From assembly GCF_000299335.2 (NCBI RefSeq), contig NZ_CP004387.1, forward strand, positions 310,001 through 374,000: a stretch of 64,000 nt of DNA, given 5' to 3'. The stretch is from Isoalcanivorax pacificus W11-5 (GTDB lineage Bacteria; Pseudomonadota; Gammaproteobacteria; Pseudomonadales; Alcanivoracaceae). Below, piece after piece: positions 1 to 64,000 of this stretch. The notes under the pieces were generated by a model that worked only from the letters and a program-made list of their open reading frames with translations, was not told where the DNA came from and did not search any database. Within the stretch, counting starts at the first letter, position 1, and each line of letters starts with the position of its first letter. A program made the translations under genes and the position numbers.

Positions 1-503
1 GCCGAGGCGTAGACCACCGGGAAGTCGAGCTGCTCATCGGTGGCGCCGAGGCGGTCGAACAGGTCGAACACCTGGTCCATCACCCAGTCCGGGCGGGCGC
101 CGGGGCGGTCGATCTTGTTGATCACCACGATCGGCTTGAGGCCCTGCTGGAAGGCTTTCTGGGTCACGAAGCGGGTTTGCGGCATCGGGCCGTCCACCGC
201 GTCCACCAGCAGCAGCACGGAATCGACCATCGACATCACGCGCTCCACCTCGCCGCCGAAGTCGGCGTGGCCAGGGGTGTCGACGATGTTGATGCGGTAG
301 TCGTTCCACTTCAGCGCGGTGTTCTTCGCGAGGATGGTGATACCGCGTTCTTTCTCGATATCGTTGGAATCCATGACTCGCTCGACCGGCCCGCTGCGTT
401 CCCCGAGGGTGCCGGACTGCTGCAGCAGCTTGTCTACGAGGGTGGTCTTGCCATGGTCGACGTGGGCGATGATGGCGATGTTACGCAGGCGTTCGATGCT
501 CAC
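1..503 (-). CDS. typA: Ribosome-associated GTPase TypA/BipA, N-terminal part
   Basis: Translational GTPase of the elongation-factor family that binds the ribosome and helps assembly and growth under stress or cold. About 167 residues are inside the window and the rest runs off the left edge. The G1 loop AHVDHGKTT lies at residues 13-21, the switch II motif DTPGHADF follows, and NKID (G4) is present, which is the normal TypA N-terminus. I chose the GTG at 501-503 because translation then begins [12 protein letters not shown], matching the family start; no ATG fits in this frame. It is the upstream neighbour of the thiolation gene and glnA in the Pseudomonas-type order, here separated from them by the envelope cluster and the phage-like island. 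Confidence 0.95.
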
Positions 504-732
504 AAAATGTACCGGTCTGGCGAAAAAGGGGGCCGGAGTATAACAGGCCGAGTATGACAGGCACACGCTTATATATTAGACAGTTTTACCGATGCCCCCG
601 ATATTTCCTGCGGGCGTTGCACTAGAATGTGCCCCCGTGCTGCAACCCTCGGCGCTGTTCAGGGTCGAAGGTGGCACTGTCGGGGAGGCTTGCCCCGGCC
701 GGCAAATGACAGGCAAGTGACTGGAATAGCTG

Positions 733-1305
733 ATGAAATTTGTTCGGATTCTGACGCTGCCCCTGCTCGCGGCAGCGCTGGGCGTCCACGCCCAGGATGG
801 GGTGGAGATCAATCACAAGGTGATTCTGGGTCTTCACGAGCATGCACTGGTCAAGGAGATTGATCATCCGGTCGAGGCGAAGCTGGACACGGGCGCCGTG
901 AGCGCCTCGCTCAGCGCCTATGACATCGAGATGTTCGATAAGGACGGCAAGCGCTGGGTGCGCTTCCGTCTGGGGGCCAGTGATGCCGACGACACGCTGT
1001 ATGAGCTGCCGTTGGACGACACTGTGCGCATCCGCCGCCGGTTGTCGGACATTGATCCCGAGGAAGATCGCAGCTACACCCGCCGTCCTGTGGTGCGCCT
1101 GACGGTCTGCATCGGTGAGCGTGAAGTGCCGATGCGGGTCAACCTGGCGGACCGTCGCAACTTCAATTACCCGCTGCTGGTTGGTTCCGAAGGGCTGCGC
1201 AACCTGCGTTCCCTGATTGATCCGGAGATGGAGTTTTCCAGTGGCAAGCCGCGGTGTACCGTAACCTTGGCCAACCTCGACGACGAAGAGGAACAGCAAC
1301 AATGA
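733..1305 (+). CDS. Retropepsin-like aspartic protease (RimB/Zn_protease family), secreted
   Basis: The 190-residue protein begins with a signal peptide (hydrophobic stretch 4-19, probable cleavage after Ala20). It then carries one Asp-Thr-Gly active-site motif (LDTGA, Asp at residue 52), as in single-domain retropepsins that work as dimers. This is the PF05618 family, long called 'ATP-dependent zinc protease', usually found beside RimK-like ATP-grasp ligases. Here it is the first gene of a tight cluster with a membrane-bound inactive transglutaminase (28 bp downstream) and a RimK-related ligase. A role in trimming an envelope peptide or peptide tag is inferred from that context; no substrate can be read from the sequence. 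The C-terminus is acidic and Gln-rich. Confidence 0.85.
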   Translation: MKFVRILTLPLLAAALGVHAQDGVEINHKVILGLHEHALVKEIDHPVEAKLDTGAVSASLSAYDIEMFDKDGKRWVRFRLGASDADDTLYELPLDDTVRIRRRLSDIDPEEDRSYTRRPVVRLTVCIGEREVPMRVNLADRRNFNYPLLVGSEGLRNLRSLIDPEMEFSSGKPRCTVTLANLDDEEEQQQ

Positions 1306-1333
1306 CAGGACCGGGGCAACGGGCGAGGGTGCT

Positions 1334-2866
1334 ATGCGCGGAGTAAAGCTGCATGCAATGCTGCTGGCGCTGACGTTGATGACGATCGGGGCGGGCGCGA
1401 CGTTCTATCAGATCTATGTCCTCAATATCCCGGTCAGTGAGAGCGTTACTGATCCGGTCTGGGTCATTGACGCCCGGGTGCAGTTCCGTGCCAGCGGCAA
1501 TGTGCCGGTGAAGGTGCAGATGTTCGTGCCGCCCGGCAGTGAGCGTTATCTGGTGCTCAACGAAAGCTTCATCTCCCAGAACTACGGCGTGAACGTGAAC
1601 CGTGTCGGCCCGAACCGCCAGGTGACCTGGTCGGTGCGCCGGGCCCAGGGGGACCAGACGCTGTATTACCGCAAGATGCTCTCGCGCCGTTTTGGCGGTG
1701 AGCAGACGACAGTGGAGACCGGCCCGCAATTCCGTGCCCGGCCACCGCTGGAGGGTGTCGAGCGCGCGGCCGCCGAGGCGCTACTGGCGCCGATTCGCCA
1801 GCATTCCGCCGATGTCGATACCTTTATCAGTGAAACCATCCAGCGCGTGAACAACCTGCAGGACGAGAATGTCGGCCTGCTGCTGGCCAACGACACCAGC
1901 ATCGACAAGCGCGCGCGGGTGATCGAGACGCTGCTGGCGGTGGCCCATATCCCGGTGGAACAGGTGCACACGCTGCGCCTGGCGGCGACCCCGAGCCAGA
2001 CGCCGGAGCTGTGGCTGCGCAGCTTCAACGGCACCCACTGGACCTACTTCAACCCCGCCACGGGCGACCAGGGCCTGCCGGATGACCGCATTGTCTGGTG
2101 GATTGGTGCCACGCCGGTGTCTTCCATCGAGGGTGGCTCGCGGCCGAATGTGACCTTCAGCATCACCAGTTCCGAAGTCAGTGCCATCCAGCTTGCACAG
2201 GATTCACAGATCGTGCGCGACAGCGCCATGCTCAGCTTTTCGCTGTACGACATGCCGGTGGCGACGCAGGAAGTATTCAGCGTGATGATCATGATCCCGC
2301 TGGGTGTGCTGCTGATCCTGTTGCTGCGCAATCTGGTCGGCTTCCTGACACTGGGCACCTTCACGCCGGTGCTGGTGGCGCTGGCCTTCCGCGAGACGGA
2401 GGTGCTGTGGGGCATCGTCCTGTTCACGGTGATCACCACCATGGGGCTGTCGCTGCGCTCCTACCTTGAGCACCTGCGCCTGCAATTGCTGTCCCGGTTG
2501 TCGGTGGTGCTGACCTTCGTCGTGATCCTGATGGCGCTGATCAGCCTGTTCGGCCACAAGCTGGGCTGGGAGCGCGGCCTGTCGGTGGCGCTGTTCCCGA
2601 TGGTGATCCTGACCATGGTGATCGAGCGGCTGTCGATCCTGTGGGAAGAGCGCGGCGCCACCAATGCCTTCAAGGCCGCCATCGGCACGCTGGTGGCCGC
2701 CACGCTGGCGCACCTGCTGATGACCTGGCCGCCACTGGTGTACTTCTGCTTTACCTTCCCCGGCGTGTTGCTGGTGATGGCCGGCATCATGCTGCTGATG
2801 GGGCACTACCGGGGCTATCGGCTCACCGAGCTGCTGCGCTTCCGGGCACTGGCGGGTAAACACTGA
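1334..2866 (+). CDS. Inactive transglutaminase fused to seven-transmembrane domain
   Basis: The 510-residue membrane protein has an N-terminal membrane anchor (about residues 5-30), a long extracytoplasmic transglutaminase-like region, and a C-terminal block of hydrophobic helices from about residue 310 to 500. This matches the 'inactive transglutaminase fused to 7TM' family (PF14400/PF14402), in which the catalytic Cys-His-Asp triad is degenerate. Its stop overlaps the start of the RimK-related ligase (TGATG), so the two are translationally coupled. The family is known mainly from genomic association with ATP-grasp ligases and retropepsins. A scaffold or transport role for a ligated peptide is inference. 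Confidence 0.85.
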   Translation: MRGVKLHAMLLALTLMTIGAGATFYQIYVLNIPVSESVTDPVWVIDARVQFRASGNVPVKVQMFVPPGSERYLVLNESFISQNYGVNVNRVGPNRQVTWSVRRAQGDQTLYYRKMLSRRFGGEQTTVETGPQFRARPPLEGVERAAAEALLAPIRQHSADVDTFISETIQRVNNLQDENVGLLLANDTSIDKRARVIETLLAVAHIPVEQVHTLRLAATPSQTPELWLRSFNGTHWTYFNPATGDQGLPDDRIVWWIGATPVSSIEGGSRPNVTFSITSSEVSAIQLAQDSQIVRDSAMLSFSLYDMPVATQEVFSVMIMIPLGVLLILLLRNLVGFLTLGTFTPVLVALAFRETEVLWGIVLFTVITTMGLSLRSYLEHLRLQLLSRLSVVLTFVVILMALISLFGHKLGWERGLSVALFPMVILTMVIERLSILWEERGATNAFKAAIGTLVAATLAHLLMTWPPLVYFCFTFPGVLLVMAGIMLLMGHYRGYRLTELLRFRALAGKH

Positions 2867-3864
2867 TGTTTTTCAAGACCTGGCGGGCATTGCGGCAACG
2901 CGGCGTAATGGGCATCAACCAGCGCAACGGCGACTATGTGCTGCGGTATAACCGCCGCCATCTGTACCCGCTGGTGGACGACAAGCTGCTGACCAAGGAG
3001 CGGGCGTTGGGCGCGGGTATCCGTGTGCCAGACCTGTACGCCGTGGTCGACAGTGAGCACGACATCAGCCGGCTGCCGAAGAAACTGGCCGACCGTACCG
3101 ACTTCGTCATCAAGCCGGCCCAGGGCGCCGGTGGCGACGGCATCCTGGTGATCACCGACCGCTTCGAGGGCCTGTACCGCACCACCTCGGGGCGGCTGCT
3201 CACCGAGGACGACATCGGGCATCATCTCTCCGGCATCCTCTCCGGCATCTATTCTCTGGGCGGCCACCGTGACCGGGCGCTGGTGGAATACCGGGTGACC
3301 CCGGACAAGGTGTTCAGCGCCATCAGCTTCGAGGGCGTACCGGATATTCGCATCATCGTGCTGTGCGGCTACCCGGTGATGGCCATGCTGCGCCTGCCCA
3401 CACGGCAGTCGCAGGGCAAGGCCAACCTGCATCAGGGGGCCATTGGCGTCGGCGTGGACCTGGCCACCGGCATCACCCTCAACGGCACCTGGCACAACCG
3501 CGTGATCCAGCGACACCCGGACACCGCCAACCCGGTGGCCGGCGTGCAACTGCCGGACTGGCACGAGTTCATGCGGCTGGCGGCGAGCTGTTATGAGCTG
3601 ACCGGGCTGGGCTATCTCGGCGTGGACCTGGTGCTCGACAAGGACCGTGGTCCGATGATGCTGGAGCTCAATGCCCGGCCGGGCCTGAGCATTCAGGTCG
3701 CCAACGATGCCGGGCTGGCCAAGCGTTGTGCCCGGGTCGAGCGCCACATTGATCAACTCAATGCCACCGGTCGCAACGAATCGGTGGAAGAGCGGCTACA
3801 GTATTGCCAGCAGAAGTTCGCCACGGGCGAACTGTCCATGGGCAGCGTGCCGGTGTCATCCTGA
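2866..3864 (+). CDS. RimK-related alpha-L-glutamate ligase-like ATP-grasp protein
   Basis: The 332-residue ATP-grasp enzyme has the nucleotide-binding segment FVIKPAQGAGGDGILV and the metal-binding C-terminal motif MLELNARPGL. It belongs to the RimK-related E-ligase family (TIGR02291 type) that partners the 7TM transglutaminase-like protein. RimK relatives add glutamate or other amino acids to a carboxyl end using ATP, forming a peptide bond. The acceptor here is unknown. No signal peptide is visible, so it should act in the cytoplasm. The start ATG overlaps the stop of the previous gene by one base. About 110 bp separate it from the next gene, which has its own putative regulatory site. Confidence 0.88.
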   Translation: MFFKTWRALRQRGVMGINQRNGDYVLRYNRRHLYPLVDDKLLTKERALGAGIRVPDLYAVVDSEHDISRLPKKLADRTDFVIKPAQGAGGDGILVITDRFEGLYRTTSGRLLTEDDIGHHLSGILSGIYSLGGHRDRALVEYRVTPDKVFSAISFEGVPDIRIIVLCGYPVMAMLRLPTRQSQGKANLHQGAIGVGVDLATGITLNGTWHNRVIQRHPDTANPVAGVQLPDWHEFMRLAASCYELTGLGYLGVDLVLDKDRGPMMLELNARPGLSIQVANDAGLAKRCARVERHIDQLNATGRNESVEERLQYCQQKFATGELSMGSVPVSS

Positions 3865-3914
3865 TGCCGGCGCGCTGGCGCGATTGCCTGATTCTGCGAT
3901 CCAGTGCGTGACGA

Positions 3915-3932
3915 CTGACATCAAACTGTCAT
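3915..3932 (+). promoter_or_regulatory. Pho-box-like tandem PhoB site
   Basis: CTGACAT, CAAA, CTGTCAT: two 7-bp units with the 11-bp period of a PhoB box (CTGTCAT-N4-CTGTCAT), the first unit with one mismatch and the second perfect. It lies 41 bp before the ATG of the DUF3413/sulfatase gene, the expected place for a PhoB-dependent promoter. No strong -10 hexamer follows, so this is a motif match only. Confidence 0.5.
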
Positions 3933-3973
3933 AAATTCATCCGCATCCATGTCCTTCAGGGCCCTGCCTGTCG

Positions 3974-5839
3974 ATGTACGCACCCGTTTCCCTGCGCTCT
4001 TTCCTGATTGCCAACTATGTCCTGATCCTCGCCCTGACCGGCTGGATTGCCCGGGATGCCCTCGCTGGAGGGCTGGCGTCGATGCTCTTTACGCTGGCGG
4101 CGCTGCTGGCCTACAGCCTGTTGTATCTGTTGCCGACGCTGCTGATCGCCGGGCTGGCCTGGCGGCTGTATCGCCCGCTGGGGATGCTGTTGGGGGTGGT
4201 GCTGGCGTCGTCGACGCTGATCCTGCTGCTGGCGGACAGCCGTATTCACGACATGTACGGCTTCCATATCAATGGCTTCGTCTGGAACCTGCTGACCACC
4301 CCCGGCGGGTTTGCCTCCATGGGCGGCAGCGCCAGCGCCGAGCTGACTGCCGTCGCGCTGTGCATGGCCATCCTGCTGCTGGAAACCGGGCTGCTGCTCT
4401 GGCTTGGCCGTCGTGCGCCCGCGCGGGGCTGGCCGTGGGGGCGTTTTGTTGCGGTGGTGCTGTGTGTCATGGTCGCCGAGCGGGCTGCCTACGGTGTCAG
4501 TCACTTGACGGCCTATCGGCCGGTGCTGGTGGCGGCCAAGGAAGTGCCGTTCTACCAGCCCACCACCTTCCGTCGTGCTGCGGCAAAACTTGGCGTCGAA
4601 ATGCGGCGGCAGAAAAACATGGACGTGGCAGACCGTGGCCGGCTGGCCTATCCGCGCGCGCCGGTCACGCTGCGCGAGAATGCGCCGACCCCGAACATCG
4701 TCTGGCTGGTGGGCGAGTCACTGCGCTGGGACATGCTCGATCCGGAAATCATGCCGAACCTGTGGCGCTTTGCGCAGAGCAGCCAGCGCTACACCAACCA
4801 TTTCAGTGGTGGCAACGGCACCCGCATGGGCATGTTCTCGATGTTCTATGGTTTGCCCGGCAACTACTGGTTCTCCTTCCTGGATGCGCGCCAGCCGCCC
4901 GTGCTGATCAGCACGCTGCAACAGCAGGATTATCAGTTCGGGTTGTTTACCAGCGCCAAGTTCAGTTACCCGGAATTCGACAAGACACTGTTCGCGTCGC
5001 TGCCGGCGGACACCATGACCAGCGATGACCAGGGGCCGGGCTGGCAGCGGGACCGCCGCAATGTGGCGCGGCTGCTGGACTATATCGACCGGCGCGATAC
5101 GGCAAGGCCGTTCTTTGCCTTCATGTTCTTCGAGTCGTCCCATGCGCAGTATTACTTCCCGCCGGAGAGCACACTGCGTACGGATTACCTGCCGGATTTC
5201 AACTACGCCACCGTGGACGTGAAAAACAACATCGACGGCATCTTTGCCCGTTACGTGAATGCCAGCCACCACCTCGACAGCCAGATCGGGCGTGTACTGG
5301 ACCACCTCACCGCGCAGGGCTTGCTGGACAACACCCTCGTGATCATCACGGGTGACCACGGTGAAGAGTTCATGGAAGAAGGCCGCTGGGGGCATAACTC
5401 CGCCTTCCACAACGAACAGCTGCATGTGCCGCTGGTGCTGTACGCACCGGGCATGGCGCCGGGCGTGCTGCATCACCCGACCAGCCACCAGGACCTGATC
5501 CCGACGCTGATGCCGATGCTCGGCGTCACCAATCCGCTGCGCGACTATGCGCTCGGCCTGCCGCTGCAGGAGGGGGTGCCGGAGCGCTACCGGCTGGCGG
5601 CGAGCTGGGATGCCCTGGCCTACATCGATGACCACCACAAGGTGGTGATGCCACTGAAGGCCTCCGGCCTGCTGGACATGCTGGTGGAGGAATCCGACGA
5701 CGATCCGGTGGTGGACGAAGAGCTGGTGATCGCGACCCTGAGCCCGAAGCTGATGGACGTGCTCGACGACCTGGCCCATTCTTCCAGCAGCAAGCGGCGC
5801 CAGTCCAGTGGTTTCACGTCGTCACCCTCCGCAGAGTGA
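3974..5839 (+). CDS. DUF3413 sulfatase-like inner membrane protein (YejM/PbgA-type)
   Basis: The 621-residue protein has about five membrane helices in the first 170 residues (DUF3413 region), then a periplasmic sulfatase/alkaline-phosphatase-fold domain beginning near TPNIVWLVGESLRWD. The nucleophile region reads GNGTRMGMFSMFYG, and late metal-site motifs include GDHGEEF and GHNSAFHNEQLHVPL. The closest family is YejM/PbgA (lipid A and cardiolipin homeostasis); related proteins are phosphoethanolamine transferases, so activity is uncertain. A Pho-box-like sequence precedes it. Its last residues (about 610-621, Ser-rich) coincide with the left end of the phage-like island, so the native C-terminus may have been altered. 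The start ATG has only a weak ribosome site (CAGGGC). Confidence 0.85.
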   Translation: MYAPVSLRSFLIANYVLILALTGWIARDALAGGLASMLFTLAALLAYSLLYLLPTLLIAGLAWRLYRPLGMLLGVVLASSTLILLLADSRIHDMYGFHINGFVWNLLTTPGGFASMGGSASAELTAVALCMAILLLETGLLLWLGRRAPARGWPWGRFVAVVLCVMVAERAAYGVSHLTAYRPVLVAAKEVPFYQPTTFRRAAAKLGVEMRRQKNMDVADRGRLAYPRAPVTLRENAPTPNIVWLVGESLRWDMLDPEIMPNLWRFAQSSQRYTNHFSGGNGTRMGMFSMFYGLPGNYWFSFLDARQPPVLISTLQQQDYQFGLFTSAKFSYPEFDKTLFASLPADTMTSDDQGPGWQRDRRNVARLLDYIDRRDTARPFFAFMFFESSHAQYYFPPESTLRTDYLPDFNYATVDVKNNIDGIFARYVNASHHLDSQIGRVLDHLTAQGLLDNTLVIITGDHGEEFMEEGRWGHNSAFHNEQLHVPLVLYAPGMAPGVLHHPTSHQDLIPTLMPMLGVTNPLRDYALGLPLQEGVPERYRLAASWDALAYIDDHHKVVMPLKASGLLDMLVEESDDDPVVDEELVIATLSPKLMDVLDDLAHSSSSKRRQSSGFTSSPSAE

Positions 5840-5961
5840 TGCCGATACAGGTATCCCAGAGTCGCCCCGAGAAAACCCATGGCTATCGCCCACATGTGGC
5901 GAGCCAGGTCGCCACCAGCAGCAACGAACATTTGCAGCCAGGTGTTCGGGTTGTCCGGCAT
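5824..5961 (-). pseudogene. Holin-like phage membrane protein, truncated
   Basis: From an ATG at 5959-5961, preceded by a good ribosome site (GGGGAAG, 8 nt away), the frame encodes MPDNPNTWLQMFVAAGGD and one amphipathic/transmembrane segment (AIAMGFLGATLGYLY). This resembles the start of small phage holins. After about 46 residues the frame runs antisense into the end of the sulfatase gene and becomes serine-rich noise, staying open to about 5620. I read this as a phage gene cut by the island border, not a real 114-residue protein. Holin identity rests on size, position beside other phage-like genes and hydropathy only. Confidence 0.45.
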
Positions 5962-5977
5962 TGGTTGCTTCCCCAAC

Positions 5978-6002
5978 AAAAAGCCCGCTCTATGGCGGGC
6001 TT
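5978..6002 (-). terminator. Rho-independent terminator (minus strand)
   Basis: Stem AAGCCCGC / GCGGGCTT with a 6-base loop, followed on the minus strand by five T. It ends transcription of the small phage-like gene at 6058-6510. Confidence 0.75.
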
Positions 6003-6057
6003 GGGTGAATTAAACGCTCCGGCGGACGGGCACTCCCATCCCATGGAGAAAAACGAT

Positions 6058-6510
6058 TTACCAGAGCCGGTAAGTCAGCTCTACGCCCAGGGCGTCGTAC
6101 AGATTGCGGTCGGTGTTGAACGCGCAACTGTGGTGCGTGTATTTGCCGTTCAGTGCCATGCGGCCGTCGCCGGACTGATAGACGTTGGCCCGAAAGCCGC
6201 CGTTGCTGGTCAGCCGGTTATCCGGCCCATCGTCCATGCACTGCGGCGAGCGGTCGCCCCGCATCTGCCGGTCAATGCCCAGGTATACCTCGCCCCAGGC
6301 GAACCACTGGCCACGCTCTCCGGCGCTGGCGCACTGAGCCAGACCAACCGCCAGCACAGCAACGCCGACAAAAGCCAGGATGCCGTGGGCGACCTTCCGG
6401 CCTCTCTGGGTCCGGAAATAGTTGATTGCAGCCTCAAATGACCCGAATCTCCACCAGATCAGCCCCAGGGCAACGCCCAGCGTCAGCCCTACGAACAAAA
6501 TCGCACTCAT
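6058..6510 (-). CDS. Phage-type small membrane/exported protein
   Basis: The 150-residue protein has two hydrophobic segments: residues 2-18 (SAILFVGLTLGVALGLI) and about 39-58 (a second helix ending near QCASAGE). After them comes an extracytoplasmic part with several Cys, ending GVELTYRLW, an aromatic end as in outer-membrane-type strands. I recognise no named domain. Its position beside a holin-like remnant and between minus-strand terminators suggests a phage lysis or tail-end module gene. The start at 6510 (ATG, with GAGG 7 nt upstream) is preferred over the longer frame because it places the first helix at the N-terminus. Confidence 0.55.
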   Translation of the reverse strand: MSAILFVGLTLGVALGLIWWRFGSFEAAINYFRTQRGRKVAHGILAFVGVAVLAVGLAQCASAGERGQWFAWGEVYLGIDRQMRGDRSPQCMDDGPDNRLTSNGGFRANVYQSGDGRMALNGKYTHHSCAFNTDRNLYDALGVELTYRLW

Positions 6511-6681
6511 GGAATACCTCAGGTCAGGAATTTGGCGCCGGGTCACTGCCTCCCAGCATGACGCATCTGATTCGCAGCCGGATCGGGGAACGGCTGGGCC
6601 TTACGGCAGGGAGCGTGCGCGGCTCCAACTGAGGCCCGGCGAGGGTGGCGGGGAAGGACCGGAAACAAGGCCTCAGGAACG

Positions 6682-6705
6682 AAAAAGCCCCGGAGAACCG
6701 GGGCC
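6682..6705 (-). terminator. Rho-independent terminator (minus strand)
   Basis: Stem GCCCCGG / CCGGGGC with loop TTCT, followed on the minus strand by TTTTT. No gene I can support ends just before it, so it may terminate a lost phage gene. The 6511-6909 interval holds only this and the next terminator. Confidence 0.75.
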
Positions 6706-6831
6706 ATGACTCTGTCCGACTTTTGTCCGCGTTTGGTCTGCATATGCAGTGCGGTTTTGTAGTGTTTACCGGCTCCCACCGGCTGACAGCCTCGCCATCC
6801 CTCAATGGTAGAGCTAAGCCCTCAGAAACGC

Positions 6832-6859
6832 AAAACGCCCGGATTTTTGGTCCGGGCGT
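6832..6859 (-). terminator. Rho-independent terminator (minus strand)
   Basis: 9-bp stem ACGCCCGGA / TCCGGGCGT, 7-base loop, then TTTT on the minus strand. It lies 50 bp after the stop of the exported protein gene at 6910-7290. Confidence 0.75.
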
Positions 6860-6909
6860 AATGGGGGCGTCTGGTCAGTATACTAAAAGGCGTCATCATT
6901 TGATGTCAA

Positions 6910-7290
6910 CTAGCTTCCGCAGATCATCTGAATCCACTTCCTTGAGTCCTGCGCGTCCCAGTCAGATCCATCACTCCAAATAATCACCCTGCTAGGCATT
7001 ACGGCGAATTTCCTTCTTCCGACATATGCGCCATAAGCATTCTTTGCGTTAACTTCGCCACAAACAACGCTCCCATCGGCCTCTTTGCCCATGCCCCGCA
7101 AATTGTAATATCTGGCAGACTCTTCATCCCTAAGCTTTTCGCCGACTCTTGAGCGGGCAGTCTCTTCCATCTCAGGTGTAAGAGCATATGTGGCCCTATC
7201 CGAAGCAGAATCTCCGAGCTCAGAGGCCGACGCAGAAGCGCTCCAGGCACAGAATACCATCATTGCCATCATAATTACCGTGTGTCGCAT
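6910..7290 (-). CDS. Small secreted hypothetical protein
   Basis: The 126-residue protein starts at an ATG with a strong ribosome site (GAGGAGG, 5 nt spacing). That start gives a clear signal peptide: MRHTVIMMAMMVFCAWSA followed by an Ala/Ser-rich cleavage region. The mature part contains NLRGMGKEADGSVVCGEVN and later two Trp residues and a C-terminal Cys. Exported proteins with a 'VCGEVNAKN..G.Y.G' segment are widespread, usually with no known function. It stands alone between terminators in the AT-rich part of the island, so it looks like phage or island cargo. A function cannot be given. Confidence 0.6.
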   Translation of the reverse strand: MRHTVIMMAMMVFCAWSASASASELGDSASDRATYALTPEMEETARSRVGEKLRDEESARYYNLRGMGKEADGSVVCGEVNAKNAYGAYVGRRKFAVMPSRVIIWSDGSDWDAQDSRKWIQMICGS

Positions 7291-7414
7291 GACCCCTCCT
7301 CGGTTTGCATGGGGCATTTTCACTTTTGTCTTCGGTAACTATCAAGATTTCCTTGATGGTTGCCATGAAGTTGCTGCTCGTTACCTTGGCGTGCCGGCTC
7401 AAGCCCTTTTTTCT

Positions 7415-7687
7415 CTATAAATAAGCAACCGCAACCCCAATGGCGCACCCGATCACGGCCGTCCAAATTCCTGACTGAAAGTCAGTAGCCATGCCTACCG
7501 GAAATGCAGCAATAACAGAAAAAGTCCCGATGGCACTGCCAACTGCCTGACGGAATGCCGACCTCTGATTTCCGCGCCGGACCTGCGTTTGCAGTGGTCC
7601 GCCAGCCATCGGGGCGCCGCAACCAGGGCATGCCGCAGCTTTATTGCTTACTTCTCTGCTGCACTCAGGACATTTGATAAGAGACAT
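7415..7687 (-). CDS. Zinc-ribbon membrane protein
   Basis: The 90-residue protein has an N-terminal zinc ribbon with two CxxC pairs (KCPECS at residues 5-10 and ACPGCG at 19-24). After a short basic linker come two hydrophobic segments (residues about 49-66 and 74-90) that would form a membrane hairpin. Such zinc-ribbon/TM proteins are common in phage and island cargo and are mostly uncharacterised. The ATG at 7685-7687 has GAGGGG about 7 nt upstream. It is 19 bp downstream of the lipoprotein gene at 7707-8336, so the two are probably co-transcribed. Confidence 0.6.
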   Translation of the reverse strand: MSLIKCPECSREVSNKAAACPGCGAPMAGGPLQTQVRRGNQRSAFRQAVGSAIGTFSVIAAFPVGMATDFQSGIWTAVIGCAIGVAVAYL

Positions 7688-7706
7688 AAAATCCCCTCAT
7701 TTTCCC

Positions 7707-8336
7707 TCAATTGATGAGTCCGGCCTTTCTTAAAGCTTCTGACAGCGACTGATCCAGTGGAACTCGCCCCGTAGATGGATTTGGCTGGTTTACCAGTATC
7801 TGCCGATAGATCAGGTTTTGTCCCGAAAGCATCTGATCAAGGATACGATCCGCCTCATCTCCAACAACCAATGTGTATGGCTGAGACATCCTCATGGCAT
7901 TCTCAACCGCAACTTTCTGGGCATTGTTGATCGCATCGTTATCTAAACCTGGGATATCAACGATAAAAGGCGCAAACCATGCCTCTATCTCGCTGATGTT
8001 CGGCGTATTTTCCGGCGTAACCATAATTGCTTCATTTCCATCAACACGCATCTGTACGGCACCAACAGGGACCTTGAATTGGCCTCCTGACATGAAACCG
8101 ACCGCCAACCCTTCGACGGTCTTCATGATGACCGGATAAATCATCCCGTATGAGAAAGTCCGGCTTCCGGGTTGTGGCCAGTCCCCGGTAGTCACCATCA
8201 CGGTAGTCTTATCAGAAAATTCGTCATACGAACTTACCGCTTCCCATGTGGGACCTCTAGCACAACCGGAGGCTGTGGCAAAACCGCATAATATCAATAA
8301 AAAAATCGTTATCCTCCGAGAAATCTCACCAATCAT
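7707..8336 (-). CDS. Putative lipoprotein of unknown function
   Basis: The 209-residue protein has a lipoprotein-type leader (hydrophobic residues 9-20, then ASGC with Cys25 as the likely lipidated residue). The mature part contains two regions: an N-terminal one with WPQPGSRTFSYGMIYP and a C-terminal helical one ending in a leucine-rich LDQSLSEALRKAGL. I do not recognise a family. Its start overlaps the stop of the upstream DUF4468-like lipoprotein gene by 11 bp, so the two are coupled and may act together at the envelope. Codon use is more AT-rich than in the core genes. Confidence 0.6.
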   Translation of the reverse strand: MIGEISRRITIFLLILCGFATASGCARGPTWEAVSSYDEFSDKTTVMVTTGDWPQPGSRTFSYGMIYPVIMKTVEGLAVGFMSGGQFKVPVGAVQMRVDGNEAIMVTPENTPNISEIEAWFAPFIVDIPGLDNDAINNAQKVAVENAMRMSQPYTLVVGDEADRILDQMLSGQNLIYRQILVNQPNPSTGRVPLDQSLSEALRKAGLIN

Positions 8337-8841
8337 TAGATTTCGCCCCAGAAGATAATGATGACCGCATTGATTCTGTTAGTTGCGTTAGCTCTGCCTT
8401 TGCTCCATCCATATCTGACTTGTTATGAATTGGAGCATTTCGTGCTGGTGAGGCTATACCATTGTTGTAACTTGCTGGCCACGCCAAGTTAATATTCGAA
8501 TAGGTTACCCTGAACCTCTGATCCCTAACCTCAATCTTCATGGTAAATGGATGGGTCCATTCTGACTTTGCCAAGCATGAAATGCCTTTGCACGGGTATG
8601 GAATGACACCGTTACCGATTAATATACCATCGTCCTGATTTTCATATTCTATTACTGATTTGGCCGACCTAAAATTTTCCGCAATCCAAGAACGCAGGCC
8701 AACATAAATAGCATCTTTATCCATTCCCTCCACGGCGACAACTTGCTCAAAGTTTCTTTCTTGTTCACTGACGGGAACTGGAACCATGCCAGAACAAGCG
8801 GAAAGAACACCTAAACATAAAATGGCGAGCCAACTTTTCAC
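8326..8841 (-). CDS. Putative lipoprotein, DUF4468-like
   Basis: The 171-residue protein has a classic lipobox (LGVLSAC, Cys16). The mature domain has the look of DUF4468: an early 'IYVGLRSWIAENF' segment, then 'VIEYENQDDGILIGNG', later 'FTMKIEVRDQRFRVTYSNI'. That family has a TBP-like fold and no settled function. The start is GTG at 8839-8841, with a purine-rich site (GGAAGGAGAGG) just upstream. It heads the AT-rich minus-strand gene pair of the island, and a long dyad lies 54 bp upstream. Confidence 0.6.
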   Translation of the reverse strand: MKSWLAILCLGVLSACSGMVPVPVSEQERNFEQVVAVEGMDKDAIYVGLRSWIAENFRSAKSVIEYENQDDGILIGNGVIPYPCKGISCLAKSEWTHPFTMKIEVRDQRFRVTYSNINLAWPASYNNGIASPARNAPIHNKSDMDGAKAELTQLTESMRSSLSSGAKSNDW

Positions 8842-8894
8842 CCCAACCTCTCCTTCCTATCCAAAAAAAGGCATGGTCAATAATAGGCCCGACC

Positions 8895-8927
8895 ATATCA
8901 ATGATGACATTGTGACATCATTGATAT
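8895..8927. promoter_or_regulatory. 33-bp imperfect dyad, possible operator
   Basis: Arms ATATCAATGATGACA and TGACATCATTGATAT (14 of 15 complementary) around a 3-base centre. It sits upstream of the GTG start of the lipoprotein pair. There is no T-run, so it is unlikely to be a terminator; a phage-repressor-like or regulator operator fits better. Apart from this and the promoter noted below, the 8842-9193 stretch holds only the truncated frame at 8955-9146. Confidence 0.4.
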
Positions 8928-8954
8928 TGGCCCCGCCTGAGCAGGGCCGGGTTG

Positions 8955-9146
8955 TCACATCTGGGCAAGCCGCCCTACTGCCGCCTGGGCAATGGCTGAT
9001 ACAGCCTCTCGGCGCGGCATGGCGCTGGGATCAGCCAGGTACTTGGCCACCCCTTCCAATTTACCGCCAGCGTCGCTGACCGGCGGTGTGCCTGATGTCG
9101 CCACTGGGGTAAGCCCGGCGGCTTTGCTATACTCGGCGGCCCTGAT
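8955..9146 (-). pseudogene. Truncated reading frame at island edge
   Basis: A minus-strand frame encodes about 63 residues up to a TGA at 8955, with composition like a real C-terminus (AEYSKAAGL, GGKLEGVAKYLADPSA, then an Ala-rich helix ending VGRLAQM). It has no ATG near its 5' end and meets an in-frame stop at 9147-9149, so it looks like the 3' fragment of a longer phage gene cut at the island border. Which gene it came from I cannot tell. Confidence 0.3.
9128..9133 (+). promoter_or_regulatory. Extended -10 promoter for the PP-loop gene
   Basis: TGCTATACT is an extended -10 (TGn plus a near-consensus hexamer) 60 bp before the ATG at 9194. No good -35 is visible, which is acceptable for an extended -10. 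The TATACTCGGCG segment is repeated in inverted form just before the gene start (about 9180-9190). Confidence 0.4.
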
Positions 9147-9193
9147 TCAACGCCCCCGCCGATCCGGCGTTTGGCCGGTCGCCGAGTATTGCC

Positions 9194-10315
9194 ATGTCCG
9201 CTGCACCACACACCGCACAATCTGCCGTTGCCCCCCGTCGCCGCGCGCTGGCGCTGGTCTCCGGCGGGCTGGATTCGATGCTGGCGGTGAAGGTGATCCA
9301 GGCCCAGGGCATCGAGGTCGAGGGCGTCAATTTCTTTACCGGCTTCTGCGTCGAGGGGCACACCCACGCCATCCGCGAGCGCGACCGCAAGAAGCCCAAG
9401 CGCAACAATGCGCTGTGGGTGGCCGAGCAGCTCGGGATCAAGCTGCACATCATTGATATCTCGGACGAATACAAGGATGTGGTGCTCAAGCCGCGCTACG
9501 GCTATGGCGCCCACATGAACCCCTGCCTGGACTGCAAGATCTTCATGGTCGGCAAGGCCGCGCTGATGCTGGACAAGGCCCGCGAGCTGGCCGATGCCCA
9601 GAGCAGCCAGGGTGAGCCGGGGTTTGATTTCATCATCACCGGCGAGGTGGTGGGCCAGCGGCCGAAATCCCAGAAGAAGTGGACCATGCCGGTGATCGCG
9701 CGGGAGTCCGGCGCCGAGGACCGGCTGCTGCGCCCGCTGTCGGCGCGCAATCTGGAGCCGACGCTGCCCGAGCGTGAGGGCTGGGTGGACCGCGAGCGCC
9801 TGTACGGTTTCAGCGGCCGTAACCGCAAGCCGCAGATTGCGCTGGCCGAAGCGTTCGGGCTGGATGACTTTGCCCAGCCTGCCGGCGGCTGCTGCTTCCT
9901 GACCGACGAAGCCTATTCGAACAAGCTGGTCGACCTCTGGCAGGCCCGCCGCAAGCGTGACTATGAGCTGGACGACATCATGCTGCTGAAAGTGGGCCGG
10001 CACCTGCGTCCGCGCCCGCATTTCAAGCTGATCATCAGCCGCGAAGAGGGCGAGGGGAATTTCCTGGAGGGCTATCGCTACCAGTTCCCGAGCCTGGAGC
10101 CGGTCAGCCACGGTGGCCCGCTGACGCTGGTGGACGGCGAGTTTGCTGATGCAGCGGAAGCCGAACTGGCGGCGGCTATCGTGGCGCGTTTCTCACAGGG
10201 GCGCGAGGCAGAGGCGGTGTCCGTGCAGTACAACCGTCCGGGCGGCGTGTCGCAGTTGCTGACGGTGAAACCGCTCACCACCGAGCAGGTGCCGAAAGAC
10301 TGGTATCTGGGGTAA
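9194..10315 (+). CDS. PP-loop ATPase, tRNA-thiolation-like (MnmA/ThiI-like, no THUMP)
   Basis: The 373-residue protein has the N-type PP-loop motif LVSGGLDSMLAVKV, which binds ATP and adenylates a target in tRNA thiolases. It has a CLDCK pair near residue 115 and a GGCC pair near residue 235, candidate cysteines for sulfur relay or metal binding. It lacks the N-terminal THUMP domain of ThiI and the MnmA C-terminal barrel. It is followed 6 bp later by a TusA-family sulfur carrier, which strongly suggests sulfur transfer to RNA or another acceptor. In the Pseudomonas-type order this position between typA and glnA holds thiI, so it may do a similar job; that is inference. Confidence 0.75.
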   Translation: MSAAPHTAQSAVAPRRRALALVSGGLDSMLAVKVIQAQGIEVEGVNFFTGFCVEGHTHAIRERDRKKPKRNNALWVAEQLGIKLHIIDISDEYKDVVLKPRYGYGAHMNPCLDCKIFMVGKAALMLDKARELADAQSSQGEPGFDFIITGEVVGQRPKSQKKWTMPVIARESGAEDRLLRPLSARNLEPTLPEREGWVDRERLYGFSGRNRKPQIALAEAFGLDDFAQPAGGCCFLTDEAYSNKLVDLWQARRKRDYELDDIMLLKVGRHLRPRPHFKLIISREEGEGNFLEGYRYQFPSLEPVSHGGPLTLVDGEFADAAEAELAAAIVARFSQGREAEAVSVQYNRPGGVSQLLTVKPLTTEQVPKDWYLG

Positions 10316-10321
10316 GCGGGC

Positions 10322-10558
10322 ATGGCTGACTATGAACTGAATGCGTGCCGGTTGCTGTGTCCATTACCCGTGATCAAGACCCAGAACCGGGTGCGCGAAC
10401 TGGCTCATGGCGACGTGCTGGAAGTGCTTGCCACCGACCCGGGAGTGCTCAATGATGTGCCCGCCTGGGCGCGGATCAACGGGCATCGGGTATTGGAGAG
10501 CGGACGTCGTGACGGCATTGTCTTCGTGCAGCTTCAGGTGGTGCGCGAAGGGGCATAA
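10322..10558 (+). CDS. TusA-family sulfurtransferase (sulfur carrier)
   Basis: The 78-residue protein carries the family's CPLPVIK motif, with the persulfide-bearing Cys at residue 13, followed by the usual TusA beta-alpha-beta pattern. TusA proteins accept sulfur from cysteine desulfurase or rhodanese and pass it on, classically for 2-thiouridine in tRNA. It lies 6 bp after the PP-loop gene, so it is almost certainly that enzyme's dedicated donor, and possibly not the general TusA of the cell. Confidence 0.88.
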   Translation: MADYELNACRLLCPLPVIKTQNRVRELAHGDVLEVLATDPGVLNDVPAWARINGHRVLESGRRDGIVFVQLQVVREGA

Positions 10559-10579
10559 ACGGGTTTTGCGGCAAGGATT

Positions 10580-10596
10580 TGCACAAAAATGGTGCG
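10580..10596. promoter_or_regulatory. NtrC-binding site 1 of glnA
   Basis: TGCACAAAAATGGTGCG matches the NtrC dyad (TGCACC-N5-GGTGCA) with two deviations. It is 82 bp before the sigma54 promoter, a normal enhancer position. Confidence 0.75.
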
Positions 10597-10609
10597 TTAG
10601 CGATTTCAG

Positions 10610-10626
10610 TGCACCATATCTGTGCA
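10610..10626. promoter_or_regulatory. NtrC-binding site 2 of glnA
   Basis: TGCACCATATCTGTGCA matches the NtrC dyad with one deviation. Its centre is 30 bp from that of site 1, about three helical turns, which favours cooperative binding on one face of the DNA. Confidence 0.8.
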
Positions 10627-10677
10627 AGGTGCGGCATTGGTCAGGTCTATGTGCTTGATTTCAGGGCATCTGTGACG

Positions 10678-10693
10678 TGGCATGCATTTTGCT
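10678..10693 (+). promoter_or_regulatory. Sigma54 promoter of glnA
   Basis: TGGCATGCATTTTGCT fits the sigma54 -24/-12 consensus (TGGCAYG-N4-TTGCW) completely. With the two NtrC sites upstream it should drive glnA under nitrogen limitation. Transcription would begin near 10704, giving a leader of about 120 nt. Confidence 0.88.
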
Positions 10694-10825
10694 CACTCTG
10701 TGGGCAAGGACGTCCGGCGCCTGCGCCGTGACACAACGAATACATCACGAGTTTGTCTCACCACCTGTCCGGAGCAGACTACCGGGCCGGTCACATTTCA
10801 CGCTGTTCCAGGAGGACGCTTCACC

Positions 10826-12232
10826 ATGTCTGCAAAGACTCTGAAACTGATCAAAGAGAATGACGTCAAGTGGGTGGACCTGCGCTTCACCGACAGCCGC
10901 GGTAAGGAACAGCACGTTACCTACCCGGCCGCAGACGTCGATGACGATTTCTTCCAGGACGGCAAGATGTTCGACGGTTCTTCCATCTCCGGCTGGAAGG
11001 GCATCAACGAATCCGACATGATCCTGATGCCGGACGACGATTCCGCCGTGATTGACCCGTTCACCGACGTGGCCACGGTCAACCTGCGTTGCAACATCGT
11101 CGAGCCGACCACCATGCAGGGCTACGACCGCGACCCGCGCTCCATCGCGCAGCGCGCTGAAGAATATCTGAAATCCACCGGCATCGCGGACACCGCGCTG
11201 TTTGGTCCGGAGCCGGAATTCTTCGTATTCGATGGCGTGAAGTGGAATTCCGCCATGAACGCCCAGTCCTATGAAATCTACTCTGAAGAAGCCGCCTGGG
11301 TTGCCGGCGAAGACTTCGACAAGAACAACATCGGTCACCGCCCGCGCGTGAAAGGCGGTTACTTCCCGGTACCGCCGGTGGACAGCCTGCACGACCTGCG
11401 TGCAGCCATGTGTGCGGCCATGGAACAGATGGAACTGCGCGTTGAAGTGCACCACCACGAAGTGGCCACCGCTGGCCAGTGCGAGATCGGTGTTGGCGCG
11501 GCCACCCTGACCCGCAAGGCTGACGAAGTCCAGATCCTGAAATACTGCATCCACAACGTGGCGCACGCTTACGGCAAAACGGCGACCTTCATGCCGAAGC
11601 CGCTGATCGGCGACAACGGCTCGGGCATGCACGTGCACCAGTCCCTGAGCAAAGACGGCAAGAACCTGTTTGCCGGCGACGTCTACGGTGGCCTGTCTGA
11701 GATGGCGCTGTACTACATTGGCGGCATCATCAAGCACGCCCGCGCCCTGAACGCGCTGACCAACCCGTCCACCAACTCCTACAAGCGTCTGGTGCCGGGC
11801 TTCGAAGCGCCGGTGATGCTGGCCTACTCTGCCCGCAACCGTTCTGCCTCGATCCGGATTCCGTTCGTGCCGAACCCGAAAGGCCGTCGTATCGAAACCC
11901 GTTTCCCGGACCCGGCCGCCAACCCGTACCTGTGTTTCGCGGCACTGCTGATGGCGGGCCTGGACGGTATCCAGAACAAGATCCACCCGGGCGAAGCGAT
12001 GGACAAGGACCTGTACGACCTGCCGGCCGAGGAAGCGAAGAGCATCCCGACCGTGGCGCACACCCTGACCATGGCGCTGGACGAGCTGGAAGCCGATCAC
12101 GAGTTCCTGCTCAAAGGCGACGTGTTCTCCAAGGACATGCTCGACGCCTACATCGAACTCAAGCGCCAGGACATCGAGCGCCTGAACATGACCCCGCACC
12201 CGGTCGAGTTCGACATGTACTACTCCGTGTAA
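10826..12232 (+). CDS. glnA: Glutamine synthetase, type I (GSI-beta)
   Basis: ATP-dependent synthesis of glutamine from glutamate and ammonia, in a cytoplasmic dodecamer. The 468 residues match the family length. The adenylylation loop DLYDLP, whose Tyr is the regulatory site, is present near residue 397, so the enzyme should be controlled by GlnE. Metal and substrate motifs such as [21 protein letters not shown] and [14 protein letters not shown] are intact. The ATG at 10826 with AGGAGG upstream is chosen; a longer frame to 10682 would run through the sigma54 promoter. Regulation by NtrC/sigma54 is visible upstream. The terminator behind it has been duplicated by a mobile element. Confidence 0.98.
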
Positions 12233-12257
12233 GACCTCCCGGTCTTCGCACGTCGAA

Positions 12258-12280
12258 AAGAGCCCCCTCTCGGGGCTCTT
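12258..12280 (+). terminator. glnA: glnA terminator hairpin, proximal copy
   Basis: 9-bp stem AAGAGCCCC / GGGGCTCTT with a 5-base loop. The T-run after it is now cut short by the inserted element (only TT before its CAGACTG end). The same 23-nt hairpin occurs again directly after the element at 12472-12494. Confidence 0.85.
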
Positions 12281-12471
12281 TCAGACTGAGGACAAACCCC
12301 TGTTTTTATGAATCACCTCTTCGAGGCGATATAAAAGTGGGTGGTCGCATTCCAGGTTGCAGCCCTATGGCTATGCAAGTGGAGGCTATCACCAGAAAAA
12401 CAGCGACTCTTTGCCCTGGGTGGATAATTTTTTAGTAGAAGAATGGCTGCCGAGGTTTGTCAGCAGCCTGA
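12281..12471 (+). mobile_element. 191-bp MITE-like element inserted in the glnA terminator, copy 1
   Basis: The ends are imperfect inverted repeats: TCAGACTGAGGACAAACC on the left, and TCAGGCTGCTGACAAACC as the complement of the right end (15 of 18 match). The element is base-for-base the same as the copy at 35716-35906. It is flanked by two identical copies of the 23-nt terminator hairpin, as expected from duplication of the target. It encodes no transposase. One frame gives about 38 residues (MQPYGYASGGYHQK, later FLVEEWLPRFVSSL), which could be the tail of a parental protein. It probably moves in trans using a transposase elsewhere. Confidence 0.8.
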
Positions 12472-12494
12472 AAGAGCCCCCTCTCGGGGCTCTT
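12472..12494 (+). terminator. glnA: glnA terminator hairpin, distal copy
   Basis: The same 23-nt hairpin as at 12258-12280, here followed by TTCG after TCTT. It restores a terminator behind the mobile element. Between it and the next gene (12495-12583) nothing else stands out. Confidence 0.8.
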
Positions 12495-12583
12495 TTCGTT
12501 TCCGTGACCGGTGCATGGCTGCCGCCTTTGTTTTCCGTCCGGCGGCGTCGCACAATCGACGGGACGACCACGGAGTTTCTCGC

Positions 12584-13261
12584 ATGGCTTATCCGCGCAT
12601 CTTACTGACCTCGCTGCTGGCCTTGCTGTCAGGGGCGCTGCTGGCGCCGGCCCAGGCCCAGCTGCAGGTTGACACCCAGACCCAACCCACGGACCCGGAC
12701 AGCCAGGCGGAGCCGGTACCGGAGGCGCCCGCCAATCGCATTTACCGCATGCGGGATGAACAGGGCCGGGTGATCTTCACCGACACGCCGCCGGAGGGCG
12801 CGCAGGCGCAGGAAATCCGGCCGCGCCAGCCAAACAGCATGCCGGCGCCACCAGCGCGCGCGCCGCGTGAGCAGGCCCCGCCCGCGCCGGTCGCCGCGGG
12901 TTATTCAACGCTGGAGATCGTCTCGCCAAGCCACGAGCAGACCTTTCAGAACCCGCATGAGCCGATCCCGGTACAGGTAAATCTGGCACCGCCACTGCAG
13001 TCCGGGCATAGCCTGCGGGTGCTGGATAATGACCAGCCGCTGGACGAGCTGGTGCTGACCTGGCCGGAGCGGGGCACCCACGCACTGCGCGCCCAGGTGC
13101 TGGACGCCGACGGTGAGGTGCTGAAGGAATCCGACACAGTGACCATCTACGTTCATCGCCACAGTGTCCTGCTCGGTCCTGGTGCCCGGCGTGACAAGGA
13201 CAAGGACGAAAAACGGACTGGTCTGGTGCAGTTGCTCCCCTGGGTGCCCGATACGAACTGA
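12584..13261 (+). CDS. DUF4124 domain-containing secreted protein
   Basis: The 225-residue exported protein has a signal peptide ending near AQAQ (residue 25) and an acidic linker. A DUF4124 segment follows, with the typical IYRMRDEQGRVIFTDTPP pattern, then a Pro/Ala-rich linker and a C-terminal Ig-like domain (residues about 105-200, with PHEPIPVQV and TVTIYVHRHS). Function is unknown. A DUF4124 gene between glnA and ntrB is a recurring arrangement in related bacteria, so a link to nitrogen regulation is possible but only positional. The start ATG gives a proper signal peptide, with GGAG 8 nt upstream. Confidence 0.8.
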   Translation: MAYPRILLTSLLALLSGALLAPAQAQLQVDTQTQPTDPDSQAEPVPEAPANRIYRMRDEQGRVIFTDTPPEGAQAQEIRPRQPNSMPAPPARAPREQAPPAPVAAGYSTLEIVSPSHEQTFQNPHEPIPVQVNLAPPLQSGHSLRVLDNDQPLDELVLTWPERGTHALRAQVLDADGEVLKESDTVTIYVHRHSVLLGPGARRDKDKDEKRTGLVQLLPWVPDTN

Positions 13262-13276
13262 TGCTGGTGCACGCTG

Positions 13277-13293
13277 TGCACAATAATGGTGCA
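13277..13293. promoter_or_regulatory. NtrC-type binding site before ntrB
   Basis: TGCACAATAATGGTGCA is a 17-bp dyad with one deviation from the NtrC consensus. It directly overlaps a second GTGCAC-containing dyad at 13267-13281. It lies 110 bp before the ntrB start, with no sigma54 promoter evident, so it may be an autoregulatory (repressing) site. Confidence 0.65.
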
Positions 13294-13403
13294 TGCGTTA
13301 TGCTGCCTGCCTGTGCATCCACCCGTCGCCGACAGGGAAAGGCCGGTATACAGGGTTTTTCCCGCCGTGCACTGGATGGCCTGAAACTTGCTTTGGCTCA
13401 GGC

Positions 13404-14519
13404 ATGGCGAAACCGACCCCTCTGGATCATCAGCTTCACAAGCGCTTGCTGGATCACCTCAGCACGGCGGTGTTGCTGCTCGACCAGGATTTGCGCCTGC
13501 GCTATCTCAACCCGGCGGCGGAAATGCTGCTCTCTACCAGTGCGCAGCGGGCCGTGGGCCAGCCGTTGCCGGAATGCTTTTTCGACGACCCGGATGCCCA
13601 GGCTGCACTGATCCGGTGCATTGAAGAGGGCCATCCGTTCACCCGGCGGGAAGCCCGGCTGCAGTTTGCACCAGGACAGGAACTGACCGTGGACTATTCG
13701 GTGGCGCAACTGGCCGAGCCGGGCCGGTCGCCGTCGCTGCTGATGGAGTTGCAGCCGCTGGATCGTCTGTTGCGCATCGCGCGGGAGGAAGCGCTCGTAC
13801 ATGCCCATCAGGCCACACGGGCGCTGGTGCGCGGTGTGGCCCACGAGATCAAGAACCCGCTTGGCGGCATCCGCGGTGCCGCGCAACTGCTCGAACGGGC
13901 CCTGCCCGCCCCCGACCTCGCTGAATACACCCGTGTCATCATCGACGAAGCCGACCGCCTGCGGGCACTGGCGGACCGCATGCTCGGCCCGCGCCGGCTG
14001 CCGAATTTCCGCTCCCTGAACATTCATGAATGCCTGGAGCATGTGCGGCAACTGATCCTTGCCGAACACCCGGAAGGCGTGCGCGTGCAGCGCGACTACG
14101 ACATCAGCCTGCCGGAGATTCCGGCCGACCGTGACCAGCTTATCCAGGTGATCCTGAACCTGGCGCGCAACGCCGTGCAGGCGCTCACGGAAGCGAATAT
14201 GCCCGACGCCACGGTGATTTTCCGTACCCGGGTGCAGCGGCAATTCACCATCGGCGCGCAGCGGCATCGTCTTATTGCGCGCATCGATATACAGGACAAC
14301 GGCCCCGGCATTCCGGAAGAACTGCGCGAGACGCTGTTCTACCCGATGGTCAGTGGCCGTGCCAATGGCTCCGGGCTGGGCCTGTCCATCGCCCAGTCCA
14401 TCATCAGTCAGCATCAGGGAATGATCGAATGCGAGAGCACCGCCGGTCGCACGGTGTTCAGCCTGTTATTGCCCATGGAACACATCACGGGCACCGAAGG
14501 AGAGAGTGAATCACCATGA
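13404..14519 (+). CDS. ntrB: Nitrogen regulation sensor histidine kinase NtrB
   Basis: Cytoplasmic two-component kinase that phosphorylates NtrC when PII signals nitrogen shortage. It has 371 residues: a PAS domain (about 12-120), a dimerisation/phosphoacceptor H-box RGVAHEIKNPLGG with His147, an N-box (LNLARNAVQAL), and ATP-lid motifs DNGPGIPE and GSGLGLSIAQ. The ATG at 13404 begins the family-like MAKPTPLDHQL; longer frames would include the NtrC-type site. The stop overlaps the ntrC start (ATGA). Confidence 0.95.
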   Translation: MAKPTPLDHQLHKRLLDHLSTAVLLLDQDLRLRYLNPAAEMLLSTSAQRAVGQPLPECFFDDPDAQAALIRCIEEGHPFTRREARLQFAPGQELTVDYSVAQLAEPGRSPSLLMELQPLDRLLRIAREEALVHAHQATRALVRGVAHEIKNPLGGIRGAAQLLERALPAPDLAEYTRVIIDEADRLRALADRMLGPRRLPNFRSLNIHECLEHVRQLILAEHPEGVRVQRDYDISLPEIPADRDQLIQVILNLARNAVQALTEANMPDATVIFRTRVQRQFTIGAQRHRLIARIDIQDNGPGIPEELRETLFYPMVSGRANGSGLGLSIAQSIISQHQGMIECESTAGRTVFSLLLPMEHITGTEGESESP

Positions 14520-15937
14520 CAGCCAAAGTCTGGGTTATCGACGATGACCGTTCGATTCGGTGGGTGCTGGACAAGGCGCTGGGCCAGGAAGGGTTCAACA
14601 CCGTCTGCTTTGAGGACGCCGATGAAGCGCTGAACGCGCTGGAAGAAGGCGGCAGCGAGCCGGACGTGGTGATCTCGGATGTGCGCATGCCGGGCACCGA
14701 TGGCCTGCGCATGCTGAAAATGCTGCAACGCAAGCATCCTGATCTGCCGGTGATCATCATGACCGCGCACTCGGATCTGGATTCCGCCGTGGCGTCCTAC
14801 CAGGGCGGCGCGTTCGAATACCTGCCGAAACCCTTTGATGTGGATGAAGCCGTGGCGCTGGTGAAGCGCGCCGTGCGCCATCGTGCCGAGGCGCGTGGCG
14901 GCCCGGTGGAGGAAAGCAACGAGCCGCCGGCGGAAATCATCGGCGAAGCGCCCGCCATGCAGGAAGTTTTCCGTGCCATCGGCCGGCTGTCGCACTCCAA
15001 TGTCACCGTGCTGATCAACGGCCAGTCCGGTACCGGTAAAGAGCTGGTGGCGCACGCGCTGCACCGGCACTCGGTGCGGCGCGAGAAGGCGTTCGTGGCG
15101 CTGAACATGGCGGCGATTCCGAAAGACCTGATCGAGTCGGAACTGTTCGGCCACGAAAAAGGCGCCTTCACCGGCGCCAACAGCCAGCGTATCGGCCGCT
15201 TCGAGCAGGCCAACGGTGGCACCCTGTTTCTGGATGAAATCGGCGACATGCCACTTGAAGCGCAGACCCGTCTGCTGCGCGTGTTGCAGGAAGGGGAGTT
15301 CTATCGTGTCGGCGGCACTACGCCGATCAAGGTGGACGTACGCATCATCGCGGCCACCCACCAGAACCTTGAGCGGCTGGTGAAAGATGGCGATTTCCGC
15401 GAGGATCTGTTCCACCGCCTGAACGTCATCCGCATCCATATTCCGAAACTGGCCGAGCGCCGCGAGGATATTCCGCGCCTGGCCCGTTACTTCCTGCAAC
15501 GCGCCGCGCGTGAGCTGGAAGTGGAAACCAAATCCCTGCACCCGGACACCGAGCGTTATCTGGCGTCACTGCCCTGGCCGGGCAATGTGCGGCAACTGGA
15601 AAACACCTGTCGCTGGCTGACCGTGATGGCCACCGGGCGCGAGGTGCTGGTGGATGATCTGCCGCCGGAACTGAGCCAGCAGGAAACCCGTCAGGAAGTC
15701 AGCGGCAACTGGGAAAAATCCCTGCGCCAGTGGGCCGAGCGGGCATTGTCGTCCGGGGAGCGCGGCATCCTGGATCACGCTGTGCCAGCGTTCGAACGTG
15801 CCATGATCGAAGTGGCGCTCAACCACACCGGTGGCCGTCGTCGCGATGCGGCGGGCCTGCTCGGCTGGGGTCGCAATACGCTGACCCGCAAGATCAAGGA
15901 ACTGGGGATGGACGATATGGCGTCAGTGGAAGACTGA
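14516..15937 (+). CDS. ntrC: Nitrogen regulation response regulator NtrC
   Basis: Sigma54 activator that binds TGCAC-type enhancers such as those before glnA. It has 473 residues: a receiver domain (1-120, phosphoacceptor Asp55 in VISDVRMPG), an AAA+ domain with Walker A GQSGTGKE and the sigma54-contact loop GAFTGA, and a C-terminal Fis-like helix-turn-helix (GRRRDAAGLLGWGRNTLTRKI). All key residues are present, so it should be fully active. It is coupled to ntrB by a 4-bp overlap and ends 7 bp from the convergent lipoprotein gene. Confidence 0.96.
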   Translation: MTAKVWVIDDDRSIRWVLDKALGQEGFNTVCFEDADEALNALEEGGSEPDVVISDVRMPGTDGLRMLKMLQRKHPDLPVIIMTAHSDLDSAVASYQGGAFEYLPKPFDVDEAVALVKRAVRHRAEARGGPVEESNEPPAEIIGEAPAMQEVFRAIGRLSHSNVTVLINGQSGTGKELVAHALHRHSVRREKAFVALNMAAIPKDLIESELFGHEKGAFTGANSQRIGRFEQANGGTLFLDEIGDMPLEAQTRLLRVLQEGEFYRVGGTTPIKVDVRIIAATHQNLERLVKDGDFREDLFHRLNVIRIHIPKLAERREDIPRLARYFLQRAARELEVETKSLHPDTERYLASLPWPGNVRQLENTCRWLTVMATGREVLVDDLPPELSQQETRQEVSGNWEKSLRQWAERALSSGERGILDHAVPAFERAMIEVALNHTGGRRRDAAGLLGWGRNTLTRKIKELGMDDMASVED

Positions 15938-15944
15938 CGCCGCG

Positions 15945-16418
15945 TTATTCCATCAGGCGGCGGGCGGACGCACGAACCATCAGCCAGTCGCCGTCCTCCA
16001 GGCGCCAGAGTGACTCCACCCGGTACAGCTGACCGGTCTCCGGCAGCAGCGAGCCGGTGCCGCCAGTGGTCAGTACATTGAAACGGGCTTCGGCAAGATC
16101 CGGGCGGGCGCCATCCGGCAATACCGTGATACCGGTGACGGTAATACTGATGTCCGGATAGCGCAGCAGTGTGGCGGCCAGCAGCCGGCGGGATTGTTCC
16201 CGATCCAGAGCTTCGCCGCCCCGCGCCAGGCTGAAATCCGCCGTCAGCCGCCGCACCACCGGCCCGGCCTGACGGGCTTCAATGGCGTCCGCCATCTCTC
16301 TCAGCGCATCACTGATCCCGTCTTCTGCGGGTGGCGCGCTGCACGCGGCGAGCGCCATGAACACGGCGGCTTGCAGCAGCAGAAAGCTGCCGTATGCTGT
16401 GCGTTTTATCGTTCCCAT
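15945..16418 (-). CDS. Small lipoprotein, NTF2-like fold possible
   Basis: The 157-residue protein has a lipoprotein signal (FLLLQAAVFMALAAC, Cys27). The mature part begins with a helix (GISDALREMADAIEARQ) and continues as alternating strands ending VESLWRLEDGDWLMVRASARR, the layout of NTF2-like proteins. No specific family recognised. I chose the ATG at 16416-16418 because it puts the signal at the very N-terminus; a longer frame adds about 49 unlikely residues. It is convergent with ntrC and divergent, only 9 bp away, from the pip gene. Confidence 0.7.
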   Translation of the reverse strand: MGTIKRTAYGSFLLLQAAVFMALAACSAPPAEDGISDALREMADAIEARQAGPVVRRLTADFSLARGGEALDREQSRRLLAATLLRYPDISITVTGITVLPDGARPDLAEARFNVLTTGGTGSLLPETGQLYRVESLWRLEDGDWLMVRASARRLME

Positions 16419-16427
16419 GGCCCTGGC

Positions 16428-17393
16428 ATGCATTCCCGAGTTGATACCGCACTCTATCCCGAGACAGAACCCTGGTTCCAGCGCTGGCTGGCGGTGGGCG
16501 ATGGCCACGAGCTCTATGTCGAGCAAAGCGGCAATCCCGATGGTCTGCCGGTGCTGGTGTTGCACGGTGGCCCTGGCGGCGGCTGCTCACCACATATGCG
16601 ACGTTATTTCGATCCGTCGCGCTGGCGCATCATCCTGTTCGACCAGCGTGGCGCCGGCCGCTCGCGGCCGATGGGCGGGTTGCAGGCCAACACCACCGAG
16701 CACTTGTTGGCGGACATGGCATTGATCCGTCACGAACTGGGTGTTGAGCGCTGGATGCTGTTCGGTGGCTCCTGGGGCAGCACGCTGGCGCTGCTGTATG
16801 CGCAGCGTTACCCCGAGCAGGTCAGCGCCCTGGTGCTGCGCGGGGTGTTCCTGTGCCGCCGCGAGGACATGGACTGGCTGTATCGTGACGGCGCCAGCCG
16901 CATTTACCCCGAAGCCTGGGCGTCTTTTGTCGGCGGCGTACCGGCGGCGGAAGCCGGTGATCTGGTCGCGGCCTACTATCGCCGCCTGTGCGATGACAGT
17001 GATCCCGCCCTGCAGCAGTCACTGGCAATGCGCTGGGCGGGCTGGGAAGGCGCTTGCGCCACGTTGTTGCCGTCACCGGCGGTGCTGGCCGGATTTCATG
17101 CCCGCGCGCTGGCGCTGGCACGCATCGAAGCGCATTACTTTGCGCATCAGGGGTTTATGCCCGCCGGTGGTGTGCTGGCAGGTATGCCGGCGCTGGCGCA
17201 GGTGCCGGGGATCATCGTGCATGGCCGCTACGACATGGTCTGTCCGGTGGACCAGGCGCTGCTGCTGCAACAGCACTGGCCGGCGGCGCGGCTGGAGATC
17301 GTGCCGGACGCCGGCCATTCCGCCAGTGAGCCATCGCTGGAGCGGGCGCTGGTAGCGGCGGTGCAGGCGCTGGCGTCAGAGGTCCTGTCATGA
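16428..17393 (+). CDS. pip: Proline iminopeptidase
   Basis: Cytoplasmic alpha/beta hydrolase (peptidase family S33) that removes N-terminal proline from peptides. It has 321 residues with [11 protein letters not shown] (oxyanion loop), nucleophile motif [10 protein letters not shown], acid DMVCPVDQ and catalytic His in AGHSASEP. The start at 16428 gives [15 protein letters not shown], which aligns with the family N-terminus. The divergent lipoprotein start is 9 bp away. The dtd gene follows 10 bp after the stop and is probably co-transcribed. Confidence 0.93.
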
Positions 17394-17403
17394 AGAGGCT
17401 GCC

Positions 17404-17841
17404 ATGAAGGTGCTGTTGCAACGGGTCAGCGAGGCCCGGGTCACGGTCGGGGGCGAAACGGTGGGCGACATCCGTACCGGCTTGCTGTTGCTGGTCGGGC
17501 TGTGCCGTGACGACGATGAAGCGCGTGTCCGGCAGATGGCCACGCGCGTGCTCGGTTACCGCGTTTTTGCGGATGACATGGGCAAGATGAACCTGGATGT
17601 GCAGCAGGCGGGTGGCGCGTTACTGGTGGTATCACAGTTCACCCTGTCGGCGGATACCGGGCGTGGCCGGCGGCCGAGTTTCAGCAGCGCGGCGGAGCCT
17701 GCCCGTGCCCGGGTGCTGTTCGATCTGTTTGTCGACGCCCTGCGCGCGCAAAGGGTGCCGGTGGAGACAGGCCTGTTTGCGGCGGATATGCAGGTGCATC
17801 TGGTCAACGACGGGCCGGTGACCTTCCTGCTCGAATCGTGA
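17404..17841 (+). CDS. dtd: D-aminoacyl-tRNA deacylase
   Basis: Hydrolyses D-Tyr and other D-amino acids (and glycine from tRNA-Ala) off mischarged tRNA, protecting translation. The 145 residues match the family. The two active-site signatures are present: SQFTLSADT and the C-terminal [13 protein letters not shown], where the cross-subunit Gly-Pro motif lies. It follows pip by 10 bp. A 263-bp inverted-repeat element begins 19 bp after its stop and may supply the transcript end. Confidence 0.95.
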
Positions 17842-17860
17842 TCCGCGAATGTAGTCTATA

Positions 17861-18123
17861 GGAACCTCTGAATAACTCCCCGGTGGTTCTGCGGGCGCTA
17901 CAGCATGCAGTAGCAAGGCGCGTCGCGCCGGCAATGGCCGTAGCCCTTGCCAAGCGACGCAACGCGGCTAATGCGTGCTGTAGCGCTCGCCCTGCGGGGC
18001 TTTCCGGGCGGCGCCTGCTCCGCGTTGCGCCTTCTCGACGTAGCCCGCTATGCCTTCGAAGTCGCGCCTTGATCAGGCGCCGCCCGGAAAGCCAGAACCA
18101 CCGGGGAGTTATTCAGAGGTTCC
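17861..18123. repeat. 263-bp element with perfect 31-bp terminal inverted repeats
   Basis: Both ends carry the same 31-bp sequence in opposite orientation, beginning GGAACCTCTGAATAA, with no mismatch (17861-17891 and 18093-18123). Inside are further nested arms: GGCTTTCCGGGCGGCGCCTG at 17998-18017 pairs exactly with 18074-18093, and a weaker pair (GCGCTACAGCA) flanks the left half. No coding capacity. It fits a MITE-type non-autonomous element or a large hairpin-forming intergenic repeat. No clear target duplication is visible in the flanks (TATA on the left, TTTC on the right). Confidence 0.8.
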
Positions 18124-18163
18124 TTTCTGTTTCAGCGAGTGAACCAGTCCGCTAAATCGTCTA

Positions 18164-18191
18164 TTGCTTTGCGTCTTTGCTGCTCTATGAT
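18164..18191 (+). promoter_or_regulatory. Sigma70-type promoter of DUF3015 gene
   Basis: TTGCTT, 16-bp spacer, TATGAT. Predicted transcription start near 18198, with AGGAGG-type ribosome site GGAGG 7 nt before the ATG at 18255. Confidence 0.5.
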
Positions 18192-18254
18192 GAAGCGAGC
18201 CCCGTTTTCGCTGGGGGCAAAGGGATACAAAAGAGAACTCGTGGAGGACTACAC

Positions 18255-18740
18255 ATGAAACGACTCGTACTTGCCAGCGCCCTGCTGGGGGCATCCATGT
18301 CCGCATCCGCTGTTGCACCGGGCGGTCCGGGCTGTGGTTGGGGTAACCTGCTGTTCGAAGGCCAGAGCGGCCTGCCGATGCACCTGCTGGCAACTCTGGT
18401 GAATGGTAGCATCTCCGGGAACGCTACCTTTGGTATGACCACCGGCACCAACGGCTGTGACACCAGCGGCTCCCTGACCTACAGCGGCAAAAGCCTGCTG
18501 TCCATGAACGGTGTGCTGGAAGAAGTGGCCCACGACGTGGCCATGGGTGAAGGCGAAGCGCTGACCGCACTGTCCGTGGCGATGGGCGTGCCTGCTGAAG
18601 ACCGCTCTCACTTCAGCAACGTGATGCACCAGAACTTTGCGGTGATCTTCCCGAGCGAAGACGTGACCGCCGAGCAAGTGCTGGCGAGCATCGAATCGGT
18701 CATGAAGTCCGACGAAAAACTGTCCAAGTACTCCGTATAA
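18255..18740 (+). CDS. DUF3015 family secreted protein
   Basis: The 161-residue protein has a signal peptide (hydrophobic 4-18, cleavage after SASA near residue 20). The mature protein begins APGGPGCGWGNLLFEGQSG, the Cys/Gly-rich start typical of DUF3015. It continues with TFGMTTGTNGCDTSG and a helical C-terminal half (VAHDVAMGEGEALTALS). Function unknown; the family is frequent in marine gammaproteobacteria and probably periplasmic. GGAGG at 18243-18247 supports the start. It is a single-gene unit with its own promoter and terminator. Confidence 0.82.
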   Translation: MKRLVLASALLGASMSASAVAPGGPGCGWGNLLFEGQSGLPMHLLATLVNGSISGNATFGMTTGTNGCDTSGSLTYSGKSLLSMNGVLEEVAHDVAMGEGEALTALSVAMGVPAEDRSHFSNVMHQNFAVIFPSEDVTAEQVLASIESVMKSDEKLSKYSV

Positions 18741-18755
18741 GGGCAATTCGTCAGA

Positions 18756-18785
18756 GTGCCCTGCCGTGTGCGGCAGGGCACTTTT
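18756..18785 (+). terminator. Rho-independent terminator of DUF3015 gene
   Basis: 11-bp stem GTGCCCTGCCG / CGGCAGGGCAC, loop TGTG, then TTTTATT. Confidence 0.88.
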
Positions 18786-18822
18786 ATTATGGCTCTGCCG
18801 GGGCCATGTTGTGTGACACCGG

Positions 18823-20673
18823 ATGTTTCCCTGCCTGCTGATGCGCCTGTTGCTCCCCGCCGTAGCCCTGTTTGCGGCATTGTTGATGACCCCTTCCGTA
18901 CAGGCGGCGCCCTCCGTGGCCGAACTGGCCGAACAACCTCGCTGGCAAGCGCTGCTGCATGTGAACCGGGGCGCCACCTGGCGCGGGCGCGGACACAGTT
19001 ACGTTGCCGACGACGCATTCTTTCTGGCCGACAACGGCCGGCAGAATCCGGTGGCGGAACTCAGCGCCAGCATTGCTGCGCTGGCGCCTGCGGGCAGTGA
19101 AGCGCGCTGCCGTTTTCCAGCACGCTATCATTTTCTGGCCGATGCGCTGGGCTGGCAGGAAGATGCGCCGCTGGCGCATTGCGAGGAATACCTGCAGTGG
19201 CGCACGGAAATTCCCATGGGGCGTGCGGTGCTGGTGTTTCCGGCCGCCTATCTGAACAGCCCGTCCTCCATGTTTGGTCACACGCTGTTGCGGCTGGACC
19301 GCGACGATACCGACAGCGTCTGGATGTCCTGGGCGGTGAACTTCGGCGCCATGGTGCAGCCGAGTGACAATTCCATCTTTTATATCTACCGCGGGCTGGC
19401 TGGCGGCTATCCCGGCTACTTTTCCATTGTTCCCTATGTCACGAAAATCCAGGACTACGCACACCTGGAAAATCGTGATATGTGGGAATACCCGCTGACG
19501 CTCGACACGGATGAAATGAACTGGCTGGTCGAGCACCTGTGGGAGCTGAAAGACACCCGTTTTGAATACTATTTCTTTGATGAAAACTGCTCGTTCCGGC
19601 TGCTGGAACTGATGGAAGTGGCGCGGCCGGGCACCGGCCTGCTGGATGAGTTCCGTTTTGCGGAAGTGCCGGTGAACACCGTGCGCAACATGCACGCTGC
19701 CGGGCTGGTGGAAAGCCGCGAGTACCGGCCCTCGAAAGCGGTGGAGCTGAACCACCTCGCGGACCAGTTGTCACCGGCAGCGCGCCGTCTGGCACGCCGC
19801 CTGGCTGATGATCCCTCGCTGGCGGAAGGCGAGGCGTATCAGTCCCATACACCCTCTGAGCGCCGGCTGATGTCGCAAACAGCGTATGAGTTCCTGCGCT
19901 TTCGTCATCGTACCGAAGCGCGCAGCCCGGAAGTGGCGCGCCGCAGCATGGCGTTGTTGCGGCAGATCAATGCGCAGCCGGTGGTCGTTGCGACCTTGCC
20001 CGAGCCGCCGACACCCCCGGAAGTGGGCCACGCGACAAAGATGTTTGCCTTCAGCGGCGGTCAGCGCGATGACACCGGCTTTGGTGAATTGCAGTACCGG
20101 TTCACCTATCACGACTGGTTCGACAACAACGCCGGCTTCCTCCGTGGCGCGCAGATCGAAGGGCTGAACATTCGCCTGCGCAGCACCGATTCCGAAGCGC
20201 TGAAACTGGAGCGGCTGGATGTGGTGAACATCCGCTCACTGGCACCGCGCAGTGCGTTTGTGAAGCCGGTGTCCTGGTACGTGCATGGCGGCATTGAACG
20301 TGTTGAGGCCGGCGGCCGCTACCGGCTGACCCGGTTCGTGGAAGGCGGCCCCGGCCTGAGCTGGCGCATCGGGGATGTTCACCCGTATGCCTACAGTGTG
20401 TTCCGTGCCGAGAACACGTCGGCCTGGGATAATCTGGTCGAGGGGGCTGCCGGTGCCAGTACCGGGGTCGTGTGGTATACCCGCCATGCGGAACTGGGCC
20501 TGGGTGTGCAGGGTTACTATCTCACCAATGATGCTTACCGCCACCGCACCAGCCTGACGGCGAACGTGCCGCTGGGCCGCAGCGATGCGCTGCGGCTGGA
20601 TGTCGAGCGGCTGGGCTGGCGTGGCGACGGGGACACGGAGTGGCGATTGTCATGGCGACACTATTTCGACTGA
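18823..20673 (+). CDS. DUF4105 (Lnb N-terminal periplasmic) domain protein
   Basis: The 616-residue protein has a signal peptide (hydrophobic residues 6-24, ending SVQA). Its N-terminal half is DUF4105: HYHFLADALGW-like region, YLNSPSSMFGHTLLRLD, IPMGRAVLVFPAAYLN, FYIYRGLAGGYPGYFS and YYFFDENCSFRLLELME with a conserved Cys. DUF4105 lies in the NlpC/P60-like papain superfold. The C-terminal half is rich in aromatic beta strands and ends LSWRHYFD, with a terminal Phe-Asp, suggesting an outer-membrane barrel. Activity unknown. Translation of the following hydrolase starts inside its 3' end. Confidence 0.8.
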   Translation: MFPCLLMRLLLPAVALFAALLMTPSVQAAPSVAELAEQPRWQALLHVNRGATWRGRGHSYVADDAFFLADNGRQNPVAELSASIAALAPAGSEARCRFPARYHFLADALGWQEDAPLAHCEEYLQWRTEIPMGRAVLVFPAAYLNSPSSMFGHTLLRLDRDDTDSVWMSWAVNFGAMVQPSDNSIFYIYRGLAGGYPGYFSIVPYVTKIQDYAHLENRDMWEYPLTLDTDEMNWLVEHLWELKDTRFEYYFFDENCSFRLLELMEVARPGTGLLDEFRFAEVPVNTVRNMHAAGLVESREYRPSKAVELNHLADQLSPAARRLARRLADDPSLAEGEAYQSHTPSERRLMSQTAYEFLRFRHRTEARSPEVARRSMALLRQINAQPVVVATLPEPPTPPEVGHATKMFAFSGGQRDDTGFGELQYRFTYHDWFDNNAGFLRGAQIEGLNIRLRSTDSEALKLERLDVVNIRSLAPRSAFVKPVSWYVHGGIERVEAGGRYRLTRFVEGGPGLSWRIGDVHPYAYSVFRAENTSAWDNLVEGAAGASTGVVWYTRHAELGLGVQGYYLTNDAYRHRTSLTANVPLGRSDALRLDVERLGWRGDGDTEWRLSWRHYFD

Positions 20674-21545
20674 CAGTTCGACTGACAGTTCGACTGACCT
20701 GGCGCGCACTCGTGGTGCTGTCATTGAGTATCGCCCTCGTCGGTTGCAGCGGGTTCTTTTTCTATCCGATGAAGCCATGGGTACAGAACCCGGCGCGGCA
20801 GGGCCTGGCCTACGAAGACATCGTGCTGATCCACCCGGACGGGCTGCGGTTGCATGGCTGGTGGTTGCCCGCGCAGACGGAACAGGTGGCGGGGACGGTC
20901 TATTTCCTGCACGGCAACGCGCAGAATATTTCCACGCACCTGATGAATGTGGCCTGGCTGCCGGCGCAGGGATATCAGGTGTTCCTGATCGACTATCGCG
21001 GCTACGGGCTCTCGGAAGGCAAGGCGAAGCTGCCGGACACCCTGGATGACATCCAGCTCGGGCTCGACTGGTTACAGGCATCAGGGCGTGTGCAGGGGCC
21101 GCTGGTCGTCTTCGGGCAAAGCCTGGGCGCCAGCATGACGATTCCGGTGCTGGCGCGGGAGCAGAATGCGGGGCGTTTTGACTGTGCGATGTTTGAAGCC
21201 GGGTTTACCGGGTTCCGGCATATCACCCGCGACGTGATGCAGCGCAGCTGGTTGCTGTGGCCGTTCAGTTTCGTGGTGGCGCCGATGGTCACCACCCGCT
21301 GGGACCCGGTGGATCATATTGCGGCGCTTGCTCCGGCACCGGTGCTGATCCTGCACAGCCGCGAAGACAGCATCATTCCGTTTGCCGAGGGCGAGCGGCT
21401 GTATGCGGCGGCGGCGGAACCGAAAGAATTCCAGGGGTTGCTGGGCGCCCATATCGTCGCCTCGCAGGACCCGTCAGTGCGTCAGCGGCTGGTGCAGTTC
21501 ATGACACAGCGTTGTGACGCTCAGTCCGCGTCAGCGGCGGACTGA
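20652..21545 (+). CDS. Alpha/beta hydrolase lipoprotein
   Basis: The 297-residue protein has a lipobox (IALVGC, Cys about 33) and an alpha/beta hydrolase domain: HGNAQNIS (oxyanion region), GYGLSEG, nucleophile FGQSLGASM, acid SREDSIIPF and a late His in [10 protein letters not shown]. It resembles the YfhR/BEM46-type serine hydrolases. The first residues come from a 12-nt tandem repeat, giving [12 protein letters not shown]. The start at 20652 overlaps the DUF4105 gene by 22 bp; a GTG at 20640 is possible. The 3' end overlaps tatC on the other strand by 25 bp. Confidence 0.82.
20665..20698 (+). repeat. 12-nt tandem repeat (2.8 copies) over a gene junction
   Basis: TTCGACTGACAG repeated twice exactly, then a third unit TTCGACTGAC. 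It contains the stop codon of the DUF4105 gene and encodes repeated RLTV at the start of the hydrolase. Unit length is a multiple of three, so copy-number change would keep frame. Confidence 0.85.
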
Positions 21546-22276
21546 TCCGCAGGTTGGCGCGGCTTCACCCAGCGGGCGGCGACCAGCCCGATCTCGAACA
21601 GCATCCACATGGGCACCGCCAGCAGCGTCTGCGAGAGAATATCCGGCGGCGTCAGCAGCATGCCCACGACAAAACAGCCGACGACGATGTAGGGGCGCTT
21701 TTCCCTGAGGTTGTCCACCGTGGTGACGCCGGCGGCCACCAGTAACACGATAGCAATGGGCAGCTCGAATGCCGCGCCAAAGGCGATGAACAATGTCATC
21801 ACAAAATCCAGATAGCGCCCGATATCGGTGGCGATGGCCACGCCTTCCGGCGCGATCTTGGTGAAGAAGCCGAAGATCAGCGGGAACACCACGAAATAGG
21901 CAAAGGCCGCGCCGAGGTAGAACAGCAGCACGCTGCTGACCAGCAGCGGCATCGCCAGGCGCTTTTCATGCTGGTACAGGCCCGGCGCAATAAAGGCCCA
22001 CGCCTGGTGCAGGATGAACGGGATCGAGATCAGGATGCTCAGGTACAAGGTCAGCTTGAACGGCACCATGAACGGCGCGGTGACGTCGGTGGCGATCATC
22101 GACGCACCTTCCGGCAGCACCTGCATCAGCGGCTGCGCGACAAAGGCGTAGATCTCGCGGGAAAAATAAAACAGGCCGAGAAAGATCACCACGATCACGA
22201 CGATGGCTTTCAGCAGCCGCGAGCGCAGTTCCAGCAGGTGGCTGATCAGGGTTTGCGGCTGATCCTCGCGCGTCAT
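21521..22276 (-). CDS. tatC: Sec-independent protein translocase TatC
   Basis: Six-helix inner membrane receptor of the Tat pathway, which recognises twin-arginine signal peptides. 251 residues, starting [20 protein letters not shown], the cytoplasmic N-terminal part typical of TatC, followed by hydrophobic helices and the conserved [14 protein letters not shown] and PPDILSQ regions. It overlaps the tatB stop by 4 bp and the convergent hydrolase gene by 25 bp. Last gene of a long minus-strand ubiquinone/hisE/tat cluster. Confidence 0.97.
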
Positions 22277-22638
22277 GGCTTGTCCTGCGGGCGGCGGTCG
22301 TCGGTGGCGGGGAGGGTCGGGGCGTCGGCCGGTTCGGCGGGCGGCTGTGGTGCACTGCCGGTTTCGGTCTTGCGCGCGTCGGTCAGGCTTTCATTGAGCG
22401 ACTGATTCAGCTTGTCGGTTTCCTGGCGCAGGGCGTCGGCTTTCTGCCGGAACAGGTCCTGCATTTCCTTGTTCACCACTTCCCGGTCGAGCTCGTTTTT
22501 CAGGTGCGTGAACGCGGCACGGGCGCGGCCCATCCAGTGGCCGACGGTACGCGCCGCCTTCGGTAGCCTTTCCGGGCCCAGCACCACCAGGGCGATGATG
22601 AACACCAGGGTCAGCTCGGCAAAGCTGATATCGAACAT
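22273..22638 (-). CDS. tatB: Sec-independent protein translocase TatB
   Basis: 121 residues: an N-terminal membrane helix with the TatB signature ([20 protein letters not shown] then [10 protein letters not shown]), an amphipathic helix, and a charged, Pro-rich tail. It works with TatC in substrate binding. It is 3 bp after tatA and overlaps tatC by 4 bp. Confidence 0.95.
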
Positions 22639-22641
22639 CGA

Positions 22642-22890
22642 TCAGACCTTGTCTTTGTCCTGCACCGGATTGCCATGCTCGTCCAGGGTGGTGCCGCTTT
22701 CTTCGCGCCGGGCGGTGGTGCCGTCGAGCTGTTTCTTCTGCTCGTCCTCACCTTCTTTCACCGCGCTCTTGAAGCCTTTCACCGCGCCGCCGAGGTCACT
22801 GCCGATATTGCGCAGTTTCTTGGTGCCGAACAGCAGCACGACGATGGCGAGAATGATCAGCAGTTGCCAGAGACTGATGCCGGATAACAT
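22642..22890 (-). CDS. tatA: Sec-independent protein translocase TatA
   Basis: 82 residues: a transmembrane helix ([15 protein letters not shown]), the [20 protein letters not shown] hinge and amphipathic helix, and an acidic tail. It forms the pore-like oligomer of Tat export. First of tatABC; hisE lies 90 bp upstream. Confidence 0.96.
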
Positions 22891-22980
22891 GGGTCTACTC
22901 CTGAGTCAGAAAAGGGCGGTGCTTACCATGGGCAGTGCATGCCACAGGCAGTGCATACCACAGGTAATGTCTGCCGCCGG

Positions 22981-23319
22981 TCAGGTATTGCTCTGTGGCC
23001 GTGAGGCTTTTTCGTCCAGGCCGGACAGGCCGAAACGACGTTCCAGTTCCGCCAGCACCGGCTCCGGCCCGGTATTGAGCTTGGCCAGCATGACCAACGT
23101 ATGAAACCAGAGGTCGGCGGTTTCGGAAATCAGCGACTGCGGGTCACCGCCGGCGTCGACATCCCGGGCGGCGAGGATGGTTTCGACGGCTTCCTCGCCG
23201 ACTTTTTCCAGAATCTTGTTCAGGCCCTTGTGGTAGAGGCTGGCGACATAGGACGACTCCGGCGCCATGCCCTTGCGGGCTTCCAGCACGTCATGCAACC
23301 GGGTCAATATCTCGCTCAT
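22981..23319 (-). CDS. hisE: Phosphoribosyl-ATP diphosphatase
   Basis: Second step of histidine biosynthesis, hydrolysing PR-ATP to PR-AMP. 112 residues of the MazG-like all-alpha fold, with motif [13 protein letters not shown] and [15 protein letters not shown] carrying the acidic metal ligands. The ATG at 23317-23319 is the family-like start ([12 protein letters not shown]). The usual neighbour hisI is missing: the gene upstream is ubiB directly. Confidence 0.95.
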
Positions 23320-23374
23320 GTCGGTCCTCCACTCCTTTGCGGAGTCTAGCAGAATTAAATGACGGCAGTGTGTC

Positions 23375-24979
23375 TCAGCGACGCAGGGCCCAGAGCACCA
23401 GCAGCGCACCGCCAGCGGCGGCCACACCGGCCCAGAAGCCGCCCACGGCCAGCGCCACACCGAGCAGGCCCAGGCCGCCCAGGCCGCCGAGCAGTTTGCG
23501 CCGATGGCGGGTCTGGCCGTCGGCCAGGCGCGCTTCCAGTTGCCGTTGCTGGTAGGGCAGGTGGCGCAGGTTCTCCAGTGCGTCGCGCAGCAGGTCCGGC
23601 ATCTCCGGCAACTGCGCCATCCATTCCGGGGCCCGTGCCTGCAACTTGCGCAGCGTGGCGCTGGGGCCGTAGGCCTCCATCATCCAGGCTTCCAGCAATG
23701 GCCGGCCGGTGCGCCAGATATCCAGTTGCGGGTAGATGCTGCGGCCCAGGCCCTCGATGTGCACCAGGGTCTTCAGCAGCAGGATGTACTGCACCGGCGC
23801 TTCGATATGAAAGCTGCGCGCAGTGTCGAACAGGCGCATCACCAGCGGCGCGAACTCGAGCTTGTCCAGCGGCTGCGACACCAGCGGTTCGACAATCTCG
23901 CGCACGGCGCGCTCGAAGCGTTGCGGATCAATCGGCGCGGTGCTCCAGCCGGCGCGGATCACGGCGTCCACCAGGCCGCTGTAGTCGGCACGCATCACCG
24001 CCAGCACCATGCGGCCGAGCACTTGCAGATCGTGCGGGCCGAGGCGGCCGGCGATGGCGCAGTCCACGGCCAGGTATTGCGGCGAGTGCGGATGCTCGGG
24101 GTTGACGAAAATGTTGCCGGGGTGCATGTCCGCGTGGAAGAAGTTGTAGCGGAACACCTGGGCAAAGAAAATTTCCACGCCGCGTTCGGCCAGCACTTTC
24201 GGGTCGATGCCGGCGGCGCGGATACGTTCGATGTCGTTCACCGGGATGCCGTTGATGCGGTCCATCACCAGCATTTTCGGTGTGGTGTACTGCATGTGGA
24301 TCGGCGGGATGAACAGCAGCGGGCTGAACAGGAACTGGCGGCGCATCAGTTCGCTGTTGTGTGCCTCGGCGGACAGGTCCAGCTCGGCGCGGATGATCAC
24401 CGCATAATCGTCCACCACCTGGCGCGGGCGGAAATAACGGGCGTCCGCCCACAGGCGTTCCAGCCAGGTGGCGCCGAAACGCATCACGGCCAGATCGCGG
24501 TCGACGATATGTCCCAGGCCGGGACGGCGGATCTTGACCACCACTTCGGTGCTGTCCTGAAGCGCGGCGCTGTGGACCTGGGCGATGGATGCCGAGGCCA
24601 GGGGGGTGTCGTCAAAGCGGCTGAAAACGCTGTCGATCGGCACGCCGAGTTCGGCTTCGATACGGGCGCGGGCTTCGCGCACCGGAAACGGTGCCACCTG
24701 ATCCTGCAGGCGCGCCAGCGCGTCGGTCCATTCCGGTGGCAGCAGGTCGCGGCGCGTGGCCAGCAGCTGGCCGAACTTGATGAAGATCGGGCCGAGTTTT
24801 TCCAGCGCGGCGCGCAGCCGTTCGCCTTCGCTCAGGCCACGCGGGCCGAACCAGCTCGACGGCATCAGGTATTGCAGCACCAGCAGCGGCGCACGCGCCG
24901 GGTGCGATGGCATCAGGGAGATCAGCCGGTACGCGCAGAGGACATGCACCACATAGAGAATCCGGGCAAGCAGGCTCAT
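23375..24979 (-). CDS. ubiB: Ubiquinone biosynthesis ATPase/kinase-like protein UbiB
   Basis: Atypical kinase-fold (ABC1/ADCK/UbiB) protein needed for ubiquinone synthesis, probably extracting lipid precursors from the membrane. 534 residues with the family KxGQ motif in [14 protein letters not shown], the Ala-rich loop [11 protein letters not shown], catalytic-loop-like [11 protein letters not shown] and a DFG-like DCA segment. Two C-terminal transmembrane helices (about 490-530) anchor it. It overlaps ubiJ by 4 bp. Confidence 0.96.
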
Positions 24980-25632
24980 GCACCGGCCTCGTCGCCACGG
25001 GCCTGTTGCAGGCGCTGGATGCGGACCTGTAACCGTTCGGTGGCCATCTCCAGTTCTTCCACGTCGCGACCGAATTCGCGCAGCGCGTGGCGTGACGGCA
25101 GCAGGCCGCTTTCTTCACCGAGGTAGCGGCTGCCCTGTTGCGCCAGCCGTTCCAGCCCCTGCCTTGCCCAGCTGAACAGTTGCCGTGCGCCGTGATCCAG
25201 TTGCTGGGCCATTTCGCTGCCGAGCACCGGCTCGAACAAAGCGCCCCAGTCGATATCCAGATCACGGGCGATGGCGCTGAGTTGTTGCAGCAGTTCGCGG
25301 TCGCCGCGAATGCTGACCGGGCCACCGATGACGCCCGGCGCACTGCGCCAGTCGAGCAGTTGTGCCGCCAGTTCCAGTGCGCCCCCACTGACGCTGACAT
25401 CGGCTTCCGCGTCGCTGCTGTGATAGCACTCGACGCCGTCCTCGACGATCAGTACATATACCGCGCGGGCAGGAAAGCGCAGGTGCACGGACACCAGCCG
25501 GCCGCTGTGTTCGGCCAGCCGCTGCTGTGTCGCCGGGTCGGCGCGCAGTGCGGCGTTGACGGCGCGTTCGATGCTGGCCAGCAGCGCGGTTTCAAAAAGG
25601 CCCGGTGGGCGGGACTGATGTTCCAGTGTCAT
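24976..25632 (-). CDS. ubiJ: Ubiquinone biosynthesis accessory factor UbiJ (SCP2 domain)
   Basis: Lipid-binding accessory protein of the Ubi metabolon. 218 residues: an SCP2-like N-terminal region (residues about 15-115) and a C-terminal coiled coil (REFGRDVEELEMATERLQVR). It lies between ubiE and ubiB, with 3-bp spacing to ubiE and a 4-bp overlap with ubiB, the standard ubiEJB order. Confidence 0.93.
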   Translation of the reverse strand: MTLEHQSRPPGLFETALLASIERAVNAALRADPATQQRLAEHSGRLVSVHLRFPARAVYVLIVEDGVECYHSSDAEADVSVSGGALELAAQLLDWRSAPGVIGGPVSIRGDRELLQQLSAIARDLDIDWGALFEPVLGSEMAQQLDHGARQLFSWARQGLERLAQQGSRYLGEESGLLPSRHALREFGRDVEELEMATERLQVRIQRLQQARGDEAGA

Positions 25633-25635
25633 GGG

Positions 25636-26385
25636 TTACACCTTGAAGCCGCGATGCAGGGCAACGATGCCGCCGGTCATGTTGAAGTAGTCGCAGCGGG
25701 CAAAGCCGGCGTCTTCCATCATGCCTTTCAGTGTCGCCTGGTCCGGGTGCATGCGAATGGATTCGGCCAGGTACTGATAGCTCTCGGCATCGTTGGCCAC
25801 CGCTTTGCCCAGCCGTGGCAACACGCTGAAGGAATAGAAATCATAGAGTTTCGACAGGGGCGCGTGCACCGGCTTGGAAAATTCCAGCACCAGCAGACGG
25901 CCGCCGGGTTTCAGCACGCGCAGCATGGAGCGCAGCGCCTTGTCCTTGTCGGTGACGTTGCGCAGGCCGAAGGCGATGGTAATGGTATTGAAGGTGTTGT
26001 CTTCAAATGGGAGTGCCTCGGCGTTGACCTGCGCCACCTGGGTGTTGTGCGCGCAGCCGGCATCGAACAGCCGGTCGCGGCCCACCGCCAGCATGGCGTC
26101 GTTGATGTCCGCCAGCACCACCTGGCCGCTGTCGCCGACAATCTTCGAAAACTTGATCGCCAGGTCGCCGGTGCCGCCGGCCAGGTCCAGCACCGTGTGG
26201 CCCGGACGCACGCCGGCCAGTTCGATGGTGAAGCGCTTCCAGGCGCGGTGAATGCCCATCGACATCAGGTCGTTCATCAGGTCGTACTTGGGCGCCACCG
26301 AACGGAACACCCCGGCTACGCGGCTGGCCTTGTCCTGCCAGGCCACTTGCTGATAGCCAAAGTGGGTGGTCTTGTCGTCCGCCAT
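25636..26385 (-). CDS. ubiE: Ubiquinone/menaquinone C-methyltransferase UbiE
   Basis: SAM-dependent C-methylation of the quinone ring (demethylmenaquinone and 2-polyprenyl-6-methoxybenzoquinol). 249 residues with the start [23 protein letters not shown] motif [16 protein letters not shown], and the ubiE signature [18 protein letters not shown]. First of ubiEJB and separated by 2 bp from the upstream gene. Confidence 0.97.
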
Positions 26386-26387
26386 GC

Positions 26388-27113
26388 TCAGTGCTCCGTG
26401 GGTGATGCGGGATGGAAGGGCGCCTTGAAGGGGTCGCGGCTGCCGGCCAGCAGCCGCTGCATCACGACCCGTTCGCGCTGTGCCAGCCGGCCCAGCAGGT
26501 CATTGACGCTGTGCAGCGGGCGCATAGCGCCAAAACCGTGGTCGAGGAAATCATACAGACTGCCGAAGCCGGCCGCATGGGCCGGGCGGCGCACCATGCG
26601 GAAGGTGGCCTGGATCATCCGGCTTCTCACGTATTTGTCGATGTGCACGCCGATCTCGCTGATCAGCAGCAGTTGCCGGGCGCGGTCGTCGTCGCGGCCC
26701 TGGGTGCGGTAAGCAGCGGCATAGGCCACCTCGGTCAGTGGCTGGTCGAGCGCCGGGCCCATCTGTTCGGCCAGGTGCTCATCCAGCACCTGCGTCAGCA
26801 CGGCGGTGTCGAGCACGCTGGCGGAGGTGGCCATGACGCGATCCGGCAGCAGTTTCAGCGCTTTTGGCAGGGCGCGGCGGATCTCGCTGGCGACCGGGGT
26901 CAGGTCGCGGCCGCCGTAGACGTCGGTGAACAGGAATTCCACCGCCGGGGCGTTGTCCGGCAATTCGAGGATGTCGCGGTGGGTGCGGTAGAGCCGTTCG
27001 CTCTGCCAGGCCTGCAGGGTATTCAGGCGCTGCCGGAACAGCCGGTCGTCACCATGCTGGCGCAGGGCAAAGAAGCGTTCCAGGGCATCTTGTAAGCGTT
27101 CGCCTGCTGTCAT
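26388..27113 (-). CDS. Conserved FFLEELY-motif-type protein of the ubi locus
   Basis: The protein has about 241 residues and is mostly helical, with no signal or membrane segment. It contains [11 protein letters not shown], which looks like the defining segment of 'FFLEELY motif' proteins found in gammaproteobacteria beside ubiE; the function of that family is unknown. I prefer the ATG at 27111-27113 ([15 protein letters not shown]), because the upstream ATG at 27146 lies inside a TATGAT sequence that looks like a -10 promoter element. Its stop is 2 bp from ubiE, so it is the promoter-proximal gene of this operon. Confidence 0.65.
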
Positions 27114-27187
27114 GGCCGCCACCGTCCGGGTGTGAGGCGCGATCATAGCAGGCGCAGCGGGGTGGGTGTAGGCGCGGCTGGCTAAGT

Positions 27188-27240
27188 GTGGCCGGCGAGG
27201 CGTGGCCGGCGAGGCGCGGCTGTCCGCCGTGCCTCGCCGG
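27188..27240. repeat. 14-nt tandem repeat and GC-rich hairpin between operons
   Basis: GTGGCCGGCGAGGC occurs twice in a row (27188-27215). The second copy's CCGGCGAGGC pairs perfectly with GCCTCGCCGG at 27231-27240. No T-run follows on either strand, so it is not a normal terminator. It sits after hslU and upstream of the ubi operon. Confidence 0.7.
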
Positions 27241-27249
27241 TTGCCCGGA

Positions 27250-28578
27250 TCAGAGAATGTAGCGGCTCAGATCGTCGTCAGCGGCCAGTTCACCCAGATA
27301 GCGGTCCACGGCGGCAGCGTCGATCACCAGCGCCTTGTCGTGGTACTGGGTAGCCAGGTCGTCGGCGTCGTAGCTGATTTCCTCCAGCAGTTTTTCCAGC
27401 ACCGTGTGCAGGCGCCGGGCACCGATATTCTCGACCCGTTCGTTGACCTGCCAGGCCACCTCGGCGATGCGGCGGATGCAGTCGGGGGTGAACTCGACTT
27501 TCAGGCCTTCGGTGGCCAGCAGTGCGCGGTACTGTTCTGTCAGCGAGGCGTTCGGTTCGGTCAGGATGCACTCGAAATCGGCCACGCTGAGGGCGTCCAG
27601 CTCGACGCGGATCGGCAGCCGGCCCTGCAATTCCGGGATCAGGTCCGACGGCTTGCTCAGGTGGAACGCGCCGGAGGCGATGAACAGGATGTGGTCGGTG
27701 TGCACCATGCCGTACTTGGTGCTGACGGTGCTGCCCTCGATCAGCGGCAGGAGGTCACGCTGCACGCCTTCGCGGCTGACATCGGTGCCGCCGGTATCGC
27801 CACGCTTGGCGACCTTGTCGATCTCGTCGATGAAGACGATGCCGTTGTTTTCCACCAGGTCCACGGCGCGGCTTTTCAGCTCGTCTTCGTTGACCAGCCT
27901 GGCGGCCTCCTCGTCACGGACCAGCCGGCGTGCGTCGGCGACCTTGATCTTGCGCGTCTTGCGCTTGCCGCCGCCCATGCGCGAGAACATCTGCTGGAGC
28001 TGGCTGGTCATTTCCTCCATGCCCGGTGGGGCCATGATCTCGACGCCCATGGGTTGCGAGGCCAACTCGATTTCGATTTCGCGGTCGTCCAGCTCACCTT
28101 CACGCAGTTTCTTGCGAAACAGTTGCCGGGTGCTGCTGTCGGTGGGCGCTTCGGCGCCCCGGGCCGGTGGCAGCAACGCATCCAGAATGCGTTCCTCGGC
28201 GGCGTCTTCGGCGCGGTGCTGCTGGCGCTGGATTTCCTTTTCGCGCAGCAGCTTGATGGCCATTTCCATCAGGTCGCGGATGATCGATTCCACATCACGG
28301 CCAACGTAGCCGACCTCGGTGAACTTGGTCGCTTCCACCTTGATGAAGGGCGCATCGGCCAGCCGTGCCAGCCGCCGCGCGATTTCGGTCTTGCCGACGC
28401 CGGTGGGGCCGATCATCAGGATGTTTTTCGGCGCCACTTCGTTGCGCAGTTCCGGCGCCAGCTGCATGCGCCGCCAGCGGGTCCGCAGGGCCAGTGCGAC
28501 AGCACGCTTGGCGGCGTCCTGGCCAACGATGTGACGATTGAGTTCGGAGACGATTTCTCGGGGAGTCAGGGCAGGCAT
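27250..28578 (-). CDS. hslU: ATP-dependent protease ATPase subunit HslU
   Basis: AAA+ unfoldase that feeds substrates to HslV. 442 residues with Walker [16 protein letters not shown], the pore loop GYVGRDVE, an acidic I-domain insertion (about 110-240), Walker [10 protein letters not shown], and the C-terminal tail DDDLSRYIL that inserts into HslV. 5 bp after hslV; the pair is under a sigma32-type promoter. Confidence 0.98.
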
Positions 28579-28583
28579 GAGGG

Positions 28584-29123
28584 TTACCAGGATAATTCTT
28601 CGAAGGTGTGATTGAGATTGGTATAGATGCAGATGTTGCCGGCGATGGTCAGGCTCTTGGCAACGATCTCGCGGGCGGGCAGCTCGGTGTTCTCCAGCAG
28701 CGCCGTGGCGGCGGACTGGGCAAACGGCCCGCCGGAACCAATCGCGATCAGATTGTTTTCAGGTTCGATCACATCACCGTTGCCGGTGATGATCAGGGAA
28801 TTCTCTTTGTCGGCCACGGCCAGCAGGGCCTCCAGCCGGCGCAGGGCGCGGTCGGTACGCCAGTCCTTGGCCAGCTCGACGGCAGCACGGACCAGATGGC
28901 CCTGGTGCTTTTCCAGCTGTGCCTCGAAGCGCTCGAACAGGGTAAAGGCGTCGGCGGTGCCGCCGGCGAAACCGGCAATGACCTTGCCGTGATACAGGCG
29001 CCGCACCTTGCGGGCATTGCCTTTCATGATGGTGTTGCCCAGGCTCACCTGGCCATCACCGCCGATCACGACGCTGTTGCCGCGTCGCACGGAGACGATG
29101 GTGGTGCCGCGATACTGTTCCAT
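28584..29123 (-). CDS. hslV: ATP-dependent protease peptidase subunit HslV
   Basis: Proteasome-like threonine protease. 179 residues; after a short leader MEQYRG the catalytic Thr begins TTIVSVRRG, exposed on removal of the leader. [22 protein letters not shown] and [17 protein letters not shown] are family motifs. The ATG at 29121-29123 follows GAAGGAG; a longer frame would extend into the sigma32-type promoter. Confidence 0.98.
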
Positions 29124-29156
29124 GGGGGCTCCTTCGCCACGGGGTGGTGACAGGGG

Positions 29157-29184
29157 ATATGGGGCAATGCCGAGGAATCTCAAG
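29157..29184 (-). promoter_or_regulatory. Sigma32 (heat-shock) promoter of hslVU
   Basis: CTTGAGA, 13-bp spacer, CCCCATAT on the minus strand: nearly identical to the sigma32 consensus (CTTGAAA-N13/14-CCCCATNT). Transcription should start near 29150, 27 nt before the hslV ATG. Confidence 0.85.
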
Positions 29185-29192
29185 GCGGGAAG

Positions 29193-29217
29193 GCGTCAGG
29201 CGCGGTGCGCCTGACGC
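29193..29217. other. Strong hairpin between SPOR gene and hslV promoter
   Basis: 11-bp perfect stem GCGTCAGGCGC / GCGCCTGACGC with a 3-base loop. The sequence following on the minus strand is only weakly T-rich, so it may be a partial terminator or an insulator separating the SPOR-gene transcript from the heat-shock promoter. Confidence 0.6.
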
Positions 29218-29227
29218 GAGCGGTGCA

Positions 29228-29827
29228 TCAGCCGGGGTTTTTGACCTGGATCGGCAGGGTCTCGATGCCGGCGGTGGCCAGTTTGTCCTGCGCGCGGTGC
29301 AGCGCATTGACGTTGTTGAACGGGCCGATCATGACCCGGTGCCAGGTGTCGCCGGACTCCAGGCTGACCGGCTGCACGCGGGCCTCATAGCCTTGCAGGA
29401 TCAGCTCGGCGCGGCGGCGGTCGGCGTCCTGGCTGCGGCGGAAGCTGCCGGCCTGGAGCAGGAAGTGCTCATTGTGGCGGCTGGGCACCTCGGCGTTCGG
29501 TGTGCTGGTACGGCCATTGTTGCGTGCCGGGGCGGGGGCGTCGTCCTCGCCTTTGGGGACGATCACTTCCATCTGCGGCAACACCGCGTAGAAATCGAAG
29601 CGCGGGCCTTTTTCTTCCGTCTTCGGCGCGGTGGCCGGTTCAGGCTGGCTGGCGCTGCGGGGGGCATTGCCTGCCTGATGTTCAAGCTGTGTCTGCCCCA
29701 GGTGGAACAGAAAGGCGATGAACAGGCCGCTGACCACGCCGGTGAACAGCCAGACCCAGCCCGGCACGGTGCGTTGTGAGGAAGTGGATTTGCTCGCGCC
29801 CCGGCGGGGGGCGGGTTTGCGTGCCAT
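29228..29827 (-). CDS. SPOR-domain membrane protein (FtsN-like)
   Basis: Bitopic inner membrane protein, 199 residues: a short basic cytoplasmic N-terminus (ARKPAPRRGASKS), one transmembrane helix (about 22-41, WVWLFTGVVSGLFIAFLFHL), a Pro/Ala linker and a C-terminal SPOR domain (about 120-197) that binds denuded septal peptidoglycan. This placement between argS and hslV is where ftsN-like genes lie in gammaproteobacteria. Its ATG directly follows the argS stop with no gap. Confidence 0.88.
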   Translation of the reverse strand: MARKPAPRRGASKSTSSQRTVPGWVWLFTGVVSGLFIAFLFHLGQTQLEHQAGNAPRSASQPEPATAPKTEEKGPRFDFYAVLPQMEVIVPKGEDDAPAPARNNGRTSTPNAEVPSRHNEHFLLQAGSFRRSQDADRRRAELILQGYEARVQPVSLESGDTWHRVMIGPFNNVNALHRAQDKLATAGIETLPIQVKNPG

Positions 29828-33860
<4,033 letters not shown>

Positions 33861-33893
33861 GGGAGCCCTTCCTTAGATGATGGTGTTTTCGAC

Positions 33894-33921
33894 TTGCGGA
33901 ATGCGGCCAAGCTGGTAGTAT
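33894..33921 (+). promoter_or_regulatory. Sigma70-type promoter of rpmE
   Basis: TTGCGG, 16-bp spacer, TAGTAT, upstream of rpmE with a leader of about 110 nt. It lies in the priA/rpmE divergent region. Confidence 0.4.
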
Positions 33922-34040
33922 TCGCGTTCCCTTTTGCCCGGCGCAAGCCAAATGTGTGGTGCCTGACTGTGTTTTTGTGACCAGGAGACATCCCGTCACG
34001 AAGGCCAGATGCGGGTAGCGACACTGTACGGAGTCGAGCC

Positions 34041-34262
34041 ATGAAAGCAGAGATTCATCCTGATTACCAGAACGTGACCATTACCTGCTCCTGCGGGAAT
34101 GTCATGCATACGCGTTCCACCCGTTGCGAAGATTTCCTCGTGGACGTGTGCTCCAAATGCCACCCGTTCTATACCGGCACCCAGAAGGTGGCTGACAGCG
34201 GTGGTCAGATCGACAAGTTCAAACAACGCTTTGGTGTGATCAGCTCCCGCAAGAAGAGCTGA
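34041..34262 (+). CDS. rpmE: 50S ribosomal protein L31 (zinc-binding type)
   Basis: 73 residues. Four zinc-ligand cysteines are present: CSC at residues 16-18 and CSKC at about 37-40. So this is the C+ (zinc) form, not the zinc-independent paralogue. The start ATG opens the standard [12 protein letters not shown]. Confidence 0.98.
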
Positions 34263-34298
34263 CCCGCCCGCTGACGACAATCCGTCCAGCAGCAGCTC

Positions 34299-34324
34299 AA
34301 AAAGCACCCCGGCGGGTGCTTTTT
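34299..34324 (+). terminator. Rho-independent terminator of rpmE
   Basis: 11-bp stem AAAAAGCACCC / GGGTGCTTTTT with loop CGGC. T-rich on both strands, so it may work bidirectionally. Confidence 0.9.
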
Positions 34325-34401
34325 GTGTTTTGGGCAATAGAACAGTATGTATAGCTGTCCCGGCTGTTGACCGGGATGTTGGAAAGACCAGGGAGACCAG
34401 C

Positions 34402-35679
34402 ATGTCGGATGATTTCAAGCAGGCGGCGCTTGATTACCACGCCAAGCCCCGACCGGGAAAAATCAGTGTCGAGATCACCAAGCCCACCGAAACGGGCGCG
34501 GATCTGACGCTGGCCTACAGCCCGGGCGTGGCCGAGCCGGTGCGTGAAATTGCCCGAGAGCCGGAGCTGGCCTACCGCTATACCTCCAAGGGCAACCTGG
34601 TGGCCGTGATCAGTGATGGCACCGCCATCCTGGGCCTGGGCGACCTGGGGGCGCTGGCGTCCAAGCCGGTGATGGAAGGCAAGGGTATTCTGTTCAAGCG
34701 CTTCGCCGGTATCGACGTGTTCGATATCGAAGTCGAGGCGGAGAGCCCGCAAGCCTTCATTGATACGGTCACCCGCATCCACGTCACCTTTGGCGGCATC
34801 AATCTGGAAGACATCAAGGCGCCGGAATGCTTCGAGATCGAACGCATTCTCAAGGAACAGTGTGATATCCCGGTATTCCATGACGACCAGCACGGCACCG
34901 CCATTGTCTGCTGCGCCGGCCTGCTCAATGCGCTGACCTTGCAGCAGAAGAAAATCGAAGACATCGTCGTCGTGTGCGTCGGTGCCGGCGCCGCCGGTGT
35001 CGCCTCGATCAAGCTGATGATCGAGCTGGGCGTGCGCAAGGACAACATCCTGATGCTGGATCGCAAGGGTGTGATCCACAGCCGTCGCGATGACCTGAAC
35101 CAGTACAAGGCGGCGTTTGCGGTGGACACCGACAAGCGCACGCTGGCCGATGCGCTGAAGGACGCCGATGTGTTTATCGGTGTCTCCGGCCCGGACATGC
35201 TGACGCCGGACATGGTCAGCAGCATGGCGCCGAACCCGATCATCTTTGCCCTGGCCAACCCGGACCCGGAAATTCGCCCGGAACTGGCGCGCTCGGTGCG
35301 GCAGGACCTGATCATTGCCACCGGCCGCTCGGATTACCCGAACCAGGTCAACAACGTGCTGGGTTTCCCCTACATTTTCCGTGGTGCGCTGGATGTACGC
35401 GCCAGCGCCATCAACGAGACCATGAAGCTGGCAGCGGTGCATGCGATTGCGTCACTGGTCCGTGAGCCGGCACCGGAAGTGGTGTCGCGCGCCTACGGCG
35501 GCCAGACACTGACGTTTGGCCCGGAATACATCATTCCAAAGCCGAACGACCCGCGCCTGCTGGGCGTGGTATCGGCGGCAGTGGCCCGTGCTGCGGTGGA
35601 CACCGGCGTCGCCCGCAAGGGCTACCCGGCCCACTATCCGCTGGAAACGGTGGACGATATCTTCCCCGGCGAGCTCTGA
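34402..35679 (+). CDS. maeB: NAD(P)-dependent malic enzyme, short form
   Basis: Oxidative decarboxylation of malate to pyruvate. 425 residues: an N-terminal malic domain with LAYSPGVAEPVREIA and the metal/acid motif VFHDDQHGTAIV, then a Rossmann domain (VVCVGAGAAGVASI). The C-terminal phosphotransacetylase-like domain of long MaeB proteins is absent. The ATG at 34402 has GGGAGA upstream. The terminator behind it carries the second copy of the 191-bp element. Confidence 0.93.
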   Translation: MSDDFKQAALDYHAKPRPGKISVEITKPTETGADLTLAYSPGVAEPVREIAREPELAYRYTSKGNLVAVISDGTAILGLGDLGALASKPVMEGKGILFKRFAGIDVFDIEVEAESPQAFIDTVTRIHVTFGGINLEDIKAPECFEIERILKEQCDIPVFHDDQHGTAIVCCAGLLNALTLQQKKIEDIVVVCVGAGAAGVASIKLMIELGVRKDNILMLDRKGVIHSRRDDLNQYKAAFAVDTDKRTLADALKDADVFIGVSGPDMLTPDMVSSMAPNPIIFALANPDPEIRPELARSVRQDLIIATGRSDYPNQVNNVLGFPYIFRGALDVRASAINETMKLAAVHAIASLVREPAPEVVSRAYGGQTLTFGPEYIIPKPNDPRLLGVVSAAVARAAVDTGVARKGYPAHYPLETVDDIFPGEL

Positions 35680-35697
35680 TCGCCGGGCACAAAAAAA

Positions 35698-35715
35698 GCG
35701 GGTTTCAGAACCGCC
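35698..35715 (+). terminator. Malic enzyme terminator hairpin, proximal copy (degenerate)
   Basis: An 18-nt hairpin, GCGGGTTTCAGAACCGCC. It differs from the distal copy only in the order of two bases near its 3' end, which weakens the stem, and its T-run has been displaced by the element. It probably terminates poorly now. Confidence 0.6.
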
Positions 35716-35906
35716 TCAGACTGAGGACAAACCCCTGTTTTTATGAATCACCTCTTCGAGGCGATATAAAAGTGGGTGGTCGCATTCCAGGTTGCAGCCC
35801 TATGGCTATGCAAGTGGAGGCTATCACCAGAAAAACAGCGACTCTTTGCCCTGGGTGGATAATTTTTTAGTAGAAGAATGGCTGCCGAGGTTTGTCAGCA
35901 GCCTGA
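35716..35906 (+). mobile_element. 191-bp MITE-like element inserted in the malic enzyme terminator, copy 2
   Basis: Identical throughout to the copy at 12281-12471 and in the same orientation relative to the upstream gene. It is bordered by two copies of the local 18-nt terminator hairpin (35698-35715 and 35907-35924). Because the hairpins differ between loci and the element does not, the shared sequence ends exactly at TCAGACTG and CAGCCTGA. No transposase gene. Confidence 0.8.
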
Positions 35907-35931
35907 GCGGGTTTCAGAACCCGCTTTTTTT
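35907..35931 (+). terminator. Malic enzyme terminator hairpin, distal copy
   Basis: GCGGGTTTCAGAACCCGC forms a 5-bp stem (GCGGG/CCCGC), extended by A-T pairs, and is followed by TTTTTTT. This is the functional copy after the element and may also limit transcription from the convergent PBP1A gene. Confidence 0.8.
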
Positions 35932-35956
35932 GTGCCCGCATGTTCTGCGGGACGGA

Positions 35957-38575
35957 TCAGAACAGGTCTTCCGGCAGCACCTGCTCTTCCGGCCCGTCAT
36001 AGCCTGGCACGCTCAGGCTGTCATCCATCTCCGGCACGTTCTCACTGCGGAAGTACTCGAAGATGGCCTTGTCGTCACCCGGGCGGGCGCGCAGGCCGTT
36101 GTCGGGATTGATGCGCGCGGAGACGATGCCCGGCGGTTGTGGCAGCAGGGCCTCCGGCACTTCCGGCAGTGCCTCGCGCATGAAATCGATCCAGATCGGC
36201 AACGCCACGCGGCCGCCGTATTCACCGTTGCCGAGTGTGGCCGGGTTGTCGAAGCCGACCCAGGTGATCGCCACCAGGCCGCCCGGTGTGTAGCCGGAGA
36301 ACCAGGCGTCGATGTGGTCGTTGGTGGAGCCGGTCTTGCCGGCCAGGTCCGGGCGCTCCAGGGCGCGCGCCTGTCCGGCGGTGCCGCGGCGCACGACATC
36401 GCGCAGCATCGAGTCCATCAGCCAGATGGTGCGTGCGTCGACCGCGCGAGGGCGCCAGACCTGCTCCGGTGCCGGTGGAATCATCGGCGCCGACTCATCC
36501 TCCCCGGTGTCCGTGGTGATGGGGGAGGCGATCGCGTCCTCGTCTGACGGCGGAGCGCTGGCGAGCGATGCCGGACTGACATTCACGCCACAGTCTTCCG
36601 GTTCGCACAACACCACCTCGGGGGCCTGCCACAGCAGATTGCCCTCGTTGTCGCGGATGTCGCTGATGAACCAGGCCGGTGCGTAGAAACCACCGTTGGC
36701 AAACACACCATAGCTGCTGGCCATTTCCAGCGGCGTGACGGCGGCGCTGCCGAGTGCCACTGACAGGTCGCGGGCAAAGCGCTGGGTTGGCATGCCGAAA
36801 TCGCCGAGGGTCTTCAGGGTGTTGCCGATGCCGACCTGCTGCAGCAGGCGGATCGAAACCAGGTTGAGCGACCGGTACAGGGCTTCGCGTACGCGGGTTG
36901 GGCCGTAGAAGCGGCTGCTGGCGCCGGTGGGGCGCCAGGCTTCCTCCAGGTTGTCGTCCTGGAACACGATCGGGGCATCATTGAAGATCGTGGCGGGGGT
37001 GATGCCGCGCTCAAGGCCGGCGGCGTAGACAAACGGCTTGAACACCGAGCCGGCCTGGCGCTGGGCCTGCAAGGCGCGGTTGTAGTTGGACAGCGAGAAG
37101 CTGTAGCCGCCTTGCAGGGCGCGGATGGCGCCGTTGGCCGGGTCGATGGCCACCAGCGCCGCCTGGGCCGCCGGGATCTGCGCCAGGCGCCAGACCGGCT
37201 CATCGTGCTCGCCACGGACCGGGCGCAGGCGCACGATGTCGCCGGGGCTGACCACCTCGGCGGGTTTGGTCGGCGCACTCCCGACCACGCTGGGGTTGAT
37301 ATAGGGTTTGGCCCATTGCATCTGTGCCCAGGGCAACTCGGCCAGCCGGCCGTTGAGCAGCACCAGGCGGACACGGTCAGTGTGTACGTCGGCCACCAGG
37401 GCCGGTTCCAGTTCGCCGATGCGCTGGTAGCCCCGCAGGGCTTTGGTCCATTCCACGATACTGGCCGGGATGCCGCGCAGATCGAGCCGCTGCGGGGCGC
37501 TGTCCTCGCTGTCGCTGGCGGGCTGGCTGGCTTCCGCTTCACTGGCGCTCTGCACGGCGGTGTCGGTGGGCAGGGGAGGCAGCTCGCTGATGTCCACGCG
37601 GGCTTCCGGGCCGCGCCAGCCATGCCGTTCGTCGTACACATGCAGGCCATGGCGCAGGCTGCTGACGGCGGCCTGCTGCATGGTGCTGTCGAGGGTGGTG
37701 GTGACGCGGATGCCGTCGGTATAGATGCGCGGGCCGAGCAGTGCCAGTGCTTCCTGGCGGGCCATTTCGGCGATATAGGAGCCTTCCACCGCCAGGCTGG
37801 CACTGTGCTGACGGGCGGTAATCGGCGCCGACACCGCCAGATCGTACTCTTCCTGGCTGATGCGGCCGCGTTCGAGCATGCGTTCCAGAATCCAGTTGCG
37901 CCGGGTCAGGGCGCGCTGCGGATTGCTGAGCGGGTTGTAGGCCGAGGGTGCCTTGGGCAGGCCGGCGATCATCGCCAGTTGCGCCAGGTTCAGGTCGTTC
38001 AGGGGCTTGCCGTAGTACACCTGGGCGGCGGCCTCGATGCCGTAGGCGCGGCGGCCGAGGAAGATCTTGTTGACGTACAGTTCGAAGATGTCTTCTTTGG
38101 TCAGGATGTTCTCGATCTGCAGGGCCAGGACTATCTCGTTGAATTTGCGCAGGAAAGTCTGGTCCTGACTGAGGAAGAAGTTGCGCGCCACCTGCATGGT
38201 GATGGTGGAGCCGCCGGAGCGTATCTCGCGGTAGCGCACCAGTTCGCTGGCGGCACGCGTCAGGCCCTTGAGGTCAACGCCGTTGTGACGGAAGAAGCGT
38301 TCGTCTTCGGCAGAGGTCAGGGCCTGGATGAAATCCTGCGGGATCTGCTCGAACTTGATCGGGGTGCGGCGCTGTTCACCGTATTCACCGATCAGGTCGC
38401 CTTCGCGGGAATAGATGCGCAGCGGGATCTGGAAGGTGATCTCACGCAGTTGCGACGCCGGAGGCAGGTGCGGGCCGAGGTAAAGAAAGCTGGCTGACAG
38501 GATCATGGCGACGCCGCTGGCGGCGACCAGGATGGCGGCCAGCAGAAGGCGAAACCAGGTTTTTGTTAACAGCAT
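35957..38575 (-). CDS. mrcA: Penicillin-binding protein 1A
   Basis: Bifunctional peptidoglycan synthase, 872 residues. An N-terminal membrane anchor (about 8-30) is followed by a GT51 glycosyltransferase domain (EDERFFRHNGVD, GGSTITMQVARN, KIFLGRRAYGIEAAA) and a linker/OB-type region. The transpeptidase domain has SVFK (nucleophile Ser), SLN and KTGS motifs. Two low-complexity insertions enriched in Ser/Glu/Pro/Ala are present (near residues 335-360 and 680-720). Divergent from pilM, as in Pseudomonas (ponA-pilMNOPQ). Confidence 0.96.
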   Translation of the reverse strand: MLLTKTWFRLLLAAILVAASGVAMILSASFLYLGPHLPPASQLREITFQIPLRIYSREGDLIGEYGEQRRTPIKFEQIPQDFIQALTSAEDERFFRHNGVDLKGLTRAASELVRYREIRSGGSTITMQVARNFFLSQDQTFLRKFNEIVLALQIENILTKEDIFELYVNKIFLGRRAYGIEAAAQVYYGKPLNDLNLAQLAMIAGLPKAPSAYNPLSNPQRALTRRNWILERMLERGRISQEEYDLAVSAPITARQHSASLAVEGSYIAEMARQEALALLGPRIYTDGIRVTTTLDSTMQQAAVSSLRHGLHVYDERHGWRGPEARVDISELPPLPTDTAVQSASEAEASQPASDSEDSAPQRLDLRGIPASIVEWTKALRGYQRIGELEPALVADVHTDRVRLVLLNGRLAELPWAQMQWAKPYINPSVVGSAPTKPAEVVSPGDIVRLRPVRGEHDEPVWRLAQIPAAQAALVAIDPANGAIRALQGGYSFSLSNYNRALQAQRQAGSVFKPFVYAAGLERGITPATIFNDAPIVFQDDNLEEAWRPTGASSRFYGPTRVREALYRSLNLVSIRLLQQVGIGNTLKTLGDFGMPTQRFARDLSVALGSAAVTPLEMASSYGVFANGGFYAPAWFISDIRDNEGNLLWQAPEVVLCEPEDCGVNVSPASLASAPPSDEDAIASPITTDTGEDESAPMIPPAPEQVWRPRAVDARTIWLMDSMLRDVVRRGTAGQARALERPDLAGKTGSTNDHIDAWFSGYTPGGLVAITWVGFDNPATLGNGEYGGRVALPIWIDFMREALPEVPEALLPQPPGIVSARINPDNGLRARPGDDKAIFEYFRSENVPEMDDSLSVPGYDGPEEQVLPEDLF

Positions 38576-38657
38576 GGCAACTCGGGCAGGCTAAGATGGA
38601 AGTCTTAGGAGAAAGGTAGGACTCTTCTCCGTGAAGCGCGTCATTATACGCGGTAAT

Positions 38658-38678
38658 GGTTGTTGTGATCTAACAACC
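38658..38678. repeat. Short inverted repeat in mrcA/pilM intergenic region
   Basis: GGTTGTT and AACAACC around a 7-base centre, in an AT-rich 205-bp divergent region. A regulator site is possible; no known consensus recognised. Confidence 0.35.
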
Positions 38679-38762
38679 TTTCTGTTATTACTTGTTCCTA
38701 AAGTGGTTAAGCATAAAACCATCGTAACTATATCTTTCTGCTGGGAAAAACCTCAATAATAA

Positions 38763-40410
<1,648 letters not shown>

Positions 40411-40414
<4 letters not shown>

Positions 40415-41094
40415 AAGCCTCCGAACTGAAGAACATCGACATCCAGGAGCTGTTTGAAAAACTGCAGAACCTGGACATGGAGAACATTGGCTCCTGGCCG
40501 ACGCCGGTCAAGATCGGCGCTGCGGTCGTTGTGTTCCTGCTGGTGGTGGTGCTGGGGTATGTCTTCAGCATTACCTCGCTCAATGATCAGCTGGCGCGTG
40601 CGCAGACCGAGGAAACCACATTGATGTCGCAGCTGGAATCCAAGGCCCACCGCGCGCACAACCTGGGCCAGTACCGTGAGCAACTGGCGGAAATGGAAGA
40701 AACCTTTGGCAGCCTGCTGCAACAGTTGCCACGGGAAACCGAAGTGCCGGGCCTGCTGGAAGATATCACCCACACCGGGCTGGGCAGTGGCCTGGAGTTC
40801 GACAAGATCGAGCTGGACAAGGAGTCCCAGCAGGAGTTCTACGCCGAGTTGCCCATCCAGATCACCGTGCGTGGCGATTATCACGGCATGGGAGCGTTTG
40901 TCAGCGGTGTGGCGGCATTGCCCCGTATCGTGACGCTGCACGATTTCGAGCTGTCCTCGCCGGAGCGCCGTTCCCGGGGCGGCACCGCCGAAGCCGCGAA
41001 CCTGCTGACCATGAACATCACGGCCAAAACCTACCGTTATGCCACCCGTCCGGCGCCCGAGCCGCCGGCACGGCGTAACACGCGGCGGCGCTGA
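40411..41094 (+). CDS. pilO: Type IV pilus assembly protein PilO
   Basis: Partner of PilN in the periplasmic alignment complex. 227 residues: a cytoplasmic start, a transmembrane helix (about 30-52, VKIGAAVVVFLLVVVLGYVF), coiled coil, and a C-terminal ferredoxin-like domain with the GDYHGMGAFVSGVAALPRIV segment. The C-terminal tail is Arg/Pro-rich. Confidence 0.95.
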
Positions 41095-41104
41095 GGAGGG
41101 GATG

Positions 41105-41644
41105 ATGAAAAAAATACTCATGACCCTGCGCCCCGTGTTGTTGATTGCGCCGGCGCTGCTGGGCCTGGCCGGTTGCAGTGACTCGGCCAACCTGTCCGAG
41201 CTGGATGCCCGCATCGCCGAGATCAAGGCGCGGCCGCGTGGCCGCATCGAGCCGCCGCCGGAGTTCAAGCCGATCGCGACGTTCTCTTATGGGGCGCATC
41301 AGTTGCGTGCGCCGTTTACGCCGCCGGTGGAAGAAGTCCCGACGGATGTGCCCCAGGGCCGTAAAGTGGAACCGGATCTCACCCGCCCACGGGAATATCT
41401 GGAAGGCTATACCCTGGATGCGCTGCGCATGGTCGGCACCATCAACCGGCCGGGTGAGCCGCTGCAGGCACTGGTGCTGGACCCGACCGGGGCCGTCAAT
41501 CGCGTCCGTGTGGGCAGTTATATGGGCCGGAATTTCGGGCGTGTCACGGAAGTGAATGAGACACGGGTCAGTCTGATGGAAATCGTACCGGACGGGCATG
41601 ATGGCTGGGTCGAAAGACCGCGTGCCGTCACGCTGTCTGAATAA
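41105..41644 (+). CDS. pilP: Type IV pilus lipoprotein PilP
   Basis: Inner-membrane lipoprotein linking PilNO to the PilQ secretin. 179 residues; lipobox LLGLAGC, a disordered Pro-rich stretch, and a C-terminal beta-sandwich ending near VSLMEIVPDGHDGWVERP. I use the second of two adjacent ATGs (41102, 41105) because AGGAGG at 41094-41099 is 5 nt from it and only 2 nt from the first. Confidence 0.93.
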   Translation: MKKILMTLRPVLLIAPALLGLAGCSDSANLSELDARIAEIKARPRGRIEPPPEFKPIATFSYGAHQLRAPFTPPVEEVPTDVPQGRKVEPDLTRPREYLEGYTLDALRMVGTINRPGEPLQALVLDPTGAVNRVRVGSYMGRNFGRVTEVNETRVSLMEIVPDGHDGWVERPRAVTLSE

Positions 41645-41663
41645 GCTGCTGGGGATACCGGTA

Positions 41664-43769
41664 ATGAAAAGCATGCGCGAGACAATAACAATGCGGAAAT
41701 GGGTCGGGGCTCTGCTGGTCGCTGTGGCGGGTACGCTGGCGGGTCAGGCGGCCCTGGCATCCACGCTGCAGTCGCTCAATTATGCGTCGCTGCCCGGCAA
41801 CAAGCTGGAAGTGCGGCTGGGATTTGACCAGTCACCGCCAGATGTTCGCAGCTACAGTATCGAGAAGCCGGCCCGTATTGCCCTGGACCTGGTGGGGGCC
41901 ACCAATGGTCTGGAGGGCCGCAACCACAATCTGGGCACGGGAAATGCCCGCAGCGTCACGGTGGTGGAAGCGAAAGACCGGACGCGGCTGATCGTCAACC
42001 TGGCGCAACTGACCGGTTATGACACGCGCGTGGAAGGCAATGAGCTGGTGCTCACGCTGGGTGTGGACAGCCAGACAGCGAATGTCTTCGAACCGGGCGT
42101 CGATGAGCAACAGGCCCCGGCAGGCCGTGGCAACCAGGTCAACCAGATTGATTTCCGCCGGGGTGAAACGGGCGAAGGCCGTATTGTCATCAACCTGTCC
42201 AACCCGTCGATTCCGGTGGACGTGCGCGAAGAGCGCGGCCGCATCCAGGTGCGCTTCGTGGGCGCGGCGATTCCTGAAGCGTTGCGCCGCCGTCTGGACG
42301 TGACCGATTTCGCCACTCCGGTGCGCTATGTGGATGCCAGCATGGACGGCGAGACCGGCGTGGTGTCCATCGAGCCGACCGGCAACTGGGAATACCTCGC
42401 GTATCAGGCCGACGGCGAATTCAGTATCAATGTGAAGCCGGTGACGGAAGCGGAAGAGTCGCGCCGTCGCCGCGATGCGTTCGAATACACGGGTGAGAAG
42501 CTGTCGCTGAATTTCCAGGACATTGAAGTGCGTTCGGTGCTGCAATTGATTGCTGATTTTACCAGCATGAACCTGGTCGCGTCGGACACGGTGTCCGGCC
42601 GCATTACCCTGCGCCTGCAGAACGTACCCTGGGACCAGGCGTTGGCCCTGATTCTTAAAACCAAAGGGCTGGATAAGCGCCAGGTCGGTAATGTGCTGCT
42701 GGTGGCGCCGGCGGACGAGATTGCTGCGCGTGAGCAACTGGAGCTGGAAAGTCAGGCACAGATTGAATCGCTGGCACCATTGCGTACGGAGTATGTGCGG
42801 GTCAATTACGCACGCGCCATGGATCTGCAGTCACTGATCAAGGGAGAGGGCTCCCTGTTGTCCAGCCGTGGCTCGGTGACGGTGGACGAGCGCACGAACA
42901 CCCTGATCATCCAGGATACGGCACGCAAGCTGGAGGATATCCACGAAGTGATTAACAGACTGGATGTGGCAGTCCAGCAGGTGTTGATTGAAGCGCGCGT
43001 GGTCGTGGCGACTTCTGATTTGACCGACGAGTTGGGTATTCGCTGGGGCGGGCTGGCGTTCCAGGGAGACAAGCTGGCAGAAGACGGTCGTTCCATGGTG
43101 TTCAGCGGTGGCGCCACCAATATTCTTAACTTTGGTGTTGGTGTGCTGAATGGCGATGACATTGAGGTCGAGTCGCCGGACGACATGGTGGTGGATCTCG
43201 GCTCCTCAGACAGTCGTGCAACCCGTTTTTCACTTGGCTTTGTTGATATCAATTCGGGAATACTTGAGCTTGAGCTGTCTGCGCTGGCTGCAGAAGGGCA
43301 AGGTGAAGTGGTGGCCACGCCCAAGGTGCTGACAGCGGACCAGCAGCCCGCCCTGATTGCTGCCGGTACCCAGATCGGTTATCAGGAAGCCTCGTCCAGC
43401 GGTGCAACGGCGGTGTCCTTTGTGAACGCCGAACTTCGTCTGGAAGCGACACCACGCATCACACCCGATGGCCGCATCATCATGGACCTGAAGATCAACA
43501 ATGACTCCGTGGGCAGCGTCATCGCCGGCATTCCCAGCATCAATACCAACCGTGTAGAGACCACGGTGCTGGTGAATGATGGCGAAACCGTGGTGCTTGG
43601 TGGTATTTTCCAGCAGGAGAAACGGGAAGGCGTGGAGAAGACCCCGTTCCTGGGTGATCTGCCGTGGATTGGCCGCCTGTTCAGACGCGAATTCAAGAGC
43701 GATGACAAGCAGGAACTGCTGATCTTCATTACCCCGCGCCTGCTGAAAGACACCTACGCGGGTAAATAA
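41664..43769 (+). CDS. pilQ: Type IV pilus secretin PilQ
   Basis: Outer-membrane secretin channel for the pilus, 701 residues. Signal peptide (to about residue 33, QAALAS), two AMIN domains, an STN/N0 domain (LSLNFQDIEVRSVLQLIADF), an N1 domain (about 370-450) and a C-terminal secretin domain (VLIEARVVVAT, then EVVATPKVLTADQQPA and NDGETVVLGGIFQ). Start ATG at 41664 has GGGGAT upstream; a longer frame overlaps pilP. Aromatic kinase gene aroK follows 9 bp later. Confidence 0.96.
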   Translation: MKSMRETITMRKWVGALLVAVAGTLAGQAALASTLQSLNYASLPGNKLEVRLGFDQSPPDVRSYSIEKPARIALDLVGATNGLEGRNHNLGTGNARSVTVVEAKDRTRLIVNLAQLTGYDTRVEGNELVLTLGVDSQTANVFEPGVDEQQAPAGRGNQVNQIDFRRGETGEGRIVINLSNPSIPVDVREERGRIQVRFVGAAIPEALRRRLDVTDFATPVRYVDASMDGETGVVSIEPTGNWEYLAYQADGEFSINVKPVTEAEESRRRRDAFEYTGEKLSLNFQDIEVRSVLQLIADFTSMNLVASDTVSGRITLRLQNVPWDQALALILKTKGLDKRQVGNVLLVAPADEIAAREQLELESQAQIESLAPLRTEYVRVNYARAMDLQSLIKGEGSLLSSRGSVTVDERTNTLIIQDTARKLEDIHEVINRLDVAVQQVLIEARVVVATSDLTDELGIRWGGLAFQGDKLAEDGRSMVFSGGATNILNFGVGVLNGDDIEVESPDDMVVDLGSSDSRATRFSLGFVDINSGILELELSALAAEGQGEVVATPKVLTADQQPALIAAGTQIGYQEASSSGATAVSFVNAELRLEATPRITPDGRIIMDLKINNDSVGSVIAGIPSINTNRVETTVLVNDGETVVLGGIFQQEKREGVEKTPFLGDLPWIGRLFRREFKSDDKQELLIFITPRLLKDTYAGK

Positions 43770-43778
43770 CAGGACCTG

Positions 43779-44306
43779 ATGAGCACGACGCTGCCTCCGA
43801 TCTATCTGGTGGGCCCCATGGGTGCCGGCAAAAGCACCCTGGGGCGGTATCTGGGGCAGCAGCTCGGGCGCCCGTTCCACGATTCCGACAAGGTGATCGT
43901 GGACCGTACCGGCGCCGACATTCCCTGGATCTTCGACATGGAAGGCGAGGAAGGCTTTCGTCGCCGTGAAGAGGAAATCATCGAAGAACTGACCCGCCTG
44001 CCGGAGATCGTCATGGCCACCGGCGGCGGCGCCGTGCTGCGCGAGGCCAATCGCCGCCATCTGCATGAGCGTGGTGTGGTGTTCTATCTGTGGACGCCCG
44101 TGGAAGTGCAACTGGCCCGCACCCGTCACGATCGCAACCGGCCATTGCTGCAGACTGCCGACCCGGAACGGGTGTTGCGCGAACTGATGGCAGTGCGCGA
44201 CCCGCTGTACCGCGAAGTGGCCCACCACATTATCCCGACCGCCTCCGGCAACCTGCGCAAGGTCGCGGACTTGGTACTTGATCGCCTGCACGAACACGAG
44301 GCCTGA
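43779..44306 (+). CDS. aroK: Shikimate kinase
   Basis: Phosphorylates shikimate in chorismate synthesis. 175 residues with Walker A GPMGAGKSTLG, shikimate-binding DSDKVIVDRTG, GGGAVLR and the Arg-containing lid NRPLLQTADP. Follows pilQ and precedes aroB, the conserved order. Confidence 0.97.
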   Translation: MSTTLPPIYLVGPMGAGKSTLGRYLGQQLGRPFHDSDKVIVDRTGADIPWIFDMEGEEGFRRREEEIIEELTRLPEIVMATGGGAVLREANRRHLHERGVVFYLWTPVEVQLARTRHDRNRPLLQTADPERVLRELMAVRDPLYREVAHHIIPTASGNLRKVADLVLDRLHEHEA

Positions 44307-44369
44307 TACCGCCGCAGCGCTTCCATCCTCCCGGCGCGCACCGGATAATGCGGGCTTGCAGGAGGAATT

Positions 44370-45452
44370 ATGCACACGCTTGATGTCGCGCTCGGTGCGC
44401 GCAGTTACCCCATCTACATTGGCCAGGGCCTGCTCGGCCAGGACCTGTTACGCCGGCATGTTCGCGCCAGTCAGGCGCTGATTGTCACCAACGAGACCAT
44501 TGCGCCGCTCTATCTGGACAAGGCGAAAGCCAGCCTGGGTGATCTGGCACAGGTGGATACCCTGGTTCTCCCCGACGGCGAGCAGTACAAGACGCTGGCC
44601 ACGCTGGAGAAGATTTTCGATGCGCTCCTGGCAAACCGGCACAGCCGCACCACCACGCTGATTGCCCTCGGTGGCGGCGTGGTCGGTGACATGGTTGGCT
44701 TTGCTGCCGCCAGTTATCAGCGTGGCGTGGACTTCCTGCAGGTGCCGACCACACTGCTGGCCCAGGTGGATTCCTCCGTGGGCGGCAAGACCGCCGTCAA
44801 CCATCCGCGCGGCAAGAACATGATCGGTGCGTTCCATCAGCCGCGTGCGGTGCTGATCGATACCACGGTCCTGGATACGCTGCCGCCGCGCGAGCTCAGT
44901 GCAGGCCTTGCCGAAGTGATCAAATACGGCCTGATTCGCGATGCGGACTTTTATCGCTGGCTTGAGGTCAACATGGCAGGGTTGATGCAGCGCGAGCCGG
45001 CGCTGCTCGCCGAAGCGATTCTGCGAAGCTGCCGCAACAAGGCCGAGGTGGTGGCCGAGGACGAAACCGAGCAGGGCAACCGCGCACTGCTGAATCTCGG
45101 GCATACCTTTGGTCATGCCATCGAGACGGCCACCGGTTACCGTGACTGGCTGCACGGCGAAGCCGTTGGTGCCGGGACTATGATGGCCGCGCAGCTTTCC
45201 GCCGACCTGGGGTGGATCAGCCAGGCGGATGTCGCGCGTATCGGCGCTCTGACCCGCGCTGCCGGGCTGCCGGTGGCGCCGCCACCGGGCATGACGGCGG
45301 AGCAGTTTCGCAGCCTGATGGCACTGGACAAGAAAGTCATGGATGGCCGCCTGCGCCTGGTGCTGCTGAAAGCGATCGGCGAGGCGGTGGTTACTGATCA
45401 ATTCGATATGCAGGTGCTCACCCGCCTGCTGGAGAAGATGTGTCAGCACTGA
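44370..45452 (+). CDS. aroB: 3-dehydroquinate synthase
   Basis: NAD-dependent cyclisation of DAHP to 3-dehydroquinate. 360 residues with [16 protein letters not shown] (NAD-binding), the zinc ligands in [10 protein letters not shown] and GHTFGHAIE, and the catalytic Lys/His region [19 protein letters not shown]. The ribosome site AGGAGG is ideal. Its 3' end overlaps the next gene by 13 bp. Confidence 0.98.
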
Positions 45453-46786
45453 ATCGGGAACAACCGTTTTACCGTGGCGCCGGCCGACTGGAGGCGCTGG
45501 ATATCCTGTGTGACGCCGGCCTGAGGGGCGGCTTTGTACTGCTGACCGGGGAGGCCGGGGCCGGTGTGTCCCGTCTGCTCGGTGAAGCCGCCATGACGCT
45601 GGTGGACAGCGCCGCCGTGGTGCGTGTCGACGGCGCCGAAACACCCAGCCGCAATGTACTGATGCGCGCCCTGCTGAGTTACTTCGGCGTCGGCAAGGAA
45701 GATTTCGCCTCGACCCTGGAGCGGGCCCTGGCCAGCGAGCCGTTGGTGCTGGTCATTGATAACGCCGACGCCATGGGCGATGAAGCCATCGCCACACTGG
45801 GCGTGTTGCGCGAGCGCCTGGGTCCTCGCTTCGCGATCCTGCTGGGCGGCCTGCCGGACACAGAAGGGCGTGTGGCCAGCGCGGCACTGACGCCCACGGA
45901 TCATGTCGATCTGGCACCGCTGACGGCACAGGAATGCGCCGATTTCCTGGCCTATGTGACCGGTGAGGAACTGGACGACGACGATGCCGAGGCTCGCCAG
46001 GCCAGCAGTGGCGGCTGGCCCGGTGCCCTGTTGGCAGAGGCGCCCCCGCCGGTGCTGCCCGTCTCGCGCATGGCCGGTTTTCGGGTGCCCTGGAAGCATC
46101 TCGCGGCTGTTGGCGGGCTGCTGCTGGTGATCCTGATCTTCTGGCCGCGGGATGACGAGCCGATGGAAACCGTCCGCAGCCTGGATCTGCCGCCGCGTCA
46201 GGTCGCGGAAACCGTGACGGCCTCGCCGCGTGAAACGGCCCCCGCTGAACAGCCAGCCGCGTCACCGCGTCCGGCGCCGGCCCCGGAGGCGCCAGCACCG
46301 GAGCGTCCCGTCGCGGATATCGCCACACCCGCCGCCGAACCTGATGAGGCTGCGCCAGCGCCCGAGCCGCGCGAACCGGTGCGCGCCAATCCGCCTCCGG
46401 CGGCACCGAGGCCTGCGCCGGAGCCGGCAGCGCCCAGTGTGGTGCGTGCCGAGAGTGGCCCGACGCTCACCGGGCTGGATGCTGAACTGGGTTACCGCCG
46501 CGAAGACTGGTTGCTGTCCGCACCCACGGACCAGTGGATGCTGCAGGTCACCCTGGCTACGACCGAAGACGCTGCCCGGGCGCTCTCCGAGCAGCTTGGT
46601 GCCGGCAAGAGTGCCTATTACCGGGCCAGCCGCAACAGCCGCAGTGTCTACATCGTGCTGTCTGGCCCCTACGCTGATCGCGCTGCCGCCGTGGCAGGGC
46701 GTCAGTCCCTGCCCCCGGCGCTGGCTGCCGCCGGGCCCTTCCCCCGGGAGCTGGCTGCCATCCAGCAGGAACTGCGCGGCAACTGA
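45440..46786 (+). CDS. SPOR-domain AAA-like membrane protein (DamX-like)
   Basis: The 448-residue protein has an N-terminal nucleotide-binding-like domain (Walker A-like [14 protein letters not shown]; Walker B-like [11 protein letters not shown]), as in GspA/DamX relatives. One membrane helix (about 213-234, [16 protein letters not shown]) is followed by a long Pro/Ala/Glu-rich linker and a C-terminal SPOR domain (about 345-445) for septal peptidoglycan. DamX affects cell division and bile resistance. The gene follows aroB, exactly where damX lies in enterics. The GTG start overlaps aroB by 13 bp, with GGAGAAG upstream. Confidence 0.85.
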
Positions 46787-46984
46787 CCTGCCGTCCGTCG
46801 GATCATTATCGAGGCCTGACGGGCTGGTCTGAACCTTGCACTATCCCCTCTGGCATCGCCGGGCTGTCTGACACCCGCCGGGCCAGTGCTTGACAGCGAC
46901 CGGGGAGATGGCCGCAAGATGCGCCATGATCCGGGCATTTCCGGCCGTTTCAGAGGGAGCGGACGGGGCGGACACCGGTGTCAT

Positions 46985-47013
46985 TTGTCCGCTACTGGCC
47001 CAGTGTGTAAAAT
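46985..47013 (+). promoter_or_regulatory. Sigma70-type promoter of gltB
   Basis: TTGTCC, 17-bp spacer, TAAAAT; start near 47020 and an 80-nt leader to the ATG. The 46787-47095 gap contains this promoter and no gene I can support. Confidence 0.6.
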
Positions 47014-47095
47014 GTCCTCCCTTTTTCGCCGTCGCCGCTTGCCGGACGCATTTCGCCTTCTGTAAGTCTCTGAATTTTCAAGAGGAAAGGTTTTG

Positions 47096-53007
<5,912 letters not shown>

Positions 53008-53024
53008 TGACGGATATCTGACGC

Positions 53025-53056
53025 ATAACAAGGCCCGCTCTGGCGGGCCTTGTTAT
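53025..53056 (+). terminator. Rho-independent terminator of gltBD
   Basis: 14-bp stem ATAACAAGGCCCGC / GCGGGCCTTGTTAT, loop TCTG, then ATTT. Strong hairpin with a weak T-tract. Confidence 0.8.
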
Positions 53057-53096
53057 ATTTGGCCCTGAAAAGGGCTTCTGTTGGCAGGGCAGAGCA

Positions 53097-54158
53097 ATGA
53101 CGTTTCCCGCACTCAAGAATGATCGCTTTCTCAAGGCGCTGCTGCGCGAGCCGGTGGACATGACGCCAGTCTGGATGATGCGCCAGGCGGGCCGTTACCT
53201 GCCGGAATACCGCGCCTCGCGGGAAAAGGCCGGCTCCTTCATGGACCTGTGCAAGAACGCCGATTTTGCCTGCGAAGTAACGCTGCAACCGCTGGCGCGC
53301 TACCCGCTGGATGCGGCGATCCTGTTTTCCGACATCCTGACCATTCCCGACGCCATGGGCCTGGGCCTGTATTTCGAGACCGGCGAAGGTCCGCGCTTCC
53401 GCAAGGTCGTGCGCACGGAAGCCGACATCGAGGCACTGCCAGTCCCCGAGGCGGAAAAGGACCTGGATTATGTGATGCGTGCGGTGAGCACCATCCGCCA
53501 CGCCCTCGGTGGCAGCGTGCCGCTGATCGGCTTTTCCGGCAGCCCCTGGACACTGGCCACCTACATGGTGGAAGGCGGCTCCTCAAAAGATTTCCGGCAC
53601 CTGAAGGCGATGGTCTACAGCCAGCCCGAACTGGCGCATCAACTGCTGGACAAACTGGCGCGCTCGGTGACCGATTACCTGAACGCCCAGATTCGTCATG
53701 GTGCACAAGCTGTGCAGATTTTTGATACCTGGGGCGGTGCGTTGTCCGCCGAAGCCTATAAGCATTTCTCGTTGCGCTACATGCAGCAGATTGTTGACGG
53801 CCTGATTCGCGACCAGGACGGCCGCAAGGTGCCGGTGATCCTGTTCACCAAGAACGGTGGCCTGTGGCTGGAAGACATCGCCGCCAGCGGCTGCGATGCG
53901 CTTGGCGTGGACTGGACCATCAACATTGGCCAGGCGCGTCAGCGCGTGGGGGATCGTGTGGCGTTGCAGGGGAACATGGACCCGGCGGTGCTGTACGCGT
54001 CACCGGAGGCGATTCGCGCGGAAGTGAAACGGATCCTGACGGATTTCGGTCCGCACAACGGTCACGTGTTCAACCTGGGGCACGGCATCACGCCGCAGGT
54101 GGATCCGGCCCATGCCGGCGTGTTTATCAACGCGGTGCATGAATTCAGTCAGCGCTGA
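53097..54158 (+). CDS. hemE: Uroporphyrinogen decarboxylase
   Basis: Decarboxylates uroporphyrinogen III to coproporphyrinogen III in haem synthesis. 353 residues with the start signature [29 protein letters not shown] and [17 protein letters not shown]. Its place after gltBD is the Pseudomonas order. Confidence 0.98.
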
Positions 54159-54159
54159 A

Positions 54160-54187
54160 AAAACGGCGCGATCAGTCGCGCCGTTTT
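54160..54187. terminator. Bidirectional terminator between hemE and ADC-like gene
   Basis: 12-bp stem AAAACGGCGCGA / TCGCGCCGTTTT with a 4-base loop. It abuts both convergent stop codons, serving hemE (plus) and the gene at 54189-54836 (minus). Confidence 0.88.
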
Positions 54188-54188
54188 C

Positions 54189-54836
54189 TTATATCCCGGT
54201 GATCGCCGAGACCGGGAACGTCATGTCAAACGCCGGCATATAGCCGCCCACCGTCCAGTTGCCGGCTTGCAGTGCCGGGAAATGCTCGCCGTCCGCCCAG
54301 AAATGCTTCAGCCGCGCCAGTTGCAGGCGGCCCTTTGCTTGTGGTGTATAGCGGAACATTTGGCCCTCCCGTAGTTGTGCCAATGTCACGGCCTTTTGTG
54401 GCACCCAGGCGGAGGACACCGGCAGCGCCGGTCCACCGTGCGCGAGCATCAGGCGACAGAACGGGCGGCCCTCCAGGGAGACCGTTACCTGATCTCCGGC
54501 CTCTGTCTGCTCCACCTCGAAATCTGCGTGATCCTTGGGAATGCCCCAATTGCTTCGCCCGTTGTCGACGCTGTCCTGGCTGGATACGTAAATGCGGCCA
54601 ATGGAGTTGTAGCGGCGCCCGTCCGGGAAACGGTAATGCCCGGGAATAAACAACAACTCCCGGTACGGGCCCACATCAGAGCTGGCGTAATCCACGAACA
54701 TGAGAATGCTGCGCGCGCCGCCGGGCTCGCCCAGGGCGGCGGGAGCACCAGACTGCGCAGTGCGTTGTGCAGCGCCGGTTTTCAGTGCGAAGGCATAGGC
54801 GCGCCCGTGCAGTTGCCAGGGGGCAGGTGCGATCAT
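54189..54836 (-). CDS. Acetoacetate decarboxylase-like protein
   Basis: The 215-residue soluble protein has the ADC superfold pattern: MFVDYASSDVGPYRELLFIPG, VSSQDSVDNGRSNWGIPKDHADF and FPALQAGNWTVGGYMPAFDM. The N-terminal half carries the 'Y...S.VGPY.E' substrate-site region. I see no clear equivalent of the catalytic Lys pair of true acetoacetate decarboxylase, so it may be a binding or lyase relative. It is 3 bp downstream of a hotdog thioesterase gene and probably in one operon with it. Confidence 0.7.
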   Translation of the reverse strand: MIAPAPWQLHGRAYAFALKTGAAQRTAQSGAPAALGEPGGARSILMFVDYASSDVGPYRELLFIPGHYRFPDGRRYNSIGRIYVSSQDSVDNGRSNWGIPKDHADFEVEQTEAGDQVTVSLEGRPFCRLMLAHGGPALPVSSAWVPQKAVTLAQLREGQMFRYTPQAKGRLQLARLKHFWADGEHFPALQAGNWTVGGYMPAFDMTFPVSAITGI

Positions 54837-54839
54837 GCG

Positions 54840-55298
54840 TTACATCCCGATCTTGCGCAGTTGATAAACATTGCGGGAGATGGCCACCACCTCGCCACTG
54901 GCGTCCTTGAGTTCGCATTCCCATTCGAAATCCGCCTTGCCGTTGGCGTCGGCCTCGTTCTGGATGCGTTGCACCTCGTCATCGCTCAGGTGCACTTCCA
55001 CCGTGATGTCGGTTTTCGCCGGGCGACGAAAACGGATCTGCATGTCTTTCACGATCGGATAAAAACGCCTGGTGTCGAAGCTGCTGAGATAGACCACGCC
55101 ACCGGGCAGTTCTGCCAGGGTGAACAGCGCGCCGGCATACATGGTGCCGACGTGATTGATGTTCGGCTCGAACGGCATGCGCATCCTGCAGTAGCCCACT
55201 TCCAGCGCCTCCACCACGGCGCCGCAGCGTTCGGCAAAGGGAAACGGCGCCGAGGCCGCCTGCTTCAGGGTGTCGAGTTGTTCGCGTGTCAGTGACAT
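54840..55298 (-). CDS. Hotdog-fold thioesterase (PaaI/YiiD C-terminal type)
   Basis: The 152-residue protein has a single hotdog domain: central helix HVGTMYAGALFTLAELPGGVVYLS, preceded by CRMRMPFEPNINH and followed by strands ending RNVYQLRKIG. The family acts on acyl-CoA or related thioesters. The ATG at 55296-55298 opens MSLTREQLDTLKQ. First gene of the pair with the ADC-like gene. Confidence 0.8.
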   Translation of the reverse strand: MSLTREQLDTLKQAASAPFPFAERCGAVVEALEVGYCRMRMPFEPNINHVGTMYAGALFTLAELPGGVVYLSSFDTRRFYPIVKDMQIRFRRPAKTDITVEVHLSDDEVQRIQNEADANGKADFEWECELKDASGEVVAISRNVYQLRKIGM

Positions 55299-55399
55299 GG
55301 CAGTCTCCGTGAGGGGTTCTGGCAGAGTGATGCAGGACCTCATGCTAGCACCCGTGTGCGGCATCGGGATTAACCGAAACTGACAGGAGGATGGTGCAA

Positions 55400-56443
55400 T
55401 TGAGCAGACCATCAGGCAAACCGGCGATATGCGTCCTGCTCCTGATGCTGACGGGGCTGGCCTTGCCCGCGCAGGCGGCGGTGATCCTGCTGTACCACCA
55501 TGTGGCGGAGGATACACCGGCATCGACTTCTGTTACCCCGGCGATGTTCGAAGCGCACTTGCGTCACCTTAAGGACGAAGGTTTCGAGGTGGTGCGTCTG
55601 GATGAACTGGTGCGGCGCGTGCGCGCCGGTGAGCCGGCAGAGACAAAACTGGCCGCCATCACCTTTGACGACGCCTATCGCAGTATCCATGACAACGCAG
55701 TGCCCTTGCTCGAGCGTCATGGCTGGCCGGCCAGTGTGTTTGTCGCCACCGGCGCGGTGGGAGAGGGCGGCAACATGATGAACGTGGCGCAGTTGCAGGC
55801 GCTGCATGAGGCCGGCCATCTGCTGCTCAATCACAGCCACCGGCATGCGCATCTGGTACGCCGCCAGGACGACGAATCCTGGGCGGCGCGTGTGCGGGAG
55901 GACATCGAGCAGGCCCAAACCTTGCTGGGTGAGTGGCTGGGTGAGCCGCCGCCACGCTATTTTGCGTATCCCTACGGCGAGCAGGACGAGGCGGTGCGCG
56001 CGTTGCTGCGCGACATGGATTATCTCGGCTTCGCCCAGCGCAGCGGTGCGCTAGATGCCGACACCGACTGGCAGAATATTCCACGCATTCCCGTGAACCG
56101 CCATTACGCCGACTGGGACAGCCTCGGCGACAAGGTCCGTGCATTGCCGATGCCGGTGCGCGAGGTGTCGCCGGGCAGCGGTGTGACGACACAAAAACGA
56201 CCGGCGTTGACGATGGTGTTGCCGGCGAACTGGGCGTCGCGCAGCGTGAACTGCTTTGCTGGCGGTGCGGCGATTGTGGAGCGGACTGCGGTGGAAAACG
56301 GTGTGCGGCTGCGGGTTACGCCGGGTCGTGACCTGTCACCGGGGCGCACGCTGGTGAATTGCACGGCCAGCGCCGGGCAGGGTCGGTTCTATTGGTATTC
56401 CTGGCTGTGGATGTATCGCGACAGCGAGTGGTACCGCGAATAG
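55400..56443 (+). CDS. Polysaccharide deacetylase, secreted
   Basis: About 347 residues: a signal peptide (ending LPAQAA), then a NodB-type (CE4) domain with LLYHHVAE, catalytic base region ITFDDAYRSI, metal His pair HSHRHAHL and FAYPYGEQDE. The C-terminal 85 residues form a small beta domain with two Cys (NCFAGG, VNCTAS). Likely removes N-acetyl groups from an envelope glycan. AGGAGG at 55385-55390 touches an ATG at 55391 (too close), so the TTG at 55400, 9 nt away, is the more likely start. Confidence 0.8.
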   Translation: MSRPSGKPAICVLLLMLTGLALPAQAAVILLYHHVAEDTPASTSVTPAMFEAHLRHLKDEGFEVVRLDELVRRVRAGEPAETKLAAITFDDAYRSIHDNAVPLLERHGWPASVFVATGAVGEGGNMMNVAQLQALHEAGHLLLNHSHRHAHLVRRQDDESWAARVREDIEQAQTLLGEWLGEPPPRYFAYPYGEQDEAVRALLRDMDYLGFAQRSGALDADTDWQNIPRIPVNRHYADWDSLGDKVRALPMPVREVSPGSGVTTQKRPALTMVLPANWASRSVNCFAGGAAIVERTAVENGVRLRVTPGRDLSPGRTLVNCTASAGQGRFYWYSWLWMYRDSEWYRE

Positions 56444-56460
56444 GTATTCCTCCCCACATC

Positions 56461-57273
56461 TCAAAAATCCGCAAATCGATCAAAATCGTTATGCCGGATC
56501 ACCGAGCGAATGTGAGAGATATACACCTCGCCGATCTCGGCATAGCCGTTGAGTCCGGCGGCCATCACGCGCCCTGACAGCGGCTTCTCCTGCGCCCGCG
56601 CCTGCTCGCGCAGCACCCGCATATACCGGTAGCGCGGGTGGCTGTTCAGGTTGAGCATGTAGCGGCGCACCGCCTCTTCCACGGAAGCGAACCGCTCCAC
56701 CTCGTACTTTGCGCCGGCCGGCCGGCGCGCCGGCACCATGCCGCAGCCCGGGGAAAAGCACCATTGCCCGAAATAGTTGTTGCCCTCCTGCGCGAAGCGC
56801 GAGGTGCCCCAGGCGGATTCGATCGCGCCCTGGGCCAGCGCCAGCGAGGCGGGAATGATGTCGATCCGGCGCAACAGGGTGGCAAACCAGTCGTCGGTCA
56901 GCGCTTCGAGACTGTCCGGGGATTCGAGCCGATAGCGCGTGGCCTGCTCGTGTAGCCAGTCCAGGTCACCCCGGTCGGGCTTGCCGGCCTGGAAGCGTTC
57001 ATGGACCGCTACGGCCTGCTCGCGCAGCGCCAGCAGATCGCGGTTGGTGGCCTGGATGGCCGGCAGCAGGGTGTTGATCAGTTGCGCCTTGCGTGCTTCT
57101 GTCTCGTCTTCCGGCAGGGGCCAGATCGGCGGTGTGTCATCGGTCGTGCTGTCCGACTGATTCACCTGCCAGTGCAGGATCAGGGTGGGCAGCAACGCCA
57201 GCGCCCCCAGCGCACTCAGTACGCCGGCCAGCAGCAGGGCCCGGGTCGCGGGATGTCCGGTGGCGAGTCTCAA
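56461..57273 (-). CDS. Bax-type glucosaminidase domain protein
   Basis: The 270-residue protein has a membrane anchor (about 11-35) and a C-terminal glucosaminidase (GH73-like) domain with catalytic region QGAIESAWGTSRFAQEGNNYFGQWCF. Peptidoglycan N-acetylglucosaminidase activity is expected. The start is TTG at 57271-57273; an in-frame stop immediately precedes it, so no longer form exists. Convergent with the deacetylase gene, 17 bp apart. Confidence 0.82.
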   Translation of the reverse strand: MRLATGHPATRALLLAGVLSALGALALLPTLILHWQVNQSDSTTDDTPPIWPLPEDETEARKAQLINTLLPAIQATNRDLLALREQAVAVHERFQAGKPDRGDLDWLHEQATRYRLESPDSLEALTDDWFATLLRRIDIIPASLALAQGAIESAWGTSRFAQEGNNYFGQWCFSPGCGMVPARRPAGAKYEVERFASVEEAVRRYMLNLNSHPRYRYMRVLREQARAQEKPLSGRVMAAGLNGYAEIGEVYISHIRSVIRHNDFDRFADF

Positions 57274-57294
57274 TCAGCCGGTCTCTCAGCAAGC

Positions 57295-57338
57295 CAAAAA
57301 ATCAGGCCACCGGCTCGCCGGATCAGCGAGCCTGGTGG
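57295..57338 (-). terminator. Rho-independent terminator of phhB
   Basis: 12-bp stem with one bulge (CCACCAGGCTCGC / GCGAGCCGGTGG on the minus strand), then CCTGATTTTTT. It follows phhB by 13 bp. Confidence 0.75.
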
Positions 57339-57351
57339 CGGGCGCCGGCGC

Positions 57352-57690
57352 TCAATCGTTGGCCAGGGCGTCGGTACGTGCGGCGCAGATAAAGTCGTTG
57401 CGGTGCAGGCCGCGCAGTTTGTGCGACCACCAGGTGACCGTGACCTTGCCCCATTCGGTCAGCAGGGCCGGGTGGTGGCCTTCGGCTTCGGCAAGCGCCG
57501 CCACTTTGCCGGTAAAGGCCATGGCGGCGACGAAATCAGGAAAACTGAACTGCCGCTCCAGCTTCTGGACGCCTTCTTCTTCGATCAGCTTCCAGTCCGG
57601 AATCTCGTCGCGCCAGGCACCGATTTCCGCCTGGCTGGCCGCCGGGGCGTCTGCCCGGCAGGCCTCGCAATGCTCCTGTTTCAGCGTCAT
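57352..57690 (-). CDS. phhB: Pterin-4a-carbinolamine dehydratase
   Basis: Regenerates the pterin cofactor of phenylalanine hydroxylase; also acts in folate recycling. 112 residues with the signature [21 protein letters not shown], where the usual Tyr is Trp and the second His is present. The ATG at 57688-57690 overlaps the stop of the upstream lipoprotein gene (ATGA). No phhA in the window. Confidence 0.93.
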
Positions 57691-58412
57691 GAGCTTTCTC
57701 CCTGCGCTGCCGCGCTGCACAGCCGTGCCGGCTCGATCCTGCCCTGGGGGGCCATGCGCGAGAGTGCGCGCCGCAAGCGTTCGATGTCGGTGTCGCTGCG
57801 TACGCGGCCGGGGATCTCCATGGCGTCCGCCAGCCGCAGCAGCACGGATTTCATCTTCTCGGGCATCAGCACCGGTTGGCGGTGCTGGACCACATAGATC
57901 ATCTCACCCTGCCGGAACAACAGAAAGCCATAGTAATGGGTGCCGTCCACGGCGCGGGTGTCCGGCGCGCGCTGGCTGTCCACGTCCAGGCTGACCACGG
58001 CGAACAGGGCACGTGGTGTGCTGTCCTGCAGGAATTCCCGATGCAGGGCTTCCACGGAGGTGACCAGTGGTGCCGTGGCGACGCGCTCGCGCAGGTAGTT
58101 GTTCAGCACCAGGTTCAGCAGTGTCATGTCGGAGGCAAACCGGGGCGCGCCGATCAGCGGGTGGTTCTCGATGCGCAGGTAATCGATGCGGAACTGACGG
58201 CCGCTGCCATCCCAGAAGGTGGAGGAACCGCCCTGGTTGTCGCAACGCTCGTCGAGGATCACTTCCCCCCGGAAGGTGTTGATGCCCAGGTCCATGGCGT
58301 AGGCCGCCGCAGGTGCGTAATACATATCGCCGTCACGCTCGCCTTCCATGCTTTGGCAGCCGCCAAGCAGGGTTGTCAGGGCGAGCCATACGGGTGCGTT
58401 GATTATTCTCAT
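57687..58412 (-). CDS. Putative lipoprotein, unknown function
   Basis: The 241-residue protein has a lipobox ([10 protein letters not shown], Cys19). The mature part has a beta-rich N-terminal half ([39 protein letters not shown]) and a longer helix-rich C-terminal half. I recognise no named family. It is translationally coupled to phhB by a 4-bp overlap. A GGGGTGA site lies just before the ATG. Confidence 0.65.
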
Positions 58413-58471
58413 TATTCACCCCGTCAGGATTGATGCCGGCTGATGATAGCACACCCGGCGTCATTGCCAGC

Positions 58472-59719
58472 CTAGCGGGCCAGCAGATCGCGCGCGATGG
58501 CCACCACCTGCATCTCGTCGGTGCCGGCGTAGATCTGCAGGATCTTGGCGTCGCGCATCAGTTGCTCTACCCGCGATTCGCGCATGTAGCCGTAGCCGCC
58601 GTGAATCTGCACCGCTTCGGTGGTGACTTCCATGGCGGTCTGCGCCGCGTAGAGTTTCATGGCGGACGCCTCGGCGAGCGTCATCTGCTTGCCGGCAGCG
58701 ACCAGATCGATATACCGGAACACCATGTTCTGCAGGTTCATCCGGGCCACTTCCATCTTCGCCAGCTTCAACTGGATCAACTGGTTGTCGCCAATGGCGC
58801 GGCCGAACTGCACCCGGTCGCGGGCATACTGCACGCTCAGTTCCTGGGCGCGTTCCACCATGCCCAGCGCCATCGCGGCCACCCCGGCGCGCTCCTGCAT
58901 GAAGGTGCCCTTGGCGCCTGCGCGGCCATAGCCGTCCTCGCTTTCCCCGAGAAGACGTTCCGGGCCGGCATGCACATCGCTGAGGAACAGCTCGCCCGTG
59001 GGCGAGGAGCCAATGCCCATTTTCTTGAAGGGTTTCGATTGCGTCAGCCCTGGCATGCCGGCATCGAGAATGAAGGACACGATCTTGCGCTGGGCGGGGG
59101 CCACGCCCTCTTCGTCCAGCTTGCAGATCAGGATGATGGTGTCGGCATACGGGCCGTTGGTGATCCAGGTCTTGCTGCCGTTGATGATGTAGCCGCCCTG
59201 GCCATCGCGGCGCGCGAGCGTCTTCATCTGGCCGAAGGCATCGGAGCCGGCGTTCGGTTCGGAAATGGCCCAGGCGCCGACTTTTTCCAGCGTCAGCAGC
59301 GGCAGCGCCCAGCGTTCTTTCTGGGCCAGCGAGCCCTTGCTCATGATGGCACCGCCGGCCAGCCCCATGGACACACCCATCGCCGTCACCAGCCCCTGGG
59401 CGTGGCGGCACAGCTCGATGATCGGGATCATGCGCATCGCCGCCTGTTCGGCGGCGGCTTCCGGGTTCGGGGCTTTCTTATCGGTGACCTCGCCGGCTTT
59501 CTCCCGGGCGATCTGCTTGTTGAACTGCTGGGTGGCCAGCACATCCATGCCGAATGTGCGGATCATCTTGCGCAGGATGTCGTAGGGCGGCACGCCGTTG
59601 TATTCGATGTCGTCCAGATGCGGCACCACTTCCTTCTCGACGAAGTCGCGCACCATTTTCTGGATCATCTGCTGCTGTTCATTCCACTCGATCACGGCCA
59701 CCTCCGGTTGCTCGGGCAT
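58472..59719 (-). CDS. Acyl-CoA dehydrogenase
   Basis: FAD flavoprotein that makes an alpha,beta-double bond in acyl-CoA. 415 residues with FAD/substrate motifs AWAISEPNAGSD and ITNGPYADT, and FMQERAGVAAM. The usual catalytic Glu position in 'YEGT' is Ala398 (IYAGTDEMQ). A Glu at residue 276 (MQERAG) sits where isovaleryl- and long-chain-type enzymes keep theirs, so the active site is likely of that type. An Ala/Lys/Glu-rich insertion lies near residues 72-92. The ATG at 59717-59719 starts after a poor site. Confidence 0.92.
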   Translation of the reverse strand: MPEQPEVAVIEWNEQQQMIQKMVRDFVEKEVVPHLDDIEYNGVPPYDILRKMIRTFGMDVLATQQFNKQIAREKAGEVTDKKAPNPEAAAEQAAMRMIPIIELCRHAQGLVTAMGVSMGLAGGAIMSKGSLAQKERWALPLLTLEKVGAWAISEPNAGSDAFGQMKTLARRDGQGGYIINGSKTWITNGPYADTIILICKLDEEGVAPAQRKIVSFILDAGMPGLTQSKPFKKMGIGSSPTGELFLSDVHAGPERLLGESEDGYGRAGAKGTFMQERAGVAAMALGMVERAQELSVQYARDRVQFGRAIGDNQLIQLKLAKMEVARMNLQNMVFRYIDLVAAGKQMTLAEASAMKLYAAQTAMEVTTEAVQIHGGYGYMRESRVEQLMRDAKILQIYAGTDEMQVVAIARDLLAR

Positions 59720-59789
59720 GCAGAGCAGCCTAGCGCACCGCAGCAATGGGGCACAGGACAGGGGATGACAGCGGGCCTGATCGGATCGG

Positions 59790-60467
59790 TCAGGTGGGAG
59801 GGAGCGCCCGGATGGCCAGTTCTTCGGTGTCGGTGACTTCCATGGCGAAGCCTTCCTTCTCGCAGTGCGCGGCCATCTCGATGTCCGCTGCGCGCAGGCG
59901 CGGGTGATGGCCGGCATAGAACTTGCGCGCGGCATGCGCGTTGCGGGTGCGCTCGATGGCCTGTTCCTCGCTGATGCCCAAGCCGCCGATCAGGCCGCTG
60001 AGGTATTCGGCGCAGGCCACATCTTCATCGCCGGTGGGGTGCGACGCCACCAGCACTACGCGCGGCGGCTTGCGCGCCAGGATGGCCGCGGCGGTGGCGC
60101 GGGCATTGACCAGGCTGGCCACGAACAGCCCGGCGCAGGGGCGGGCATTGAGGGTGGCGGCGACGCCGTTGGTGGTGCGCATGATCAAGGTGCGGCCACG
60201 CACATCCGCGTGGCTGATCTCCCAGGGCGAATTGCCGAAATCGAACCCCTCGATGGGCAGCGCGTCGACCTCGCCGGCCAGCAACGCGTCCGGGTACTGT
60301 TCCCGCAACGCGAAGGCCGCTTCTGCCGAAGGCACGGGCAGGATGCGCGTCACCCCGCCGCGAAAGGCATAAAAGCTGGTGGTGAATGCACGGATGACAT
60401 CGATCACGACAGTGATGCCGTCCGGGTTCGGTGGCGGGAAGTGTCCCTGGCTAATCTGGATATTCAA
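59790..60467 (-). CDS. comB: 2-phosphosulfolactate phosphatase (ComB family)
   Basis: 225 residues with the family N-terminal segment GITVVIDVIRAFTTSFYAF, which carries metal-binding Asp, and IMRTTNGVAATLNA. In methanogens ComB makes sulfolactate for coenzyme M. Bacterial homologues are common, but their role is not clear outside sulfonate metabolism. The start is TTG at 60465-60467, overlapping the stop of the upstream outer-membrane gene by 3 bp. No other sulfolactate genes are visible, so the annotation should be read as a family name. Confidence 0.8.
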   Translation of the reverse strand: MNIQISQGHFPPPNPDGITVVIDVIRAFTTSFYAFRGGVTRILPVPSAEAAFALREQYPDALLAGEVDALPIEGFDFGNSPWEISHADVRGRTLIMRTTNGVAATLNARPCAGLFVASLVNARATAAAILARKPPRVVLVASHPTGDEDVACAEYLSGLIGGLGISEEQAIERTRNAHAARKFYAGHHPRLRAADIEMAAHCEKEGFAMEVTDTEELAIRALPPT

Positions 60468-61018
60468 AACAGCAGGCCTGCACCCCAGGTCACGTTGTTG
60501 AAGATGTCATCATCGCCTTTGTACTGCTCGGCCGCCAGTGTGAAAGTGATGCGGTCGGCCAGCGTCAGGCGCTGCTTGGGCGTGGTGTGCTGGGTGAGGA
60601 AATCGGTGATGGAACGGAAATTGAAATCCGAGCGCAGCCGCAGCAACTGGCCCTGATTGCCGTAGCCGGCCTGGAACTGGATGATGCGGCCGAAACCGAT
60701 GCCGGCATAGACATTGTTGACGCGCTTGTCTGATGCCCGCGCATCCTCGTCATCCGGTGTGATGCTGGCGCGCAATGGCGAGTCACCGAATTTTTTCGTC
60801 GCGGCACCGAAGTTCACGGCCACGCTGGAATAGTTGGCATCAATGAAATAGCCGGTACCGACGCTGGCGCTGGGGTCGACCCGCCCCACTGAAATGACCG
60901 TGCCACGGATCAGGTGCACGCCGCCATAGCGGCCATCGTCGGCGCTGGCGAGCGGCGACAGCAGGGTGACGGCGAGCAGTGAGGTGGCGAGACAGAAACG
61001 GTGAATTATCGTTGTCAT
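60464..61018 (-). CDS. Outer-membrane beta-barrel-like protein
   Basis: The 184-residue protein has a signal peptide (ending ASA, about residue 26) and a mature part of alternating strands, with the C-terminal phenylalanine (GAGLLF) typical of BAM-assembled barrels. It contains no named motif. The ATG at 61016-61018 fits a signal peptide (MTTIIHRFCLATSLLAVTLL). The downstream comB overlaps it. Confidence 0.65.
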   Translation of the reverse strand: MTTIIHRFCLATSLLAVTLLSPLASADDGRYGGVHLIRGTVISVGRVDPSASVGTGYFIDANYSSVAVNFGAATKKFGDSPLRASITPDDEDARASDKRVNNVYAGIGFGRIIQFQAGYGNQGQLLRLRSDFNFRSITDFLTQHTTPKQRLTLADRITFTLAAEQYKGDDDIFNNVTWGAGLLF

Positions 61019-61143
61019 GGTGGCAGTCCTTCCTTTGGCCCCGGAGCGCGGGCAAGCGTGGCCCGCGCATAAAAAGAGGCTCATCTGGCGATGAACCCGT
61101 GCCGTTATTATGCCGTGCCTCGCCCGGCCGGTGACACCGCCAC

Positions 61144-61860
61144 TCAGCGCCCCCGTGTGGGCAGTGTGCGTGCCAGCGCCCATACCTGTACCGAGGCGGC
61201 ACCGCCGTCCAGCAGGCACTGGCTCGCTTCACGTGCCGTACTGCCTGTGGTCACCACATCATCCACCAGGGCCAGATGCCGACCCGTGACGGGCTGGCGA
61301 AGGGCAAAGGCGCCGTGCAGATTGCGCCGCCGTGCCCTGGCCCGCTGGCCTTGTTGATGGCGTGTGCGGCGCTGACGCGCCAGGGCCGGCAACAGCGGCA
61401 GATTGAGGTGGTCGGCAGCGGCGCGCGCCAGCCGGTGGGCCGGGTTGAAGCCGCGCCGCCACTGGCGCAGCCAGTGCGAGGGCACCGGCACCAGGGCATC
61501 CACCGGGCCGGGATCGGGCAGCGAGGCCAGCCAGGGAGGCAGCAGCGCCCGTTCGATCGCCAGTTGCCGGTGGTGCTTATAGCGGTTGATCAGCCGGTCG
61601 AGCGGGAAATCATAGGCCCAGGGGCAATGCACCTGCCGGAACGGCGGCGGGCGCTCCAGACAGCGTCCGCACAGGCCACTCTCGGGCAGGGCGCCGGGGC
61701 TGGGCAGCCCGCAGCGGCAGACCGTGGTCTCAATGGCCGGCAGGGCGGGGTGGCAGGCCTCACACAGCCCGGCATGCAGCCGAGCGGGTTCGCGACAGAG
61801 CACGCACTCCCCAAAAGGCTGATCAAATAATGACCACAGGTAAACTTTTGACATATTCAT
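61144..61860 (-). CDS. comF: ComF family phosphoribosyltransferase-like protein
   Basis: 238 residues: a four-Cys zinc-binding N-terminus (CVLCREPA, CEACHPAL, later CRCG and CGRC) and a C-terminal PRTase-like domain with the PRPP motif LVDDVVTTGSTARE. The family is linked to DNA uptake. The ATG lies 65 bp from the divergent bioB start and next to its promoter. Together with the pil genes and PriA the window has several competence-associated parts. Confidence 0.9.
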   Translation of the reverse strand: MNMSKVYLWSLFDQPFGECVLCREPARLHAGLCEACHPALPAIETTVCRCGLPSPGALPESGLCGRCLERPPPFRQVHCPWAYDFPLDRLINRYKHHRQLAIERALLPPWLASLPDPGPVDALVPVPSHWLRQWRRGFNPAHRLARAAADHLNLPLLPALARQRRTRHQQGQRARARRRNLHGAFALRQPVTGRHLALVDDVVTTGSTAREASQCLLDGGAASVQVWALARTLPTRGR

Positions 61861-61864
61861 GCAG

Positions 61865-61893
61865 TTGACAGCCTCCTGGCCCGACTCTAGTCT
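61865..61893 (+). promoter_or_regulatory. Sigma70 promoter of bioB
   Basis: TTGACA, 17-bp spacer, TAGTCT; start near 61900, leader of about 26 nt. No clear BirA-type operator (TTGTAAACC dyad) is visible. Confidence 0.7.
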
Positions 61894-61925
61894 GCCAGGA
61901 TGCTAACCCGCCCGGAGCTGCACCC

Positions 61926-63053
61926 ATGAACGCCGACGTCACCACTTTGCCGACGACATCCGCTAACGCGCCTGTACGCCATGACTGGGCCCGCGACGAG
62001 ATCCAGGCATTGTTTGACCTGCCGTTCAACGACCTGCTGTTCCGCGCCGGCACGGTGCACCGCCAGTTCTTTGATCCGAATGCCGTGCAGGTGTCCACCC
62101 TGCTGTCGATCAAGACTGGCGCATGCCCGGAAGACTGCAAGTACTGCTCCCAGTCCGGTCACTACAACACCGAGCTGGAAAAGGAAAAACTGCTGGAAGT
62201 CCAGAAAGTGATCGCGGAAGCCCGCCAGGCAAAAGAGAAAGGCGCGTCCCGTTTCTGCATGGGCGCCGCCTGGCGCAGCCCGCGCGGCAAGGACATGCCC
62301 TATGTGCTGGAAATGGTGCGGCAGGTGAAATCCCTCGGCATGGAAACCTGCATGACGCTGGGCATGCTCGATAAAGAGCAGGCCGAGGCGCTGGCCGAGG
62401 CCGGCCTGGACTACTACAACCACAACCTCGACACCTCGCCGGAGTATTACGGCAAGGTGATCACCACCCGCACCTATGACCATCGCCTGAACACCCTCGC
62501 CAACGTGCGCGACGCCGGCATGAAAATCTGCTGCGGCGGCATCATCGGCATGGGCGAAGGTCGCCAGGACCGTGTCGGCCTGCTGCAACAACTGGCCAAC
62601 CTGCCCCAGCACCCGGAATCGGTGCCCATCAACATGCTGGTGAAGATCGAAGGCACACCGTTGGCCGAGGTCGACGACCTCGACCCGTTTGAATTTGTGC
62701 GCACCATCGCCGTGGCGCGCATCCTGATGCCGCAATCCTTTGTGCGCCTGTCCGCCGGCCGCCAGGAAATGAACGACCAGACCCAGGCGCTGTGCTTCAT
62801 GGCCGGGGCCAACTCCATCTTCTACGGCGAGCGGCTGCTGACCACGGACAACCCGGAAGCCGACCACGACCGCGAACTGTTCCGTCGTCTGGGCATTCAT
62901 CCTATGGAACTGAACGCGGGCGACTATTCCGACGAAGCCGCCGAAGACGCCCTGCAACGGCAGATCGCCGAACAGGAAGCCGAAGAGCAGGGCCTGTTCT
63001 ATGACGCCATGAGCAAACGCGCCCCGAAACGCGTGCTCGACAAGCGCGCCTGA
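61926..63053 (+). CDS. bioB: Biotin synthase
   Basis: Radical SAM enzyme that inserts sulfur into dethiobiotin. 375 residues with the 4Fe-4S motif [14 protein letters not shown] and the later [11 protein letters not shown]. The C-terminal extension beyond the usual BioB (about 345-375, Glu/Ala-rich) is somewhat longer than E. coli's. The ATG has GGAG 8 nt upstream. bioF follows 21 bp later. Confidence 0.98.
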
Positions 63054-63074
63054 GGCTTCGCGCCGGGCGCTTTC

Positions 63075-64000
63075 ATGGCTGCAACCTCTGCTTTCGATCT
63101 TGAAACGGCGCTGGCGGAACGCCGACGCCTGCATCGCTACCGTACGCGCCTGAACACTGATGCGCCGGCCGGTCGCGAGACGGTGGTTGATGGCCGCCGC
63201 TACCTCAACTTCTGCGCCAACGATTATCTTGGTCTGGCCAATCATCCGGATGTGGTCCAGGCGCTGAAACAGGCTGCCGATGACATTGGTGTCGGCAGCG
63301 GCGCATCGCATCTGGTGTGTGGTCACAGCCGTTTTCACCACGCGCTGGAAGAACAGCTGGCGGATGCCACTGGCCGGCCGCGCGCGCTGCTGTTCTCCAC
63401 CGGCTTCATGGCCAACCTGGGCGTGGTGGGGGCATTGCTCGACAAGCCTGATGCCGTGTTCGAAGACAAACTCAATCACGCTTCCCTGATTGATGCCGGT
63501 CTTGCCAGCGGCGCCCGCTTCCGCCGTTATCTGCACAACGATGCCGACAGCCTCGCCGCACAACTGGCGCGCGCCGACGCGCGCCGCAAACTCGTGATCA
63601 CCGACGGCGTGTTCAGCATGGACGGCGATGCCGCGCCGCTGGCCGCATTGTGCGATGTGGCCGACGCGCATGACGCCTGGATGATGGTGGACGATGCACA
63701 CGGCTTCGGTGTGCTGGGCGAGCAGGGCGTCGGTACGCCGGCAGCACAACAGGTCGCCGCGCGCATTCCCGTGTACATGGCCACGCTCGGCAAGGCACTG
63801 GGCACCTTCGGTGCCTTTGTTGCCGGCAGCGAAGCCCTGATCGAAACCCTGATTCAATTTGCCCGGCCCTATATCTACACCACGGCGATGCCGCCGGCTG
63901 TCGCGGCGGCAACCTTGAAAAGCCTGGCGATCATGCGCACGGAAACCTGGCGCCGCGAAAAACTGGTGGCGCTGATTGCTCAGTTCCGTCGTGGCGCCCA
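63075..64000 (+). CDS. bioF: 8-amino-7-oxononanoate synthase, N-terminal part
   Basis: PLP enzyme joining pimeloyl-ACP/CoA and alanine. About 308 residues are inside and the rest runs off the right edge. Family motifs [29 protein letters not shown] and [14 protein letters not shown] are present. The PLP-binding Lys is in [13 protein letters not shown]. The ATG at 63075 fits the start ([17 protein letters not shown]). Confidence 0.96.

Follow-up and report, generated by a model that had tools for sequence, protein, structure and literature searches.

Whole-hairpin target duplications at insertions of a 189-bp MITE and an IS1182-family insertion sequence in Isoalcanivorax pacificus

The glnA locus and the two elements

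The 64,000-nucleotide stretch of Isoalcanivorax pacificus W11-5 DNA analysed here (the window) contains, at 10682..12232 on the + strand (longest start in the ORF list), a reading frame that we take to be glnA, a name given in the original prediction and in keeping with the translation rather than drawn from a family search. The terminator of this gene is a hairpin with a 10-bp stem and a 5-nt loop, and it is present twice, at 12257..12281 and 12471..12495, as an exact 25-bp direct repeat (AAAGAGCCCC-CTCTC-GGGGCTCTTT) in which each copy comprises the full 10+5+10 hairpin; the left copy, folded alone as DNA, reaches −10.5 kcal/mol (z −4.8). Between the two hairpins, at 12282..12470 on the + strand, lies a 189-bp element reading CAGACTGAGGACAAACC...GGTTTGTCAGCAGCCTG. 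The prediction that two identical and complete terminator hairpins flank an element at glnA is confirmed by this exact repeat. Of the sizes it proposed, those of an identical element and a whole-hairpin repeat stand in kind, while the numbers change from 23 nt to 25 bp for the hairpin and from 191 to 189 bp for the mobile unit, since the additional T and A are part of the repeats; the boundary was fixed by comparing copies in different targets.

The element ends in 17-bp inverted repeats that agree with each other at 14 of 17 bases. The left one (CAGACTGAGGACAAACC, 12282..12298, + strand) matches the two ends of a 1581-bp insertion sequence (IS) of the same genome at 13–14 of 17 bases, and the right one (CAGGCTGCTGACAAACC, read on the − strand, 12454..12470) does so at 14–15 of 17. 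Being short and devoid of a transposase, and having these inverted repeats, eight identical genomic copies and whole-hairpin duplications, the element is a MITE. A terminator-like hairpin at 12468-12445 (− strand) overlaps its right terminal inverted repeat. The idea that it is an RNA element was discarded, as its RNA fold is modest (z −2.0) and expected from the inverted ends; a search of 12000-12800 against Rfam found no family at the gathering score, and the 189-bp element had no match among the PLSDB plasmids.

All eight copies, spread over a genome that forms one contig of 4,168,427 bases, have the same sequence, and two of them lie within the window; a 93% copy is found in G004, the closest mate in the genus. 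The second copy in the window (L007; 35717..35905, + strand) stands downstream of an ORF at 34330-35679 that, judging from its sequence, we presume to be malic-enzyme-like. Its right target repeat (35906..35925) is a perfect 8+4+8 hairpin, from which the left one (35697..35716) differs at two adjacent bases that weaken the hairpin (−4.5 for the left versus −8.9 kcal/mol for the right, folded as DNA). The repeats flanking the eight MITE copies (L001 to L008) measure 21, 25, 25, 25, 18, 22, 20 and 20 bp, each being a palindrome of its own sequence, and the two members of a pair are identical in seven of the eight cases, the pair at L007 being the exception. The MITE at L005 (near genome position 3832332) has the target hairpin, along with ~100 bp next to it, recurring on both sides.

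A search for the terminal motif allowing up to 2 mismatches returned 72 matches, many of them chance hits or members of another repeat family, and among them three identical 1581-bp IS units with the ends CAGATCGCTGACAAACC / CAGACTGCTGACAAAGC. Each carries one identical 447-aa transposase ORF that matches the NCBIfam model NF033551 (IS1182) over residues 6-444 with 489.7 bits (E 1e-146; cut-off 270), as well as the Pfam families PF13751 (DDE_Tnp_1_6) and PF05598 (DUF772). With terminal inverted repeats, a single transposase gene and a length of 1581 bp, the unit has the layout of the IS1182 family, whose members range from ~1.3 to 2 kb. Residues D146, D276 and E403 are invariant among 10 aligned transposase sequences, and, going by the fold, are candidates for the catalytic DDE residues. 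A PDB sequence search with the transposase gave no match at E ≤ 1, and a structure prediction for the relative's transposase at L044 (5 sequences) was too poor for use (mean pLDDT 36.9, pTM 0.31).

The MITE and the IS are both present only in G000 and G004 among the seven genus genomes, the IS gene of G004 being a fragment at a contig end, and a search of 57 genomes, counting the one from which the window comes, found the MITE in two. Similar ends, a common target habit and this co-occurrence suggest that the MITE is probably moved in trans by the 1581-bp IS; since the ends of the two agree at just 16–17 of the 21 terminal bases, mobilisation in trans is what we infer from these features taken together.

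The IS ends have a further property. All 23 proteobacterial IS ends found by a script that tolerated G-T pairs and a single mismatch (its pattern missed the far ends of L072-L074) have a subterminal hairpin starting 7–12 bases inside the tip, and in a set of 20 of them, from which L052, L058 and L074 were omitted as near-duplicates, both-side changes were seen at three of five consensus pairs, with broken pairs in several rows. Both ends of the IS at L040 1013-2593 carry such a hairpin just inside the tip, and inspection by eye suggests a hairpin at the very tip of the Melghirimyces IS. In the MITE, the same script found no such stem at the right end and a weak A-T/G-T stem at the left, and recognition of transposon ends through hairpins of their own was accordingly rejected. 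Because the MITE ends have no comparable stem, the left one being weak, the subterminal hairpin of the IS more likely shields the transposase gene as a terminator than acts as a signal for mobility.

Target palindromes, junctions and empty sites

All 11 insertions in this genome (eight MITE and three IS copies) lie in palindromes and are bordered by whole-hairpin repeats of 18–25 bp, those around the three IS copies measuring 24, 21 and 20 bp. Under a strict definition of a hairpin end (at least 6 perfect outer pairs and a loop of no more than 8), both junctions qualify in nine of the 11, the exceptions being L005, where the outermost pair is A-C, and L007, with the two changes in its left copy. 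Such hairpin ends occur at 274 of 63,800 window positions (0.43%), and hairpin junctions are thus far beyond chance. The original prediction had expected other copies to sit in palindromic terminators with a repeat equal to the stem-loop: palindrome and stem-loop repeat were found at every copy, but a terminator was not, as a run of at least 4 T follows the hairpin at seven of the 11 targets and is missing at L003, L005, L008 and L041.

Comparison with G004 covered 10 of the 11 sites, L005 with its repetitive flanks being omitted. At seven of these (L002, L003, L004 at glnA, L006, L008, L040 and L042) G004 has one hairpin and no insertion. The alignment is good on either side at L002, L003, L004 and L006; the right flank is gapped at L008, and a good alignment is confined to the left flank at L040 and to the right flank at L042. 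The G004 hairpin is identical at L006 and differs in or near the loop at the other six sites. As for the remaining three, L007 corresponds to one hairpin of different sequence, which we excluded from the count of empty sites, L041 to a rearranged region, and L001 to other sequence. Downstream of the glnA stop codon, five other genus members likewise have one hairpin in the stretch compared. A pre-existing pair of hairpins, the outcome that would have spoken against the original prediction, was thus not seen at glnA or at the six other empty sites, and since these sites hold a single hairpin, the second one arrived with the insertion. Loss of the hairpin, as described for IS1272, is not what happened here: the hairpin stands twice at the 11 insertions (one pair with two changes) and once at the seven empty sites. 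The MITE copy of G004 itself (L039, 187 bp) is flanked by two different hairpins.

The same arrangement is common among relatives of the IS with a transposase identity of ~55% or more. Thirty insertions offered two junctions, namely 11 loci examined earlier (L044, L053-L057, L059, L069 and L072-L074, with gaps in the sequence of L057 and an incomplete gene at L059), three pairs of Zhongshania contig ends, and 16 later loci (L160-L165, L168-L171 and L173-L178). Identical whole-hairpin repeats of 17–26 bp border 24 of them: L053, L054, L055, L069, L072, L073 and L074 in the earlier set; the Zhongshania pairs L046/L049, L047/L051 and L048/L050; and L160, L163, L164, L165, L168, L169, L170, L171, L173, L174, L175, L176, L177 and L178 in the later one. 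The Zhongshania pairs were matched across contig ends through their common repeat, which makes identity there a matter of construction, with the pairing of L046 and L049 being backed by an uninterrupted ORF. In one search of the earlier set and one of the later set, the direct repeats were sought without a palindrome criterion, and the palindromicity of the repeats found in that way is therefore an independent outcome.

The other six comprise one near-identical repeat (L161, two changes), one imperfect repeat (L056) and four loci with two different hairpins (L044, L057, L059 and L162). Recombination between copies at different sites would fit the unlike hairpins at these four loci and at L039. 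At both L007 and L161, two C/G exchanges, which may be repair errors or later changes, set the 3′ arm of the left repeat apart from the right repeat.

One-sided junctions at contig ends show a hairpin at L045, L052 (the site also of L071 and L182), L058, L063, L064 (with an outer mismatch), L065, L067, L077 and L185, and a weak one with its outer base unpaired at L076; the script found none at L062, L060 carries undetermined bases, and no end was located at L061 and L066. As L063, L064, L065 and L067 come from Melghirimyces and L057 from Paenibacillus, the hairpin habit extends to Bacillota. Among distant relatives (~40% identity or below; among L078-L097, plus L166), simple searches, with the ends not worked out, found no palindromic direct repeat. 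Direct repeats do flank three of these distant relatives, with a length of 21 bp at L090, 18 bp at L096 and 54 bp at L097, but none of the three is a simple palindrome.

Our own 11 sites (with the right copy taken at L007) and the 24 relatives with identical repeats form a catalogue of 35 sites, from which unlike pairs are excluded by construction. Repeat lengths in it are 17, 18 and 20–26 bp, with stems of 6–11 and loops of 0–6, and not the constant short target duplication of a conventional transposon. The hairpin is centred exactly on the repeat at 34 of the 35 sites (fully paired at the edge in 28, with one mismatched outer pair in six) and shifted by one base at the remaining one. The first base of the repeat is always a purine (A in 31, G in four) and the last always a pyrimidine (T in 28, C in seven), so that, whichever strand is read, the ...CTG of the transposon 3′ end meets a hairpin whose 5′ foot is a purine in 35 of 35 cases. 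The arms differ widely in sequence among the sites, as in IS1272-type targeting, where an inverted repeat is chosen regardless of its sequence. When the Zhongshania contig ends L046 and L049 are joined, an uninterrupted frame of 350 residues, which we presume to be PilT/PilU-like, runs across the 17-bp palindrome; this target lies within a coding gene, and a terminator is therefore not required. The target is the palindrome rather than the terminator as such.

Within this genome, a second MITE-like family serves as an internal contrast. It is ~150 bp long (CAGGCTGTTGAAAAACA...TTTTTCAACACCCTG, with the ends CAGGCTGTTGAAAAACA / CAGGGTGTTGAAAAA), is abundant in G004 too, and was fetched from 17 places in the genome (L143-L159). 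A YTAR tetranucleotide (CTAG, TTAA and kin) adjoins 10 of its 17 left and eight of its 11 locatable right ends, with the tetranucleotides being identical on both sides in only two of 11, and none of the 17 left or 11 right ends has a junction hairpin. Similar tips alone are therefore not always accompanied by hairpin junctions, even within one genome. At L001 and L008, the hairpin into which the 189-bp MITE has inserted belongs to the end of a second-family copy. The distant IS1182 relative at L080, which starts CTAA|CAGGCTGTTGAAAAAG, is a possible mobiliser of the second family.

Proposed integration at the feet of the palindrome and competing explanations

Taken together, the case points to structure-guided integration, as the original prediction had proposed, with the palindromic targets, the equality of repeat and stem-loop and the empty sites in its support. 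We hold it highly probable that the MITE is mobilised in trans by the genome's own 1581-bp IS1182-family IS and inserts at the feet of palindromes with duplication of the whole hairpin. The position of the junctions, the whole-hairpin repeats and the gain of a second hairpin are direct observations; the predicted cleavage at the base of the hairpin agrees with product junctions lying at the foot, the cut itself being deduced from these products.

DDE transposases usually cut their target with a characteristic stagger. The transposase may instead take the palindrome as an extruded cruciform or an equivalent folded target, in which the two hairpins would be attacked at their 5′ feet, each at a purine and each by one transposon 3′ end (...CTG-OH). 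At a four-way junction the two feet would be close to each other whatever the length of the hairpin, and a fixed enzyme geometry could therefore yield a duplication of variable length. Repair of the two single-stranded hairpin arms would then leave a full hairpin on each side. The short stems (6–11 bp) speak against spontaneous extrusion of a cruciform. That there is a clade of IS1182 transposases integrating by structure alone, with a cruciform captured, the ends joined to purines at both 5′ feet and the length of the duplication set by the shape of the DNA, is a reading to which we lean only slightly.

Several other explanations have to be weighed against this mechanism. Tandem terminators exist in bacteria, and because the original prediction knew the sequence of one site only, the element could have slipped between two hairpins that were already there; the single hairpin of G004 at seven sites already refutes this for those sites, and the single hairpin downstream of glnA in five other genus members and the recurrence of identical pairs at unrelated sites with unrelated hairpin sequences make it scarcely credible anywhere. 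Random insertion, with survival only of those copies that landed in palindromic terminators, would profit from the fact that terminators are intergenic and tolerate insertions. Selection, however, would neither fix the junction at the exact foot nor equate the lengths of repeat and hairpin, and hairpins are absent from all 17 left and 11 right junctions of this genome's second MITE-like family; this very improbable explanation is effectively refuted by the precision of the junctions.

The remaining two concern the form in which the target is seen. The hairpin could be recognised as single-stranded DNA, on the lagging strand at a fork, or through its transcript rather than as a double-strand cruciform, and single-stranded hairpin targets are indeed known for other mobile elements, with seven of the 11 own targets ending, terminator-like, in at least 4 T. 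Yet the repeats cover the hairpin symmetrically (34 of 35) and the attacked 5′ foot is a purine on either strand, a pattern to be expected from hairpins present simultaneously on the two strands, while one palindrome inside a coding gene argues against the need for an RNA terminator; we regard recognition of this kind as unlikely, though worth keeping in mind. Alternatively, the transposase might bind two inverted half-sites at variable spacing in ordinary duplex DNA, with the repeat length following the spacing. Many stems are rich in GC and have A as their first base, and the targets of several relatives begin with AGGC. The wide divergence of the arms, together with stems varying from 6 to 11 and loops from 0 to 6, tells against half-sites, as does the characteristic, shorter stagger of most DDE elements, even if some families have long variable repeats, and we find this reading quite doubtful.

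Relation to known systems and significance

The IS1182 family is listed with long, variable repeats, and terminator hairpins also serve as landmarks for the bacterial group IIC introns, retroelements that insert beside them and differ in doing so without a DDE transposase and without duplication. Closer parallels come from the family itself. According to the excerpts available from the published accounts, IS1272 and TnSha1 of staphylococci, both of the IS1182 family, choose inverted repeats and terminator hairpins as targets whatever their sequence (PMC5678879, PMC4923244), and Siguier et al. 2015 are cited there for palindromic targets of some IS1182 members (PMC4923244, PMC5678879). In the IS1272 model the attack occurs at the 3′ feet and the hairpin is lost, whereas an attack at the 5′ feet, pathway b of the same model, would duplicate the whole stem-loop (PMC5678879); TnSha1 uses hairpin targets with partial deletion (PMC4923244). 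The present pair shares with both the transposase family and the hairpin targets, but IS1272 and TnSha1 remove the hairpin wholly or partly, without target duplication, and here it is kept, and kept twice. Among IS1182 transposases, the fate of the target, duplication or deletion, is also described as variable (PMC12056078). MITEPye1 of Paracoccus yeei, a small non-autonomous MITE, resembles the 189-bp MITE in its IS1182-like ends and has 4-bp direct repeats (PMC11578231) in place of whole hairpins. The excerpts available from PMC9208149 and PMC10969869 hold nothing on hairpin duplication or deletion, and text searches of the literature brought up, in the passages they returned, no paper documenting whole-hairpin duplication with empty sites; reviews or ISfinder may tabulate it.

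As far as these excerpts go, then, hairpin targeting by IS1182 elements is already in print, with whole-hairpin duplication figuring as a branch of a model, and the present case adds a new pair of MITE and IS to the IS1182 family, and with it a documented duplicating variant of that published habit. Eight identical MITE and three identical IS copies, along with empty sites, constitute recent-looking material, and a duplication that tracks the hairpin is strong genomic evidence for folded DNA as the substrate. The rule of a junction between CTG and a purine at the hairpin foot makes the published stem-loop model directly testable.

Because both terminator copies stay in place, insertion may do little harm and the element may be insulated from transcription. 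This suggests a low-damage way of multiplying, in which an element entering a terminator would leave one copy of the terminator on either side. If integration is indeed governed by structure alone, the pair would be the mirror image of IS1272, and a change of the strand position attacked at the four-way junction would switch the family between duplicating and deleting its targets.
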